From a virus, in IMG/VR virus record IMGVR_UViG_3300031565_000147, positions 1-38,361 of that record: DNA of 38,361 nt; one strand, 5' to 3'. The translations under genes and the position numbers were made by a program. Below the pieces are notes generated by a model that did not search any database, was not told the origin of the DNA, and saw only the letters and a list, made by a program, of their open reading frames with translations. This document shows positions 1-38,361 of the stretch, one piece after another (within the stretch, counting starts at the first letter, position 1; the number at the start of each line of letters is the position of its first letter).

Positions 1-92
1 CGCTCATAATTTATCTTTTTTCGATCATAAACAAAATCTAAATAATCTATGATTATACTATAGATTAATTTGGGGGGTATATTTATTTTCAT

Positions 93-261
93 GTTAGCAG
101 TAATGCTGTGTATTGCCACAATTAGGGCATTCAAGAGTATCATCGCTTGAAGAATAATGGAAATACTCGCCTGTTTCCCAATCTTCCATACATTTAGCAA
201 TCTGCCCCTCAAATTCACAACTGTCGCATTTGTAAGTGCCAGTGAAAGCACTACCGCTAAC
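93..261 (-). repeat. Inverted repeat bounding a zinc-ribbon coding segment
   Basis: GTTAGCAGTAATGCT at 93-107 pairs with AGCACTACCGCTAAC at 247-261, matching 13 of 15 positions; both mismatches are G/A transitions compatible with G-T pairing. On the minus strand the segment reads GTTAG...CTAAC and the stop codon of the enclosed gene is part of the final core. Confidence 0.6.
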
Positions 262-303
262 AAGTTGTATAGCCGATTGCCGAGTTTGTTGTTTATTCAT
301 CAT
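94..303 (-). CDS. Small zinc-ribbon-like protein
   Basis: A 69-residue protein of unknown function. It has two paired-cysteine knuckles, YKCDSC near residues 24-29 and ECPNCG near 58-63, which is the pattern of a zinc ribbon; the stretch between them is acidic and aromatic. It is the last gene of the left minus-strand operon visible here. The stop codon lies inside a GCTAAC core, and the last 55 codons are bounded by an inverted repeat (93-107 and 247-261), the same arrangement as in the plus-strand cassette region. Zinc binding is inferred from the cysteine spacing only. Role unknown. Confidence 0.65.
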   Translation of the reverse strand: MMNKQQTRQSAIQLVSGSAFTGTYKCDSCEFEGQIAKCMEDWETGEYFHYSSSDDTLECPNCGNTQHYC

Positions 304-379
304 TTCTACTTTTAATTAAATTACTACTAAATTGACAGGTTAGTGCTTTTAAGTCGGCAACCTGCCATACAACCGACCG
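304..379. repeat. Gene-free palindromic spacer
   Basis: No gene. On the minus strand it begins TAACGG just after the stop of the 380-808 gene and contains two interleaved short inverted repeats (AGGTT with AACCT near 338-363, GTCGG with CCGAC near 353-377). The minus-strand motif TAACGG followed by TATGGCAGGTTGCC resembles the spacers after plus-strand genes at 3572, 4006, 5026 and 7347. Confidence 0.4.
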
Positions 380-502
380 TTAGCCACAATTGGCTGATAA
401 AAAAGCTTTAGCTTCTTTGTAGCCATTGCCATGTCTTAAAGGTTTGTCTATCTGTTCTAAATGTTCGTAGAAATCAGCCAACAGTTCACGTTGTTGGCTA
501 AC
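379..502 (-). repeat. Inverted repeat bounding the 3' part of the 380-808 gene
   Basis: GTTAGCCA at 379-386 pairs with TGGCTAAC at 495-502 (8 of 8), with weaker matching further in. On the minus strand the segment runs from GTTAG inside the gene to CTAACGG at its stop codon. Confidence 0.4.
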
Positions 503-808
503 ATGCGATATAGAAAATACTTTTACTAGCGTTTCTGCTAATTTGTAAGTTGTAGTTTCATAATCTGCACCTTCCCTTAATTCTCGTACATACCCACTTA
601 ACAACATTATTGTTTTCATTTCGGGGTTGTTTAATGCTTCTTGTTCTGTCATAATATTTTTAGTTTTTAAATCCGTAAAAGTACTTTCCATATCGCTGTC
701 CGCAAAACGTTCGCTTCGCAACGCTAACACTGCATATATTGCATTTGCCTTCACTTTCATTAGCTGCTTGCCATCCCGCATGAAATGAATCAGCAGCAAA
801 TTGTTCAT
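380..808 (-). CDS. Hypothetical protein, about 142 aa
   Basis: Unrecognised, mostly helical protein. The frame is open back to a TTG at 841, directly after the stop of the upstream gene, but the ATG at 808 is preceded closely by AAGGAG and is preferred. It sits in the same minus-strand operon as the DUF1367-like and ERF genes, with no gap upstream. The stop codon falls in GGCTAACGG, and a partner GGCTAAC-type core occurs 110 bases upstream inside the gene, so its last third is bounded like a cassette. No catalytic motif is visible. Confidence 0.65.
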   Translation of the reverse strand: MNNLLLIHFMRDGKQLMKVKANAIYAVLALRSERFADSDMESTFTDLKTKNIMTEQEALNNPEMKTIMLLSGYVRELREGADYETTTYKLAETLVKVFSISHVSQQRELLADFYEHLEQIDKPLRHGNGYKEAKAFLSANCG

Positions 809-841
809 AATCTCCTTGGTATGTTTTGTTAGTTTGTTCAA

Positions 842-1318
842 TTAATCAAACATCAAATTTAAAAACTCCTTATCGAAAATTTCAGGCGTAATATCCGGTA
901 AAAATCGTTTCAAAATAACCGGCTGTGCATTTTTTACAAATGACTGGAATTTAATTTGGCTCATATTCTTAAAATCAATTGATCGCGGCACGTAAATCTC
1001 CTTACCTCCTAAAGAAATATGCAAATCATAATATCCTAATTGTAATTTCAATTCAATCAAAAGAGTATCGATCGAAGTATAACGATCGCTTATTAATCCA
1101 GTTTCTTTGTCAGTATAAGTCATAATTCGCTCCGGAATATGTTCCAAAACTTTAGAAAGTAATTTAAAAAATCGTCTATGATATAACAGGCTTCTTGCAT
1201 CATAAGTTTGAAATGAAACAAATTCCCCCTCCAGAAGTTTTTCTAATACTTTTTTATCTTCTTCTTCATAAGCCAGAAGTTGCCCATTTTCCTTGATTAA
1301 TAAATTATCTTTTTTCAT
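842..1318 (-). CDS. DUF1367-like phage protein
   Basis: A 158-residue protein. The central part, with a long helical stretch around residues 40-60 (YHRRFFKLLSKVLEHI) followed by a mixed segment and a C-terminal helix rich in hydrophobic residues, fits my recollection of the DUF1367 family found next to phage recombination genes; function in that family is not established. Its start overlaps the stop of the upstream gene (TAATG), so it is probably translationally coupled to the ERF operon. The family call is from pattern memory and is moderately sure. Confidence 0.6.
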   Translation of the reverse strand: MKKDNLLIKENGQLLAYEEEDKKVLEKLLEGEFVSFQTYDARSLLYHRRFFKLLSKVLEHIPERIMTYTDKETGLISDRYTSIDTLLIELKLQLGYYDLHISLGGKEIYVPRSIDFKNMSQIKFQSFVKNAQPVILKRFLPDITPEIFDKEFLNLMFD

Positions 1319-1785
1319 TATTTCAATGTCACTTTTGCCGTTGTCGTACTCGTTCTTATTGGCTGAAATATTTCAATAATCTCTCCGGTTTCTTCATTAA
1401 TTATATTTACCGATCCTTTAATTCCTTTTAAAAAATTTTGGCGTGATTCTATTTTTGCTTTTAATTCTAATGTACTTATAGCATATTTTGCAATTTCAAA
1501 ATCATTACAATTTGAATAATCATATTTTACTCCTGCTTCTACTACACTTAATTTAGCAGTTTTATATTCAATGTCTTTTTCTGAATATTTGCTAAGTTCA
1601 TCAACTGCTAATTGATTCAAGTATTCTTTAATATTTTTAACCATTTTTTCAAATCCCTTGATACATAATAATATATCTAAAGGATTTACATCACCAGAAT
1701 CTAAAGTATCTTTTAATTCATTTGAAAATTTCGATACTTGATCATTTGATTCTGGTAATAATCTGATTACTGACATTACATTCAT
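1318..1785 (-). CDS. Hypothetical protein next to ERF gene
   Basis: A 155-residue soluble protein, mostly helical, with a C-terminal beta-like tail (residues ~125-155, containing NEETGEIIEIF). It overlaps the ERF gene by four bases (ATGA) and the DUF1367-like gene by one, so the three are one translational unit. The position suggests an accessory factor of the recombination or replication step, but no motif supports a specific role. A second in-frame Met three codons in is an alternative start. Confidence 0.65.
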   Translation of the reverse strand: MNVMSVIRLLPESNDQVSKFSNELKDTLDSGDVNPLDILLCIKGFEKMVKNIKEYLNQLAVDELSKYSEKDIEYKTAKLSVVEAGVKYDYSNCNDFEIAKYAISTLELKAKIESRQNFLKGIKGSVNIINEETGEIIEIFQPIRTSTTTAKVTLK

Positions 1786-2351
1786 GATGATTGCTTTATT
1801 AATTCGTCTTTAAAATCTTTTCTCATTTTATATACCTTTTCAATATCTTCCATTTTTATTGTTTTGGCTTTTAATTTAGCTACTGCATTAGTCCAATCTT
1901 TAGTATTTTTGTTTAACCATTTTTTTTCATTAACTTCATTAGATGAAGCATTAGGTTTCTTTGCATTATCTACATTGTCAGGGTCTAATGTATTATCACT
2001 AATTCCGAAAGTTGTCATTTTCAAATATCTCTCAGTATAAGTAACACAACCACCTAGTTGTTGAGCTGCATTTGTGGCGGTTATTGAAGGAATAGCAGTA
2101 GCCATTGTTATTGTTTCCTTTTCGTCAGTTTCTAAATCAATAATAACTAATTCGCCATATTCTCCAAATTCATTTCTTTTTAGACTGAATAAAGTTAATA
2201 AATTTGCATCTTGACAAGCAAGAAACACTAACTTATTTATCTGATCTGGGGTGAAATATTTATATTTAGAATAATCATTCCATCCCTCTTTTTTCATATC
2301 AGTCATACTGATATGCTGTTTTGCTGCAAGAATTTTTTTATAAATTTCCAT
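1782..2351 (-). CDS. ERF-family single-strand annealing protein
   Basis: A 189-residue protein matching the ERF superfamily of phage recombinases, which anneal complementary single strands in homologous recombination and genome circularisation. The recognisable core is around residues 97-126: QQLGGCVTYTERY followed by a helix and the acidic DNTLDPDN, corresponding to the family pattern of a Gly-containing turn, a Tyr/Arg-rich helix and an Asp cluster. The C-terminal ~60 residues are charged and probably flexible. It heads a tightly coupled set with the two genes downstream. No exonuclease partner is visible. The family call is fairly confident. Confidence 0.8.
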   Translation of the reverse strand: MEIYKKILAAKQHISMTDMKKEGWNDYSKYKYFTPDQINKLVFLACQDANLLTLFSLKRNEFGEYGELVIIDLETDEKETITMATAIPSITATNAAQQLGGCVTYTERYLKMTTFGISDNTLDPDNVDNAKKPNASSNEVNEKKWLNKNTKDWTNAVAKLKAKTIKMEDIEKVYKMRKDFKDELIKQSS

Positions 2352-2356
2352 AATAT

Positions 2357-2539
2357 TTATAATTTATTGGGGTTAAAAATTTTCATTTCTTCGAATAAAT
2401 CGGTTTCGACTTCTTCAATATCTTCAACATATTCATAAGTGCAATTTTCGGGCTGTTGTGACAATACTGTTTTTACAACATCATCAGATTCACATTCTAT
2501 AATTTTAGAATAGAATACTTTTAGCTTTATTTTTTTCAT
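2357..2539 (-). CDS. Small acidic hypothetical protein
   Basis: A 60-residue protein with a basic N-terminus (MKKIKLKVFYSK) and a strongly acidic C-terminal half. It lies five bases upstream of the ERF gene in the same direction. The overall pattern, a beta strand then helix then strand, is seen in many small phage proteins. Function unknown. Confidence 0.55.
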   Translation of the reverse strand: MKKIKLKVFYSKIIECESDDVVKTVLSQQPENCTYEYVEDIEEVETDLFEEMKIFNPNKL

Positions 2540-2603
2540 AGTGATTTATTTAATTTTGTAATCAACAGATATATTATTACGAGTGATTATGTGACGAATC
2601 ATT

Positions 2604-2870
2604 TCAAAACGGCTTTCCTCCCTGAATATTTTTCGCAGGTCTAAATCCAATCATAATTTGATTTGTGTCATTTTTTGATTTCAAATATCCATATTTGAAA
2701 TAATAATCATTAATATCATTTGGATTCATACTTAATTCTTCTTTCTTATTCTTTTTAATATTATTTCCGACAAAAAAACAAACTCCTAATATGGATGCAA
2801 TAATCAATACTGCTCCAATAATTACTATTATGATAAATAATTTTTCCATTTTTATGTGTTCAGTTTTCAT
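2604..2870 (-). CDS. Small single-TM membrane protein
   Basis: An 88-residue protein with one strong transmembrane segment at about residues 11-34 (LFIIIVIIGAVLIIASILGV), followed by a lysine-rich stretch and a polar C-terminal domain, so a type-II or N-in membrane topology is likely. It is the first gene of the left minus-strand operon, about 30 bases from the divergent promoter region. Early-expressed membrane proteins in phages can be superinfection-exclusion factors; this is only a possibility here. Confidence 0.6.
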   Translation of the reverse strand: MKTEHIKMEKLFIIIVIIGAVLIIASILGVCFFVGNNIKKNKKEELSMNPNDINDYYFKYGYLKSKNDTNQIMIGFRPAKNIQGGKPF

Positions 2871-2897
2871 AATTACGATTTATTAATTATTATATCG

Positions 2898-2928
2898 CAA
2901 AGTAAGTAATTGTTTTTGATATATCAAA
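2898..2928 (-). promoter_or_regulatory. Bacteroidota-type promoter for left operon
   Basis: On the minus strand TTTG (2928-2925) is followed after 19 nt by TTACTTTG (2905-2898), one mismatch from the Bacteroidota consensus TTTG-N19-TAnnTTTG. The first gene starts 28 bases downstream. The -33 element lies inside the palindrome at 2914-2929. Confidence 0.55.
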
Positions 2929-2929
2929 A
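2914..2929. promoter_or_regulatory. Perfect 16-bp palindrome, likely operator
   Basis: TTTTGATATATCAAAA is a perfect palindrome. Its two halves supply the -33 TTTG element of both divergent promoters, so a dimeric repressor bound here would block both. No matching second copy was noticed nearby. A regulator is not identified; the HTH-like protein at 2999 is a candidate. Confidence 0.55.
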
Positions 2930-2945
2930 CTTATTTATATCTTTG
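2915..2945 (+). promoter_or_regulatory. Bacteroidota-type promoter for accessory region
   Basis: TTTG (2915-2918), exactly 19 nt, then TATCTTTG (2938-2945): an exact match to the TTTG-N19-TAnnTTTG consensus. The first ATG is at 2999, giving a leader of about 45 nt. It should drive the plus-strand accessory genes. Confidence 0.7.
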
Positions 2946-2998
2946 TTTCATGTTTAATAGCATTTTTTTATATCAAGTAAATAACGTTTTTTTGTGAA

Positions 2999-3190
2999 AT
3001 GAAACATAAAAGTCATAACGTGGGAGAAAATCATCCCCGGGCCCGATTTACTGATAAAATGGTAAAACGAATGAGAGAATTAAAAGAAATGGGAATAAGT
3101 ATAAAAGAGTTATCAGATTTCTATAAAACTACATATAATCATATGTACAAATTAACATCTGAAAAGCATTATTTTAAACATTTAAACTAA
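2999..3190 (+). CDS. HTH-like small DNA-binding protein
   Basis: A 63-residue basic protein. It opens with VGENHPRARFTDKMVKRMRE, the same pattern found in the DNA-binding segment of many phage HNH endonucleases and related HTH proteins (GENHPRAKLT...), followed by a helix-turn-helix-like stretch, MGISIKELSDFYKTTYNHMY (residues ~32-51). No nuclease part is present, so it is either a stand-alone DNA-binding protein or a remnant. As first gene after the divergent promoter it is a candidate regulator of that promoter; this is inference from position. Confidence 0.6.
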   Translation: MKHKSHNVGENHPRARFTDKMVKRMRELKEMGISIKELSDFYKTTYNHMYKLTSEKHYFKHLN

Positions 3191-3200
3191 AAATAAAATT

Positions 3201-3359
3201 ATGATACCGATAGAATTAGGAATAATAGTGATAATTGCGGCAATAATAGTAGCCTTTTTATATGCAAAAATGATATTAATTTGGCGTAATGTAATGCTAA
3301 AACAAAATGAAAGATGGTTAAAAGATGCTGAAAGGCTACGGGAATTACGGTATGAGTAG
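3201..3359 (+). CDS. 52-aa single-TM protein
   Basis: A short frame with an N-terminal transmembrane segment (residues 3-22, IPIELGIIVIIAAIIVAFLY) followed by a basic/acidic amphipathic helix ending LRELRYE. It starts ten bases after the stop of the HTH-like gene and overlaps the start of the next gene (ATGAGTAG), which supports it being real despite its length. The topology resembles small phage membrane proteins such as spanin-like or exclusion proteins, but no family is recognised. Confidence 0.5.
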   Translation: MIPIELGIIVIIAAIIVAFLYAKMILIWRNVMLKQNERWLKDAERLRELRYE

Positions 3360-3558
3360 TGGAACAATTAGAATGAAATTATACGGAAAATACAGGGATG
3401 TATGGGTATCTGATACAAAGAATTGTAAAAACTATAAGTGCTTTCATCCACACAACTGCACAGTACAAGGAGCAAGGGGTGTTAGAAGTAGTACTGAAAG
3501 ATATATGTGCCTTACAAATGTAAATCACGGATGTCCAAATGAACCACAAACGCAATAA
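3352..3558 (+). CDS. Cys/His-rich small protein
   Basis: About 68 residues starting at the ATG that overlaps the upstream stop codon; an in-frame ATG at 3325 would add nine residues but lies within the preceding gene. It contains CKNYKC, HPHNC, and two further cysteines (MCLTNV..., GCPN), a pattern of metal-binding finger type without a family I can name. It ends shortly before the first palindromic spacer. Function unknown. Confidence 0.55.
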   Translation: MSSGTIRMKLYGKYRDVWVSDTKNCKNYKCFHPHNCTVQGARGVRSSTERYMCLTNVNHGCPNEPQTQ

Positions 3559-3580
3559 AAATTACTGCGTACAACGGTTT

Positions 3581-3679
3581 AAATATGGCAAGTGCCATCA
3601 CAGACTTTAATTAAAAACACTAAAGATTAGAATTATGAAAAGATTTACCCAAAGAATACGAAAGGCATTTGATATATTT
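3581..3679 (+). repeat. Inverted repeat around start of the 3635 gene
   Basis: AAATATGGCAAGTGCC at 3581-3596 pairs with GGCATTTGATATATTT at 3664-3679 (13 of 16, mostly transition mismatches). It is preceded by ACAACGG (3571-3577) and followed by GTTAGGCG (3683-3690), so the ends have the same AAC...GTT polarity as an integron attC. The first 45 bases of the 3635 gene lie in the loop. Confidence 0.5.
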
Positions 3680-4009
3680 TTTGTTAGGCGTATGTACGTT
3701 ATTACACAAATTGATAATGGCGTAAAATATTACTACAAGGGTGCAGATAGTAAATGGACACCAATTTTTGAAGGGGCTAAACACTATAAAAAGAAACCTG
3801 ACTTTGATTGGATAAGTGAACTTTGGCATAAGGTAGAAGAGTATGACGCATTGTTAGGCGTAGTTGCTTCTGAAAAAGAACAAAAGGTATTGATTTGTAA
3901 TAACTGTAAAAATATATGGATAGCACCAAAAGACAGATGTGATTGTGGATGCACTATACTAACAGAAACGCACCCAAGCAACTATAAGTATGCTCGCAAT
4001 TACGCCTAA
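3635..4009 (+). CDS. Composite small protein with C-terminal zinc ribbon
   Basis: A 124-residue protein. The N-terminal ~70 residues are basic with aromatic beta-like stretches; the C-terminal part, from about residue 74 (LLGVVASEKEQ), is a zinc ribbon with ICNNCK and DCGC. The C-terminal module matches that of the 7054-7335 protein (LLGV, then CKNCK, then CECG) although the N-terminal halves are unrelated. The segment encoding it is bounded by an inverted repeat, and the stop codon is part of the GCCTAACGG core. The 12-base string ttgttaggcgta occurs twice in the gene (3681 and 3851) in different reading frames, so it is a DNA-level signal rather than a protein repeat. Function unknown. Confidence 0.6.
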   Translation: MKRFTQRIRKAFDIFFVRRMYVITQIDNGVKYYYKGADSKWTPIFEGAKHYKKKPDFDWISELWHKVEEYDALLGVVASEKEQKVLICNNCKNIWIAPKDRCDCGCTILTETHPSNYKYARNYA

Positions 4010-4010
4010 C
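3853..4010 (+). repeat. Inverted repeat bounding the zinc-ribbon segment
   Basis: GTTAGGCGTAGTTGC at 3853-3867 pairs with GCAATTACGCCTAAC at 3996-4010, 14 of 15 (the mismatch is G-T compatible). A further copy of GTTAGGCGTA is at 3683-3692. The right arm includes the stop codon of the gene. Confidence 0.65.
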
Positions 4011-4071
4011 GGCTAAGGTATGCAGCGTTTGAGCGTTTTAATTAATTAATACAAACTTAAAATAATATATT

Positions 4072-4359
4072 ATGATTGACAAATACGAACTAATTGAATG
4101 TTTAGAATGGTTACAAGATAAAGGCTTTATTCAGTTTAAAGAAAGTGCAAAAGTTGATATGGTTGAAGAATATTTAAGTAATTGCGGTGGAGAAAATGCT
4201 GTATTACCTATTGTTATAAACCGTACATACAAATGTGATAGATGTGGTACTGTTTATATACCTGTAAGTGGAATTGTAAATGCAGGATGCTGCACTGCAC
4301 CAGTAACGCATAGAACTAGCGGACTTTGTGGTGGTCAATTAACAGAAATTACTAGCTAA
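4072..4359 (+). CDS. Cys-rich hypothetical protein
   Basis: A 95-residue protein: an acidic helical N-terminal half, then a Cys-rich half with YKCDRCGTVY (near residue 63) followed by AGCCTAPVTHRTSGLCGG. The CxxC pairs plus His suggest a metal-binding fold, similar in spirit to the other finger proteins of this region but not clearly related. The ATG follows an A/T-rich leader of about 60 bases containing the TAACGG-type spacer after the 3635 gene. No family recognised. Confidence 0.6.
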   Translation: MIDKYELIECLEWLQDKGFIQFKESAKVDMVEEYLSNCGGENAVLPIVINRTYKCDRCGTVYIPVSGIVNAGCCTAPVTHRTSGLCGGQLTEITS

Positions 4360-4429
4360 GTATGGTTTATAATGTTGAATAAAATATGGGATGGAAAATT
4401 AAGAACATTAACTAAATAACAGATGAATT

Positions 4430-4648
4430 ATGGAAAATGTAGAAAAGAAAAAAATTACAAAAAAAGAATTAATTGATTTCTATAATAAAATGAAATCTAA
4501 CGTAATCGAACAAGTTGGTTATATATGGTTACCCTCGATTGACGGATTTAAGATATTTGAAATACCTGCAGAAAGACTTGATCTGTACTTAAAGGCGGAA
4601 AGCATGCATAACCAATTATCAATTAATGAAATCAAAGAGAGTTCTTAA
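4430..4648 (+). CDS. Small charged hypothetical protein
   Basis: A 72-residue, lysine- and glutamate-rich protein with an N-terminal basic helix (KKKITKKELIDFYNKMKSN) and a central hydrophobic stretch containing YIWLP. It is the only gene inside the 4370-4752 inverted repeat. No family is recognised; no cysteine pair or membrane segment is present. The start follows an A-rich leader without a Shine-Dalgarno, as is usual in Bacteroidota. Confidence 0.6.
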   Translation: MENVEKKKITKKELIDFYNKMKSNVIEQVGYIWLPSIDGFKIFEIPAERLDLYLKAESMHNQLSINEIKESS

Positions 4649-4652
4649 TTTT

Positions 4653-4723
4653 ATTTCCTATGATTTTTAGTTAAGATTTGTCGCTTGTAAAAGCACTAAT
4701 TTACAGATAACTAAGTAGGAAAT
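4653..4723 (+). repeat. Hairpin after the 4430 gene
   Basis: ATTTCCTA (4653-4660) pairs with TAGGAAAT (4716-4723), and TTAGTTA (4667-4673) with TAACTAA (4708-4714), giving a long imperfect stem with an internal bulge and a 34-nt loop. It is followed by GTGCGAAGGCATAT (4725-4738), a motif repeated after another hairpin at 6776-6790. Confidence 0.5.
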
Positions 4724-4749
4724 AGTGCGAAGGCATATTTTATTCAACA

Positions 4750-5027
4750 TTAAGATCAATCGGTTTTGGAATTTAAATTTGATAATTATGAAAACATTAT
4801 TAGAAGCATTAAATGATGAATACAAAGAAAAATTTGCAGCCTTGTTAATAGTTGCAGAAATGTTTGAAAAAGAAGATGAATTAATATTTAAGGAATTACT
4901 TAAAAAAGCCGCTGGCTGTAAATTGATGATTAAAGAATATGAAGCTGAATTATCAAAATTAAATACAGGGGAGAAAGGAAGGGTGAGCGACAGCGAACAG
5001 CGAAGGAGCGCAAGCGATTGATCTTAA
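4750..5027 (+). repeat. Perfect 13-bp inverted repeat around the 4788 gene
   Basis: TTAAGATCAATCG at 4750-4762 and CGATTGATCTTAA at 5015-5027 are perfect reverse complements. The left arm overlaps the previous unit by TTA; the right arm contains the stop codon of the enclosed gene and runs into TTAACGG. Confidence 0.7.
4788..5021 (+). CDS. Small helical hypothetical protein
   Basis: About 77 residues, helical (MKTLLEALNDEYKEKF..., FEKEDELIFKELLKKAAG...), with a C-terminal tail of different composition (GEKGRVSDSEQRRSASD) encoded by a GC-rich patch at 4970-5018 that stands out from the AT-rich surroundings. The ATG at 4788 is preferred over one at 4725, which would lie in the previous unit. 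The tail may be coding only by read-through into the terminal repeat. Function unknown. Confidence 0.55.
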   Translation: MKTLLEALNDEYKEKFAALLIVAEMFEKEDELIFKELLKKAAGCKLMIKEYEAELSKLNTGEKGRVSDSEQRRSASD

Positions 5028-5077
5028 CGGATGGCAATATGTGGCGTTTTTTCTATGCCATATATTGCGTGTTAGGT
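5022..5077 (+). repeat. attC-like palindromic site (56 bp)
   Basis: TCTTAAC (5022-5028) at the left and GTTAGGT (5071-5077, an exact GTTRRRY) at the right flank a hairpin in which GCAATATGTGGC (5034-5045) pairs with GCCATATATTGC (5057-5068), 11 of 12 with the remaining position G-T compatible, loop 11 nt. Order, spacing and total length match the short integron attC sites (R'', L'', L', R'). Identification as a functional attC is inference. Confidence 0.6.
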
Positions 5078-5723
5078 GTCTGTAAAATAAAAAAATAGGG
5101 AAGGCAATTTTTAACTTAAATATATACAAAAATGAAAAAGAATTATAGAGAAATTGAATTTGGATTTGGAAACATCGAATCTGCTGTAAAAGAATTGAAA
5201 AGCCATAAAGATTTGGTTTGTGGAACATTTAACGGACAAATATTATACTCCGATATTGATGATATGGATTCCGCTTACAAAAAAGTAACAGGAAGCACAA
5301 AGGCTGAATTTGATGAAGCTAGAAGATTGGAAAATGCAGAATATGAACGCCAAAAGAAAGAGCATAAAGAAGCAATACCACAGTTAACTATTGAATGGAT
5401 AGAAAAAGGAAATAAAATACTCGACAAGAAACACCATAAGACTTGGGCTAAATGCGTTCCAATTAGACTTGGTGATTTGTATCGAGGAATGGAATTAGGA
5501 AACTGCCTTGAAATAGTTGAGCAATTAAATAAAGGTGCTGAACTTGAAAAAGTAAAACCACTTATAGAAGACCAAGGACACTCTGGAATGTCTTTTGGCT
5601 TAGTTTGTTCTATGGTAAAAGATTTTTGCGATAGGGGTGCTGAATTTGTTAGCTATGTACGTTAATCAAATGGTTTTGCAAAAACCAAGGTGCGGTGGGA
5701 TTTTTTTATTTTATTGCACCTAA
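5072..5723 (+). repeat. Imperfect inverted repeat around the 5132 gene
   Basis: TTAGGTG (5072-5078) pairs with CACCTAA (5717-5723) and TAAAATAAAAAAAT (5083-5096) with ATTTTTTTATTTTA (5700-5713), separated by 4 and 3 unmatched bases. The A/T-rich inner part alone would be weak, but the GGTG/CACC ends are specific and coincide with the neighbouring cores. Confidence 0.6.
5132..5665 (+). CDS. Conserved hypothetical protein, 177 aa
   Basis: The largest single-gene unit of the array. The sequence, with a central acidic helical stretch and a C-terminal half containing WAKCVPIRLGDLYRGMELG and GHSGMSFGLVCSMVKDFCDRG, looks like a widespread small bacterial protein family that I recognise by pattern but cannot name; no function is established as far as I know. 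The conserved HSGMSF and Cys-containing motif in the last third could be an active or binding site. It is flanked by inverted repeats and followed by a short GGTTTT/AAAACC hairpin at 5671-5686. A-rich leader, no Shine-Dalgarno. Confidence 0.65.
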   Translation: MKKNYREIEFGFGNIESAVKELKSHKDLVCGTFNGQILYSDIDDMDSAYKKVTGSTKAEFDEARRLENAEYERQKKEHKEAIPQLTIEWIEKGNKILDKKHHKTWAKCVPIRLGDLYRGMELGNCLEIVEQLNKGAELEKVKPLIEDQGHSGMSFGLVCSMVKDFCDRGAEFVSYVR

Positions 5724-5797
5724 TGTTTTGGAGAATAAGGGATGGTTTTTAAGCTGTATTAGAGATGAAATTTATTGTTAAACTAAAAATAAATATT

Positions 5798-6118
5798 ATG
5801 AATTTGATAAACATTGCAGATTTAGAAAACCCGAAAACGGGAAAAACTTACAGAGAAGAAAATAATGCTAAAGTACATAAGTACAAGATTGATGATCTAA
5901 TTGAAATTATAGCTTGGGATGAAGATTGTGAGTACGGAGGAATGAGACTTTACGTAATTGGTTGCGTTAGAGACTGTGACGGCACTCCACTATATGTACT
6001 TGGTAGCAAGGGCATGGAATTATATCAGAAAGCATTTGTTAAACCTGATACTTGCTATAATTTTAATTCTTTCTCGGGTTTTGGCGAAGAAAGTTTGAAG
6101 CTAGTTAAATCTGCTTAG
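5798..6118 (+). CDS. Small hypothetical protein, ~106 aa
   Basis: A mostly beta protein beginning MNLINIADLENPKTGKTYRE, with a central segment YGGMRLYVIGCVRDCDGTPL that resembles a common small bacterial family (RLYVV...RDCDGTPLY) of unknown function. The ATG at 5798 is preferred to the in-frame ATG at 5765 because it matches the family start and follows an A/T-rich leader. Three cysteines (positions ~50, 59, 63) may be paired. It is the only gene in the 5720-6260 unit. Confidence 0.6.
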   Translation: MNLINIADLENPKTGKTYREENNAKVHKYKIDDLIEIIAWDEDCEYGGMRLYVIGCVRDCDGTPLYVLGSKGMELYQKAFVKPDTCYNFNSFSGFGEESLKLVKSA

Positions 6119-6151
6119 TATCTGAATAATATTTATTCTCTATTAAATGCA

Positions 6152-6231
6152 GCTTAAAAACTTGCCCTTGATTCTTTAGTTAGAGGTTGTGATATTTGGT
6201 AAAAACCTTTATTAGAACGCAAGTTTTTAAG
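6152..6231 (+). repeat. Hairpin after the 5798 gene
   Basis: CTTAAAAACTTGC (6155-6167) pairs perfectly with GCAAGTTTTTAAG (6219-6231), 13 of 13, with a 51-nt loop. It is followed by GGCGTGAAGGAGTAT (6231-6245). The left arm is shared with the second inner repeat of the unit (5745-5756 with 6152-6163), so two alternative foldings compete. Confidence 0.6.
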
Positions 6232-6256
6232 GCGTGAAGGAGTATTCTCCAAAACA

Positions 6257-6342
6257 TTAGAGTTAATGATATTAGGGTTTTTGTGTGGAGGGCGAGGAAG
6301 CGGGCGAAGCCCAATTTAGGATGGGCGTATCATTAACTCTAA
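6257..6342 (+). repeat. Gene-free unit with perfect 15-bp inverted repeat
   Basis: TTAGAGTTAATGATA (6257-6271) and TATCATTAACTCTAA (6328-6342) match 15 of 15 and enclose 56 bases that contain no gene but a GC-rich patch including the small hairpin GGGCGAAGCCC (6302-6312). Both arms overlap the repeats on either side. Confidence 0.75.
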
Positions 6343-6450
6343 CATCGCAGGTTATATGAGATGTAAATTCTACAACATTGATTGATAAAAGATAAAGTAA
6401 CAAATTGAATATAATTATAAATTTAGTATAAACTAAAAAATAAAAAAGCG

Positions 6451-6654
6451 ATGGAACAAAAATTATTTACAGAGATGAAGATTAATAACGGAAATACTCA
6501 TATAATAGCAAGATGTCCAGATGAAGATGATGAAATGTGCATTACTATTAAGAATAGATATAAAGTTAATTTTAGTATGACGCTTCAGGAAGCTAAAGAC
6601 TTTGCAGACTTTATAAATGCACATGTTAAAAATGCTATTGAATCTAATAAATAG
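6451..6654 (+). CDS. Small acidic hypothetical protein
   Basis: A 67-residue protein: beta-rich N-terminal half (MKINNGNTHIIARC, MCITIKNRYKVNFSM) and a C-terminal amphipathic helix (LQEAKDFADFINAHVKNAIE). The same order, strands then one C-terminal helix, is seen in the 7494 and 7763 proteins of this region, but identity is low and common origin is not shown. It is alone in its unit; 190 bases upstream and 130 downstream are repeat and hairpin sequence. Function unknown. Confidence 0.6.
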   Translation: MEQKLFTEMKINNGNTHIIARCPDEDDEMCITIKNRYKVNFSMTLQEAKDFADFINAHVKNAIESNK

Positions 6655-6700
6655 CGGAGCGTAAGCTTTTATTTTTTATAGATTCTGAGTTGTGGAATTT

Positions 6701-6775
6701 ATGTCTTATGATAACTTAGTTAATGGTAGTTGTTAGTGGTTTGAAAAGAACGTTTCAGATACAGTCATAAGACAT
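6701..6775 (+). repeat. Hairpin after the 6451 gene
   Basis: ATGTCTTATGA (6701-6711) pairs with TCATAAGACAT (6765-6775), 11 of 11, with a 53-nt loop. Directly followed by GTGCGGAAGGCATAT (6776-6790), nearly the same motif as after the 4653-4723 hairpin. Confidence 0.6.
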
Positions 6776-6800
6776 GTGCGGAAGGCATATAACCTGCGAT

Positions 6801-6978
6801 GTTAAAGGTAATTGTTGTTTAGCCTTTTCGTGTGTAGGCAAAAAGGAAGGTTTAAAATTATCATGATTAGAGTAGTTACACTACCTAAATAGCAATAAAT
6901 TTAATGTCATGTATTTGGCACCATTTACTTGACAATTTTAAATAGGAAGGTTTTTAGCGTGAAACAATTACCTTTAAC
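6801..6978 (+). repeat. Gene-free unit with perfect 16-bp inverted repeat
   Basis: GTTAAAGGTAATTGTT (6801-6816) and AACAATTACCTTTAAC (6963-6978), 16 of 16, enclosing 146 bases without a gene but with a small inner hairpin (CCTTTT with AAAAGG near 6833-6854). The left core GTTA overlaps the 6340-6804 repeat; the right end reads TTTAACGG, then GTTAGC. Confidence 0.75.
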
Positions 6979-6983
6979 GGTTA

Positions 6984-7238
6984 GCTTAAGTGGAGTTTGC
7001 CAACAAATACAGGAAAGATTTAAACGAGAATATTAACCAATAATTTACGAGCGATGGGAAAAAGTAAGTTAATAACAGTAGATGATATTTATATTGAATT
7101 AGAATCAATTTTTGATAACTTCGAATCTGGTTATAACAGGAGAATTGCTGTTTATAAAAAATTAAATGAATTATTACCAAACTGGGAAGGGCGTGTTAGC
7201 AAAAAGAAACAAACGAGTGAGCAAATTCCATTTGAAGC
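6984..7238 (+). repeat. Inverted repeat around the 5' part of the 7054 gene
   Basis: GCTTAAGTGGAGTTTGC (6984-7000) pairs with GCAAATTCCATTTGAAGC (7221-7238) with 15 of 17 identities and one bulged base; the mismatches are G-T compatible. It runs from TAACGG (6975) to GTTAGG (7242), the AAC...GTT polarity of an attC, with the first 56 codons of a gene inside. Confidence 0.55.
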
Positions 7239-7335
7239 GTTGTTAGGAGTTTCGTTGCCTATATGTAAAAATTGTAAAAAAACGATGAAGATTGCAGCTT
7301 ATGAATGTGAATGTGGAATAGTTAGAGAAGGATAG
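7054..7335 (+). CDS. Composite small protein with C-terminal zinc ribbon
   Basis: A 93-residue protein with two parts. Residues 1-62 form a helical domain (ITVDDIYIELESIFDNF..., YKKLNELLPNWEG). From residue 63 (LLGVSLPICKNCKK...YECECG) it has a zinc ribbon like the one at the end of the 3635 protein. The boundary coincides with the end of one inverted repeat (6984-7238) and the start of another (7242-7350), as if the gene were assembled from two units. The stop codon comes before the terminal CTAACG core. Zinc binding inferred from CxxC and CxCG. Confidence 0.6.
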   Translation: MGKSKLITVDDIYIELESIFDNFESGYNRRIAVYKKLNELLPNWEGRVSKKKQTSEQIPFEALLGVSLPICKNCKKTMKIAAYECECGIVREG

Positions 7336-7350
7336 GCAATGACTCCTAAC
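7242..7350 (+). repeat. Inverted repeat bounding the zinc-ribbon segment
   Basis: GTTAGGAGT (7242-7250) pairs with ACTCCTAAC (7342-7350) 9 of 9, and TTGCC (7255-7259) with GGCAA (7335-7339) after short unmatched stretches. It encloses the last 31 codons of the 7054 gene, the same arrangement as 3853-4010. Confidence 0.6.
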
Positions 7351-7473
7351 GAATTATGGTATGAAAAGTTGCGGATTTAATGGTAGAACTTTTCAGCCTA
7401 CAACAAAATTAAATTAGAATTACAAACCTACGGATTGCTACGCACCCGCAATTTTTTATACCATGTGTTAGCG
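7344..7473 (+). repeat. attC-like palindromic site (130 bp)
   Basis: TCCTAAC (7344-7350) and GTTAGCG (7467-7473) flank a long palindrome: ATGGTATGAAAAGTTGCGG (7356-7374) pairs with CCGCAATTTTTTATACCAT (7446-7464), 17 of 19 with both mismatches G-T compatible. An inner hairpin, GAAAAGTT (7363-7370) with AACTTTTC (7387-7394), competes with it. Length and order are within the range of longer integron attC sites. No gene inside. Confidence 0.6.
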
Positions 7474-7493
7474 TTTCGTGCATTATTAAACAT

Positions 7494-7766
7494 ATGTCAA
7501 AAGTAATAGTTAGAAAAACAATCGCGACCAATTATCAATCTGAATTAGATTATCCAATTTACTTGAATTTTCAAAACGAAGATTGTTTGGATGAATTGGT
7601 TAAAGTTGACGAAAAGTATAGAATAACCGTAAAGCATAATCATTTTGGTTTTGAAATTGATTACTCTACAATGAACACTATATTTGAACATGACCTATGT
7701 AGTTTAACTACAAAAGAACATTTTGAGCAATTTTTAGATGAGGCAATTAAAATATTAAACAAATGA
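7494..7766 (+). CDS. Hypothetical protein, 90 aa
   Basis: Small protein with beta-rich N-terminal two thirds (IVRKTIATNYQSELDYPIYL..., YRITVKHNHFGFEIDY) and a C-terminal amphipathic helix (EHFEQFLDEAIKILNK). Overlaps the next gene by four bases (ATGA), so the two are translationally coupled and may act together. The leader is only about 25 bases after the GTTAGCG core, so the start codon is close to the unit border. No family recognised. Confidence 0.6.
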   Translation: MSKVIVRKTIATNYQSELDYPIYLNFQNEDCLDELVKVDEKYRITVKHNHFGFEIDYSTMNTIFEHDLCSLTTKEHFEQFLDEAIKILNK

Positions 7767-8014
7767 AACCTGACTTTTTTCAAATAAAAAAAGGATGCTA
7801 TAAAATCGGCATTAACCAATTTATATCTGGAATGGATAATAAACCAGTAGTTCGAGTAGAATGCGTAAATGATTATACCCACGCTCAGGATATAGATGAC
7901 GAATGGATAGACGAACAAATTTGCGCTATGTTTACATTTAGGAATATAGATGATTATGATTTATTTATTCAAAAGTTGCAAGATGCACGGTCGTTTCTTT
8001 TGCATGAACGCTAA
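7763..8014 (+). CDS. Hypothetical protein, 83 aa
   Basis: Coupled by ATGA overlap to the 7494 gene and of similar layout: beta-rich N-terminal part, then a C-terminal helix (NIDDYDLFIQKLQDARSFLL). It is acidic in the middle (DYTHAQDIDDEWIDEQ). The two proteins may be distant relatives or a complex; sequence identity is too low to claim it. The stop codon is part of the terminal repeat CGCTAAC. Confidence 0.6.
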   Translation: MKPDFFQIKKGCYKIGINQFISGMDNKPVVRVECVNDYTHAQDIDDEWIDEQICAMFTFRNIDDYDLFIQKLQDARSFLLHER

Positions 8015-8062
8015 CAACGGTAAGCATAAACAACGTACGCACAGTTTAGTATAAAAGATAAA

Positions 8063-8338
8063 TTGAAAAACAAAAATAAAAAGCGAAGCGTGGGAAAAGT
8101 TATTATAGTTTTTTTAAGCCAGTTGATTTTCGGATTCGTAAGAAACCTTAACACAAGATACGTATCTAAAGAAAATGTAAAATTAAGCGTGATAACTGGG
8201 TTTTTAGTAAAAACATCTTGGTTAGTAGCTACATATTTAGGAGTTTCTTCATTAATAGAAGGAAATTATATAGTAACTGCATTTTATATAATAGGTGGGG
8301 TGTTAGGTGATTATTTATCGTTTAAAATTAAAATATGA
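8063..8338 (+). CDS. Small membrane protein, two TM segments
   Basis: About 91 residues from a TTG start, or about 82 from a GTG at 8090; the exact start is uncertain. The basic N-terminus (KNKNKKRSVGK) is followed by hydrophobic segments around residues 13-27, 43-62 and 66-85. It overlaps the start of the PP-loop ATPase gene by four bases (ATGA), which argues that the two are co-translated. No family recognised. Confidence 0.55.
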   Translation: MKNKNKKRSVGKVIIVFLSQLIFGFVRNLNTRYVSKENVKLSVITGFLVKTSWLVATYLGVSSLIEGNYIVTAFYIIGGVLGDYLSFKIKI

Positions 8339-9093
8339 AACAATTTATAAGTTTTAGTGGTGGCGTTGAAAGCTCAACGATGTGTGTTTTGTTTGGAAAT
8401 AAAGCAGATGCTATATTTTGCGATACTGGTTTTGAACATGAAGAAATTTATAAAAGAATTGATTTGGTTGAACATTGGGTTAAAAACTTTCATAGATCAG
8501 ATTTTAAAATACATAGAATACAAAACGAAAAGCATGGAAGTTTAATTGACTACATAAAAGAAGCAAAGTTTTATCCAAGTTTCCAAGCTAGATATTGCAC
8601 TAGGATGTTTAAAATTGAACCTATTGATAAATACCTAGAGCAATTTAAAGCCGATGGCGTTGAATTAATGATTGGTTTAAATGCTGATGAAATAGAACAA
8701 AGAACTGGAAACCACGGAAATAAAAAGTTTGTTAAATATAGCTACCCTTTAGCCGATAATAATTTAACTAGACAGGCTTGCATAGCAATATTAAAGAAAG
8801 TTGATTTATATCCTGAATTTCCTGCTTATATGAGGCGTGGCGGTTGCGTAGGCTGTTACTATAAAAGTATAAAAGAATATGAAGCAATGGCATTATTGAA
8901 CCCAAAAGAGTTTAATATAGTACAACTTTTGGAAGAAGAGATTCAAGACATTAGAAAGGAGTATTTTAGTATAAAACAAAATATTACGATGAAACAAATA
9001 AAAGAAAATGTTTCTAATATGTTATTTAAACCAGATGATATTTATCCAATAATTAACGATGCCACAAAATGTGGTGTATTTTGTAACCGATAA
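8335..9093 (+). CDS. PP-loop ATPase of PAPS-reductase/DndC type
   Basis: A 252-residue protein with an N-terminal PP-loop SFSGGVESST (residues 6-15), which binds ATP and forms adenylates. It continues as in phosphoadenosine-phosphosulfate reductase-like proteins: CDTGFEHEE (29-37), RYCTRMFK (86-93), and a late Cys motif GGCVGC (169-174), plus CGVFC at the C-terminus. The added cysteines resemble those that hold a metal or sulfur in DndC-like and tRNA-thiolation members. Phages often carry such genes; the substrate is unknown. It is coupled to a small membrane protein upstream. The family call is confident, the reaction is not. Confidence 0.8.
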   Translation: MKQFISFSGGVESSTMCVLFGNKADAIFCDTGFEHEEIYKRIDLVEHWVKNFHRSDFKIHRIQNEKHGSLIDYIKEAKFYPSFQARYCTRMFKIEPIDKYLEQFKADGVELMIGLNADEIEQRTGNHGNKKFVKYSYPLADNNLTRQACIAILKKVDLYPEFPAYMRRGGCVGCYYKSIKEYEAMALLNPKEFNIVQLLEEEIQDIRKEYFSIKQNITMKQIKENVSNMLFKPDDIYPIINDATKCGVFCNR

Positions 9094-9103
9094 AAATAAA
9101 AAC

Positions 9104-9322
9104 ATGAAAGACGAAGAAATTAAAAAAGAATTAAAGAAATTAAAAGAACAAAGATTAGAAATCAATAATCAGATTTCCAGAATTGAGAAAGAATGTCAAC
9201 ACATATGGAAACATGGTTACTTGGCAGAACCTATTATTTATTGCGAAATATGTGATAGAGAAATACAGGATGTTTACTCCAATATGAGTAATAGGGATAT
9301 TGAAAAATTAATAGGAAAGTAA
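9104..9322 (+). CDS. Coiled-coil protein with Cys pair
   Basis: A 72-residue protein with an N-terminal charged coiled coil (EEIKKELKKLKEQRLEINNQ), then CQHIWKHG and YCEICDRE, suggesting a single metal site of Cys/His type. The ATG at 9104, ten bases after the ATPase stop, is chosen over an in-frame upstream ATG at 9059 that would overlap the ATPase gene. It may be the third gene of the operon with the membrane protein and the ATPase. Function unknown. Confidence 0.6.
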   Translation: MKDEEIKKELKKLKEQRLEINNQISRIEKECQHIWKHGYLAEPIIYCEICDREIQDVYSNMSNRDIEKLIGK

Positions 9323-9601
9323 TAATTATTAAACGTTTGGAACAAACGTAATGAGCGTGGGGCTTTTTATTTTAGATTAATAACGTAAGATGTTAATTAA
9401 ATGAAAGGATAAGTATGGTGTTTGATGCATTGTTATGTGGTGGGAATGGATTGTGCGAATTTCGGCTTTAGTTTTGCCGATTAAAACCGAGCAACTTTAT
9501 ACCATAATACTGTAAAGTTTGTGGTGTTGTAAAAGTTGCGATGGTTGAGGCAAAATTACACATAACTATGTTGTATATACCATTTAATTTGTAATTGAAT
9601 T
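9323..9601. repeat. Gene-free palindromic spacer with attC-like site
   Basis: About 280 bases without a gene. ACGTTTG/CAAACGT (9333-9349) forms a small hairpin. A larger palindrome runs 9415-9583: ATGGT, CAT and GTTATGTG (9432-9439) on the left pair with CACATAAC (9559-9566), ATG and ACCAT on the right, with inner hairpins TCGG...CCGA and GCAACTTT...AAAGTTGC (9491-9498, 9532-9539). The string GCAACTTTATACCAT (9491-9505) resembles GCAATTTTTTATACCAT in the 7344-7473 site. Confidence 0.5.
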
Positions 9602-9892
9602 ATGAAAGTAATTGAATTTGAGAGAGATAGTTTACAATTAAAATATTTAATTACTACTCACAGACTTATTGGATTTAAAAATATAGTTGTTTCAAATAAA
9701 AAAATATATCAATTGCCTTGCATGATAGGTAAAAGATCGTATGATTTAAAAGAAATAAAACCAAAATATCATATGTGTATGATTCATTATATTATTGAAT
9801 CAAAAAGATATTCAATTAAGCAATTAAAAAAATTAATAGTAAGATTTGATGATAAGATATTAATAGAAAAAACGCCATTATATCCGTTTTAA
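9602..9892 (+). CDS. Basic hypothetical protein, 96 aa
   Basis: A basic small protein of mixed strands and helices (KVIEFERDSLQLKYLITTHR..., KRYSIKQLKKLIVRF). It is the last plus-strand gene; its stop is two bases from the end of the convergent late operon, with no recognisable terminator between. The A/T-rich codon use is like its neighbours. No family recognised. Confidence 0.55.
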   Translation: MKVIEFERDSLQLKYLITTHRLIGFKNIVVSNKKIYQLPCMIGKRSYDLKEIKPKYHMCMIHYIIESKRYSIKQLKKLIVRFDDKILIEKTPLYPF

Positions 9893-9893
9893 T

Positions 9894-10052
9894 TTAGTTC
9901 AAATCTTCAATATTTACTGTTTTATTTCGCTTTAGTTTAATTTTATTATTATTAACAATTTCAGGTTTATCTAAAATTTTGGCATAAAAATAAGCACCAG
10001 AAATGAAACCTATAATAAATGCTATCAATACGAATATTATAATTTTTTTCAT
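9894..10052 (-). CDS. 52-aa single-TM protein at end of lysis cluster
   Basis: A short frame MKKIIIFVLIAFIIGFISGA..., one transmembrane segment or uncleaved signal anchor (residues 3-22), then a basic polar tail. Its start overlaps the stop of the holin-like gene (ATGA), so it is translated with the lysis genes. Position, size and topology fit an inner-membrane spanin-like component, but no outer-membrane partner is seen and the call is by position. Confidence 0.55.
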   Translation of the reverse strand: MKKIIIFVLIAFIIGFISGAYFYAKILDKPEIVNNNKIKLKRNKTVNIEDLN

Positions 10053-10261
10053 TTCTTTAATTCTGCAAATTTTGAGAATATCTTTTCCCCAAAAGAATAT
10101 GCAAGCAATACAATAACCATCGGCAATGCATCACCTAAAGTGACATCTTTTACAAATACTGACATTATAGCAATGAATATTCCTGCAATTGCTGCAATAA
10201 ATGTTTTCACACGAGTAGAGCTTAAGACGCCCGGTGATTCTTCAAATAATTTTGTTTTCAT
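10049..10261 (-). CDS. Holin-like protein
   Basis: A 70-residue protein with two predicted transmembrane helices (residues ~19-37, FIAAIAGIFIAIMSVFV, and ~43-58, LPMVIVLLAYSFG) and a short positively charged C-terminus (KFAELKK). Size, topology and position just downstream of the M15 endopeptidase gene support a holin, which permeabilises the inner membrane at lysis. No family-specific motif is visible. Confidence 0.65.
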   Translation of the reverse strand: MKTKLFEESPGVLSSTRVKTFIAAIAGIFIAIMSVFVKDVTLGDALPMVIVLLAYSFGEKIFSKFAELKK

Positions 10262-10278
10262 AATTTCATAATTTTAAT

Positions 10279-10623
10279 TTATACTATATTGCGCTCAAAA
10301 TGCGGCGTATCTAAAAAGTTTTTGAAATGTCCGCCCCATCTATTTAATTTATTTAAATTTTCCCAAAATATTCCGATCTCTTCCAATTCATTTTTTTCAT
10401 AGCAAGGTTTTTTGTTGATAAATATTATCAAATCAACTGCACATCCATATAGGTGATTTGATTCTTTTACTTTACTTAATCCTTGCTCAAAATACAAATT
10501 TTGCATTTCCTGAGGTCTTAAAACCTCTTTGATTGTTACCTTTAATTTTTTTACCCTTATTATAAAATCAAGTAATATATTAAAGTCTTTTGCAAATTCA
10601 AATTGATGATCTGATAATGTCAT
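10279..10623 (-). CDS. M15 peptidase endolysin
   Basis: About 114 residues from the ATG at 10623 (an in-frame TTG at 10638 would add five). It has the metal-binding and catalytic signature of D-Ala-D-Ala carboxypeptidase / L-alanyl-D-glutamate endopeptidase VanY-type enzymes: SNHLYGCAVDL (His and Asp about residues 57 and 64) and, near the C-terminus, RWGGHF...DTPHFE with the third zinc ligand His. It should cut peptidoglycan stem peptides and act as endolysin with the holin that follows. No signal peptide. The family call is confident. Confidence 0.85.
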   Translation of the reverse strand: MTLSDHQFEFAKDFNILLDFIIRVKKLKVTIKEVLRPQEMQNLYFEQGLSKVKESNHLYGCAVDLIIFINKKPCYEKNELEEIGIFWENLNKLNRWGGHFKNFLDTPHFERNIV

Positions 10624-10735
10624 TTTCTTTATTTTCAAATATATATTTTTCTCTTACCCTTATCATTAATTCTCTTGCCGAAATATCAGGATATTTTGTT
10701 TTTAGTTCTTGATATATTTCATTAAAAGATTTCAT
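10598..10735 (-). CDS. 45-aa basic protein at head of lysis cluster
   Basis: A short frame starting five bases after the end of the 239-bp intergenic repeat and overlapping the start of the endolysin gene by 26 bases. Sequence MKSFNEIYQELKTKYPDISA..., one or two helices, charged. The overlap and position suggest translational coupling into the endolysin. It may be real or a leader frame. Confidence 0.45.
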   Translation of the reverse strand: MKSFNEIYQELKTKYPDISARELMIRVREKYIFENKENDIIRSSI

Positions 10736-10739
10736 TATA

Positions 10740-10978
10740 CATGTTTTACTGCAATTGTTACATTTAGTTTATGTATATTTGTGTTATTCTGCATGAACTG
10801 ATAATCAATGAGTTACGTACTTTAAGTAAACTCACAATCATCAAAATATAAAAAATCTTATTAATCTTCATAAGTTGCACTATATTAGTTTGTTATATCA
10901 ATTATTAACTCGCTTAGGATTTTGTTCGTGTATAATTGTACATATTCATTTTGAATATGCGATTCTAAGAGAGTTAAG
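10740..10978 (-). repeat. 239-bp duplicated intergenic element, copy 1
   Basis: Matches 20686-20924 without gaps at about 91 % by my count (roughly 21 differences), with about 60 identical bases in a row (10861-10917). On the minus strand it starts at the stop codon of the upstream gene and ends at the position of the next start codon. Its first 73 bases fold: TTAACTCGCTTAG (10905-10917) pairs with CTAAGAGAGTTAA (10965-10977), 12 of 13, enclosing a CATATTC/GAATATG hairpin. Probably a regulatory unit (terminator or processing structure plus promoter/leader) for the lysis genes. Confidence 0.75.
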
Positions 10979-11231
10979 GTTCGTTTCTTGTTAATGTATA
11001 CTGATAGGGTAAAATTATTTCCTCATCATTTGCTATTTTTTGTTGATTAAATTGTAATTCCAATACCGATGTGCCTAAAATAACAATATCGTTTTTATTT
11101 ATTTCAATTTGTTTTAATCCAATTCGAATACTACCAAGATTAACTATGAATCCAGTTATTATTTGAATTATCACAAATATAATAATCGCTTTCCATAATT
11201 TGAAATCGAATATTTTTGTTTCTTTCGACAT
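10974..11231 (-). CDS. Small single-TM protein
   Basis: An 85-residue protein with a hydrophobic segment at about residues 13-32 (AIIIFVIIQIITGFIVNLG) and a polar C-terminal domain of about 50 residues. It follows the SGNH fibre gene and its stop codon is part of the duplicated intergenic element. It could be a lysis or fibre accessory; no family recognised. Confidence 0.6.
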   Translation of the reverse strand: MSKETKIFDFKLWKAIIIFVIIQIITGFIVNLGSIRIGLKQIEINKNDIVILGTSVLELQFNQQKIANDEEIILPYQYTLTRNEP

Positions 11232-11276
11232 TATATTACTCTTTTAATCAATTCTAAGTCTTTCATAGTTTGTGCT

Positions 11277-13397
11277 TTAATAAATTATATCATATAAAGC
11301 AGATTTAATTTGAGCGTGTCCATCCGTAATCGGATGGACTCCATCCGAATGGTAATTAGTTGGATAAGTTACGGAATTTTTTATGTTTGCATAAACAGCA
11401 TAATCTCTAGTATCACATAATCCAGAAATAGCAATTCTGTAATCTTCTAATAAAGATGTTTCTCCATTTCTATACAGTGGAGCACAACAATAAACAACAA
11501 TATCTTCATCGGCTGCATTTATAGCATCTAATAAATTACCGTACCATGTGGCAATTATTGCAGCAGGAGTTGAATCTATACCATAATCATTAGTTCCTAA
11601 TGCAATAATTAGTTTTTTATCCGTAGAGTCATAAAATAATGAAACTAATTTAGATACAGCATCAGCAATCAATTCAGGTGTTTCTGCAAAAGTTTCAATT
11701 TTTGCACCTCCCCATCCATAAGTTGAAACTACCTTATCATTATCAACACTAAATAAATTGGGGAATGATTGTACAGCTGGAATTTCCGTTACATCTCCAA
11801 CAGTTATACTATCACCTATAAATACAAGTCGTTCAGTTGATGATATTATATCTTGTTTAACATAACTAACACCTTCTAAAACTGAAGTTATAAATGTACC
11901 TACAATTGTGCCCGAATTAGTTATTAATCCTTCTATCAATGTAACTATTTTATTTCCTGATGGTAAATTAGTTATTATATAATCAGTATCAATTATATCA
12001 ATTTTTTTATAAAAAATACCATCAATTAAAATTGTAATATGAGAATATTGTGGGCTACTAGCATAGATGGTTGGATTAGCTTTTATACTTATAGCTGTTC
12101 CATAATATGCAAACGAATATCTGCTAAATGCATTCCTTATCTTGTAAGTTCCTTCATCAGATATTAATACAGAGTTATCAAATAATCCATCATATTGCTC
12201 AGTAAATACATACTGATAATCATTAGTATATAGTAAAACTTTTATTAAATCACTTCCTGTTTTATTTGTATCATACGAAAATAGTTCTTTTATATAATTT
12301 CTATTATGAATTGAATCTAAGTTTAAATTAGGAAATAAAGTTCCAGTATATGATTCATTTAAATATGATGAAATAACATCTCTGTTTATTTCAGATACAT
12401 GCCACCATGTAGGATTTGTTATTAAATATAATCCTGTCCTGGCTGTTGCATTGAATATTGTTTCGTTTGACCGATTCCATAAAGGAATATTTATATAAGT
12501 TGGTGTTAAATTGTGATAATTTTCTAATCCTTCATGATTAGAATTTAATTCATATCCAGCAGGCACTAAAAATGCACTTACATCATTTGGTAATCCTTCG
12601 TCGGTATATGGTACATATGCATCATCTTGTCCTGTTTTTGAATAAATAGAATAACCTTTATCCAATAAATGTAAATTAGACTCTTCATCATACTTTAAAT
12701 GAGAAGTTCCAGTATATGAAACGTGCAACGTCCCGATTACATCATATTCATATTTACCAATTCCTGTTAATATCCATTTATGAGTATTGTTATAATCTAT
12801 ATAAACTATTTTTAAATTTGGTGATCTTAGCATTGATGTGTACTTCATCACTCCAATTCCTATATTATCTCGTCCTGTTATTTTATCTAGCCAAAACCCG
12901 TTATTTTCGCCTGTGGTGGCAAATTCTTTAGATTCTCCATTAATTAATAAAAAATAAGCACTTCCATTACTCATCCATCTAATAGTATACCACCCCTCGG
13001 TTAATGGAGTTTCATATTTCAATGTATTACTAACTACACCTAATGCTCTTACTTCTAAATATATAAATTTATTTACGACACTAAAAGCAAAATAGTCTGT
13101 AGTCGTTGATTCATCCGCAGTTGAAAAAAACATATGTCTATTTGTGGTACCATCAAAATAGAATTTTGCTTCTATATATCCTGATGTATCTAATATCCTG
13201 AAATTTGCTATCGTTGGAATGATATAATTGCTAATATTAAAATATCCGCAGCTAGGAATAATGACAGCGTCATTTTCAGCAATAGTATCAACCATAATTA
13301 TCCCACTACGACCAATTGATCTAAAGTTTAAATCAGAGCTAAAAGGAATGCCTTGCAATCTCCTTCGTCCCACAATATTTAAATTTAAATTATGCAT
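11277..13397 (-). CDS. Tail fibre with SGNH/GDSL esterase domain
   Basis: A 706-residue protein. Residues ~50-230 are beta-rich with aromatic and Asn-rich motifs like a LamG/concanavalin-type sugar-binding fold; the middle is a further beta region. The last ~185 residues are an SGNH hydrolase: FIGDSIT with the catalytic Ser near residue 530, a block around YGWGG, LGTND near 600-604, and DGVHP with Asp and His near 685 and 688. SGNH domains on phage fibres usually deacetylate host capsule or LPS sugars. It is in the fibre cluster downstream of the baseplate genes, and its start overlaps the preceding stop (TAATG). Confidence 0.8.
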   Translation of the reverse strand: MHNLNLNIVGRRRLQGIPFSSDLNFRSIGRSGIIMVDTIAENDAVIIPSCGYFNISNYIIPTIANFRILDTSGYIEAKFYFDGTTNRHMFFSTADESTTTDYFAFSVVNKFIYLEVRALGVVSNTLKYETPLTEGWYTIRWMSNGSAYFLLINGESKEFATTGENNGFWLDKITGRDNIGIGVMKYTSMLRSPNLKIVYIDYNNTHKWILTGIGKYEYDVIGTLHVSYTGTSHLKYDEESNLHLLDKGYSIYSKTGQDDAYVPYTDEGLPNDVSAFLVPAGYELNSNHEGLENYHNLTPTYINIPLWNRSNETIFNATARTGLYLITNPTWWHVSEINRDVISSYLNESYTGTLFPNLNLDSIHNRNYIKELFSYDTNKTGSDLIKVLLYTNDYQYVFTEQYDGLFDNSVLISDEGTYKIRNAFSRYSFAYYGTAISIKANPTIYASSPQYSHITILIDGIFYKKIDIIDTDYIITNLPSGNKIVTLIEGLITNSGTIVGTFITSVLEGVSYVKQDIISSTERLVFIGDSITVGDVTEIPAVQSFPNLFSVDNDKVVSTYGWGGAKIETFAETPELIADAVSKLVSLFYDSTDKKLIIALGTNDYGIDSTPAAIIATWYGNLLDAINAADEDIVVYCCAPLYRNGETSLLEDYRIAISGLCDTRDYAVYANIKNSVTYPTNYHSDGVHPITDGHAQIKSALYDIIY

Positions 13398-13666
13398 TAT
13401 ACTTCAAGTCTAATAGTTGCTAATAATGTTGTTGTACTTGCCGTTTTTATTTGTTTAATTAGCATGTTTCTCAGGTTTAATTCCTGAGCTGCGATGATTT
13501 CAGTCGAACCATCCCAATAAACTACATTTACATTTCCTGTTGCTGTCGTCAAACAGGAAAATAATGCTGGTTTTAATAGAATTTCATCAAATGCATATGT
13601 AATAATTCCAACTCCTTGAGGAATTGCATATGTCTTTTTATCTCCTGTAATAATTTCTTGTCCCAT
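13397..13666 (-). CDS. Small virion-associated protein, paralogue of 31436 gene
   Basis: An 89-residue beta-rich protein. It shares with the 31436-31726 product the pattern ITGDK..YA..QG near the N-terminus, an FD motif, PA.FS, TGN.NVV, and a C-terminal Q...R..LIK.I. One copy lies in the fibre cluster, the other between portal and protease genes, so the family is probably a virion surface or fibre-attachment domain. Function is inferred from position only. Confidence 0.6.
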   Translation of the reverse strand: MGQEIITGDKKTYAIPQGVGIITYAFDEILLKPALFSCLTTATGNVNVVYWDGSTEIIAAQELNLRNMLIKQIKTASTTTLLATIRLEV

Positions 13667-13675
13667 ATCTTTTTT

Positions 13676-15229
13676 TTAAAATTCCTTGACTATCATCATT
13701 CCTCCGCATATCACCGTAACATCATCATTATCTGTCGTGTTTATAATTTGTAATTCGAAATAATCACCTGTATTTACAGGCTGTATGCATTTTCCTGTAA
13801 TAGTAGTTGTAGTACCCTTTCCCACAAAAGTACTTCCATCAACTCGTGTTGGGCCACCATTAATTAATACACTTAATTTATGAGTATCGGCATCTGCGAA
13901 TGTAGCTGAAACGGTATAAAATATAGAAGCATATCTGCAATTATCGTTTGCAACGATAGTATCTCCCGCATTAGTGAAATCTTCTGCAACTTGCGATATA
14001 AATAATGTATGAGTTGAATTAGTAATTCTTTGCCAAACATTTTGGGTTAAATTAATTAGTACAGAACTGTCCCTAAAAGCGTAACATGCAAGCATAGGGT
14101 CACTGGTAAAATTCCCTGTTACTTCAACACTATCAGCATTTATTTTTAGATAATCATTATCAAATTCCCCATAAATTAAAGGAGTTGCGGAGTTTGAGTT
14201 TTCAATGTATAATTTGTTTGAACCTGTTGCATTTGATCCTGCCGAATTACCTACAAATATATTATAGCCTCCAGAACTGTTTAATCCTGCATTTGCACCT
14301 AAAAATGTATTAAAATCCCCTCCATTATTATTAGCTCCTGCGCTATATCCCACATACGTATTATTGTCTTTATTTGCAGCATCTTCGCCAGCCGCCTCTC
14401 CTATATAAACATTTCTAATTCCTGTTGTTTCTGAATTTCCAGCATTTTTTCCTAAAAATGTGTTAGAATTACCAGTTAACATAGATGTTCCAGCTCCTGT
14501 TCCTATCAATACGTTATCAATTCCAAAAAGAATATTTAACGTTTTGCCATTCCATTCATAATTTTCTCCTACCTGAAAAACTCCATTTATCTTAGTCGTG
14601 TCTGTTGTACTTGAGATATTTTTATATAATCTCAAAGTATCATCTTTATATTTGAAATTATCACTTGATTCTAATAATCCACCATAATTATATTGTATTT
14701 CATAATCGTCACCCGCCACCATTGCCGCACCGATATATATATTAGCTTTTAATGTATCAAAAACCGCATCTAATCCGCTTAAATCTGATTTAATATAAAT
14801 CGAATCGTTCAGGCTTCTTAAAGTATCAACTTCTATTTTTGCAGTTGAGATATTATCAATGCTATCTTGAATCTCTAATCTCATATCGGTAGTTAATGAA
14901 TAATATTGCAAAGTATCATTAATAGTTATTCTTTCCCAATTATCATAATTTATCCAATTGACAGTTAATGTATTAACACCCTCATACCTATCTGTTACCC
15001 ACTTTCCATTTTCCTTGAAAGAAACCATCATACCAACAACCCGCTTATCTGATGATAAATTTGCTTTTGCTGTACTATCAGTAACCTGATGATAACCACC
15101 TCCCAAATCAACAGCATAAACAGTTGGTTTATCACTATCATAATTTTGCACATATTCCGGCACTTGATATTGGGCAAAATTTATTATTGAGATTAGTAAT
15201 AATATTTTTAAAATTATTAATTTTTTCAT
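13676..15229 (-). CDS. Tail fibre with Sec signal peptide and AG-repeats
   Basis: A 517-residue protein. It opens with a typical Sec signal peptide (KKLIILKILLLISIINFAQ, cleavage likely after AQ), unusual for a tail protein. Residues ~240-340 hold about six imperfect repeats of the type NTFLGKNAGN..TG..NVYIGEAAG, the trimeric YadA-head-like pattern often seen in Bacteroidota fibres. The C-terminal ~150 residues form a beta domain (CYAFRDSSVLINLTQNVWQR...), likely the receptor-binding tip. It follows the baseplate spike gene. The repeats support a fibre role; the reason for the signal peptide is unknown. Confidence 0.7.
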   Translation of the reverse strand: MKKLIILKILLLISIINFAQYQVPEYVQNYDSDKPTVYAVDLGGGYHQVTDSTAKANLSSDKRVVGMMVSFKENGKWVTDRYEGVNTLTVNWINYDNWERITINDTLQYYSLTTDMRLEIQDSIDNISTAKIEVDTLRSLNDSIYIKSDLSGLDAVFDTLKANIYIGAAMVAGDDYEIQYNYGGLLESSDNFKYKDDTLRLYKNISSTTDTTKINGVFQVGENYEWNGKTLNILFGIDNVLIGTGAGTSMLTGNSNTFLGKNAGNSETTGIRNVYIGEAAGEDAANKDNNTYVGYSAGANNNGGDFNTFLGANAGLNSSGGYNIFVGNSAGSNATGSNKLYIENSNSATPLIYGEFDNDYLKINADSVEVTGNFTSDPMLACYAFRDSSVLINLTQNVWQRITNSTHTLFISQVAEDFTNAGDTIVANDNCRYASIFYTVSATFADADTHKLSVLINGGPTRVDGSTFVGKGTTTTITGKCIQPVNTGDYFELQIINTTDNDDVTVICGGMMIVKEF

Positions 15230-15247
15230 ATGTCAAAGTTTTTTAAT

Positions 15248-15715
15248 TTATAATGTCTTTATTTCTTCGATTTTAGCATTAGAAATATCTAAGGTTATTC
15301 CGGGCCATGAACCCCCAACAGCTGTAAAAGCAGTAACTAATTTAGAATTCAATTCTGTTAAATATGATTGCAAATCCGTATTTAATCCATTAAACCTTGT
15401 TAAAAAATCAATATTACCACCTATTTCACAAGTCCCATCATTTTTTAATAAAATATCAAAAACTTCATTACCATTTGAATCTGTTGCATAAATTCTGGTT
15501 TCTCCTTCATTTGTATTTTCAAAAGTCTTTAAATAACCTAAAATTATTGCCTGATTTTTATTATTAGTTTTGGAATAAACTGCTAAATCATTTTTTACTG
15601 GCTTAGAATCTACACCGTATGGCAATATTTGATCAGCAGTTTGAACATCAGATTTTCCAAATCTCAAAACTTTAATAAATTCGTTAGTTGCTTGTTTCAC
15701 TCTAGTTAAAATCAT
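15248..15715 (-). CDS. Baseplate spike protein, Mu gp45-like
   Basis: A 155-residue protein. Residues ~25-70 (QILPYGVDSKPVKNDLAVYS..., AIILGYLK) resemble the OB-fold region of the Mu gp45 / P2 gpV spike family, followed by a beta-helix-like stretch (TRIYATDSNGNEVFDILLKND) and a C-terminal helical part. This protein should form the trimeric tip that punctures the outer membrane. Its start overlaps the end of the gp44-like hub gene (ATGA), the same order as in Mu. Confidence 0.65.
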   Translation of the reverse strand: MILTRVKQATNEFIKVLRFGKSDVQTADQILPYGVDSKPVKNDLAVYSKTNNKNQAIILGYLKTFENTNEGETRIYATDSNGNEVFDILLKNDGTCEIGGNIDFLTRFNGLNTDLQSYLTELNSKLVTAFTAVGGSWPGITLDISNAKIEEIKTL

Positions 15716-16710
15716 TGAAAGATATTTTTAAATTCATTTTCAGTATAAATTTCTGGTAAAACGCATGTTAATATGTAATTATCAATAGTATTAACTGATC
15801 CTGAAATATCTGTTTGTTCAACAAATAATTCAGTAATTTTATTAATTTTGATAGATGGTGCTAATAAACTTATAGTTCGTCCCGGCTCAACAAATTTTGA
15901 TGTTTTAAAAGTAATTTTAATATTTGATAATTCTTGAGATAATGCATTTCTGGCGGCTTTTTTGACATCAAAAATATCCCCTGAATTTAATATCTTAATA
16001 ACCGGTCTGAATTTTGTTAAATAAGGATTTAATATTGTATATTCCCCAGCATCTGGATTATCTTTAGATGCTTCTTTCAAAATAGTTATTTCGCTATGTA
16101 ATAATTGACTATTAATATTTAAATTCAATTCCATTATTCCCGGTTTATTTTCTTCAAAATATGCAGCAGGCAAATATTTAGATGGTTCATATCTATTATA
16201 ATATAATTCCCCGAAATTATTGCTTGTCATGAAAATATTGCGTTGTGAGGCTAAATTGTTTAATAGTTGTTTTATTGAAGTTCCCGGGTCAATAATTACT
16301 TTATCGTATTTTTTATTCAAATCACTCAATACATTCGAATTGAAATTATATGCAAGATTAAATGGTTTTAATAATTTTTCAGTAATTTGTAATAATGATA
16401 GATTATCGAATTGCAACGGATATAAACTAATTGGTATATTGCAATCTTCTAAAATGCCCGCAATGCCATATCCTGTTATTTTAATAAATTCAGGATTTGG
16501 GGATTCCTTTAAATTTGGTGCTAAAATAGTACCCGTTATTAATAATTCATTATTATCATCATATATTTTACATTCTGGATATTCGAGAAAATAGTTTAAA
16601 ATATCACGTTTTGCCGAAAATCCAAAAATATTGGCAATGGAATCGTATTTCAGAGTAATATTATAATCTGAAAAATATTTATAATCCTTATTGTTAATAG
16701 TTATTTTCAT
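15712..16710 (-). CDS. Baseplate hub protein, Mu gp44-like
   Basis: A 332-residue protein with the layout of the Mu gp44 / P2 gpD hub: an N-terminal region of paired beta domains (FGFSAKRDI..., CKIYDDNNELLITG), a central helical domain (LKPFNLAYNFNSNVL..., LNNLASQRNIFMTSN), and a C-terminal beta part (GRTISLLAPSIKINK). It sits between the gp43-like and gp45-like genes with four-base overlaps on both sides. It would form the trimeric hub at the tip of the tail tube. Confidence 0.7.
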   Translation of the reverse strand: MKITINNKDYKYFSDYNITLKYDSIANIFGFSAKRDILNYFLEYPECKIYDDNNELLITGTILAPNLKESPNPEFIKITGYGIAGILEDCNIPISLYPLQFDNLSLLQITEKLLKPFNLAYNFNSNVLSDLNKKYDKVIIDPGTSIKQLLNNLASQRNIFMTSNNFGELYYNRYEPSKYLPAAYFEENKPGIMELNLNINSQLLHSEITILKEASKDNPDAGEYTILNPYLTKFRPVIKILNSGDIFDVKKAARNALSQELSNIKITFKTSKFVEPGRTISLLAPSIKINKITELFVEQTDISGSVNTIDNYILTCVLPEIYTENEFKNIFQ

Positions 16711-17909
16711 ACAAAATAAGTTATTTCCCTGCCTTTTTGCAATCCTAAATATTCCCTTAATGATATATTATTTTGTTTTATGAATTTATTTAAATTATCA
16801 TCTCCTGTCCCATAATAACGATGAGCCAATACAATAATATTATTATCTTTGTCTAATATTACATTTCTTTCTTGCTTGCTTTCGAATGCCACATCATACA
16901 ATGAGCTCAGGGTAATGTTTATTATATAATCTAATTGCTTCGATAATTCCTTATCTTGAACATATCCCAAATCATCTAAATTTTTCAAAAATAATTCATA
17001 AGCATCTGATAATGTACTAATAACATCAATTACATCAGATCGTTTATCATAATCATTAATATTTGTATTTATTAAATTATGTGATAGCTCAGAAAGCAAC
17101 ATTGTTGATTGAGATTCATACATTATTTGTTTTTCATTATCAGTATCATCACCTAAAAAAATGCTTGTAAAATCATTGAAAGTATTAATCATTTGATCGA
17201 CTTTTTGATTAATATTTTGAACTATTAAAAATGGAAAATTAATTAAATCATTAGCCTGACTTATATATCTTGTTGTATTTGATATTATTTCCTGAACCGA
17301 TGCTGATGCTGATCTTATCCTATCTTTCAATAATGTTGCATCACTTTCTGTTTGTATTAACACGTTATAATTTCTCCCAGTTCTTAAGATAGAATTATTT
17401 GCAGGTTCTATTATTTCAGGTGATGGAGTTTCAATGTTATCAACAAAAACAGCTTGAGATTCTATATCTATTTCTGATTTTTTTAAATCAATTTCTTTTT
17501 GTGAATTAATAACATCATCTGGGTATTTTTGATCTATTGTTTCCCAAACGGTTCCAGTTATTCTTGATATATTATAATCTGAATTATCAATTGATAAATT
17601 TAACGGTTGCACTGTAATTTCACCGTAAAATGGATGAGAAATAACCCACGCCCTCTTATCTTGTGCAGATAATTCAAACGCCTCGGATTCATCAATACAA
17701 CTTTCACCTTGAAAATATAATAATATAGGATATTGATTGCTTTTATGTTCTTTTCTTTCCACGTAAGTCCCGGGTATTCCAACAAATTCAAATGCCTCTG
17801 TATTATATTCTATATTTTTTATAGCATTTTTCCATAATGGATAATATATTTTACCATCACCCGTTGTAATGCTTAATTTAATATCGTTTAATTTAGTTAA
17901 CCAACTCAT
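16707..17909 (-). CDS. Mu gp43-like tail protein (DNA circularisation N-domain)
   Basis: A 400-residue protein. The N-terminal ~120 residues (WKNAIKNIEYNTEAFEFVG..., YPILLYFQGESCIDESEAFE, DKRAWVISHPFYGEITVQPL) match the domain at the start of Mu gp43, known as the DNA-circularisation N-terminal domain; in contractile-tail phages this protein is now seen as a baseplate or tube-tip component. The rest is long, helical and probably coiled (residues ~200-330). It lies upstream of gp44- and gp45-like genes as in Mu. Confidence 0.7.
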   Translation of the reverse strand: MSWLTKLNDIKLSITTGDGKIYYPLWKNAIKNIEYNTEAFEFVGIPGTYVERKEHKSNQYPILLYFQGESCIDESEAFELSAQDKRAWVISHPFYGEITVQPLNLSIDNSDYNISRITGTVWETIDQKYPDDVINSQKEIDLKKSEIDIESQAVFVDNIETPSPEIIEPANNSILRTGRNYNVLIQTESDATLLKDRIRSASASVQEIISNTTRYISQANDLINFPFLIVQNINQKVDQMINTFNDFTSIFLGDDTDNEKQIMYESQSTMLLSELSHNLINTNINDYDKRSDVIDVISTLSDAYELFLKNLDDLGYVQDKELSKQLDYIINITLSSLYDVAFESKQERNVILDKDNNIIVLAHRYYGTGDDNLNKFIKQNNISLREYLGLQKGREITYFV

Positions 17910-18607
17910 CTTAAATATTTATCAAATTGTTTTTGCGCATTTTCATAAAAAATATTATTCATGTTTTTTGATGCTTTTAATCCAGATGGTTCAATGAAAG
18001 GTGATTTTTTCAAAGTTATAGAACGCCCTTTTTCATATGAATATAATGGTTCCATCTTAATAAACAATCCATTTTTTTTAGTTATATTTCTTATTTGTAT
18101 CAAAATATTTTCAAACAAAAGAAAGCCGTTTTTACCAACTTTAAATGCTGCTCTTATGAAATCTTGATTTTTAAATATTGGTTTGTCTTTTTTTGCTTTA
18201 ATATTTTGTAAATAAAATCTCTTACTTATTAATTTAGATGGGCTTTTTGATGCTCTGGATGGATTCATTGGGATAAATTCTCTTTTTTTAATAACTCCCC
18301 CAAATTCCTGTACATCCAATTCATCACCTGCTTGTGATTTTCCTTTTATCACACCCATTTCTGATTGCATTTGATTGACATTAAAGGTATTTATTGATTT
18401 ATTTACAATAGTATGAGCTTTAATAAAATTTCTTTTTCTTATAATAAATTGTTTATTAAATTCTTTTTCAACAAATTTTTGTTTTGCTTCAAACGCCACA
18501 TCATTTAACGTACCCCTTACTGCAATTGGCAAAGCAGATTTATGTAACTTTTCTAGTTTATTAGAAAGTTTTACAACTTCATCTGTATTTACATTAAATG
18601 CCTGCAT
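17906..18607 (-). CDS. Minor tail protein, gpZ-like
   Basis: A 233-residue basic protein. The N-terminal part (NTDEVVKLSNKLEKLHKSALPIAV, VRGTLNDVAFEAKQKFVEKEF) resembles lambda gpZ-type tail-completion proteins, which begin with a helix plus an Asn/Arg-containing loop of the form AL..N..A..A. The rest is Lys-rich and unassigned. It overlaps the gp43-like gene by four bases. The family call is tentative. Confidence 0.45.
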   Translation of the reverse strand: MQAFNVNTDEVVKLSNKLEKLHKSALPIAVRGTLNDVAFEAKQKFVEKEFNKQFIIRKRNFIKAHTIVNKSINTFNVNQMQSEMGVIKGKSQAGDELDVQEFGGVIKKREFIPMNPSRASKSPSKLISKRFYLQNIKAKKDKPIFKNQDFIRAAFKVGKNGFLLFENILIQIRNITKKNGLFIKMEPLYSYEKGRSITLKKSPFIEPSGLKASKNMNNIFYENAQKQFDKYLR

Positions 18608-19144
18608 TTATAGTATATATTGAATTATTATCCATCCACGATTATAACTTGTTGAATCATAATCAACAGAATCAAAATATCCGCTAGTATATGCAATCAT
18701 TTCAATATTTGTGCTTGTGGTAGTAAATTCTCCGGTTGACGGTCCCGTTGTTGGTGAATTTTTATTTAATGGCACTTTCAATGTGTTTGCATCATTTCTT
18801 ATCAATACAGAAACTTCTAATATTTTATCAAAATCCAACCCATGCGCTTTATTTAAAGTAATTGTAGCATCCATGTTCCAATCACCTATTTCAATAATTT
18901 TTTGCAAAAAAACACCTTTTGTTTTCACAAAATCTTGTAATGCATCAATCAACTGATACCCATTTGTTTCATTGTCATAATTTTCATTGGGTGATAATGA
19001 TGCCAAATTCATTAATTTTTGAAAAAATTGAGCTATATCATTATTAATAAATTCACCTACTAATGTTTCACCATCTTTTAATTTACCATTCAAATAACCA
19101 GATGTTACATTGTCAATTCCCGGTGCGCTGCTTAAATCTTTCAT
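18608..19144 (-). CDS. Putative tail fibre or baseplate wedge protein
   Basis: A 178-residue acidic protein with a helical N-terminal half (LVGEFINNDIAQFFQKLMNLAS, NETNGYQLIDALQDFVK) followed by a beta-rich C-terminal half (EIGDWNMDATITLNKAHGLDF...). This layout, a helix near IAQFFQKLMNLA then a beta domain, is common among Bacteroidota prophage tail proteins next to the gp48 gene. It overlaps the NHL-gp48 gene by four bases. Function inferred from position. Confidence 0.5.
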   Translation of the reverse strand: MKDLSSAPGIDNVTSGYLNGKLKDGETLVGEFINNDIAQFFQKLMNLASLSPNENYDNETNGYQLIDALQDFVKTKGVFLQKIIEIGDWNMDATITLNKAHGLDFDKILEVSVLIRNDANTLKVPLNKNSPTTGPSTGEFTTTSTNIEMIAYTSGYFDSVDYDSTSYNRGWIIIQYIL

Positions 19145-20688
19145 ATATAATCTATTAATAAAAATCCCGCTGTCTGAGCTGGTTTTATGGTTAATATTAA
19201 ATGCCTAAGTTCATTTTTTCTGTCTTCATTTATATCGGCTCTGGTCCCGAATGTTTCTCCTCCCACAAAAAAAGTTGCTCTCAAATTTATATCATCACCA
19301 AAATCAAAATCCAAATCTTTTGATTCTGATACATAATTTGCGATTTTTGTATAATCACCTATTCCTGTATTTCCATACACATTGTCACCATAATTGAAAT
19401 TGCCATATAATGAAGAAATAATATTTACGATTTCGTAAATCCCTCCTCCTATATCAATTCTATTTTCATGAATAAATACATCAAATCCGGCTAATTGTAA
19501 TTGACCTTGCAAATATAAATAATGTTGACGAGCCGGAATATCGCCTGGATGTTGCATTTTTCTTAAAATTGCCAATTTACGATCCGCTAAACTTAATCCA
19601 GTTTGAATATACAATCCTAAAGCACTCTCCCAATTATATGCATCTTCCTCTGTAAAATTTTCGTTGTCAGGTAAAATACTATTTAATAATCCCGTACATG
19701 TTTGCAATGCTCTGCTTTCTGATAATGCTAATCCTTCATGAAATTTAGAAAAAATATTATTAAAATTAAACCACCACACCCTACCTGTCGGATATAATTG
19801 TTTAGTTAATTTTAATATTTGATCTTTGTATAAAGGCGTTTCTATCGTGGCAATAGCATTTAATATTTTTACCCTAAAATTACCAGAATCAATTATAAAT
19901 AATAATTCATTATCATAAATAGCATACATTGGAAAATAAAATTCATCATCTCCGCTTCCGTAACTACCGTAATCTGAAATTAAAGAGCTTGTATTATCAA
20001 AGAAAAATATTTTATTTCTAATTTTGTCAACAACCCCAAATATCTCATCATTAATATTGAAAATTCCTGTCGGATAACCAAATATAGTATCTGTAATTTT
20101 AATTATGAAAACTCCTGATATATTGAAAGTTTTTACTTTTTTATTACCAGAATCAACAATTATTAAATCATTATTTATAACTGCTAATCCTTCTGGAAAA
20201 TTTAAATTGTTGTCACCGGTTCCATAACTTCCGAAATTGCTTATAAATGTGCCATCTATTAAATGAGTTTTTATCCTGTGATTCTGCTTGTCCGAAACAT
20301 ATAATTTACCATCATTATAATCAATTCCAACTGGATATTTAAAATTATTATTACCAGTTCCACTACTCCCAAATTCACTTATAAATGTGCCGTCTGTTTG
20401 ATGTTTTTTTATTCTATGATTTGCGGAATCTGTAATATATAAATCAACTCCATCTGTTGTTATGCATTCGAGAAAAAAGAAATTATCATTTCCCGAACCA
20501 ATACTTCCAAATTGCCTTTGATAAACTCCCGAAAAATTAAAAACCTGAATTCTATGATTTTGTTTATCAACTACAAAAAGTTCATTATTCAAAATACAAC
20601 ATCCCGACGGATAACTAAATTCGCCATTACCTGAACCCTGCGATCCAAAATCATTATTATATGTTATATTTACTGAATAATCAGACAT
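19141..20688 (-). CDS. NHL beta-propeller fused to Mu gp48-like baseplate protein
   Basis: A 515-residue protein of two parts. Residues 1 to ~280 hold about six NHL repeats of the form FGS.GSG...F..P.G......LYV.D..NHRI, forming a likely beta-propeller. Residues ~287-515 match the Mu gp48 (YmfQ/DUF2313) family: LYPTGRVWWFNFN near 299, a helix with SRALQTCTGLL, WESALGLY near 353, LADRKLAILRKMQ near 367. The gp48 protein closes the baseplate wedge at the outer rim; the propeller may bind host glycan or a fibre. It starts directly at the end of the second 239-bp intergenic copy. The fusion is the unusual point; both assignments are by motif. Confidence 0.75.
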   Translation of the reverse strand: MSDYSVNITYNNDFGSQGSGNGEFSYPSGCCILNNELFVVDKQNHRIQVFNFSGVYQRQFGSIGSGNDNFFFLECITTDGVDLYITDSANHRIKKHQTDGTFISEFGSSGTGNNNFKYPVGIDYNDGKLYVSDKQNHRIKTHLIDGTFISNFGSYGTGDNNLNFPEGLAVINNDLIIVDSGNKKVKTFNISGVFIIKITDTIFGYPTGIFNINDEIFGVVDKIRNKIFFFDNTSSLISDYGSYGSGDDEFYFPMYAIYDNELLFIIDSGNFRVKILNAIATIETPLYKDQILKLTKQLYPTGRVWWFNFNNIFSKFHEGLALSESRALQTCTGLLNSILPDNENFTEEDAYNWESALGLYIQTGLSLADRKLAILRKMQHPGDIPARQHYLYLQGQLQLAGFDVFIHENRIDIGGGIYEIVNIISSLYGNFNYGDNVYGNTGIGDYTKIANYVSESKDLDFDFGDDINLRATFFVGGETFGTRADINEDRKNELRHLILTIKPAQTAGFLLIDYI

Positions 20689-20924
20689 GTTTTACTACAT
20701 TTGTAACAATTAGTTTATATACATTTTCATCATTCTGTATGAACTGATAATCAGAGAGTTACGTACTTCAAATAAACTCACAATCATCAAAATACAAAAA
20801 ATCTTATTAATCTTCATAAGTTGCACTATATTAGTTTGTTATATCAATTATTAACTCGCTTAGAATTTTGTTCGTGTACAATTGTGCACATTCATTTCGA
20901 ATATGCGATTCTAAGAGAGTTAAG
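20686..20924 (-). repeat. 239-bp duplicated intergenic element, copy 2
   Basis: Second copy of the element at 10740-10978, same orientation, no gaps, about 91 % identical. The outer stem TTAACTCGCTTAG (20851-20863) with CTAAGAGAGTTAA (20911-20923) is conserved. The stop codon of the gp47-like gene lies at its upstream end and the ATG of the NHL-gp48 gene at its downstream end, so the whole gap between these two genes is this element. Confidence 0.8.
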
Positions 20925-22092
20925 CCGTTGTTAAATTTCTTAAAAATGGTATATCTCCATTTTCAAATTCATAAATATTTTCTAATACCTCATCAACTTT
21001 AACTGTTAATGATTCAAATGTTGCTGAACTTCCTATTACCCCTCGTACAACTCCATATATATCGGTTTCATATAATAAATCTTGCTGTTGATTGTTTGGG
21101 TTGTCCGCCCCATCAATAAATGGACGAATATTAAATAAATAAACAATTATCGCATCTTCTATCGCTGCTAAGAATCCCACATCACTCAGATTAGTTATTT
21201 CAATATCTATAGGCAAAACATTTACAGGTAAAAAATTAATCTGAAATGTTCCCATCGGGCGCCTACCACGCTCATATAATGGTTTACTATCATCAGGGTC
21301 AAATTCCACAACTGCCTCAACATCATCCAATATCGCTTGCGATGGTGTGCCGTAACCATCGGTTGAATCATCTGGATTTGCCTCAACATATAAATCAATT
21401 ATTCCGGAATCACCAGATTTTACATAAGGATAAGCCCTTCGAACTCCTTGAGCATCTAATGACCATTGTATATAATCTGATTTTGCCCCACCTTCTGATT
21501 CGGTTCGATAAGATTGTATAACTTTTTGCCTGTAAATTTCAATGCTTTCGGCTTCAAATGGAGTAGTATCAATGCTTATGACTTCTGCAAAACTATCGAC
21601 ATTAGCAATAGGTTGAGTGACTTGTAATTGATCTGTAACTATTAATGATGCTTGTGTTCCCAAATCTAATGCTCTCAATAATATACTTCCTGTTTCGCTT
21701 GTAAATGTAAAAAGCGAATCTAATACAAATAGTTTATCCGGGGAGGTAGATGTGTCTAAGCTTTTAAAAGTTGTTCCCGGAGGAATAGTTGCCCCTATTT
21801 CTCCCGTAACTTCAACTGTATATATTCCTGCTGTTGCAGATTCCGGATAACGATTTAATTTAACAAACCCAAAACGTTCTAAAGACCCCCCTAATGATTG
21901 AGAATCCGCTTGATCTGGAAATATATTTTTATAAACAAAAGCTATCCTAAGATAATATATTTTCAATTTCGCAGCTTGTACCGCAGAAAAAGCAATTAAA
22001 ACAAGTTTTCCGATAATTGATTTTGTTCCTAATTTATTTCTTAAATCTGCTAAAACAGATATATATAAATCATTATATGTCGGTATTGTCAT
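20920..22092 (-). CDS. Baseplate protein J, Mu gp47-like
   Basis: A 390-residue protein of the P2 gpJ / Mu gp47 baseplate wedge family. Features: N-terminal helical part (TYNDLYISVLADLRNKLG), SLERFGFVKLNRYPESATAG, GATIPPGTTFKS near residue 110 (a family hallmark), TPFEAESIEIYRQKV near 200, and VRRAYPYVKSGDSGIIDLYV near 240. It overlaps the gp46-like gene by four bases. The stop codon begins the duplicated intergenic element. The call is confident. Confidence 0.85.
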   Translation of the reverse strand: MTIPTYNDLYISVLADLRNKLGTKSIIGKLVLIAFSAVQAAKLKIYYLRIAFVYKNIFPDQADSQSLGGSLERFGFVKLNRYPESATAGIYTVEVTGEIGATIPPGTTFKSLDTSTSPDKLFVLDSLFTFTSETGSILLRALDLGTQASLIVTDQLQVTQPIANVDSFAEVISIDTTPFEAESIEIYRQKVIQSYRTESEGGAKSDYIQWSLDAQGVRRAYPYVKSGDSGIIDLYVEANPDDSTDGYGTPSQAILDDVEAVVEFDPDDSKPLYERGRRPMGTFQINFLPVNVLPIDIEITNLSDVGFLAAIEDAIIVYLFNIRPFIDGADNPNNQQQDLLYETDIYGVVRGVIGSSATFESLTVKVDEVLENIYEFENGDIPFLRNLTTA

Positions 22093-22556
22093 ACTGTTAT
22101 TGTTTCAATTAATTCCTGTTTCGTCCCGTCCCAAATAAATTTAATCTTTGTTGAATTTTCATCAGGCTCCATCATATTTACTTGCAATTGAAATTTATTT
22201 AATCCTATAATTGAACCTTCGATATTAATATCTGCATATTTTTGTAAATATTTCAAATCTTTTTTAGCGGCATTTTCTAACAAAGAAATTCCACCGCTTG
22301 TTAACGCAATCATATTCAGCGCTCTTTCAAAAAAAGAATTAAATTGTTGTTCAGATTGTAATAAACTATTACCCCACCAATCATTACGTTCATCCAGTTC
22401 TGCTAAATCATCTGATGTATTTTGTTCGATATTTCCTCCAAATAAAGCAAGATAAACTTGATTTGTTAATCCTGATATTTTTTCAATATCTTCATTTTTT
22501 AAATTAAGATCACCCCCCGAACCGGATTCATATATCATTACATCTATTGTGTCCAT
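22089..22556 (-). CDS. Mu gp46-like baseplate protein
   Basis: A 155-residue protein with the gp46/W-like signature: ESGSGGDLNL near the N-terminus, LALFGG, and DERNDWWGNSL around residues 55-65, where DWWGN is characteristic. In Mu, gp46 helps form the baseplate wedge with gp47 and gp48. The gene overlaps both the tape-measure gene (13 bases) and the gp47-like gene (4 bases). Confidence 0.75.
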   Translation of the reverse strand: MDTIDVMIYESGSGGDLNLKNEDIEKISGLTNQVYLALFGGNIEQNTSDDLAELDERNDWWGNSLLQSEQQFNSFFERALNMIALTSGGISLLENAAKKDLKYLQKYADINIEGSIIGLNKFQLQVNMMEPDENSTKIKFIWDGTKQELIETITV

Positions 22557-24124
22557 CCTAGTGTTGGTGTTAATTGAACTTGATTTGTTGTATCTTCAAG
22601 AATTTGTGCTTTAGTTCCCGGCATTGCCGTAACTCCAATATTTACTTTTTCATTTTTAGTTTTTTCAATTCTTTCGGTTCTTACCTGTTCAATTGCAGCT
22701 TCTGGATTTAATGCTTCTTGTTGTACTTCAGGAGATGCTGTTAGCTCTGCCCTAAATGCTTGCATTTTTGCTAATGCTTCACCTCCAACCTTGCCTTTTG
22801 TTAATTTATTTGTTATGATTAATATTGCTTCCAATGGGGCAAGTAAAAAAGAAAGTATTGATTTTCCAATAGATTTTATTGCACCCCAAATACCGCCTCC
22901 CGCAAATGCTTCCTTAACTCTCTTCCAGGCCGCAGAAATACCATCTATAATCCAAATTATTGGTTTTAATGCACCGCGAATTAGTTTTGCAAAAAAGTTA
23001 TCTGATGTTTTTATCCAATTTACTAATTCGCTCCAATTTCGTATAAGTGCAATTATGCCAGCAATTAAACCAATTACAGCCAATGTTATTAAAACAAATG
23101 GATTTGCAGCAGCTATTACATTTGTTATTGCCATAACTGTGTTAAGGACTATATTTACAGCAATTAACGAACCTAATGCTATTGCTACAAATTTTATAAC
23201 CCCTGCTATTTTAGTAAAATTATCTCTTATCCAAATAGCAGCATTAATTATTTTTTGAATATATTCAGAAACTTTTATTTTTATTAAGTCTCTATTTTCC
23301 AAAATCCATTTTGTAATATTCTCAGTAGCTTTTTGAATTATTGGAATTAATTCTACTCCTATAGTAGTTTTTAATCCTTGTAATGCAAATTTCATATTTG
23401 TTTGAACATCTATGAATTTTTCCATGCTTATTGCAGCTTCATTACTTATAATGCCACCTAGTTTACGTGCCTCTTCCCTTAATTTCATCATCCCATCAGG
23501 TCCTGCTTCTAATAATTTTAACATTTCTTGACCAGAACGTCCAAAAGCAGCAGATGCGAGAGATACTTTTTGTAATTGATTAGGAGCATTAGAAATAGCA
23601 TTTATCATTAATTCAAATGCTTGTTCATTATTTTCAACATTTAATAATTGCTTCAATAATGCAGGATTAGTCCGTTTTAACATCGTAGTCAAAGTTCCTT
23701 GACCCGCTTGTACATCTCCGACATTCCTATTTAATAACTGTAAAGATTTTGTTAATGTTTCTGAACTTACTCCTTGTCTATCTGCTGCAAATCTCAATTC
23801 TTGTAACGTTTCAGCAGTTATTCCTATCTGTCGCCCTGTTTTTGCCGCCTCATCACCAACTTGAGCAATACCTGAAGCCATACCTATGGTTTTTTTTACC
23901 GCCATCGCTCCAATCATTAACACAGCGGCATTTCTTAAATTAAATATTTTATTAATTACCCCGCCTGTAAATGTTTGCAATGATCTCATAGCTCGTGATG
24001 CTCTAGCCATTGCTGCCTTAGTTTTTGAAGCAAATGTATTTGTTGCAGCAGTCATGCGTTGCATTGTCTGCGAAAATTTATCTACTGCCGTAAATTTTGT
24101 TGAAACTACAAGTGCTTTAGCCAC
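22544..24124 (-). CDS. Tape measure protein
   Basis: A 526-residue protein from a GTG start that overlaps the end of the frameshifted chaperone frame. The N-terminal part is helical and TP901-like (FSQTMQRMTAATNTFASKTK, then SSETLTKSLQLLNRNVGDVQ, QELRFAADRQGV). Residues ~300-370 contain hydrophobic membrane-type helices (FVAIALGSLIAVNIVLN, FVLITLAVIGLIAGIIALI), common in tape-measure proteins. Using the usual ~0.15 nm per residue this would mean a short tail of about 80 nm. Position after the chaperones is decisive. Confidence 0.8.
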   Translation of the reverse strand: MAKALVVSTKFTAVDKFSQTMQRMTAATNTFASKTKAAMARASRAMRSLQTFTGGVINKIFNLRNAAVLMIGAMAVKKTIGMASGIAQVGDEAAKTGRQIGITAETLQELRFAADRQGVSSETLTKSLQLLNRNVGDVQAGQGTLTTMLKRTNPALLKQLLNVENNEQAFELMINAISNAPNQLQKVSLASAAFGRSGQEMLKLLEAGPDGMMKLREEARKLGGIISNEAAISMEKFIDVQTNMKFALQGLKTTIGVELIPIIQKATENITKWILENRDLIKIKVSEYIQKIINAAIWIRDNFTKIAGVIKFVAIALGSLIAVNIVLNTVMAITNVIAAANPFVLITLAVIGLIAGIIALIRNWSELVNWIKTSDNFFAKLIRGALKPIIWIIDGISAAWKRVKEAFAGGGIWGAIKSIGKSILSFLLAPLEAILIITNKLTKGKVGGEALAKMQAFRAELTASPEVQQEALNPEAAIEQVRTERIEKTKNEKVNIGVTAMPGTKAQILEDTTNQVQLTPTLGWTQ

Positions 24125-24730
24125 CTAATCCCCCATTTTTATTAATTTGTTTAATATAATCCTTTGCATCTTCAAACCAATAATATAAGCCATGATAATC
24201 TATGTCATCTAAAAATAATTCATCAATAATATTTGGTGTAAATTTATATAATCTGACTATTGTATTGATAACAATAGCCAGATCGGTATTTACAAAAAAT
24301 ACATCACGATTGCCTGACTTATTCTACTATCTTCTGAATCAAGTTTCTCTAAAATCCCCATATTAACTTGCGTTAATGCTGATACATAAGCTACTTGTCT
24401 TTTATCCGCATCCGAAGCATCTACTCCTTTTAATTTTATATTTAACAACTTAACTGGTATTCTGGGAATAAATCTCAATTCTGTTAATATATCATTTCCA
24501 TTATCATCTATAATTGGGAATATTAATTTTTGAGTAATATAACCATTTTCATCAATTGATAAATCACCTTCTGCAATTGAACTAACTATTACATCTTCAA
24601 ATTTACCTTTTGCATTTTCTTGTCTTTTTTGATCTCTGATTTTTTTAATAAAAATCCATTTTTCAAAATCTTTTAATGCCGATTCTTGATCAACTTTTTT
24701 ACCTGATTTTTCTTTAATTTCTTCTTTCAT
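24117..24730 (-). CDS. Frameshifted long form of tail assembly chaperone
   Basis: A -1 slip at 24293-24299 in the 24290-24730 gene continues the protein for about 58 codons (VNTDLAIVINTIVRLYKF..., DDIDYHGLYYWFEDAK...), ending at a TAA that overlaps the tape-measure start. The product would have about 204 residues. This is the lambda G/GT and Mu 41/42 arrangement: two chaperone forms in a fixed ratio, encoded just before the tape measure. The extension has no start codon of its own and fills an otherwise empty 166-base gap, which supports frameshifting. Confidence 0.8.
24290..24730 (-). CDS. Tail assembly chaperone, short form
   Basis: A 146-residue acidic, partly helical protein (ALKDFEKWIFIKKIRDQKRQ, then IPVKLLNIKLKGVDASDAD) placed between tail tube and tape measure, the invariant place for gpG-like chaperones. 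Its last codons, TAT TTT TTG TAA, contain the slippery heptamer, so normal termination gives this form and frameshifting the longer one. Starts one base from the end of the tube gene. Confidence 0.75.
   Translation of the reverse strand: MKEEIKEKSGKKVDQESALKDFEKWIFIKKIRDQKRQENAKGKFEDVIVSSIAEGDLSIDENGYITQKLIFPIIDDNGNDILTELRFIPRIPVKLLNIKLKGVDASDADKRQVAYVSALTQVNMGILEKLDSEDSRISQAIVMYFL
24293..24299 (-). promoter_or_regulatory. -1 programmed frameshift site T TTT TTG
   Basis: Read on the minus strand in the chaperone frame, ATG TAT TTT TTG TAA contains the slippery heptamer T TTT TTG just before the stop codon. After a -1 slip, reading continues GTA AAT ACC in an open frame of about 58 codons. 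No obvious stimulatory hairpin was examined in detail downstream. Confidence 0.75.
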
Positions 24731-25140
24731 TATGATAATGATTTAAGTTTATTTTCAAATGCCAACTTCAAAGTCACTAGAGCCGTATTTGTTGCTCCGG
24801 GAATATCACCAACAGGTTTTCCTTTTCCGCCCCATATTTTCCCATTTATATGATTAATTGTCCAATCAGATAAAATAGGACTTTCAGCCAATAAAACAAG
24901 CTTACTCTGCTCATCTACATCTGTCATATCCCAAGCAATAGGAGGAGCTTCAAATGATGCTCTTCTAAAATTCATTTGATCTATCATTTTCCCATCACCT
25001 GTCACAGAATTATCATCATCATTACTTCTGTAGCCTCCCGGTTCAATAGTACCATCTTCATTTGCTTTACAATAAATAGTTCCAGAACCAACAACAGGAT
25101 GATTGTAAGTTATTTCGGTTATATCGCCACCTACATACAT
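24730..25140 (-). CDS. Tail tube protein
   Basis: A 136-residue beta-rich protein located directly downstream of the sheath gene, where Mu gp40 / P2 gpFII tube proteins are found. Glycine- and Asp-rich (GSGTIYCKANEDGTIEPGGY), ending in a beta strand (TALVTLKLAFENKL). Its ATG is preceded by AAAGGAGG at 8 bases, an unusually strong Shine-Dalgarno for this genome and fitting a highly made virion protein. Confidence 0.7.
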   Translation of the reverse strand: MYVGGDITEITYNHPVVGSGTIYCKANEDGTIEPGGYRSNDDDNSVTGDGKMIDQMNFRRASFEAPPIAWDMTDVDEQSKLVLLAESPILSDWTINHINGKIWGGKGKPVGDIPGATNTALVTLKLAFENKLKSLS

Positions 25141-25153
25141 AATTTACCTCCTT

Positions 25154-26683
25154 TTAATATGAAAAATTAAAATCAATTTCAACATCAGAACTAACTATAT
25201 GTGCAGTCGATGTGATCTTATATCTGTTAAAAAAATCTAATCTTGCAGGATTAGTTTCATTAATTTCAACAAGGATACTTTTTTCTGAAAAAGCAACATC
25301 GGCAATTAGGGCTAATTCTGCCATACTGTTTATGTGACTTATCAATAATTGTTTTCCCTGTTTTGGCGAAACGGTGTCTGAAACTCGTGATGGAGAATCA
25401 TTTGGAACTATTGTTTTATCCTGAACGTCCCTGATCATAACCAATCTCCAATTAAATTCATAATTCCAATGAATATTTAAATCTCTAGCAAATCTGAATT
25501 TTGGCAAATTTTCACCATTTGGCGCATAAGTAGTTATAAAATCTTCAATCGAATATTTCCCGCTTCTCAAACTTACGGTAGAACTTCCACGTTTCACCAT
25601 GAAATCACGGGCATTATAATCAGAAAAATCACCAATATCGCCATTACTCGGCACTGGCATGTCTGGGTATGTCTTTGCAGAATTGTCTAAATGTGGATAA
25701 TTTTGAGCAATTGGCGCAAAAGTCATACACATATTAGCAGCCGCTTCGTAAGCAAATCCTTTTGAATTTGGAGCCGGGCAATGAACATTTGTAACCTGAT
25801 CTTGTCTTGCAGCTAAATTTGTTATTGCAACTATATCATCTTTATCTGACAATAAACTTCCATATAATGCTACAAATGGTTTAAAAACTATTGGTTCATA
25901 TCTTCCCGTTGGTGTTGTTGGATCAGGAACTCCATTAAATGCTTCAAGAACATCAAATTGTGCAGCCCCATAAGGGTTAATTACAATTGTATTCCAATTC
26001 TCGCCAAATGCAGCTAATGCATTTGTTAACACTACAACTCCCGTACCATTAACATTAGTCACTTCTGAATAAACTATACCTGCATCTTCGCCTTGCGTAT
26101 CAATTTCAACCGAAAGTATAGCTGTAGCGCCTTTCCATTTAGTGGTTATTACAACATCTGCCGTTGCCTCTGCTGCTGTGACTGGTGCAGCTAATACATT
26201 ATTTATTGCATCAACAACCTTATCCTGAACATCAGTTTGCGATTCACCATTTACAACATTAAAAGAATAAGAAACGCCATCTATATTATCTCTTCCGTTA
26301 ATTATAATTTTATGTGTTGCGTTTTTCGTTACAGTTGTTGCAACTGCAATTCCAAGCGTATATACTGCCGCTGTTGCTCCTGTATCGGATTCTTGCGGAT
26401 ATGCTATTGTTGGTATCCCACCTAAAGGATTGCCTGATACTGGTCTTAAGATTCTTGCCATTTGATGCAAGGGACTTCCATATCCATATTTTATAGCAGC
26501 TTCTTTTGCTGTTATAAATTCGTATGGATCGGTATCCAAAGTACCTTGATTAGCCGTGTTTGCTTCTCCGAGTATCGCAATTCTTTGAGGTAAATAAGGG
26601 GTTGTAGGAGCAAAATTACCGGGCTTAATTTTATACCCGACAACTCTCGAAACCCTTGTTACATCTATTGCTGTGCTTATCAT
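25154..26683 (-). CDS. Contractile tail sheath protein
   Basis: A 509-residue protein of the Mu gp39 / P2 gpFI sheath family. The start TAIDVTRVSRVVGYKIKPGNF and PYLPQRIAILGEANTANQG, then EFITAKEAAIKYGYGSPLHQMARIL near residue 60-85, and a C-terminal part with DFITTYAPNGENLPKFRFARDLN and IALVADVAF-type helix-strand segments are typical. It polymerises around the tube and contracts. The call is confident; it also sets the phage as a myovirus type. Confidence 0.85.
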   Translation of the reverse strand: MISTAIDVTRVSRVVGYKIKPGNFAPTTPYLPQRIAILGEANTANQGTLDTDPYEFITAKEAAIKYGYGSPLHQMARILRPVSGNPLGGIPTIAYPQESDTGATAAVYTLGIAVATTVTKNATHKIIINGRDNIDGVSYSFNVVNGESQTDVQDKVVDAINNVLAAPVTAAEATADVVITTKWKGATAILSVEIDTQGEDAGIVYSEVTNVNGTGVVVLTNALAAFGENWNTIVINPYGAAQFDVLEAFNGVPDPTTPTGRYEPIVFKPFVALYGSLLSDKDDIVAITNLAARQDQVTNVHCPAPNSKGFAYEAAANMCMTFAPIAQNYPHLDNSAKTYPDMPVPSNGDIGDFSDYNARDFMVKRGSSTVSLRSGKYSIEDFITTYAPNGENLPKFRFARDLNIHWNYEFNWRLVMIRDVQDKTIVPNDSPSRVSDTVSPKQGKQLLISHINSMAELALIADVAFSEKSILVEINETNPARLDFFNRYKITSTAHIVSSDVEIDFNFSY

Positions 26684-26695
26684 GTTTTTATTTTT

Positions 26696-27289
26696 TTATG
26701 AATTATCAATTTTTATAAAATATCCCTTATCCGTTTCATCTAATTTTATTTGTGTTGTGAAAATTTCACCCAAAACTCCTGTTAAATCACCTACTATTTC
26801 ATTAGCCCTGACTTTAAAAATTATTCGAGCAACAATTGTATGCAAAGCATCCCCCTCGCTTAATTTTCCAATTTTCAGATCACTCACCCATTTGCTTTGA
26901 ATTAATCCAGGATTGAAATCAAGCGTATAATATTCAGCACTTGATAAAATATAACAAACTATCCCCGCTATTCTTTGAACTAACTTAGATGCTTTTATGT
27001 CTGCTTTCTCCGTTACAGAATGCTTTGCATTTACAATTACATCAATATAATATTGATTTTCTCCATGCCTGCTTTTCGGATCATGTCTATCATAAGGAGT
27101 ATTATCGTAAGAAATATTGATAGCTGGCAATTCCTCTAAATCAAATGGAATAAATCTCTCTAACCAAACAGCCTTAATACTACTTGCAGCCGTTTGAACA
27201 GGAATTTCTAATGCTAAAATTACAGCAATTTTATCTCGAATTAATTCAAAATTTTGCACTGGTATCTGTCCTATTATTTTAGCTGCCAT
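26696..27289 (-). CDS. Probable tail terminator protein
   Basis: A 197-residue protein upstream of the sheath. The N-terminal helix then strand (ELIRDKIAVILALEIP), the loop LEELPAINISYDNTPYD and later INVKVRA-like strands resemble tail-terminator proteins such as gpU-type folds, which cap the tube and join it to the head. Position between neck and sheath genes agrees. Sequence-level evidence is moderate. Confidence 0.55.
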   Translation of the reverse strand: MAAKIIGQIPVQNFELIRDKIAVILALEIPVQTAASSIKAVWLERFIPFDLEELPAINISYDNTPYDRHDPKSRHGENQYYIDVIVNAKHSVTEKADIKASKLVQRIAGIVCYILSSAEYYTLDFNPGLIQSKWVSDLKIGKLSEGDALHTIVARIIFKVRANEIVGDLTGVLGEIFTTQIKLDETDKGYFIKIDNS

Positions 27290-27653
27290 AACTTCCTAAT
27301 GTACAAACAATTAATCCTAATGTTTCGCTCGGCATCCCCTCATCAATTAAAAAAGTAAAAGATGATCCACTTGCATCAACAAACGAAACTTTATGAAATT
27401 TTAAACTAATATCGTTGCTCACATTTCTAGTTACATAACCAGCATCATTCAATACGCTCTCTACAATCGAAATATGAACATTTTTAGTGTTTACTGGCAA
27501 TCCCGTGTCTGGATTAATGCTTAAATTATGTTTAGAAATTAAACCATTTACAACAACTGTTTTAATTGCTTCCGGATTTGTAAAAGTAATTTCCGCAGAG
27601 AATTCTCCCTGCGAAAATCTTTTCATATCTGATATGGCTCTTGCTAAACTCAT
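27279..27653 (-). CDS. Neck or head-tail connector protein
   Basis: A 124-residue beta-rich protein (FSAEITFTNPEAIKTVVVNGLIS, KHNLSINPDTGLPVNTKNVH, FHKVSFVDASGSSFTFLID). Its position, after the capsid and decoration genes and before the tail terminator, is that of lambda gpFII-like or other head-completion proteins. It overlaps the terminator gene by 11 bases. No motif fixes the family. Confidence 0.5.
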   Translation of the reverse strand: MSLARAISDMKRFSQGEFSAEITFTNPEAIKTVVVNGLISKHNLSINPDTGLPVNTKNVHISIVESVLNDAGYVTRNVSNDISLKFHKVSFVDASGSSFTFLIDEGMPSETLGLIVCTLGSYGS

Positions 27654-27657
27654 TTAA

Positions 27658-27948
27658 TTATTTTTTAACATCAGTTTTCGCTTTTGCTTCTTTTTCTTGA
27701 GCTTCTTTTAAAGCTTTTGCATCTGCATCAGCTTTCGCTTTTGCTTCTTTTTTCAAATCATCTTTATATTGATTTATAACCTCAGCTGGATTTTTAGCTT
27801 TTGTCCCAATAGGTTTAATAAATCCTGATTTATAGCATGATTCTAATTCAGATTTACCCAATTTACTATCATCTAAGATTGCTTTTTCAGTTTTTCGAAA
27901 AACTTTCCCTTTAATAGTTACCGATCTGCTTACTAACTCATACCTCAT
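27658..27948 (-). CDS. Small virion protein with Lys/Ala-rich tail
   Basis: A 96-residue protein: a folded N-terminal ~45 residues (YELVSRSVTIKGKVFRKTEKAI, SELESCYKSGFIKPIG) followed by a charged helical tail of Lys, Ala and Glu (KAKADADAKALKEAQEKEAKA). The tail is encoded by imperfect repeats of gcttttgc type. The position matches that of Mu gp35-like proteins in the neck region. It overlaps the signal-peptide protein gene by four bases. Confidence 0.5.
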   Translation of the reverse strand: MRYELVSRSVTIKGKVFRKTEKAILDDSKLGKSELESCYKSGFIKPIGTKAKNPAEVINQYKDDLKKEAKAKADADAKALKEAQEKEAKAKTDVKK

Positions 27949-28622
27949 TGCTTAATAAATTTAAAATTTAACCTGCGAATAGATGCCAACAAAGTATTAT
28001 CAGAACCTAAAATATAAACCCTCCAATATTCGCCCATGTTATTTTGATCTGATTCGGTTATTGTTAAGGCAAATGTAGTTGGTTTTATTGTCGCCGTAAA
28101 AGTACCTGATTGTGGTGGTACTGCTGTAATTATACTATCAGCCGGATAACCTGCTAAACCTGCCGTATCTGTTAGTGATAATAATGTCAATGTATCTAAT
28201 GCAATAATTCCGGAAATCGAATCTAATCCTGCTGCTGTTAATGTAAATGATTGAGATGATGGATTAAAACTAATAATTTCACCATCATCAGTATCATTAA
28301 TTCCATCCCAAACAACACTTGCAACAGTCGCATAATCGGTATCAGGAAATTTTTTGTTTTGCAAATAAATAGTTACATTATTGGCAGTTCCTCCTGTCGA
28401 ATCAATTAATAAATCTACATTACATTGTAATTTATCTCCTGTTTTTTTACGAACCGTATAAGTCCATGCCGTGTCAATAGTTGTTAAAACATCAGTTGAA
28501 ATTCCATTATACCAAACGTAAGTATAGTCCCCGTAATCTAATGTTACATCAATTGCTGCATTTTGAGACTTGGCACAAAACGCAAACATTATCAAACTAA
28601 TTATTATTAGTAACTTTTTCAT
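27945..28622 (-). CDS. Signal-peptide beta protein next to the capsid gene
   Basis: A 225-residue protein with an N-terminal Sec signal peptide (KKLLIIISLIMFAFCAKSQ, cleavage likely after SQ; the Cys is not in a normal lipobox). The mature part is beta-rich and Thr/Asp-rich (DYTYVWYNG, VTIYLQNKKFPDTDYATVAS), consistent with an Ig-like or jelly-roll fold. It is directly downstream of the major capsid gene, so it may decorate the capsid, but export to the periplasm or cell surface would fit an anti-superinfection or adhesion role. Role open. Confidence 0.55.
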   Translation of the reverse strand: MKKLLIIISLIMFAFCAKSQNAAIDVTLDYGDYTYVWYNGISTDVLTTIDTAWTYTVRKKTGDKLQCNVDLLIDSTGGTANNVTIYLQNKKFPDTDYATVASVVWDGINDTDDGEIISFNPSSQSFTLTAAGLDSISGIIALDTLTLLSLTDTAGLAGYPADSIITAVPPQSGTFTATIKPTTFALTITESDQNNMGEYWRVYILGSDNTLLASIRRLNFKFIKQ

Positions 28623-28624
28623 AA

Positions 28625-29728
28625 TTATCCGATTTCAGGGTTTTCAACATTTAAAACTGTCATAGTATAAATCATATCAACAGTGACTGGAACAGCCAAA
28701 GGAGCTGACATAATTTCGAAAGTGTGTGATTTAGCTTTGTAATCTATGTAATTATTGATCCAATATTCGCTTGCTTGTTGAGCTATGTATTCGCTAAATT
28801 CAGCATTTGTGGTATCTCTTATAATCGCAGGGATTCCAGCATGTGCTAATTCAAATCTAGTTCCATTTACAGGAGCCATGAAAGCGGTATCAGATGGCAA
28901 ATAACGAGTAATAACGCCACCTGAACCAGCAGCTTTATAAACTTCGTCGTAAGTCCAAATATTAAAAATATATGCTCCTGCTGAGATTCTGCCCATATAT
29001 CCCGCTCCAAAAGCAGCTTTTTGGGGCATCATTATATCAATTAATTTAACTTGTTGAAAATTTGCATTGTCTTTAAAATAATTGGTTTTTTTCAAAGCTA
29101 CCCATGCTAATCCTGACATAGTTAAATTAAATTCAGAAGTTCCATTTTTACCATTATTTCTCACAAATTCAGCACCAGCGATTAATTGAGCCTCAATATC
29201 AGTAGTAGTAGTACTCCAATAACCTCCTGCACCAACAAGATCAACCATTGATGTAGCCTTGCGTTTGAAATTAATATTATCACCATTGATTAGTACAACT
29301 GTTCCTGTATCAAAAACTTGAGCGCATTGTAATTCTTTTGCACGTTCAATTTTTTTACGCAACTCTATCAATTTGCGGGATACATCAGTTGCTAAATATC
29401 CAATTGTTTTTGGGGTAAATGCTGGGTCTGCCCCAAATACCCTATCATAACGATCTAATGATGTTGCATCAAAATATTCATTAAAAAACGGTGGCATCCA
29501 TTGCTTTTCTGTTGATAATGAAAATTGATTCCTATTTCCATCCGTACCACGAAGTACGTCAACAGCAATTTTTTCATCCATCCTTTCAACTTCAATTCCT
29601 ACTGTCTTAGTCTCATAAACCGACGTAGTGAAAAATGATCTCAAAAAAGATGGAACGGGAATATCTTCCCTATATGCACGCATATACGCGTGTGTAAAAA
29701 TACCTTTTACTTGTTCAACTGGTAACAT
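28625..29728 (-). CDS. Major capsid protein, lambda gpE-like
   Basis: A 367-residue protein of the HK97-fold capsid family in its gpE form: FLRSFFTTSVYETKTVGIEV (residues ~28-48), VDVLRGTDGNRN, a central helix TDVSRKLIELRKKIERAKEL, GAEFVRNNGKNG, and the C-terminal ARHA-like FELAHAGIPAIIRDTTNAEF and SAPLAVPVTVD. The start is preceded by AAAAAGGAGGAAAT, a near-perfect Shine-Dalgarno, fitting very high expression. It follows the decoration-protein gene as in lambda. The call is confident. Confidence 0.85.
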   Translation of the reverse strand: MLPVEQVKGIFTHAYMRAYREDIPVPSFLRSFFTTSVYETKTVGIEVERMDEKIAVDVLRGTDGNRNQFSLSTEKQWMPPFFNEYFDATSLDRYDRVFGADPAFTPKTIGYLATDVSRKLIELRKKIERAKELQCAQVFDTGTVVLINGDNINFKRKATSMVDLVGAGGYWSTTTTDIEAQLIAGAEFVRNNGKNGTSEFNLTMSGLAWVALKKTNYFKDNANFQQVKLIDIMMPQKAAFGAGYMGRISAGAYIFNIWTYDEVYKAAGSGGVITRYLPSDTAFMAPVNGTRFELAHAGIPAIIRDTTNAEFSEYIAQQASEYWINNYIDYKAKSHTFEIMSAPLAVPVTVDMIYTMTVLNVENPEIG

Positions 29729-29746
29729 TTTATTTCCTCCTTTTTA

Positions 29747-30190
29747 TTAATCATTATCGTAAATAGTCAATTCTTCACCGCCAGCAAGTTCAATACCTAA
29801 GTCATTTAAATAATCTCTGTATGATCTTTGATTATTTGCAGGCCCTATTAAAGTTGCTAATGTTTCTACATCTAAAAAATTCACCTTGCTTTCTGCAACT
29901 TTACCTTTGTTTACCAATCTTACCGTTGCAGTAATTCCATCAAGAATTGTTTGATCAATAACACATAAACCTACTGGTATCTGGCTTCCGTTTGTAGCAT
30001 CTTTGTCAGCAGGAACTAATAATCCGGTACTGTCAATTCGACCCATAACCATTCCTTGTAATAAGGAAGTAGTGCCACTTGATGTTAAACTTCCATCAAT
30101 AAACGAATTAAAGCCTAACAGAAATTTGCTTACATCATAATTAGTTGTAAGCTGATTTCTTGTTTGTTCTACATTTTCAATTTCACTCAT
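29747..30190 (-). CDS. Head decoration protein, lambda gpD-like
   Basis: A 147-residue protein. The core (LLQGMVMGRIDSTGLLVPADKDATNGSQIPVGL, residues ~45-78) matches gpD-type decoration proteins, which bind as trimers on the expanded capsid: G.v...dG.......dgs..PvGil. It lies between protease and capsid genes as in lambda. A GAGGAG lies upstream of the start. Confidence 0.75.
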   Translation of the reverse strand: MSEIENVEQTRNQLTTNYDVSKFLLGFNSFIDGSLTSSGTTSLLQGMVMGRIDSTGLLVPADKDATNGSQIPVGLCVIDQTILDGITATVRLVNKGKVAESKVNFLDVETLATLIGPANNQRSYRDYLNDLGIELAGGEELTIYDND

Positions 30191-31431
30191 GATTTTTTCT
30201 CCTCATCTTTAAGGTTCATTGACGTCAATACAGCCTTTTTAAAATCAGCAGCCTCTATTTCTTTAGCTGTTTTTTCTTCTCTGGGAGGTTTCTGAGTATC
30301 AATTTGATCATCTTTAATGTCTGATTTCTGAGCAGAAATCATCATTTTTTTTGTCATTTCTGCCATGAATTTATTTGTAATTCCATGACCTTCTGTAATT
30401 TGTTTTTTAACTGATTCTGCATCAATTTCAACAAATTCCAAAAACGCTTCAATCCTGTCTTTTTCAGAACTTATTCCGGCTTTTTTGCCATCATCATAAA
30501 TTTGATTATATAATTCAGGATTTTGTACTTTAAATTCTTCTTTTGTCATTTTTTTAGTTGTTATTTGTTCAATATTTATTTCTGCTTTAACACCACCTCG
30601 TGTTTGTAATTCCAATTCACTACCTCGTGAATCAAAATCAGCGAAAGCAATTAATTTTTCACTCATCGCAACGATCTGCCTAGGCTCTAATCTTACAATG
30701 CTGTTAATTAAGCCTATTTTTTTTGCCTGTTTTGCATCTAAATCTATGTCAATTCTTTTCTCAGAATCAAACATTTCATCAATTGAGATTCCAGTAACTT
30801 CCTTAAATGTTTCTGCATCTATTTTTTTTATCATTTTAGCTCTTAAATCTTTATTTATCTTTTCCAAAAGAGCTTTATCATTATCATTATCAATATAGCC
30901 ATCCGCCCTGTGAAACCTGAATGTAGAAACATCCAAAGCTTCAACATAATCCATAAATAATAACATATAGGCCACCATGCTGTCTGCACTTCCAAAAACT
31001 TTAGCATTATTTTTACCTGTTCTTTGGTTCAGTGCGCCAAGCATACTGTACCCCCCCCAAACAGAACCGCCCGGGCTGTTAATCCAAAATTCCTGATCTT
31101 CACTTTCATCTATTTCTAATAATTTTTCAACAAAAATTTCTGCTGTTGATGAATAAATTGGTGTAAATAATAATAATGGCCTCATGCTTTTAGGTTTTGC
31201 TGGTTCAAATGATAGATATTTTATATTATGATCTTTTAACCATTTCTTAGTTTCTTCGACTGTAAATTTTTTGGCATCAAAACGATATGCCTGTGTAGTC
31301 ATTGTAGTTTCTCCTTTTAATCTTCCAATGATAATATCAATACCACTTGAAATATTTTTTCGTCTAAAAGAATCTTGTTGAAATTTAGATGGTTCAACTA
31401 TTCGTGCTGCATGTTCGTTTTCGTAAGGCAT
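30187..31431 (-). CDS. ClpP-like prohead protease with N-terminal domain and scaffold tail
   Basis: A 414-residue protein. Residues 1-78 are a domain of their own (NEHAARIVEPSKF..., GRLKGETTMTTQAYRFDAKK), seen in other phage proteins. Residues ~86-245 are ClpP-like serine protease: INSPGGSVWGG (117-127) for the oxyanion region, nucleophile Ser151 in GSADSM, His174 in FRFH, Asp at 228-232. The C-terminal ~170 residues are charged and helical, likely a fused scaffold; a Met at about 296 is a possible internal start, as for lambda Nu3. The codons for GG contain a run of eight G (31057-31064 on the plus strand as C). Confidence 0.8.
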   Translation of the reverse strand: MPYENEHAARIVEPSKFQQDSFRRKNISSGIDIIIGRLKGETTMTTQAYRFDAKKFTVEETKKWLKDHNIKYLSFEPAKPKSMRPLLLFTPIYSSTAEIFVEKLLEIDESEDQEFWINSPGGSVWGGYSMLGALNQRTGKNNAKVFGSADSMVAYMLLFMDYVEALDVSTFRFHRADGYIDNDNDKALLEKINKDLRAKMIKKIDAETFKEVTGISIDEMFDSEKRIDIDLDAKQAKKIGLINSIVRLEPRQIVAMSEKLIAFADFDSRGSELELQTRGGVKAEINIEQITTKKMTKEEFKVQNPELYNQIYDDGKKAGISSEKDRIEAFLEFVEIDAESVKKQITEGHGITNKFMAEMTKKMMISAQKSDIKDDQIDTQKPPREEKTAKEIEAADFKKAVLTSMNLKDEEKKS

Positions 31432-31435
31432 AACT

Positions 31436-31726
31436 TTATTTATATAAAGTGCAATCCGATTCCGAAATTGTCGTATCAGTATCGTATATTTTTTTTATTA
31501 AAATATTATCCCTGTGCGCTTGCTGTACCGACATAACAACAGGGGAATCAATTTCTTCATCTGCTAAAACTACATTAATATTGCCAGTAGTTGTGTCATC
31601 AACTAAACTAAACCACGCAGGAGGACTTATGATAGTCTCTTCATCATCATCAAATACATGGCTTATTCTTTTTGTTCCTTGAAGAACTGCATATATTTGC
31701 TTATCGCCTGTTGTTATACCACTCAT
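31436..31726 (-). CDS. Small virion-associated protein, paralogue of 13397 gene
   Basis: A 96-residue beta-rich protein, related to the 13397-13666 product (ITTGDKQIYAVLQG, ISPPAWFSLVDD, TGNINVV, DNILIKKIY). It lies between portal and protease genes, while its paralogue is among the fibre genes. Such small domains may attach fibres to capsid or baseplate. Function is inference. Confidence 0.6.
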   Translation of the reverse strand: MSGITTGDKQIYAVLQGTKRISHVFDDDEETIISPPAWFSLVDDTTTGNINVVLADEEIDSPVVMSVQQAHRDNILIKKIYDTDTTISESDCTLYK

Positions 31727-31730
31727 TTTT

Positions 31731-33326
31731 TTATGTATTAAAATTATTACCCGTTTTAATGCTTGTAAATTTTTCGGCTAAATCATATTCCTCGCTAACC
31801 TGATTTATAATTTGATCATAATCGCCCGTATTTAAATTTTCCATAGATTGTTCAATCGAACTCAATGGAATATTTTCTAATGCCTTCCCTAATTTCAAAC
31901 GCTCGGCAGCCACCTCTTTTACCGGGTCAATATGAGGAACTGTCGATCCTATAAATCTGCAATTTCTGTATGATTCAAGAATCATATGATTTTTTTCCTG
32001 AATCGCTTGTAAATATCCGGGAGCCTGTATCGTCAAATTTAAAATTGCAATATCTAACCAGAAATCAAAAAACGGTTTGTAAAATTGGCGTTTAAGAATT
32101 ATCTCCCTATCTACCATTATTTTATATTCCCAACTTTTAATGGCTGCCCTGCTTCCAGAATATGCACCACCAAATTTATCCATCGCAACTTCTGGAGGAA
32201 TTCCTAAAGTTGCATAAACCATATCTATATTTATGCTAAAATAATCCCTAAAATTACTATCTGAACTACCGGCATGACGTTTAAATTCAGCTCCAAGTGG
32301 CATGTTGTAAGTTTGTTTAGCTGTGCTTTGTGCTATTTTTGTAGCTTTTGCTTCTGCAACATCGGTCGCTGTTTCAGGAGCAACTCCTTTTCCTTTTCCA
32401 AAAGATGTAGCAATATTTTGAACTAACGGATTTTCACCATCTGAAAACTGCTTGTGTTCAATAGTATAAGGAATCTTTGCATTTTCCTCCGCCGCTTTTA
32501 ATGTTGCATCCTTATATCTATCCATATTTGAAGCCGTCTCTAAAACAGCAGTTAATAGAGACATTCCACGAACATCTGATTTTTTATGCTTTAAACCATA
32601 CATTAACCAAGCTTGGCGTTTGCCTGATTTGCTTCCGTATGCTAAAATTTTTTTGTATGTAAAATCTTGTTGTGCTATATAATAAGCAACGTGCGCTCCG
32701 GTTTTATCAATTTCAATTCCTTGTTTAATTATATTGTCTCTTTTTGTTGCTTCATTAATATAATTTGACATCAAAGGTGTTTGAATATTTTTACCATCTA
32801 TCGTTTCAATAGAAGTTCGTAATCCATCATATCTCGAAATACAAAGAATGTCTCCAGCCAATAATGCATTTTTTAAACTTTCAACCGCTTCATCATGCAG
32901 ATTATATTCTTTCGAATAAACTGATTGTTTTGTATTTGCATATAACCTAAACTGGCTTTCAACATTTTCGATATATTCTTTTAAAATTTGTTGATCAATA
33001 TCAACTTTATATCTTTTTAATACTGACAAAATTGGATTTGATTGAAGTTTCAAACCACTACCTACAATCCATAAGCAATATTTGCGAATGGCATTCTGAA
33101 CAATGTCGCTCATTATATAAGCTTCCCATGCTCGCATTCGGAGGGAATAATAATCTAATTTAAAATCTAAAGGATTACCAAGTTCGTAAGGAGTTTTTTC
33201 GCCATTAAAAGTTATTGGGGTGAGATTTAATCCAGACCACGATTCGTTAAATACAAAAGCCTTCGGCTCTAGTTTAATTTCAGATTTAATATTTTTTCTG
33301 AATATTTCAAATCCCAATAACTTCAT
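31731..33326 (-). CDS. Portal protein, lambda gpB-like
   Basis: About 531 residues. The family pattern is clear: YYSLRMRAWEAYIMSDIVQNAIRKYC (45-70), a basic WIVGSGLKL, ETIDGKNIQTP, QAWLMYGLKHKKSDVRGMSLLTAVL (~238-262), AEENAKIPYTIEH, and PPEVAMDKFGGAYSGSRAAIKSWEY near 370, typical of lambda-type portals. The ATG at 33326 is chosen over the in-frame TTG 15 bases upstream because it has GGAGGGG 6 bases before it and an ATGA overlap with the upstream gene. It forms the dodecameric vertex through which DNA passes. Confidence 0.85.
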   Translation of the reverse strand: MKLLGFEIFRKNIKSEIKLEPKAFVFNESWSGLNLTPITFNGEKTPYELGNPLDFKLDYYSLRMRAWEAYIMSDIVQNAIRKYCLWIVGSGLKLQSNPILSVLKRYKVDIDQQILKEYIENVESQFRLYANTKQSVYSKEYNLHDEAVESLKNALLAGDILCISRYDGLRTSIETIDGKNIQTPLMSNYINEATKRDNIIKQGIEIDKTGAHVAYYIAQQDFTYKKILAYGSKSGKRQAWLMYGLKHKKSDVRGMSLLTAVLETASNMDRYKDATLKAAEENAKIPYTIEHKQFSDGENPLVQNIATSFGKGKGVAPETATDVAEAKATKIAQSTAKQTYNMPLGAEFKRHAGSSDSNFRDYFSINIDMVYATLGIPPEVAMDKFGGAYSGSRAAIKSWEYKIMVDREIILKRQFYKPFFDFWLDIAILNLTIQAPGYLQAIQEKNHMILESYRNCRFIGSTVPHIDPVKEVAAERLKLGKALENIPLSSIEQSMENLNTGDYDQIINQVSEEYDLAEKFTSIKTGNNFNT

Positions 33327-33616
33327 ATTAATCCCCTCCAAGGTCTCAACACAACTGAGCGACCATTTAATTTGTTTAGAATTTTATTTCTGAGCATCAT
33401 AAAACGATCTATCGCATTTGCAACTGAAACAACGTCCCTGTATTGTGTATTTATCTGAACCTGACCATCGTTTATTGAATAACTTGAGACATCAGAATTG
33501 CCAGCACCAACATTCAACATTTGTAATTCTAAGGCATCAATAATTTGATTATAACGTTCTAATTTTTCTTCGAGCGTAGTTGATGATTCAATGTATAACT
33601 TTTCAGTTAATGCCAT
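33323..33616 (-). CDS. Small head-tail joining protein, gpW position
   Basis: A 97-residue helical protein (TLEEKLERYNQIIDALELQM..., VSVANAIDRFMMLRNKILNK) between terminase and portal, the place of lambda gpW, which binds the portal as a connector. Helix-loop-helix order agrees but identity to gpW cannot be judged. Its stop overlaps the portal start. Confidence 0.5.
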   Translation of the reverse strand: MALTEKLYIESSTTLEEKLERYNQIIDALELQMLNVGAGNSDVSSYSINDGQVQINTQYRDVVSVANAIDRFMMLRNKILNKLNGRSVVLRPWRGLI

Positions 33617-33726
33617 TTGAAATTAATTTGTATAATACAAATCTAATTAAGAAAAAAGTTGTTTAAAAGTTTTTTGATTTTATCGTATACTTTTACCTTA
33701 GTTTGAAATTAATTGTTTATTTTTAC
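33617..33726. other. AT-rich gap upstream of a lone plus-strand gene
   Basis: About 110 bases between the divergent 33323-33616 and 33727-34005 genes. It has TTG-rich stretches and TACTTTTA (33690-33697), one mismatch from TAnnTTTG, but no well-placed -33 element. A promoter for the plus-strand gene is likely somewhere here. Confidence 0.3.
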
Positions 33727-34005
33727 ATGATGATGAGTGAAAAACTAGATAAGATATTTGGATATATTTCTAAAACAAATTTATCTGATATCTTAGGAAT
33801 TAAGAGCAGAAATACTTTGTATAAAAAAATACAATCAAGCGATTGGAATAATCTTGAAATAAAAGCTATTAATTATATTTATAAAACTATTATTGAATGT
33901 CCTTTAAAGATCGATAAGATAAAATTAACAAATGATGAGATTCATATAATTTGTGAGAATAAAGTTGCTTTAGATTATATTAATATGAATATAAAATTTA
34001 AATAA
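33727..34005 (+). CDS. HTH-like protein on the opposite strand
   Basis: About 92 residues from the first of three consecutive Met codons (33727, 33730, 33733; an in-frame TTG lies at 33703). The N-terminal third, TNLSDILGIKSRNTLYKKIQ (residues ~19-38), looks like a helix-turn-helix with a recognition helix. It is the only plus-strand gene within the late minus-strand operon and meets the terminase gene tail to tail with no gap. This suggests an independently expressed regulator or moron gene; target unknown. Confidence 0.55.
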   Translation: MMMSEKLDKIFGYISKTNLSDILGIKSRNTLYKKIQSSDWNNLEIKAINYIYKTIIECPLKIDKIKLTNDEIHIICENKVALDYINMNIKFK

Positions 34006-36009
34006 TCAATCTATTTTAGCAATCTTCTTAATAATATTTACAAAATCAAACCAAGTTCCATTTTTAACTCCCATCTCTTTTAATATTTTTGTTGTAATAA
34101 TTTCTTTTAATGCCAAATTATAAACTGCTGTATCAAAAAAGTGATTGTGAGCAGTGATGTATTTTTTCTTCCATTTCCATCCTATCACTTCACCATCATC
34201 ATTTTCTTCAATTCTTTTTTCCTCAGCTTCATATTGTTCAAAATATTTAGAAGTGTATTTTTCTCCTGTTGGTATTGGGAAATTCATAAATCCAGCGGGC
34301 TGATTTGTTCCATCTGTCCACATTAATTTTATCATTTCAGCAAGTCTATCTTTTAACGAATCAGATTCTAATATATATAGATTTGCTCTTTCACGTGCAG
34401 GTTTAAAAAAAGCTAAATCTTTATTATATTTAACATACTTATCATCCTGTTTCCCTTTTAATCCAATTATTAATCCCGGATGTTGATCAATAAATCCATA
34501 AGCATAATGAGTATAATAACCAGTATCTATTCCTGTTATTATTATTTTTCTTTCGCCATCGTCATCTGTATAATAAGTTTTAGAAATTATTTCATTAAAT
34601 AAATAATCCCAAACATTATTGGGGTGTTCGTTTCTATAAGTCCACATCGGACGGTCCGTATTCGATTTCGGTTGATACGTCCCTATGCTTCCTTGATCAA
34701 TTGAATAAATAGAGCCATTTTCAGACCATGCAAAAATATCATAATCAAGTCGTGCATCATCAATAATCCCATTTAAATCACATGCGCAAGTCAATAATAT
34801 TATATTTCCATTGCCATCTTTTTTACTCAAATTATTTGGAACTATTCCTGTTTCATATTTTCTTGAATTTTTTATTAGTCTATTTTTTTTTATACTTTGA
34901 ATAGATTCCTCCCACGGAAAACCCTCAACTTGATTTCGAAATACTTTTCTTTTAGATTTACTTTCATTACCATCTTTCCATATATCAATCCATTTATATG
35001 CATAATCAGTCCAATTATACATATGAGGAGCAGATGGAAAGCAAGGAATATGATAACTGTAATATCCTTCCCTAATAGATTCGGCTGTTGGGATCCATTT
35101 TCCTACAAGATTAATATCATATTTGTTTTTTTCTTTAAAAAAACCCCCGCATTCTTGACATATATAACCAACACTTGATTCAATTAATTTTCCTGCACCA
35201 TCTTTTTCAAAATAAATTCCAATTGTTTCTCCATCTTTTTGTTTATTCCAAAGTATTTCAATATAAGTTCCACATTTTGGGCAAGGAACATGCCATTTCC
35301 TTTGATCTCCCATCAAGTATACTTTTTCAATATTCGACGGTCGTGTTTCAGGAGTTGAGATATAATATTGTTTCATTGATTTTGCAGCCGTGCTAAATCG
35401 TTGCTGTATTAATTCAAATAAACTTCCCTGTTCCTTGTCAATTATCGGTGCAGCATCCCAATCATCAAAAAAACCATATTTAATTGATCTTTGGCGTGCT
35501 AATTTGTCAATTGAATTCAATCCGCCAGCATACAAACGTCCGCCAGCATATTCTTTATATTTAGAAGTATCACCGGTTCTCTGATTTCTTTTTCGAATTG
35601 TATTTGGGCGTATGAGATGTTGAATATTGCAGCTGTGCAAACCTTGGTCTAATCTTCCTTCTATTATTTCTTTTGATAAATCATCATTTGCAGAAAGAAA
35701 CAAACAATTGCCAGGATTGTTAGCAATCATCCATAAAATGCCATTAATAATCACCCCTTCAGTAAATCCTATTTGTGCACCCTTCATTATGCCAATTACT
35801 TTTGCGGGATGATAGGAGGAAAGTGTATCGACGATTTCTCTTAAATATGGAGTGAGATTGTACTTGAATTTTCCTGTTATCGTTGACACTTCACTTGTAA
35901 GTGTACGATAGCGTTCAGCATATTGGGAGGGGCTTAAGAGCATTCTATCTGTTTTGATAGAATTAAATAATTTGATCAATTTATTTATTAATTCTTGATC
36001 TGAAATCAT
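34006..36009 (-). CDS. terL: Terminase large subunit, lambda gpA-like
   Basis: A 667-residue protein. The ATPase part has SPSQYAERYRTL, the P-loop-like GIMKGAQIGFTEG (residues ~73-85, Lys76 and Thr83) and the acidic FFDDWDAAP (~181-188) in the Walker B position. A Cys4 cluster, VPCPKCG and YICQECGG (~242-290), and the nuclease part with ACDLNG and TGIDTGYYTHYAYGF follow, as in lambda gpA. It cuts and packages DNA into the prohead with the small subunit upstream (four-base overlap). The call is confident. Confidence 0.9.
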   Translation of the reverse strand: MISDQELINKLIKLFNSIKTDRMLLSPSQYAERYRTLTSEVSTITGKFKYNLTPYLREIVDTLSSYHPAKVIGIMKGAQIGFTEGVIINGILWMIANNPGNCLFLSANDDLSKEIIEGRLDQGLHSCNIQHLIRPNTIRKRNQRTGDTSKYKEYAGGRLYAGGLNSIDKLARQRSIKYGFFDDWDAAPIIDKEQGSLFELIQQRFSTAAKSMKQYYISTPETRPSNIEKVYLMGDQRKWHVPCPKCGTYIEILWNKQKDGETIGIYFEKDGAGKLIESSVGYICQECGGFFKEKNKYDINLVGKWIPTAESIREGYYSYHIPCFPSAPHMYNWTDYAYKWIDIWKDGNESKSKRKVFRNQVEGFPWEESIQSIKKNRLIKNSRKYETGIVPNNLSKKDGNGNIILLTCACDLNGIIDDARLDYDIFAWSENGSIYSIDQGSIGTYQPKSNTDRPMWTYRNEHPNNVWDYLFNEIISKTYYTDDDGERKIIITGIDTGYYTHYAYGFIDQHPGLIIGLKGKQDDKYVKYNKDLAFFKPARERANLYILESDSLKDRLAEMIKLMWTDGTNQPAGFMNFPIPTGEKYTSKYFEQYEAEEKRIEENDDGEVIGWKWKKKYITAHNHFFDTAVYNLALKEIITTKILKEMGVKNGTWFDFVNIIKKIAKID

Positions 36010-36659
36010 GATCTCTCTCCTCTTGATCTAATCTCTTTGTATTCATCAACAATCCCATCAAGTCCGTTTAATAAATTTTCTTTTACTAAAGCATGTATTT
36101 CATTAACCTTATCCGTTAATTCTTTTTTCAATTCAATAAATTGATTGTGAGTTCCACCTAAACGTTCAATATAAATATTAGCCAATCCATCAATTTCCTG
36201 TAAATACGTATTTCTAAATAATTCGGATGAATATATAAAAACCATTTCAACAGCATCGAATGGTATTAATGCACCTTCTAGTTTTTTAATTTTTAAATCA
36301 TCTAATTTTATTGATTTGACTGTCTTTTTTAGTGTTGCGACTTTCTGTTTGAATTCTACATTTCTCAATTCATCAAAGTTTGTAGTATCTGTCGTTTCTT
36401 TTATATATGAACTTTTTAGTGATTCCTCTTTATCCTCTTCTTTTTTAACAATCTCTTTCGTAAATATTCTATTCAAATCAAATGATTTACCTGATCTCAT
36501 TTGTGATTCTATCCATAATTTATTGAATGACATTTCAATATCAATTCTTTTTTCTTTTTCATTTGGAATTAATTTACCATTCTGTATAGCCATGCTTATG
36601 CTCGCATTACTAACTCCTAATGTTTTTGCCAATTGACTGTATTTTAATAAATTATTCAT
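36006..36659 (-). CDS. Terminase small subunit
   Basis: A 217-residue protein with an N-terminal helix-turn-helix (YSQLAKTLGVSNASISMAIQ, residues ~7-26) similar to the Nu1-type winged HTH, a charged linker, and a C-terminal helical domain (DDLKIKKLEGALIPFDAVEM, then SSELFRNTYLQEID). It precedes and overlaps the large terminase gene. It would bind the packaging site and recruit the large subunit. Confidence 0.75.
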   Translation of the reverse strand: MNNLLKYSQLAKTLGVSNASISMAIQNGKLIPNEKEKRIDIEMSFNKLWIESQMRSGKSFDLNRIFTKEIVKKEEDKEESLKSSYIKETTDTTNFDELRNVEFKQKVATLKKTVKSIKLDDLKIKKLEGALIPFDAVEMVFIYSSELFRNTYLQEIDGLANIYIERLGGTHNQFIELKKELTDKVNEIHALVKENLLNGLDGIVDEYKEIRSRGERS

Positions 36660-36668
36660 GTCGATGTA

Positions 36669-36743
36669 TTATTTTCCACAATAAACACATCCCATTTGAC
36701 CAATTAAATCAGCTAATTGTTTTCGTGTTATTAAATTTGCCAC
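36669..36743 (-). CDS. Possible 24-aa peptide with CxxC
   Basis: From a GTG: ANLITRKQLADLIGQMGCVY then CGK. It has an HTH-like first half and ends CVYC-G. It lies alone in the 104-base gap between terminase small subunit and glycosyltransferase. Too short to be sure; may be a remnant. Confidence 0.25.
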   Translation of the reverse strand: MANLITRKQLADLIGQMGCVYCGK

Positions 36744-36763
36744 TATTGATTCTTTTATGAAGT

Positions 36764-37711
36764 TTAATTAATATTATTAAATATTATATTTTTAAAATCA
36801 TTCAGCATTTTTTCACGCAAGAAAGGTTCTTTAAATCTCCACGATTTCTGAATAGCCAAATGTTTTTCAAAATCTTGATTGCAATATTCTATTTTATTTT
36901 TTAAGCTTTCAGAATCAATAACTATATAATCTTTTATCTGATCTTCAAAACATCCAATTTCTGATTTTTTTATTGTATTCCAGCAATTTATATCAAAAAA
37001 TACGACACAATTACAAAAGCCTGCTTCATACCAACGATTCCCTAAATTATTAAATACTGTATGTGTATACTCATCTTCTATATATAGCGAATATCTAAAA
37101 TTGTTTAGTGTTTCTTTTTTTTCTTCCCAACTTAGTTTTTTAATCCATTTAGGATTACATCCAATATGCTTATATTTTTTAAAGTTTTTATCTGATGTGC
37201 TAAGATATATTTGTTCTTTTATATATTTTTGAAAATATTGCTTTCTATTTTCGCGCCACCGACCATAATAAATACAATCATATTTTTTAGGAGTTAATTC
37301 ATTTGATTGGTTTGAAATTAATAAATTAAGATTTAATTCATGAATTTTTGATACATATTTTTGTTTTTTTGATACATCTACGAAATTTTGAATTATTTCT
37401 AGTTTTTTATTTTCTTTAATAACTCCGTAATGAATGGCTGGAAACATTGATTGTTCATATTCTCCTATCAACCAAAATATTCTACTATTAGGATTGTCTT
37501 TTATTAATTGAGAAGATTTATTGTATTCTGAAAATTGACTACCAAACCCACATATTATGCAATCATATTTTTTATTAGGTATTTTCCTTTTATCCCAAAT
37601 CAAATCAGCATTTAAATAATTAGATAATATAACCATATTTCTGGCAGAAACCATGCTGGAAATATATGGATTTTGTGCATTCATTCTAATATCTAATAGA
37701 GCAATATTCAT
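36764..37711 (-). CDS. Glycosyltransferase (GT-B type, CgeB-like)
   Basis: A 315-residue protein. The N-terminal half is Rossmann-like (NIALLDIRMNAQNPY, CIICGFGSQFSEYNKS, RIFWLIGEYEQ). The second half has IYYGRWRENRKQYF (~170-183), RYSLYIEDEYTHTVFNNLGN with a loop, then YEAGFCNCVVFFD (~238-250), the acceptor-side pattern of GT-B enzymes like CgeB, where an E/EAG motif binds the nucleotide sugar. It overlaps the ParB-like gene by four bases, suggesting a joint role, possibly sugar modification of phage DNA. The substrate is unknown; host-surface modification is the alternative. Confidence 0.65.
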   Translation of the reverse strand: MNIALLDIRMNAQNPYISSMVSARNMVILSNYLNADLIWDKRKIPNKKYDCIICGFGSQFSEYNKSSQLIKDNPNSRIFWLIGEYEQSMFPAIHYGVIKENKKLEIIQNFVDVSKKQKYVSKIHELNLNLLISNQSNELTPKKYDCIYYGRWRENRKQYFQKYIKEQIYLSTSDKNFKKYKHIGCNPKWIKKLSWEEKKETLNNFRYSLYIEDEYTHTVFNNLGNRWYEAGFCNCVVFFDINCWNTIKKSEIGCFEDQIKDYIVIDSESLKNKIEYCNQDFEKHLAIQKSWRFKEPFLREKMLNDFKNIIFNNIN

Positions 37712-38250
37712 AATCCTGCTTTAATTAAAAAATCTTTATATGATATTTGCTTTCCGGAAATATTTATTTTTGTTTGCAATTGTTCTAATTGCTCTATTGA
37801 ATCACATTTTATAACAAAATTAACTGACTCACTAAATGATGAAACTTCTTCTATATCATTAATATTTTTATTTCCATAATCCACATCTGAAATATCCGAC
37901 AAATCTAAACCCCAATCTTCAAGTAATTCAATATCCCAATCTTCGTTTAATAATTCATAATCCCAATTGCCGAAACTTATATTATCTGCTATAATAAATC
38001 GTTTATACTCATCCTCAGTTAAATTATCTGATTTTTTAATCCATTCATCAGGAATTTCTTCATATCCTAATTCTTGCAAAGCTCTGAATCGCATATTTCC
38101 ACCTAAGATAATATTATTATTATCTACAATAATTGGGCGCAACTTCATCATTTTTGGAAATTCTTTTATTGATTGAATAAGTTTCAAAAACTTATCATCT
38201 TTTATGAAGCGTGGATTTTTTGAATTTAATTTAATGTCAGATAATTTCAT
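37708..38250 (-). CDS. ParB/sulfiredoxin-like protein
   Basis: A 180-residue protein. The N-terminal ~120 residues match the ParB-N / sulfiredoxin-like fold common in phages: LNSKNPRFIKDDKFLKLIQSI (7-28), LRPIIVDNNNIILGGNMRFR (37-56, with GGNMR as the catalytic/NTP motif), ALQELGYEEIP, then LTEDEYKRFIIADNISFGNW. The C-terminal part is acidic. In phages such proteins are often paired with DNA-modifying enzymes; here the partner is a glycosyltransferase. It is the first gene of the long late operon. Confidence 0.75.
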   Translation of the reverse strand: MKLSDIKLNSKNPRFIKDDKFLKLIQSIKEFPKMMKLRPIIVDNNNIILGGNMRFRALQELGYEEIPDEWIKKSDNLTEDEYKRFIIADNISFGNWDYELLNEDWDIELLEDWGLDLSDISDVDYGNKNINDIEEVSSFSESVNFVIKCDSIEQLEQLQTKINISGKQISYKDFLIKAGL

Positions 38251-38361
38251 GATTCAGCATTTGATTAACTAATTAACTTTTCAAAGATACAAAAAATTAA
38301 TCAATTTGTTAATTAAGCCAAAATCTATGTAGAAATATGAATTTTCGGACTTACGACTTAT
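38251..38361 (-). promoter_or_regulatory. Upstream region with possible Bacteroidota -7 box
   Basis: On the minus strand TATCTTTG (38289-38282) is an exact TAnnTTTG box about 30 bases before the ParB-like start. No TTTG is at the expected 19-21 bases upstream (only AT-rich sequence), so the assignment is moderate. It could start the long late operon. The window ends at 38361. Confidence 0.4.

Follow-up and report, generated by a model that had tools for sequence, protein, structure and literature searches.

Probable integron-like gene cassettes, most with their own inverted repeat, in a stretch of viral DNA

A stretch of viral DNA (IMG/VR record IMGVR_UViG_3300031565_000147, positions 1 to 38,361; the whole 38,361 nucleotides are termed the window), which represents a tailed phage, probably of Bacteroidota, was found to carry between positions 3571 and 8015 a chain of gene units, most of which have their own inverted repeat and meet at a common TAAC/GTTA core, as had been proposed in a preliminary description. 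The reading we favor, with a probability of about 0.8, is that this region is an integron-like gene cassette array formed by hairpin-mediated integration at the core by a recombinase encoded elsewhere. A cassette would consist of a gene unit and an attC-like hairpin; in the circular cassette, the unit ends and the hairpin would pair into a single extended stem, and the core would lie halfway along it. A recombinase of another phage or of the host would act on the folded single strand at this core, and the strand used may be marked by a G.T (C.A on the other strand). Integration at the core would split the stem and thus leave each gene between its own repeats, and every cassette could carry different repeats because pairing, not sequence, would be kept. 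Comparison of related loci showed, at the level of sequence, that some cassettes recur whole and are bounded at YAAC, that in most arrays an attI-like site stands at the end beside the recombinase gene and that unit ends follow a plan of 10 bp, a non-pair and 4 bp.

Perfect inverted repeats with partners at most 800 bp apart were counted and compared to 200 dinucleotide shuffles, a control suggested in the preliminary description. By this approach, 13 repeats of at least 12 bp were detected at 3500-8100 compared to a shuffle mean of 0.67 (maximum 3), and 4 of at least 16 bp compared to 0 in the shuffles. Elsewhere, 0 to 2 repeats of at least 12 bp were found per 4.6-kb slice (six slices, 9201 to 36800). 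Linked units, in which our own hairpin detector finds that a gene-flanking pair and a TAAC...GTTA hairpin have one core in common, numbered 4 at 2901-10000 compared to a shuffle mean of 0.01 (maximum 1; 200 shuffles), and this detector found 0 from 12001 to the window end. Three attC-type hairpins were located between genes, each linked to gene units. Thus, a chance origin was ruled out by the shuffles for the perfect repeats and the linked units.

The six perfect pairs of the preliminary description were all present where it had placed them: 19 bp at 4370/4734 and 6340/6786, 18 bp at 5720/6243, 16 bp at 6801/6963, 15 bp at 6257/6328 and 13 bp at 4750/5015. Imperfect pairs were identified at 3853/3996 (14 of 15 positions), 5071/5723, 7242/7350, 7348/7470 and 7467/8015; of the imperfect repeats listed earlier, those at 3853, 5072, 7242, 7356 and 7467 were recovered, the one at 3581 was better described as a hairpin at 3573-3686, and the one at 6984 was seen by eye only. 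Neighboring repeats did share 3 to 4 bases, but the core was not uniform: ATTA/TAAT was found at 4370, 4750, 5720 and 6257, and GTTA/TAAC at other joints. The claim that nearly every gene is enclosed held for most genes but not for an ORF of 95 aa at 4072-4359, for which no enclosing repeat was found.

All parts of the array, including this ORF, lie on the plus strand. The attC-like hairpin at 3573-3686 (detector score 11.9) consists of AAC, a spacer, a stem of AAATATGGCAAGTGC paired with GCATTTGATATATTT (by eye) and GTTA. The cassette gene at 3635-4009 encodes 124 aa with zinc-ribbon-like CxxC motifs at the C-terminus by eye and had no Pfam or PHROGs match; its start falls in the loop of this hairpin. 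The gene-unit ends at 3853-4010, GTTAGGCGTA-G-TTGC and GCAA-T-TACGCCTAAC, are the only exact fit in the window to the plan of 10 bp, G.T and 4 bp. The unit at 4370-4752, with a 19-bp perfect repeat TAATGTTGAATAAAATATG and the gene 4430-4648, has the inner motifs GGGATGG at left and GTGCGAAGG at right and is off plan, with no non-pair and a TAAT/ATTA core. The unit at 4750-5028 (ATTAAGATCAATCG / CGATTGATCTTAAC; gene 4788-5021) has no non-pair at position 11 and is linked to an attC-like hairpin at 5026-5074 (AACGGATGGCAATATGTGGC...GCCATATATTGCGTGTTA) that resembles the hairpin of phages G017 and G019; for this unit the detector chose an alternative left core at 4670. The next unit, at 5071-5724, has the ends GTTAGGTGTCTGTAAAATAAAAAAAT / ATTTTTTTATTTTATTGCACCTAAT with one extra left base, the motif GTGCGGTGGG at right, and a cassette gene (5132-5665, 177 aa) with no family match and with homologs at 8 other viral loci and in one Flavobacteriales MAG.

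Four off-plan units follow: 5720-6260 (18-bp perfect repeat, gene 5798-6118 and a second hairpin at 6153-6231 ahead of the right arm), a geneless 86-bp hairpin unit at 6257-6342 (15-bp perfect arms), 6340-6804 (19-bp perfect repeat, gene 6451-6654 and a second hairpin at 6701-6775) and a 178-bp hairpin unit at 6801-6978 (16-bp perfect arms) with no listed ORF of at least 40 aa wholly inside. The gene at 7054-7335 (93 aa) has its zinc-ribbon-like tail in the following unit, so a core lies inside the reading frame; a search for this tail in other fusions returned only the window's own contig. The unit ends at 7242-7350 are GTTAGGAGT-TT-CG-TTGCCTAT / ATAGGCAA-TG-ACTCCTAAC, with two extra left bases. 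A geneless attC-like hairpin (stem TATGGTATGAAAAGTTGCGG...CCGCAATTTTTTATACCA, detector score 17.6) occupies 7348-7470, and the unit at 7467-8015 (GTTAGCGTT-T-CG-TGCA / TGCA-TG-AACGCTAAC, one extra left base) holds the genes 7494-7766 and 7763-8014. Units 5071, 7242 and 7467 thus fit the plan only with one or two extra left bases. The five units with the longest perfect repeats (4370, 5720, 6257, 6340 and 6801) have no non-pair and partly an ATTA core, and three of them hold the gene in a hairpin of opposite polarity, which our model does not predict.

Searches of the window cassette genes against Pfam, PHROGs and NCBIfam gave nothing over the cut-offs, Rfam gave no match for the window, and blastn of 2900-10800 against INPHARED phages gave none. 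Phage relatives were also sought through the PAPS reductase gene, and this route was dropped: in the other nine loci the alignment to the window covered only this gene, extended in L011 by a few preceding bases, L007 had no DNA-level alignment, and a perfect-repeat scan of these relatives revealed no comparable chain. When GTGCGGTGGG served as a search probe (11 loci), paired arms around it were examined at 15 places and surpassed all of 30 shuffles at 9 of them; they were not above shuffles in L014, L020, L028, L030, L032 and one of two places in L026, and we take the place in L030 for an unrelated terminator.

Arrays of the same kind were found beside a family of tyrosine recombinases in other viruses. 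Across 62 viral loci, 249 linked units were detected in 260.7 kb upstream of the recombinase gene and 0 in 331.8 kb downstream, and each locus shuffled once gave 3 linked units in 640 kb in all; 62 of 66 loci were counted, with L106-L109 (weak partial matches) excluded and L015 and L020, the contigs that suggested the family, included. With near-identical recombinase genes removed, upstream linked units, 194 of them distinct, were present at 37 of 41 phage loci and absent from the other 4, and the 220 kb downstream contained none. The nearest detected core was 52-83 bp from the recombinase start codon in 27 of the 37 arrays, and after it came a group-wise conserved attI-like sequence (by eye), most commonly TAACTATTATATA. 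An attI-like site beside a recombinase was found in these phage loci and not in the window, where the commonest attI-like sequence had 10 matches compared to 12.2 expected, not above chance; the window's 47-kb contig had no match to Phage_integrase or to the array-associated recombinase family.

These recombinases lack the IntI-specific stretch of about 48 residues. Of the 26 relatives aligned, 25 had a distance of 53-54 residues from the K patch to HxxRH and one was not measurable; this distance is 101 in Vibrio IntI, and the alignment to IntI4 (2a3v) breaks at this stretch. The aligned set left out L054 and L096-L098 (one stop in the stated frame), L102 and L104 (17 stops), near-duplicates and others not chosen, including the arrayless loci L061, L101 and L103. 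By the integron integrase model TIGR02249, all 7 relatives tested (116-205 bits) were below the cut-off of 265, compared to 494 for Vibrio IntI; thus, the tyrosine recombinase with an I2 helix domain that marks integrons was not seen among the relatives. The best curated NCBIfam family was NF040815 (cut-off 220), which three chromosomal relatives passed (230-242 bits) and four phage members tested did not (155-175 bits), and the best solved relative of the L015 recombinase was 4a8e, named XerC-like.

In the arrays, attC-like hairpins with TAAC...GTTA ends take turns with gene units, and within each such unit one end is complementary to the other. Among 124 phage units from 38 loci, chosen by hairpins alone, the outer stem consisted of 10 bp, a conserved non-pair that is mostly G.T, and 4 bp. 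Identity between the ends was 0.65-0.83 over positions 5-10 and 0.67-0.77 over positions 12-15, with shuffled partners at 0.27-0.49 and 0.29-0.55, respectively; it was 0.03 at position 11 (0.04 for shuffled partners) and 0.30-0.43 beyond 15. Since shuffled partners also display the non-pair at position 11, it arises from fixed bases on each side. When one cassette, that of G017, was folded as a closed circle, the ends and hairpin formed one stem with the TAAC/GTTA core mid-stem (-22.5 and -19.3 kcal/mol for the joined ends on the two strands; values with no shuffle control).

The preliminary description had proposed a search for gene gain or loss at the cores as a test; in related phages, some units were seen again in their entirety, and their junctions lie at such cores. 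In three of four attI pairs (L084/L085, L047/L048 and L063/L064), the recombinase side is common and the last cassette differs, with the switch at most 3 bases from TAAC; the fourth, L068/L077, had no clear junction. A cassette that adjoins attI in L064 has a 97% identical counterpart within the L072 array. Phages G017 and G019 have in common a cassette of 756 bp that differs by 1 mismatch and carries a DNA methylase gene (PF01555) and, at E <= 1e-5, share nothing else but a 52-bp stretch; both ends of this cassette match the window (5025-5107 and 5664-5723) but its gene does not. Thus, by comparison of the sequences of these few cassettes, those of L064/L072 and G017/G019 appear to have moved as units with a core at both ends, and recurring segments of L017/L019 and L063/L080 have one clear core junction only. 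In a blind test of 35 internal, non-independent shared segments (pairs sharing >4 kb dropped), a core-like tetramer was near both ends in 11 and near at least one end in 30, a mild enrichment compared to the 0.35 expected per end.

Recombinase relatives (E <= 1e-45) were present in 117 of 395 Bacteroidota genomes sampled. Forty chromosomal loci, some of them cut by contig ends, were hand-picked down the list and used as a set for locus counts alone; 21 had linked cassette units within 5 kb of the recombinase and 19 had none. Two sets of 20 chromosomal regions were also drawn: 19 regions of one were analyzed with a one-strand detector, which misses most of what lies on the 3' side, and 18 of the other were used for orientation. 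Where a chromosomal Bacteroidota locus has its array on the 3' side, transcription of the recombinase runs toward attI.

Of the other explanations, we regard it as unlikely that these are ordinary integron cassettes (CALIN) moved by the standard IntI of the host, with the long repeats being long attC sites. The hairpins are indeed laid out like attC sites (YAAC, spacer, stem, spacer, GTTR), and attC2 of Polaribacter phage P12002L, in which we saw the same layout by eye, is recombined by IntI1 according to the portion of PMC9892861 cited here. However, the adjoining recombinase is without the IntI-specific stretch, and the outer stem extends over 15 positions, one of them a conserved non-pair, in place of about 8 bp. 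As a control, eight neighboring attC pairs of a Vibrio phage integron (L184) were placed by BLAST because our detector found 0 sites in this canonical integron and is therefore no general attC finder. The three closest pairs (399-641 bp) match over 8 bp each and the five wide pairs (1155-2625 bp) over 3, 4, 5, 6 and 11 bp; the matches over 8 bp and the one over 11 bp lend this explanation some support. Some wide pairs, we think, have a missed site in between.

That the repeats act in RNA, as transcript-end panhandles or as processing or termination sites, with movement incidental, is very improbable in our estimation: the genes are co-directional with the recombinase, one right end resembles a terminator and G-rich motifs recur within the long arms, but the position on the recombinase side, the attI-like site and the junctions at cores would be left unexplained. 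Small transposons or MITE-like units moved by a transposase were dropped as scarcely credible. Terminal inverted repeats around single genes, and the presence of almost the same unit in two phages with no other relationship, would suit such elements; the repeats, however, vary by unit, the core is common to neighbors, and the arrays are anchored at a single site, next to a tyrosine recombinase.

Returning to the cassette array, we lean slightly toward an IntI-independent integron lineage common in Bacteroidota and their phages, with a XerA-like recombinase without the I2 helix, in which a longer stem and a conserved wobble would replace I2 and the extrahelical bases, possibly near a pre-I2 state. 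According to the part of PMC7790495 consulted, integrons are proposed to have originated through the acquisition of the I2 helix by a Xer-like recombinase, which enabled it to use single-stranded hairpins; a natural hairpin-cassette platform without this helix, if true, would make the proposal testable. It would also explain phage exchange of DNA methylase genes and of small genes of unknown function. In the section of the IntegronFinder 2.0 report (PMC9024848) used here, one complete integron is named among Bacteroidetes proper, that of Salinibacter ruber, and the frequency of recombinase relatives and linked units in Bacteroidota genomes points to a blind spot.

Integron cassettes have unit-specific complementary ends around GTTRRRY/RYYYAAC, with an R box of about 7-8 bp, and their genes are transcribed away from attI; CALIN are at least 2 attC sites with no integrase nearby, and by its layout the window is a candidate for this class. 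The earlier statement that no described element has different repeats per unit was therefore too strong, and attC clusters in phages, including P12002L, have been published (Qi et al. 2023, PMC9892861, in the portion cited). The likeness to integron arrays and CALIN, phage-borne ones included, lies in tandem units of a gene and an attC-like hairpin with a YAAC/GTTR core, a tyrosine recombinase that has an attI-like site next to it, conservation of pairing despite changes in sequence, and cassettes common to several genomes. By contrast, an R box of 7-8 bp was not seen in the 124 phage units, whose outer stem is 10 bp, a conserved non-pair and 4 bp, and the phage recombinase has no IntI-specific stretch. 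Phage cassette genes point toward attI, co-directional with the recombinase (164 units compared to 9 away; 54 loci, duplicates kept), and the direction away from attI was found in 18 chromosomal Bacteroidota loci (44 genes compared to 7). While phage attC sites are already known, no description was found in the literature searched of an outer stem that is fixed and of this greater length, or of a recombinase in such arrays that has no IntI-specific domain. The best curated family, archaeal XerA / NF040815 ('site-specific tyrosine recombinase/integron integrase'), cites the integron integrase by name, but the phage members tested are below its cut-off and a match says nothing on cassette arrays. 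In the chromosomal integrons of Treponema, as far as the cited part of PMC3607928 describes them, integrase and cassette genes run in the same direction, as here, and the recombinase is transcribed toward attI as in our 3'-side chromosomal loci; they differ in having a recognized IntI and, relative to the phage loci, in order, the latter presenting the array and then the recombinase.

The window corresponds to bases 8642-47002 of IMG/VR contig IMGVR_UViG_3300031566_000076 (match coordinates), a contig with the portal, terminase, sheath and tape-measure genes of a phage. Small plus-strand genes with hairpins between them occupy 3571-8015, where perfect inverted repeats outnumbered those of shuffled sequence about 20-fold; the six perfect repeats named in the preliminary description were recovered to the base by a perfect-repeat scan. 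In the better-behaved part of the array, attC-like hairpins alternate with gene units. The hairpins (3573-3686, 5026-5074 and 7348-7470 by our own detector) begin with YAAC, continue through a short spacer that is unpaired into the stem and finish with GTTR, and each gene unit starts with the GTTR closing one hairpin, stops with the YAAC opening the next, and has ends that pair together. Linked units (gene unit plus hairpin at one TAAC/GTTA core) were detected four times in 2901-10000 compared to 0.01 on average across 200 shuffles, using a script that requires the common core, and none was detected by this script from 12001 to the end of the window.

The outer stem was profiled in 124 distinct phage units, picked solely for their position between two hairpins, by comparing their ends as reverse complements. 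End-to-end match was 1.00, 1.00, 1.00, 0.92, 0.77, 0.80, 0.81, 0.83, 0.71 and 0.65 at positions 1-10 (positions 1-3 and most of 4 being preset by the hairpin search criteria), 0.03 at position 11, 0.77, 0.67, 0.73 and 0.67 at positions 12-15, and 0.30-0.43 at positions 16-22; this plan thus consists of 10 bp, a conserved non-pair and 4 bp. With shuffled partners, match was 0.27-0.49 at positions 5-10, 0.29-0.55 at positions 12-15 and 0.04 at position 11, the non-pair persisting because the base is constant within each side and differs between the two (G on the left with T on the right in 95 of the 124 units, a wobble on the strand read and a C.A mismatch on the opposite strand). At the other positions bases vary between units while pairing is kept, a sequence signature of selection acting on the folded strand. 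In the control, a Vibrio phage integron (L184), pairing between the ends spans 8 bp for each of the three closest cassette neighbours, and 3, 4, 5, 6 and 11 bp for five wider ones.

Within the window, the unit at 3853-4010 alone matches this plan exactly, which slightly lowered, to roughly 80%, the probability that we give to the region being an array of integron-like cassettes. The units at 5071, 7242 and 7467 fit with one or two additional left-side bases. The five longest perfect repeats (4370, 5720, 6257, 6340 and 6801) lack the position-11 non-pair and have the core ATTA besides GTTA, and in three of them the gene lies inside a hairpin of opposite polarity. Since G-rich motifs beside the arms are common to these five and other units, and since perfect repeats of at least 15 bp occur in other arrays (in 38 loci, 33 distinct in 187 kb upstream of recombinases against 1 in 196 kb downstream), we think that the five belong with the other array units.

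Two genes in different units were observed to end in similar zinc-ribbon-like tails (window 3842-4006 and 7239-7335; DALLGV...CNNC and EALLGV...CKNC). In both, the core GTTAGG falls within the coding frame at LLG, as would result if one tail domain had been joined to two unlike proteins at a cassette junction. A search with the first tail detected no further copies beyond the window contig. A strong additional hairpin without a gene (z-score -4.4 as DNA; ends GTTATGTG/CACATAAC) lies at 9323-9601, beyond the 3571-8015 region, and three copies of a roughly 240-bp repeat, 82-91% identical, are dispersed over the phage contig (window 10744-10987 and 20685-20924, and 1178-1421 of locus L002).

At the related locus L015, a clean array was found to end 53 bp before the gene of a 266-aa tyrosine recombinase, and L020 carries another array. 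Searching with these two recombinases retrieved 66 viral loci, both source contigs included. In 62 of these, 249 linked units were detected in 260.7 kb upstream of the recombinase and none in 331.8 kb downstream; shuffling all the viral recombinase loci once gave 3 in total. After near-identical recombinase genes were removed and at least 1 kb of upstream sequence was required, 37 of 41 loci had linked units upstream (194 distinct), and no unit lay downstream. In a further twelve phage loci, some with true cassettes (G017, G019), 3 linked units were detected in 179 kb.

In 27 of the 37 arrays the nearest detected core was 52-83 bp before the recombinase start codon; by eye, this core is followed by sequence conserved group-wise (TAACTATTATATA in many loci, TAACGTTCCCATTTACTC in the L044 group and TAACTCCTATATGTAAA in another). 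The pairs L084/L085, L047/L048 and L063/L064 share the same recombinase side and have different last cassettes, with the switch at most 3 bases from TAAC; in a fourth such pair, L068/L077, the switch point was not clear. One cassette adjoins the attI-like site in L064 and has an internal position in the L072 array, its two junctions lying at the core. Given the conserved site, the switching last cassettes and this shared cassette, the recombinase-side arrangement is that of a putative attI and cassette insertion. L017/L019 and L063/L080 show one clear core junction per pair. A blind all-against-all test, which is weaker, found a core-like tetramer near both ends in 11 of 35 internal shared segments and near at least one end in 30 (0.35 expected per end), the 35 segments not being independent of one another.

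Other features were observed around these recombinases. L051 has a nearly perfect 343-bp palindrome upstream of the gene (3362-3704; arms of 20, 28 and 58 bp). By eye, an AT-rich stretch with many TGTTGTA/TACAACA repeats follows the recombinase in L020 (9760-9970), succeeded by a DnaA-like gene, and a similar stretch in L022 (9120-9310) is rich in TGTTCAAC.

A whole cassette is shared by phages G017 and G019, which were retrieved with the motif adjoining the right repeat. The only DNA common to both at E <= 1e-5 was a 52-bp stretch and a 758-bp segment corresponding to a cassette: hairpin, left arm, gene for a 208-aa DNA methylase (PF01555) and right arm, with different flanks on both sides and junctions at AAC. 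Window 5025-5107 and 5664-5723 match the two cassette ends at 94% and 90% identity, and the gene enclosed at 5025-5723 differs from the methylase; similar ends can thus enclose different genes. The motif GTGCGGTGGGCTTTTTTAA encodes a C-terminal CGGLF in ORFs of L024, L025, L026, L032 and L033, and near-identical copies are non-coding in window 5690-5705, L020, L023 and L027, so that it seems kept at the DNA level. A Flavobacteriales MAG contig carries a homologue, 76% identical, of window gene 5132-5665, surrounded by similar ends (GTTACCTGC/GCAGGTAAC, by eye), and because of this relative we infer that the phage host is one of the Bacteroidota.

Joining the G017 ends and hairpin as a circular cassette gave, for this one cassette, a predicted single stem with the core midway along it. 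Right arm, hairpin and left arm would fold into one long attC-like stem, either when the cassette is circular or when the array DNA is single-stranded, and the recombinase would cut at the mid-stem core and join the cassette to attI. Insertion would leave the two outer arms at opposite ends of the gene unit, which would account for the chain of unit-specific inverted repeats in the preliminary description. Phage cassette genes are directed towards attI in 164 of 173 units (counting units with an ORF of 40 aa or more, from 54 loci with duplicates included), and array and recombinase can therefore be transcribed together as one unit.

Phage attC clusters and integrons in many phyla have been published. 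Reviews place Bacteroidota among integron-bearing phyla (PMC8618304, PMC9668308), and the IntegronFinder 2.0 study names a single complete integron for Bacteroidetes proper (PMC9024848). In the text returned by a literature search that left aside preprints and most subscription journals, we found no account of cassette arrays with such an outer stem, nor of a cassette-array recombinase lacking the IntI domain. Among 395 genomes drawn evenly across the Bacteroidota, 117 had a recombinase relative at E <= 1e-45, many of these relatives being part of longer open frames. Forty chromosomal loci were picked down the list of these 117; linked units were detected within 5 kb of the recombinase in 21 and not in the other 19, and one shuffle of each of the 40 gave 1 linked unit in total. 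Of the 21 arrays, 15 lay 3' of the recombinase and 6 lay 5' of it. Unlike the phage layout, the chromosomal loci (L164-L224) more often have the array 3' of the recombinase with genes away from attI, the latter in 44 of 51 units of such 3' arrays (18 loci).

R132, K157, H216, R219 and Y251 were found in 26 of 26 recombinases and H242 in at least 90%; these six residues we take to be catalytic. The IntI-specific stretch is missing: the K patch is separated from HxxRH by 53-54 residues in all 25 measurable members of the 26, compared to 101 in Vibrio IntI, and BLASTP and phmmer alignments to IntI break at this stretch. Seven relatives scored 116-205 bits with the integron-integrase model (cut-off 265; Vibrio IntI 494). 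As judged from sequence, the cassette system would thus operate in the manner of an integron but does not belong to the integrons by the IntI-specific recombinase feature. The sites of Polaribacter phage P12002L have, by eye, the same layout as the arrays described here. In published work, P12002L tested with IntI1 gave a verified junction for attC2 and not for attC1 (PMC9892861), and by analogy the attC2 result suggests that IntI1 can use sites of this layout.
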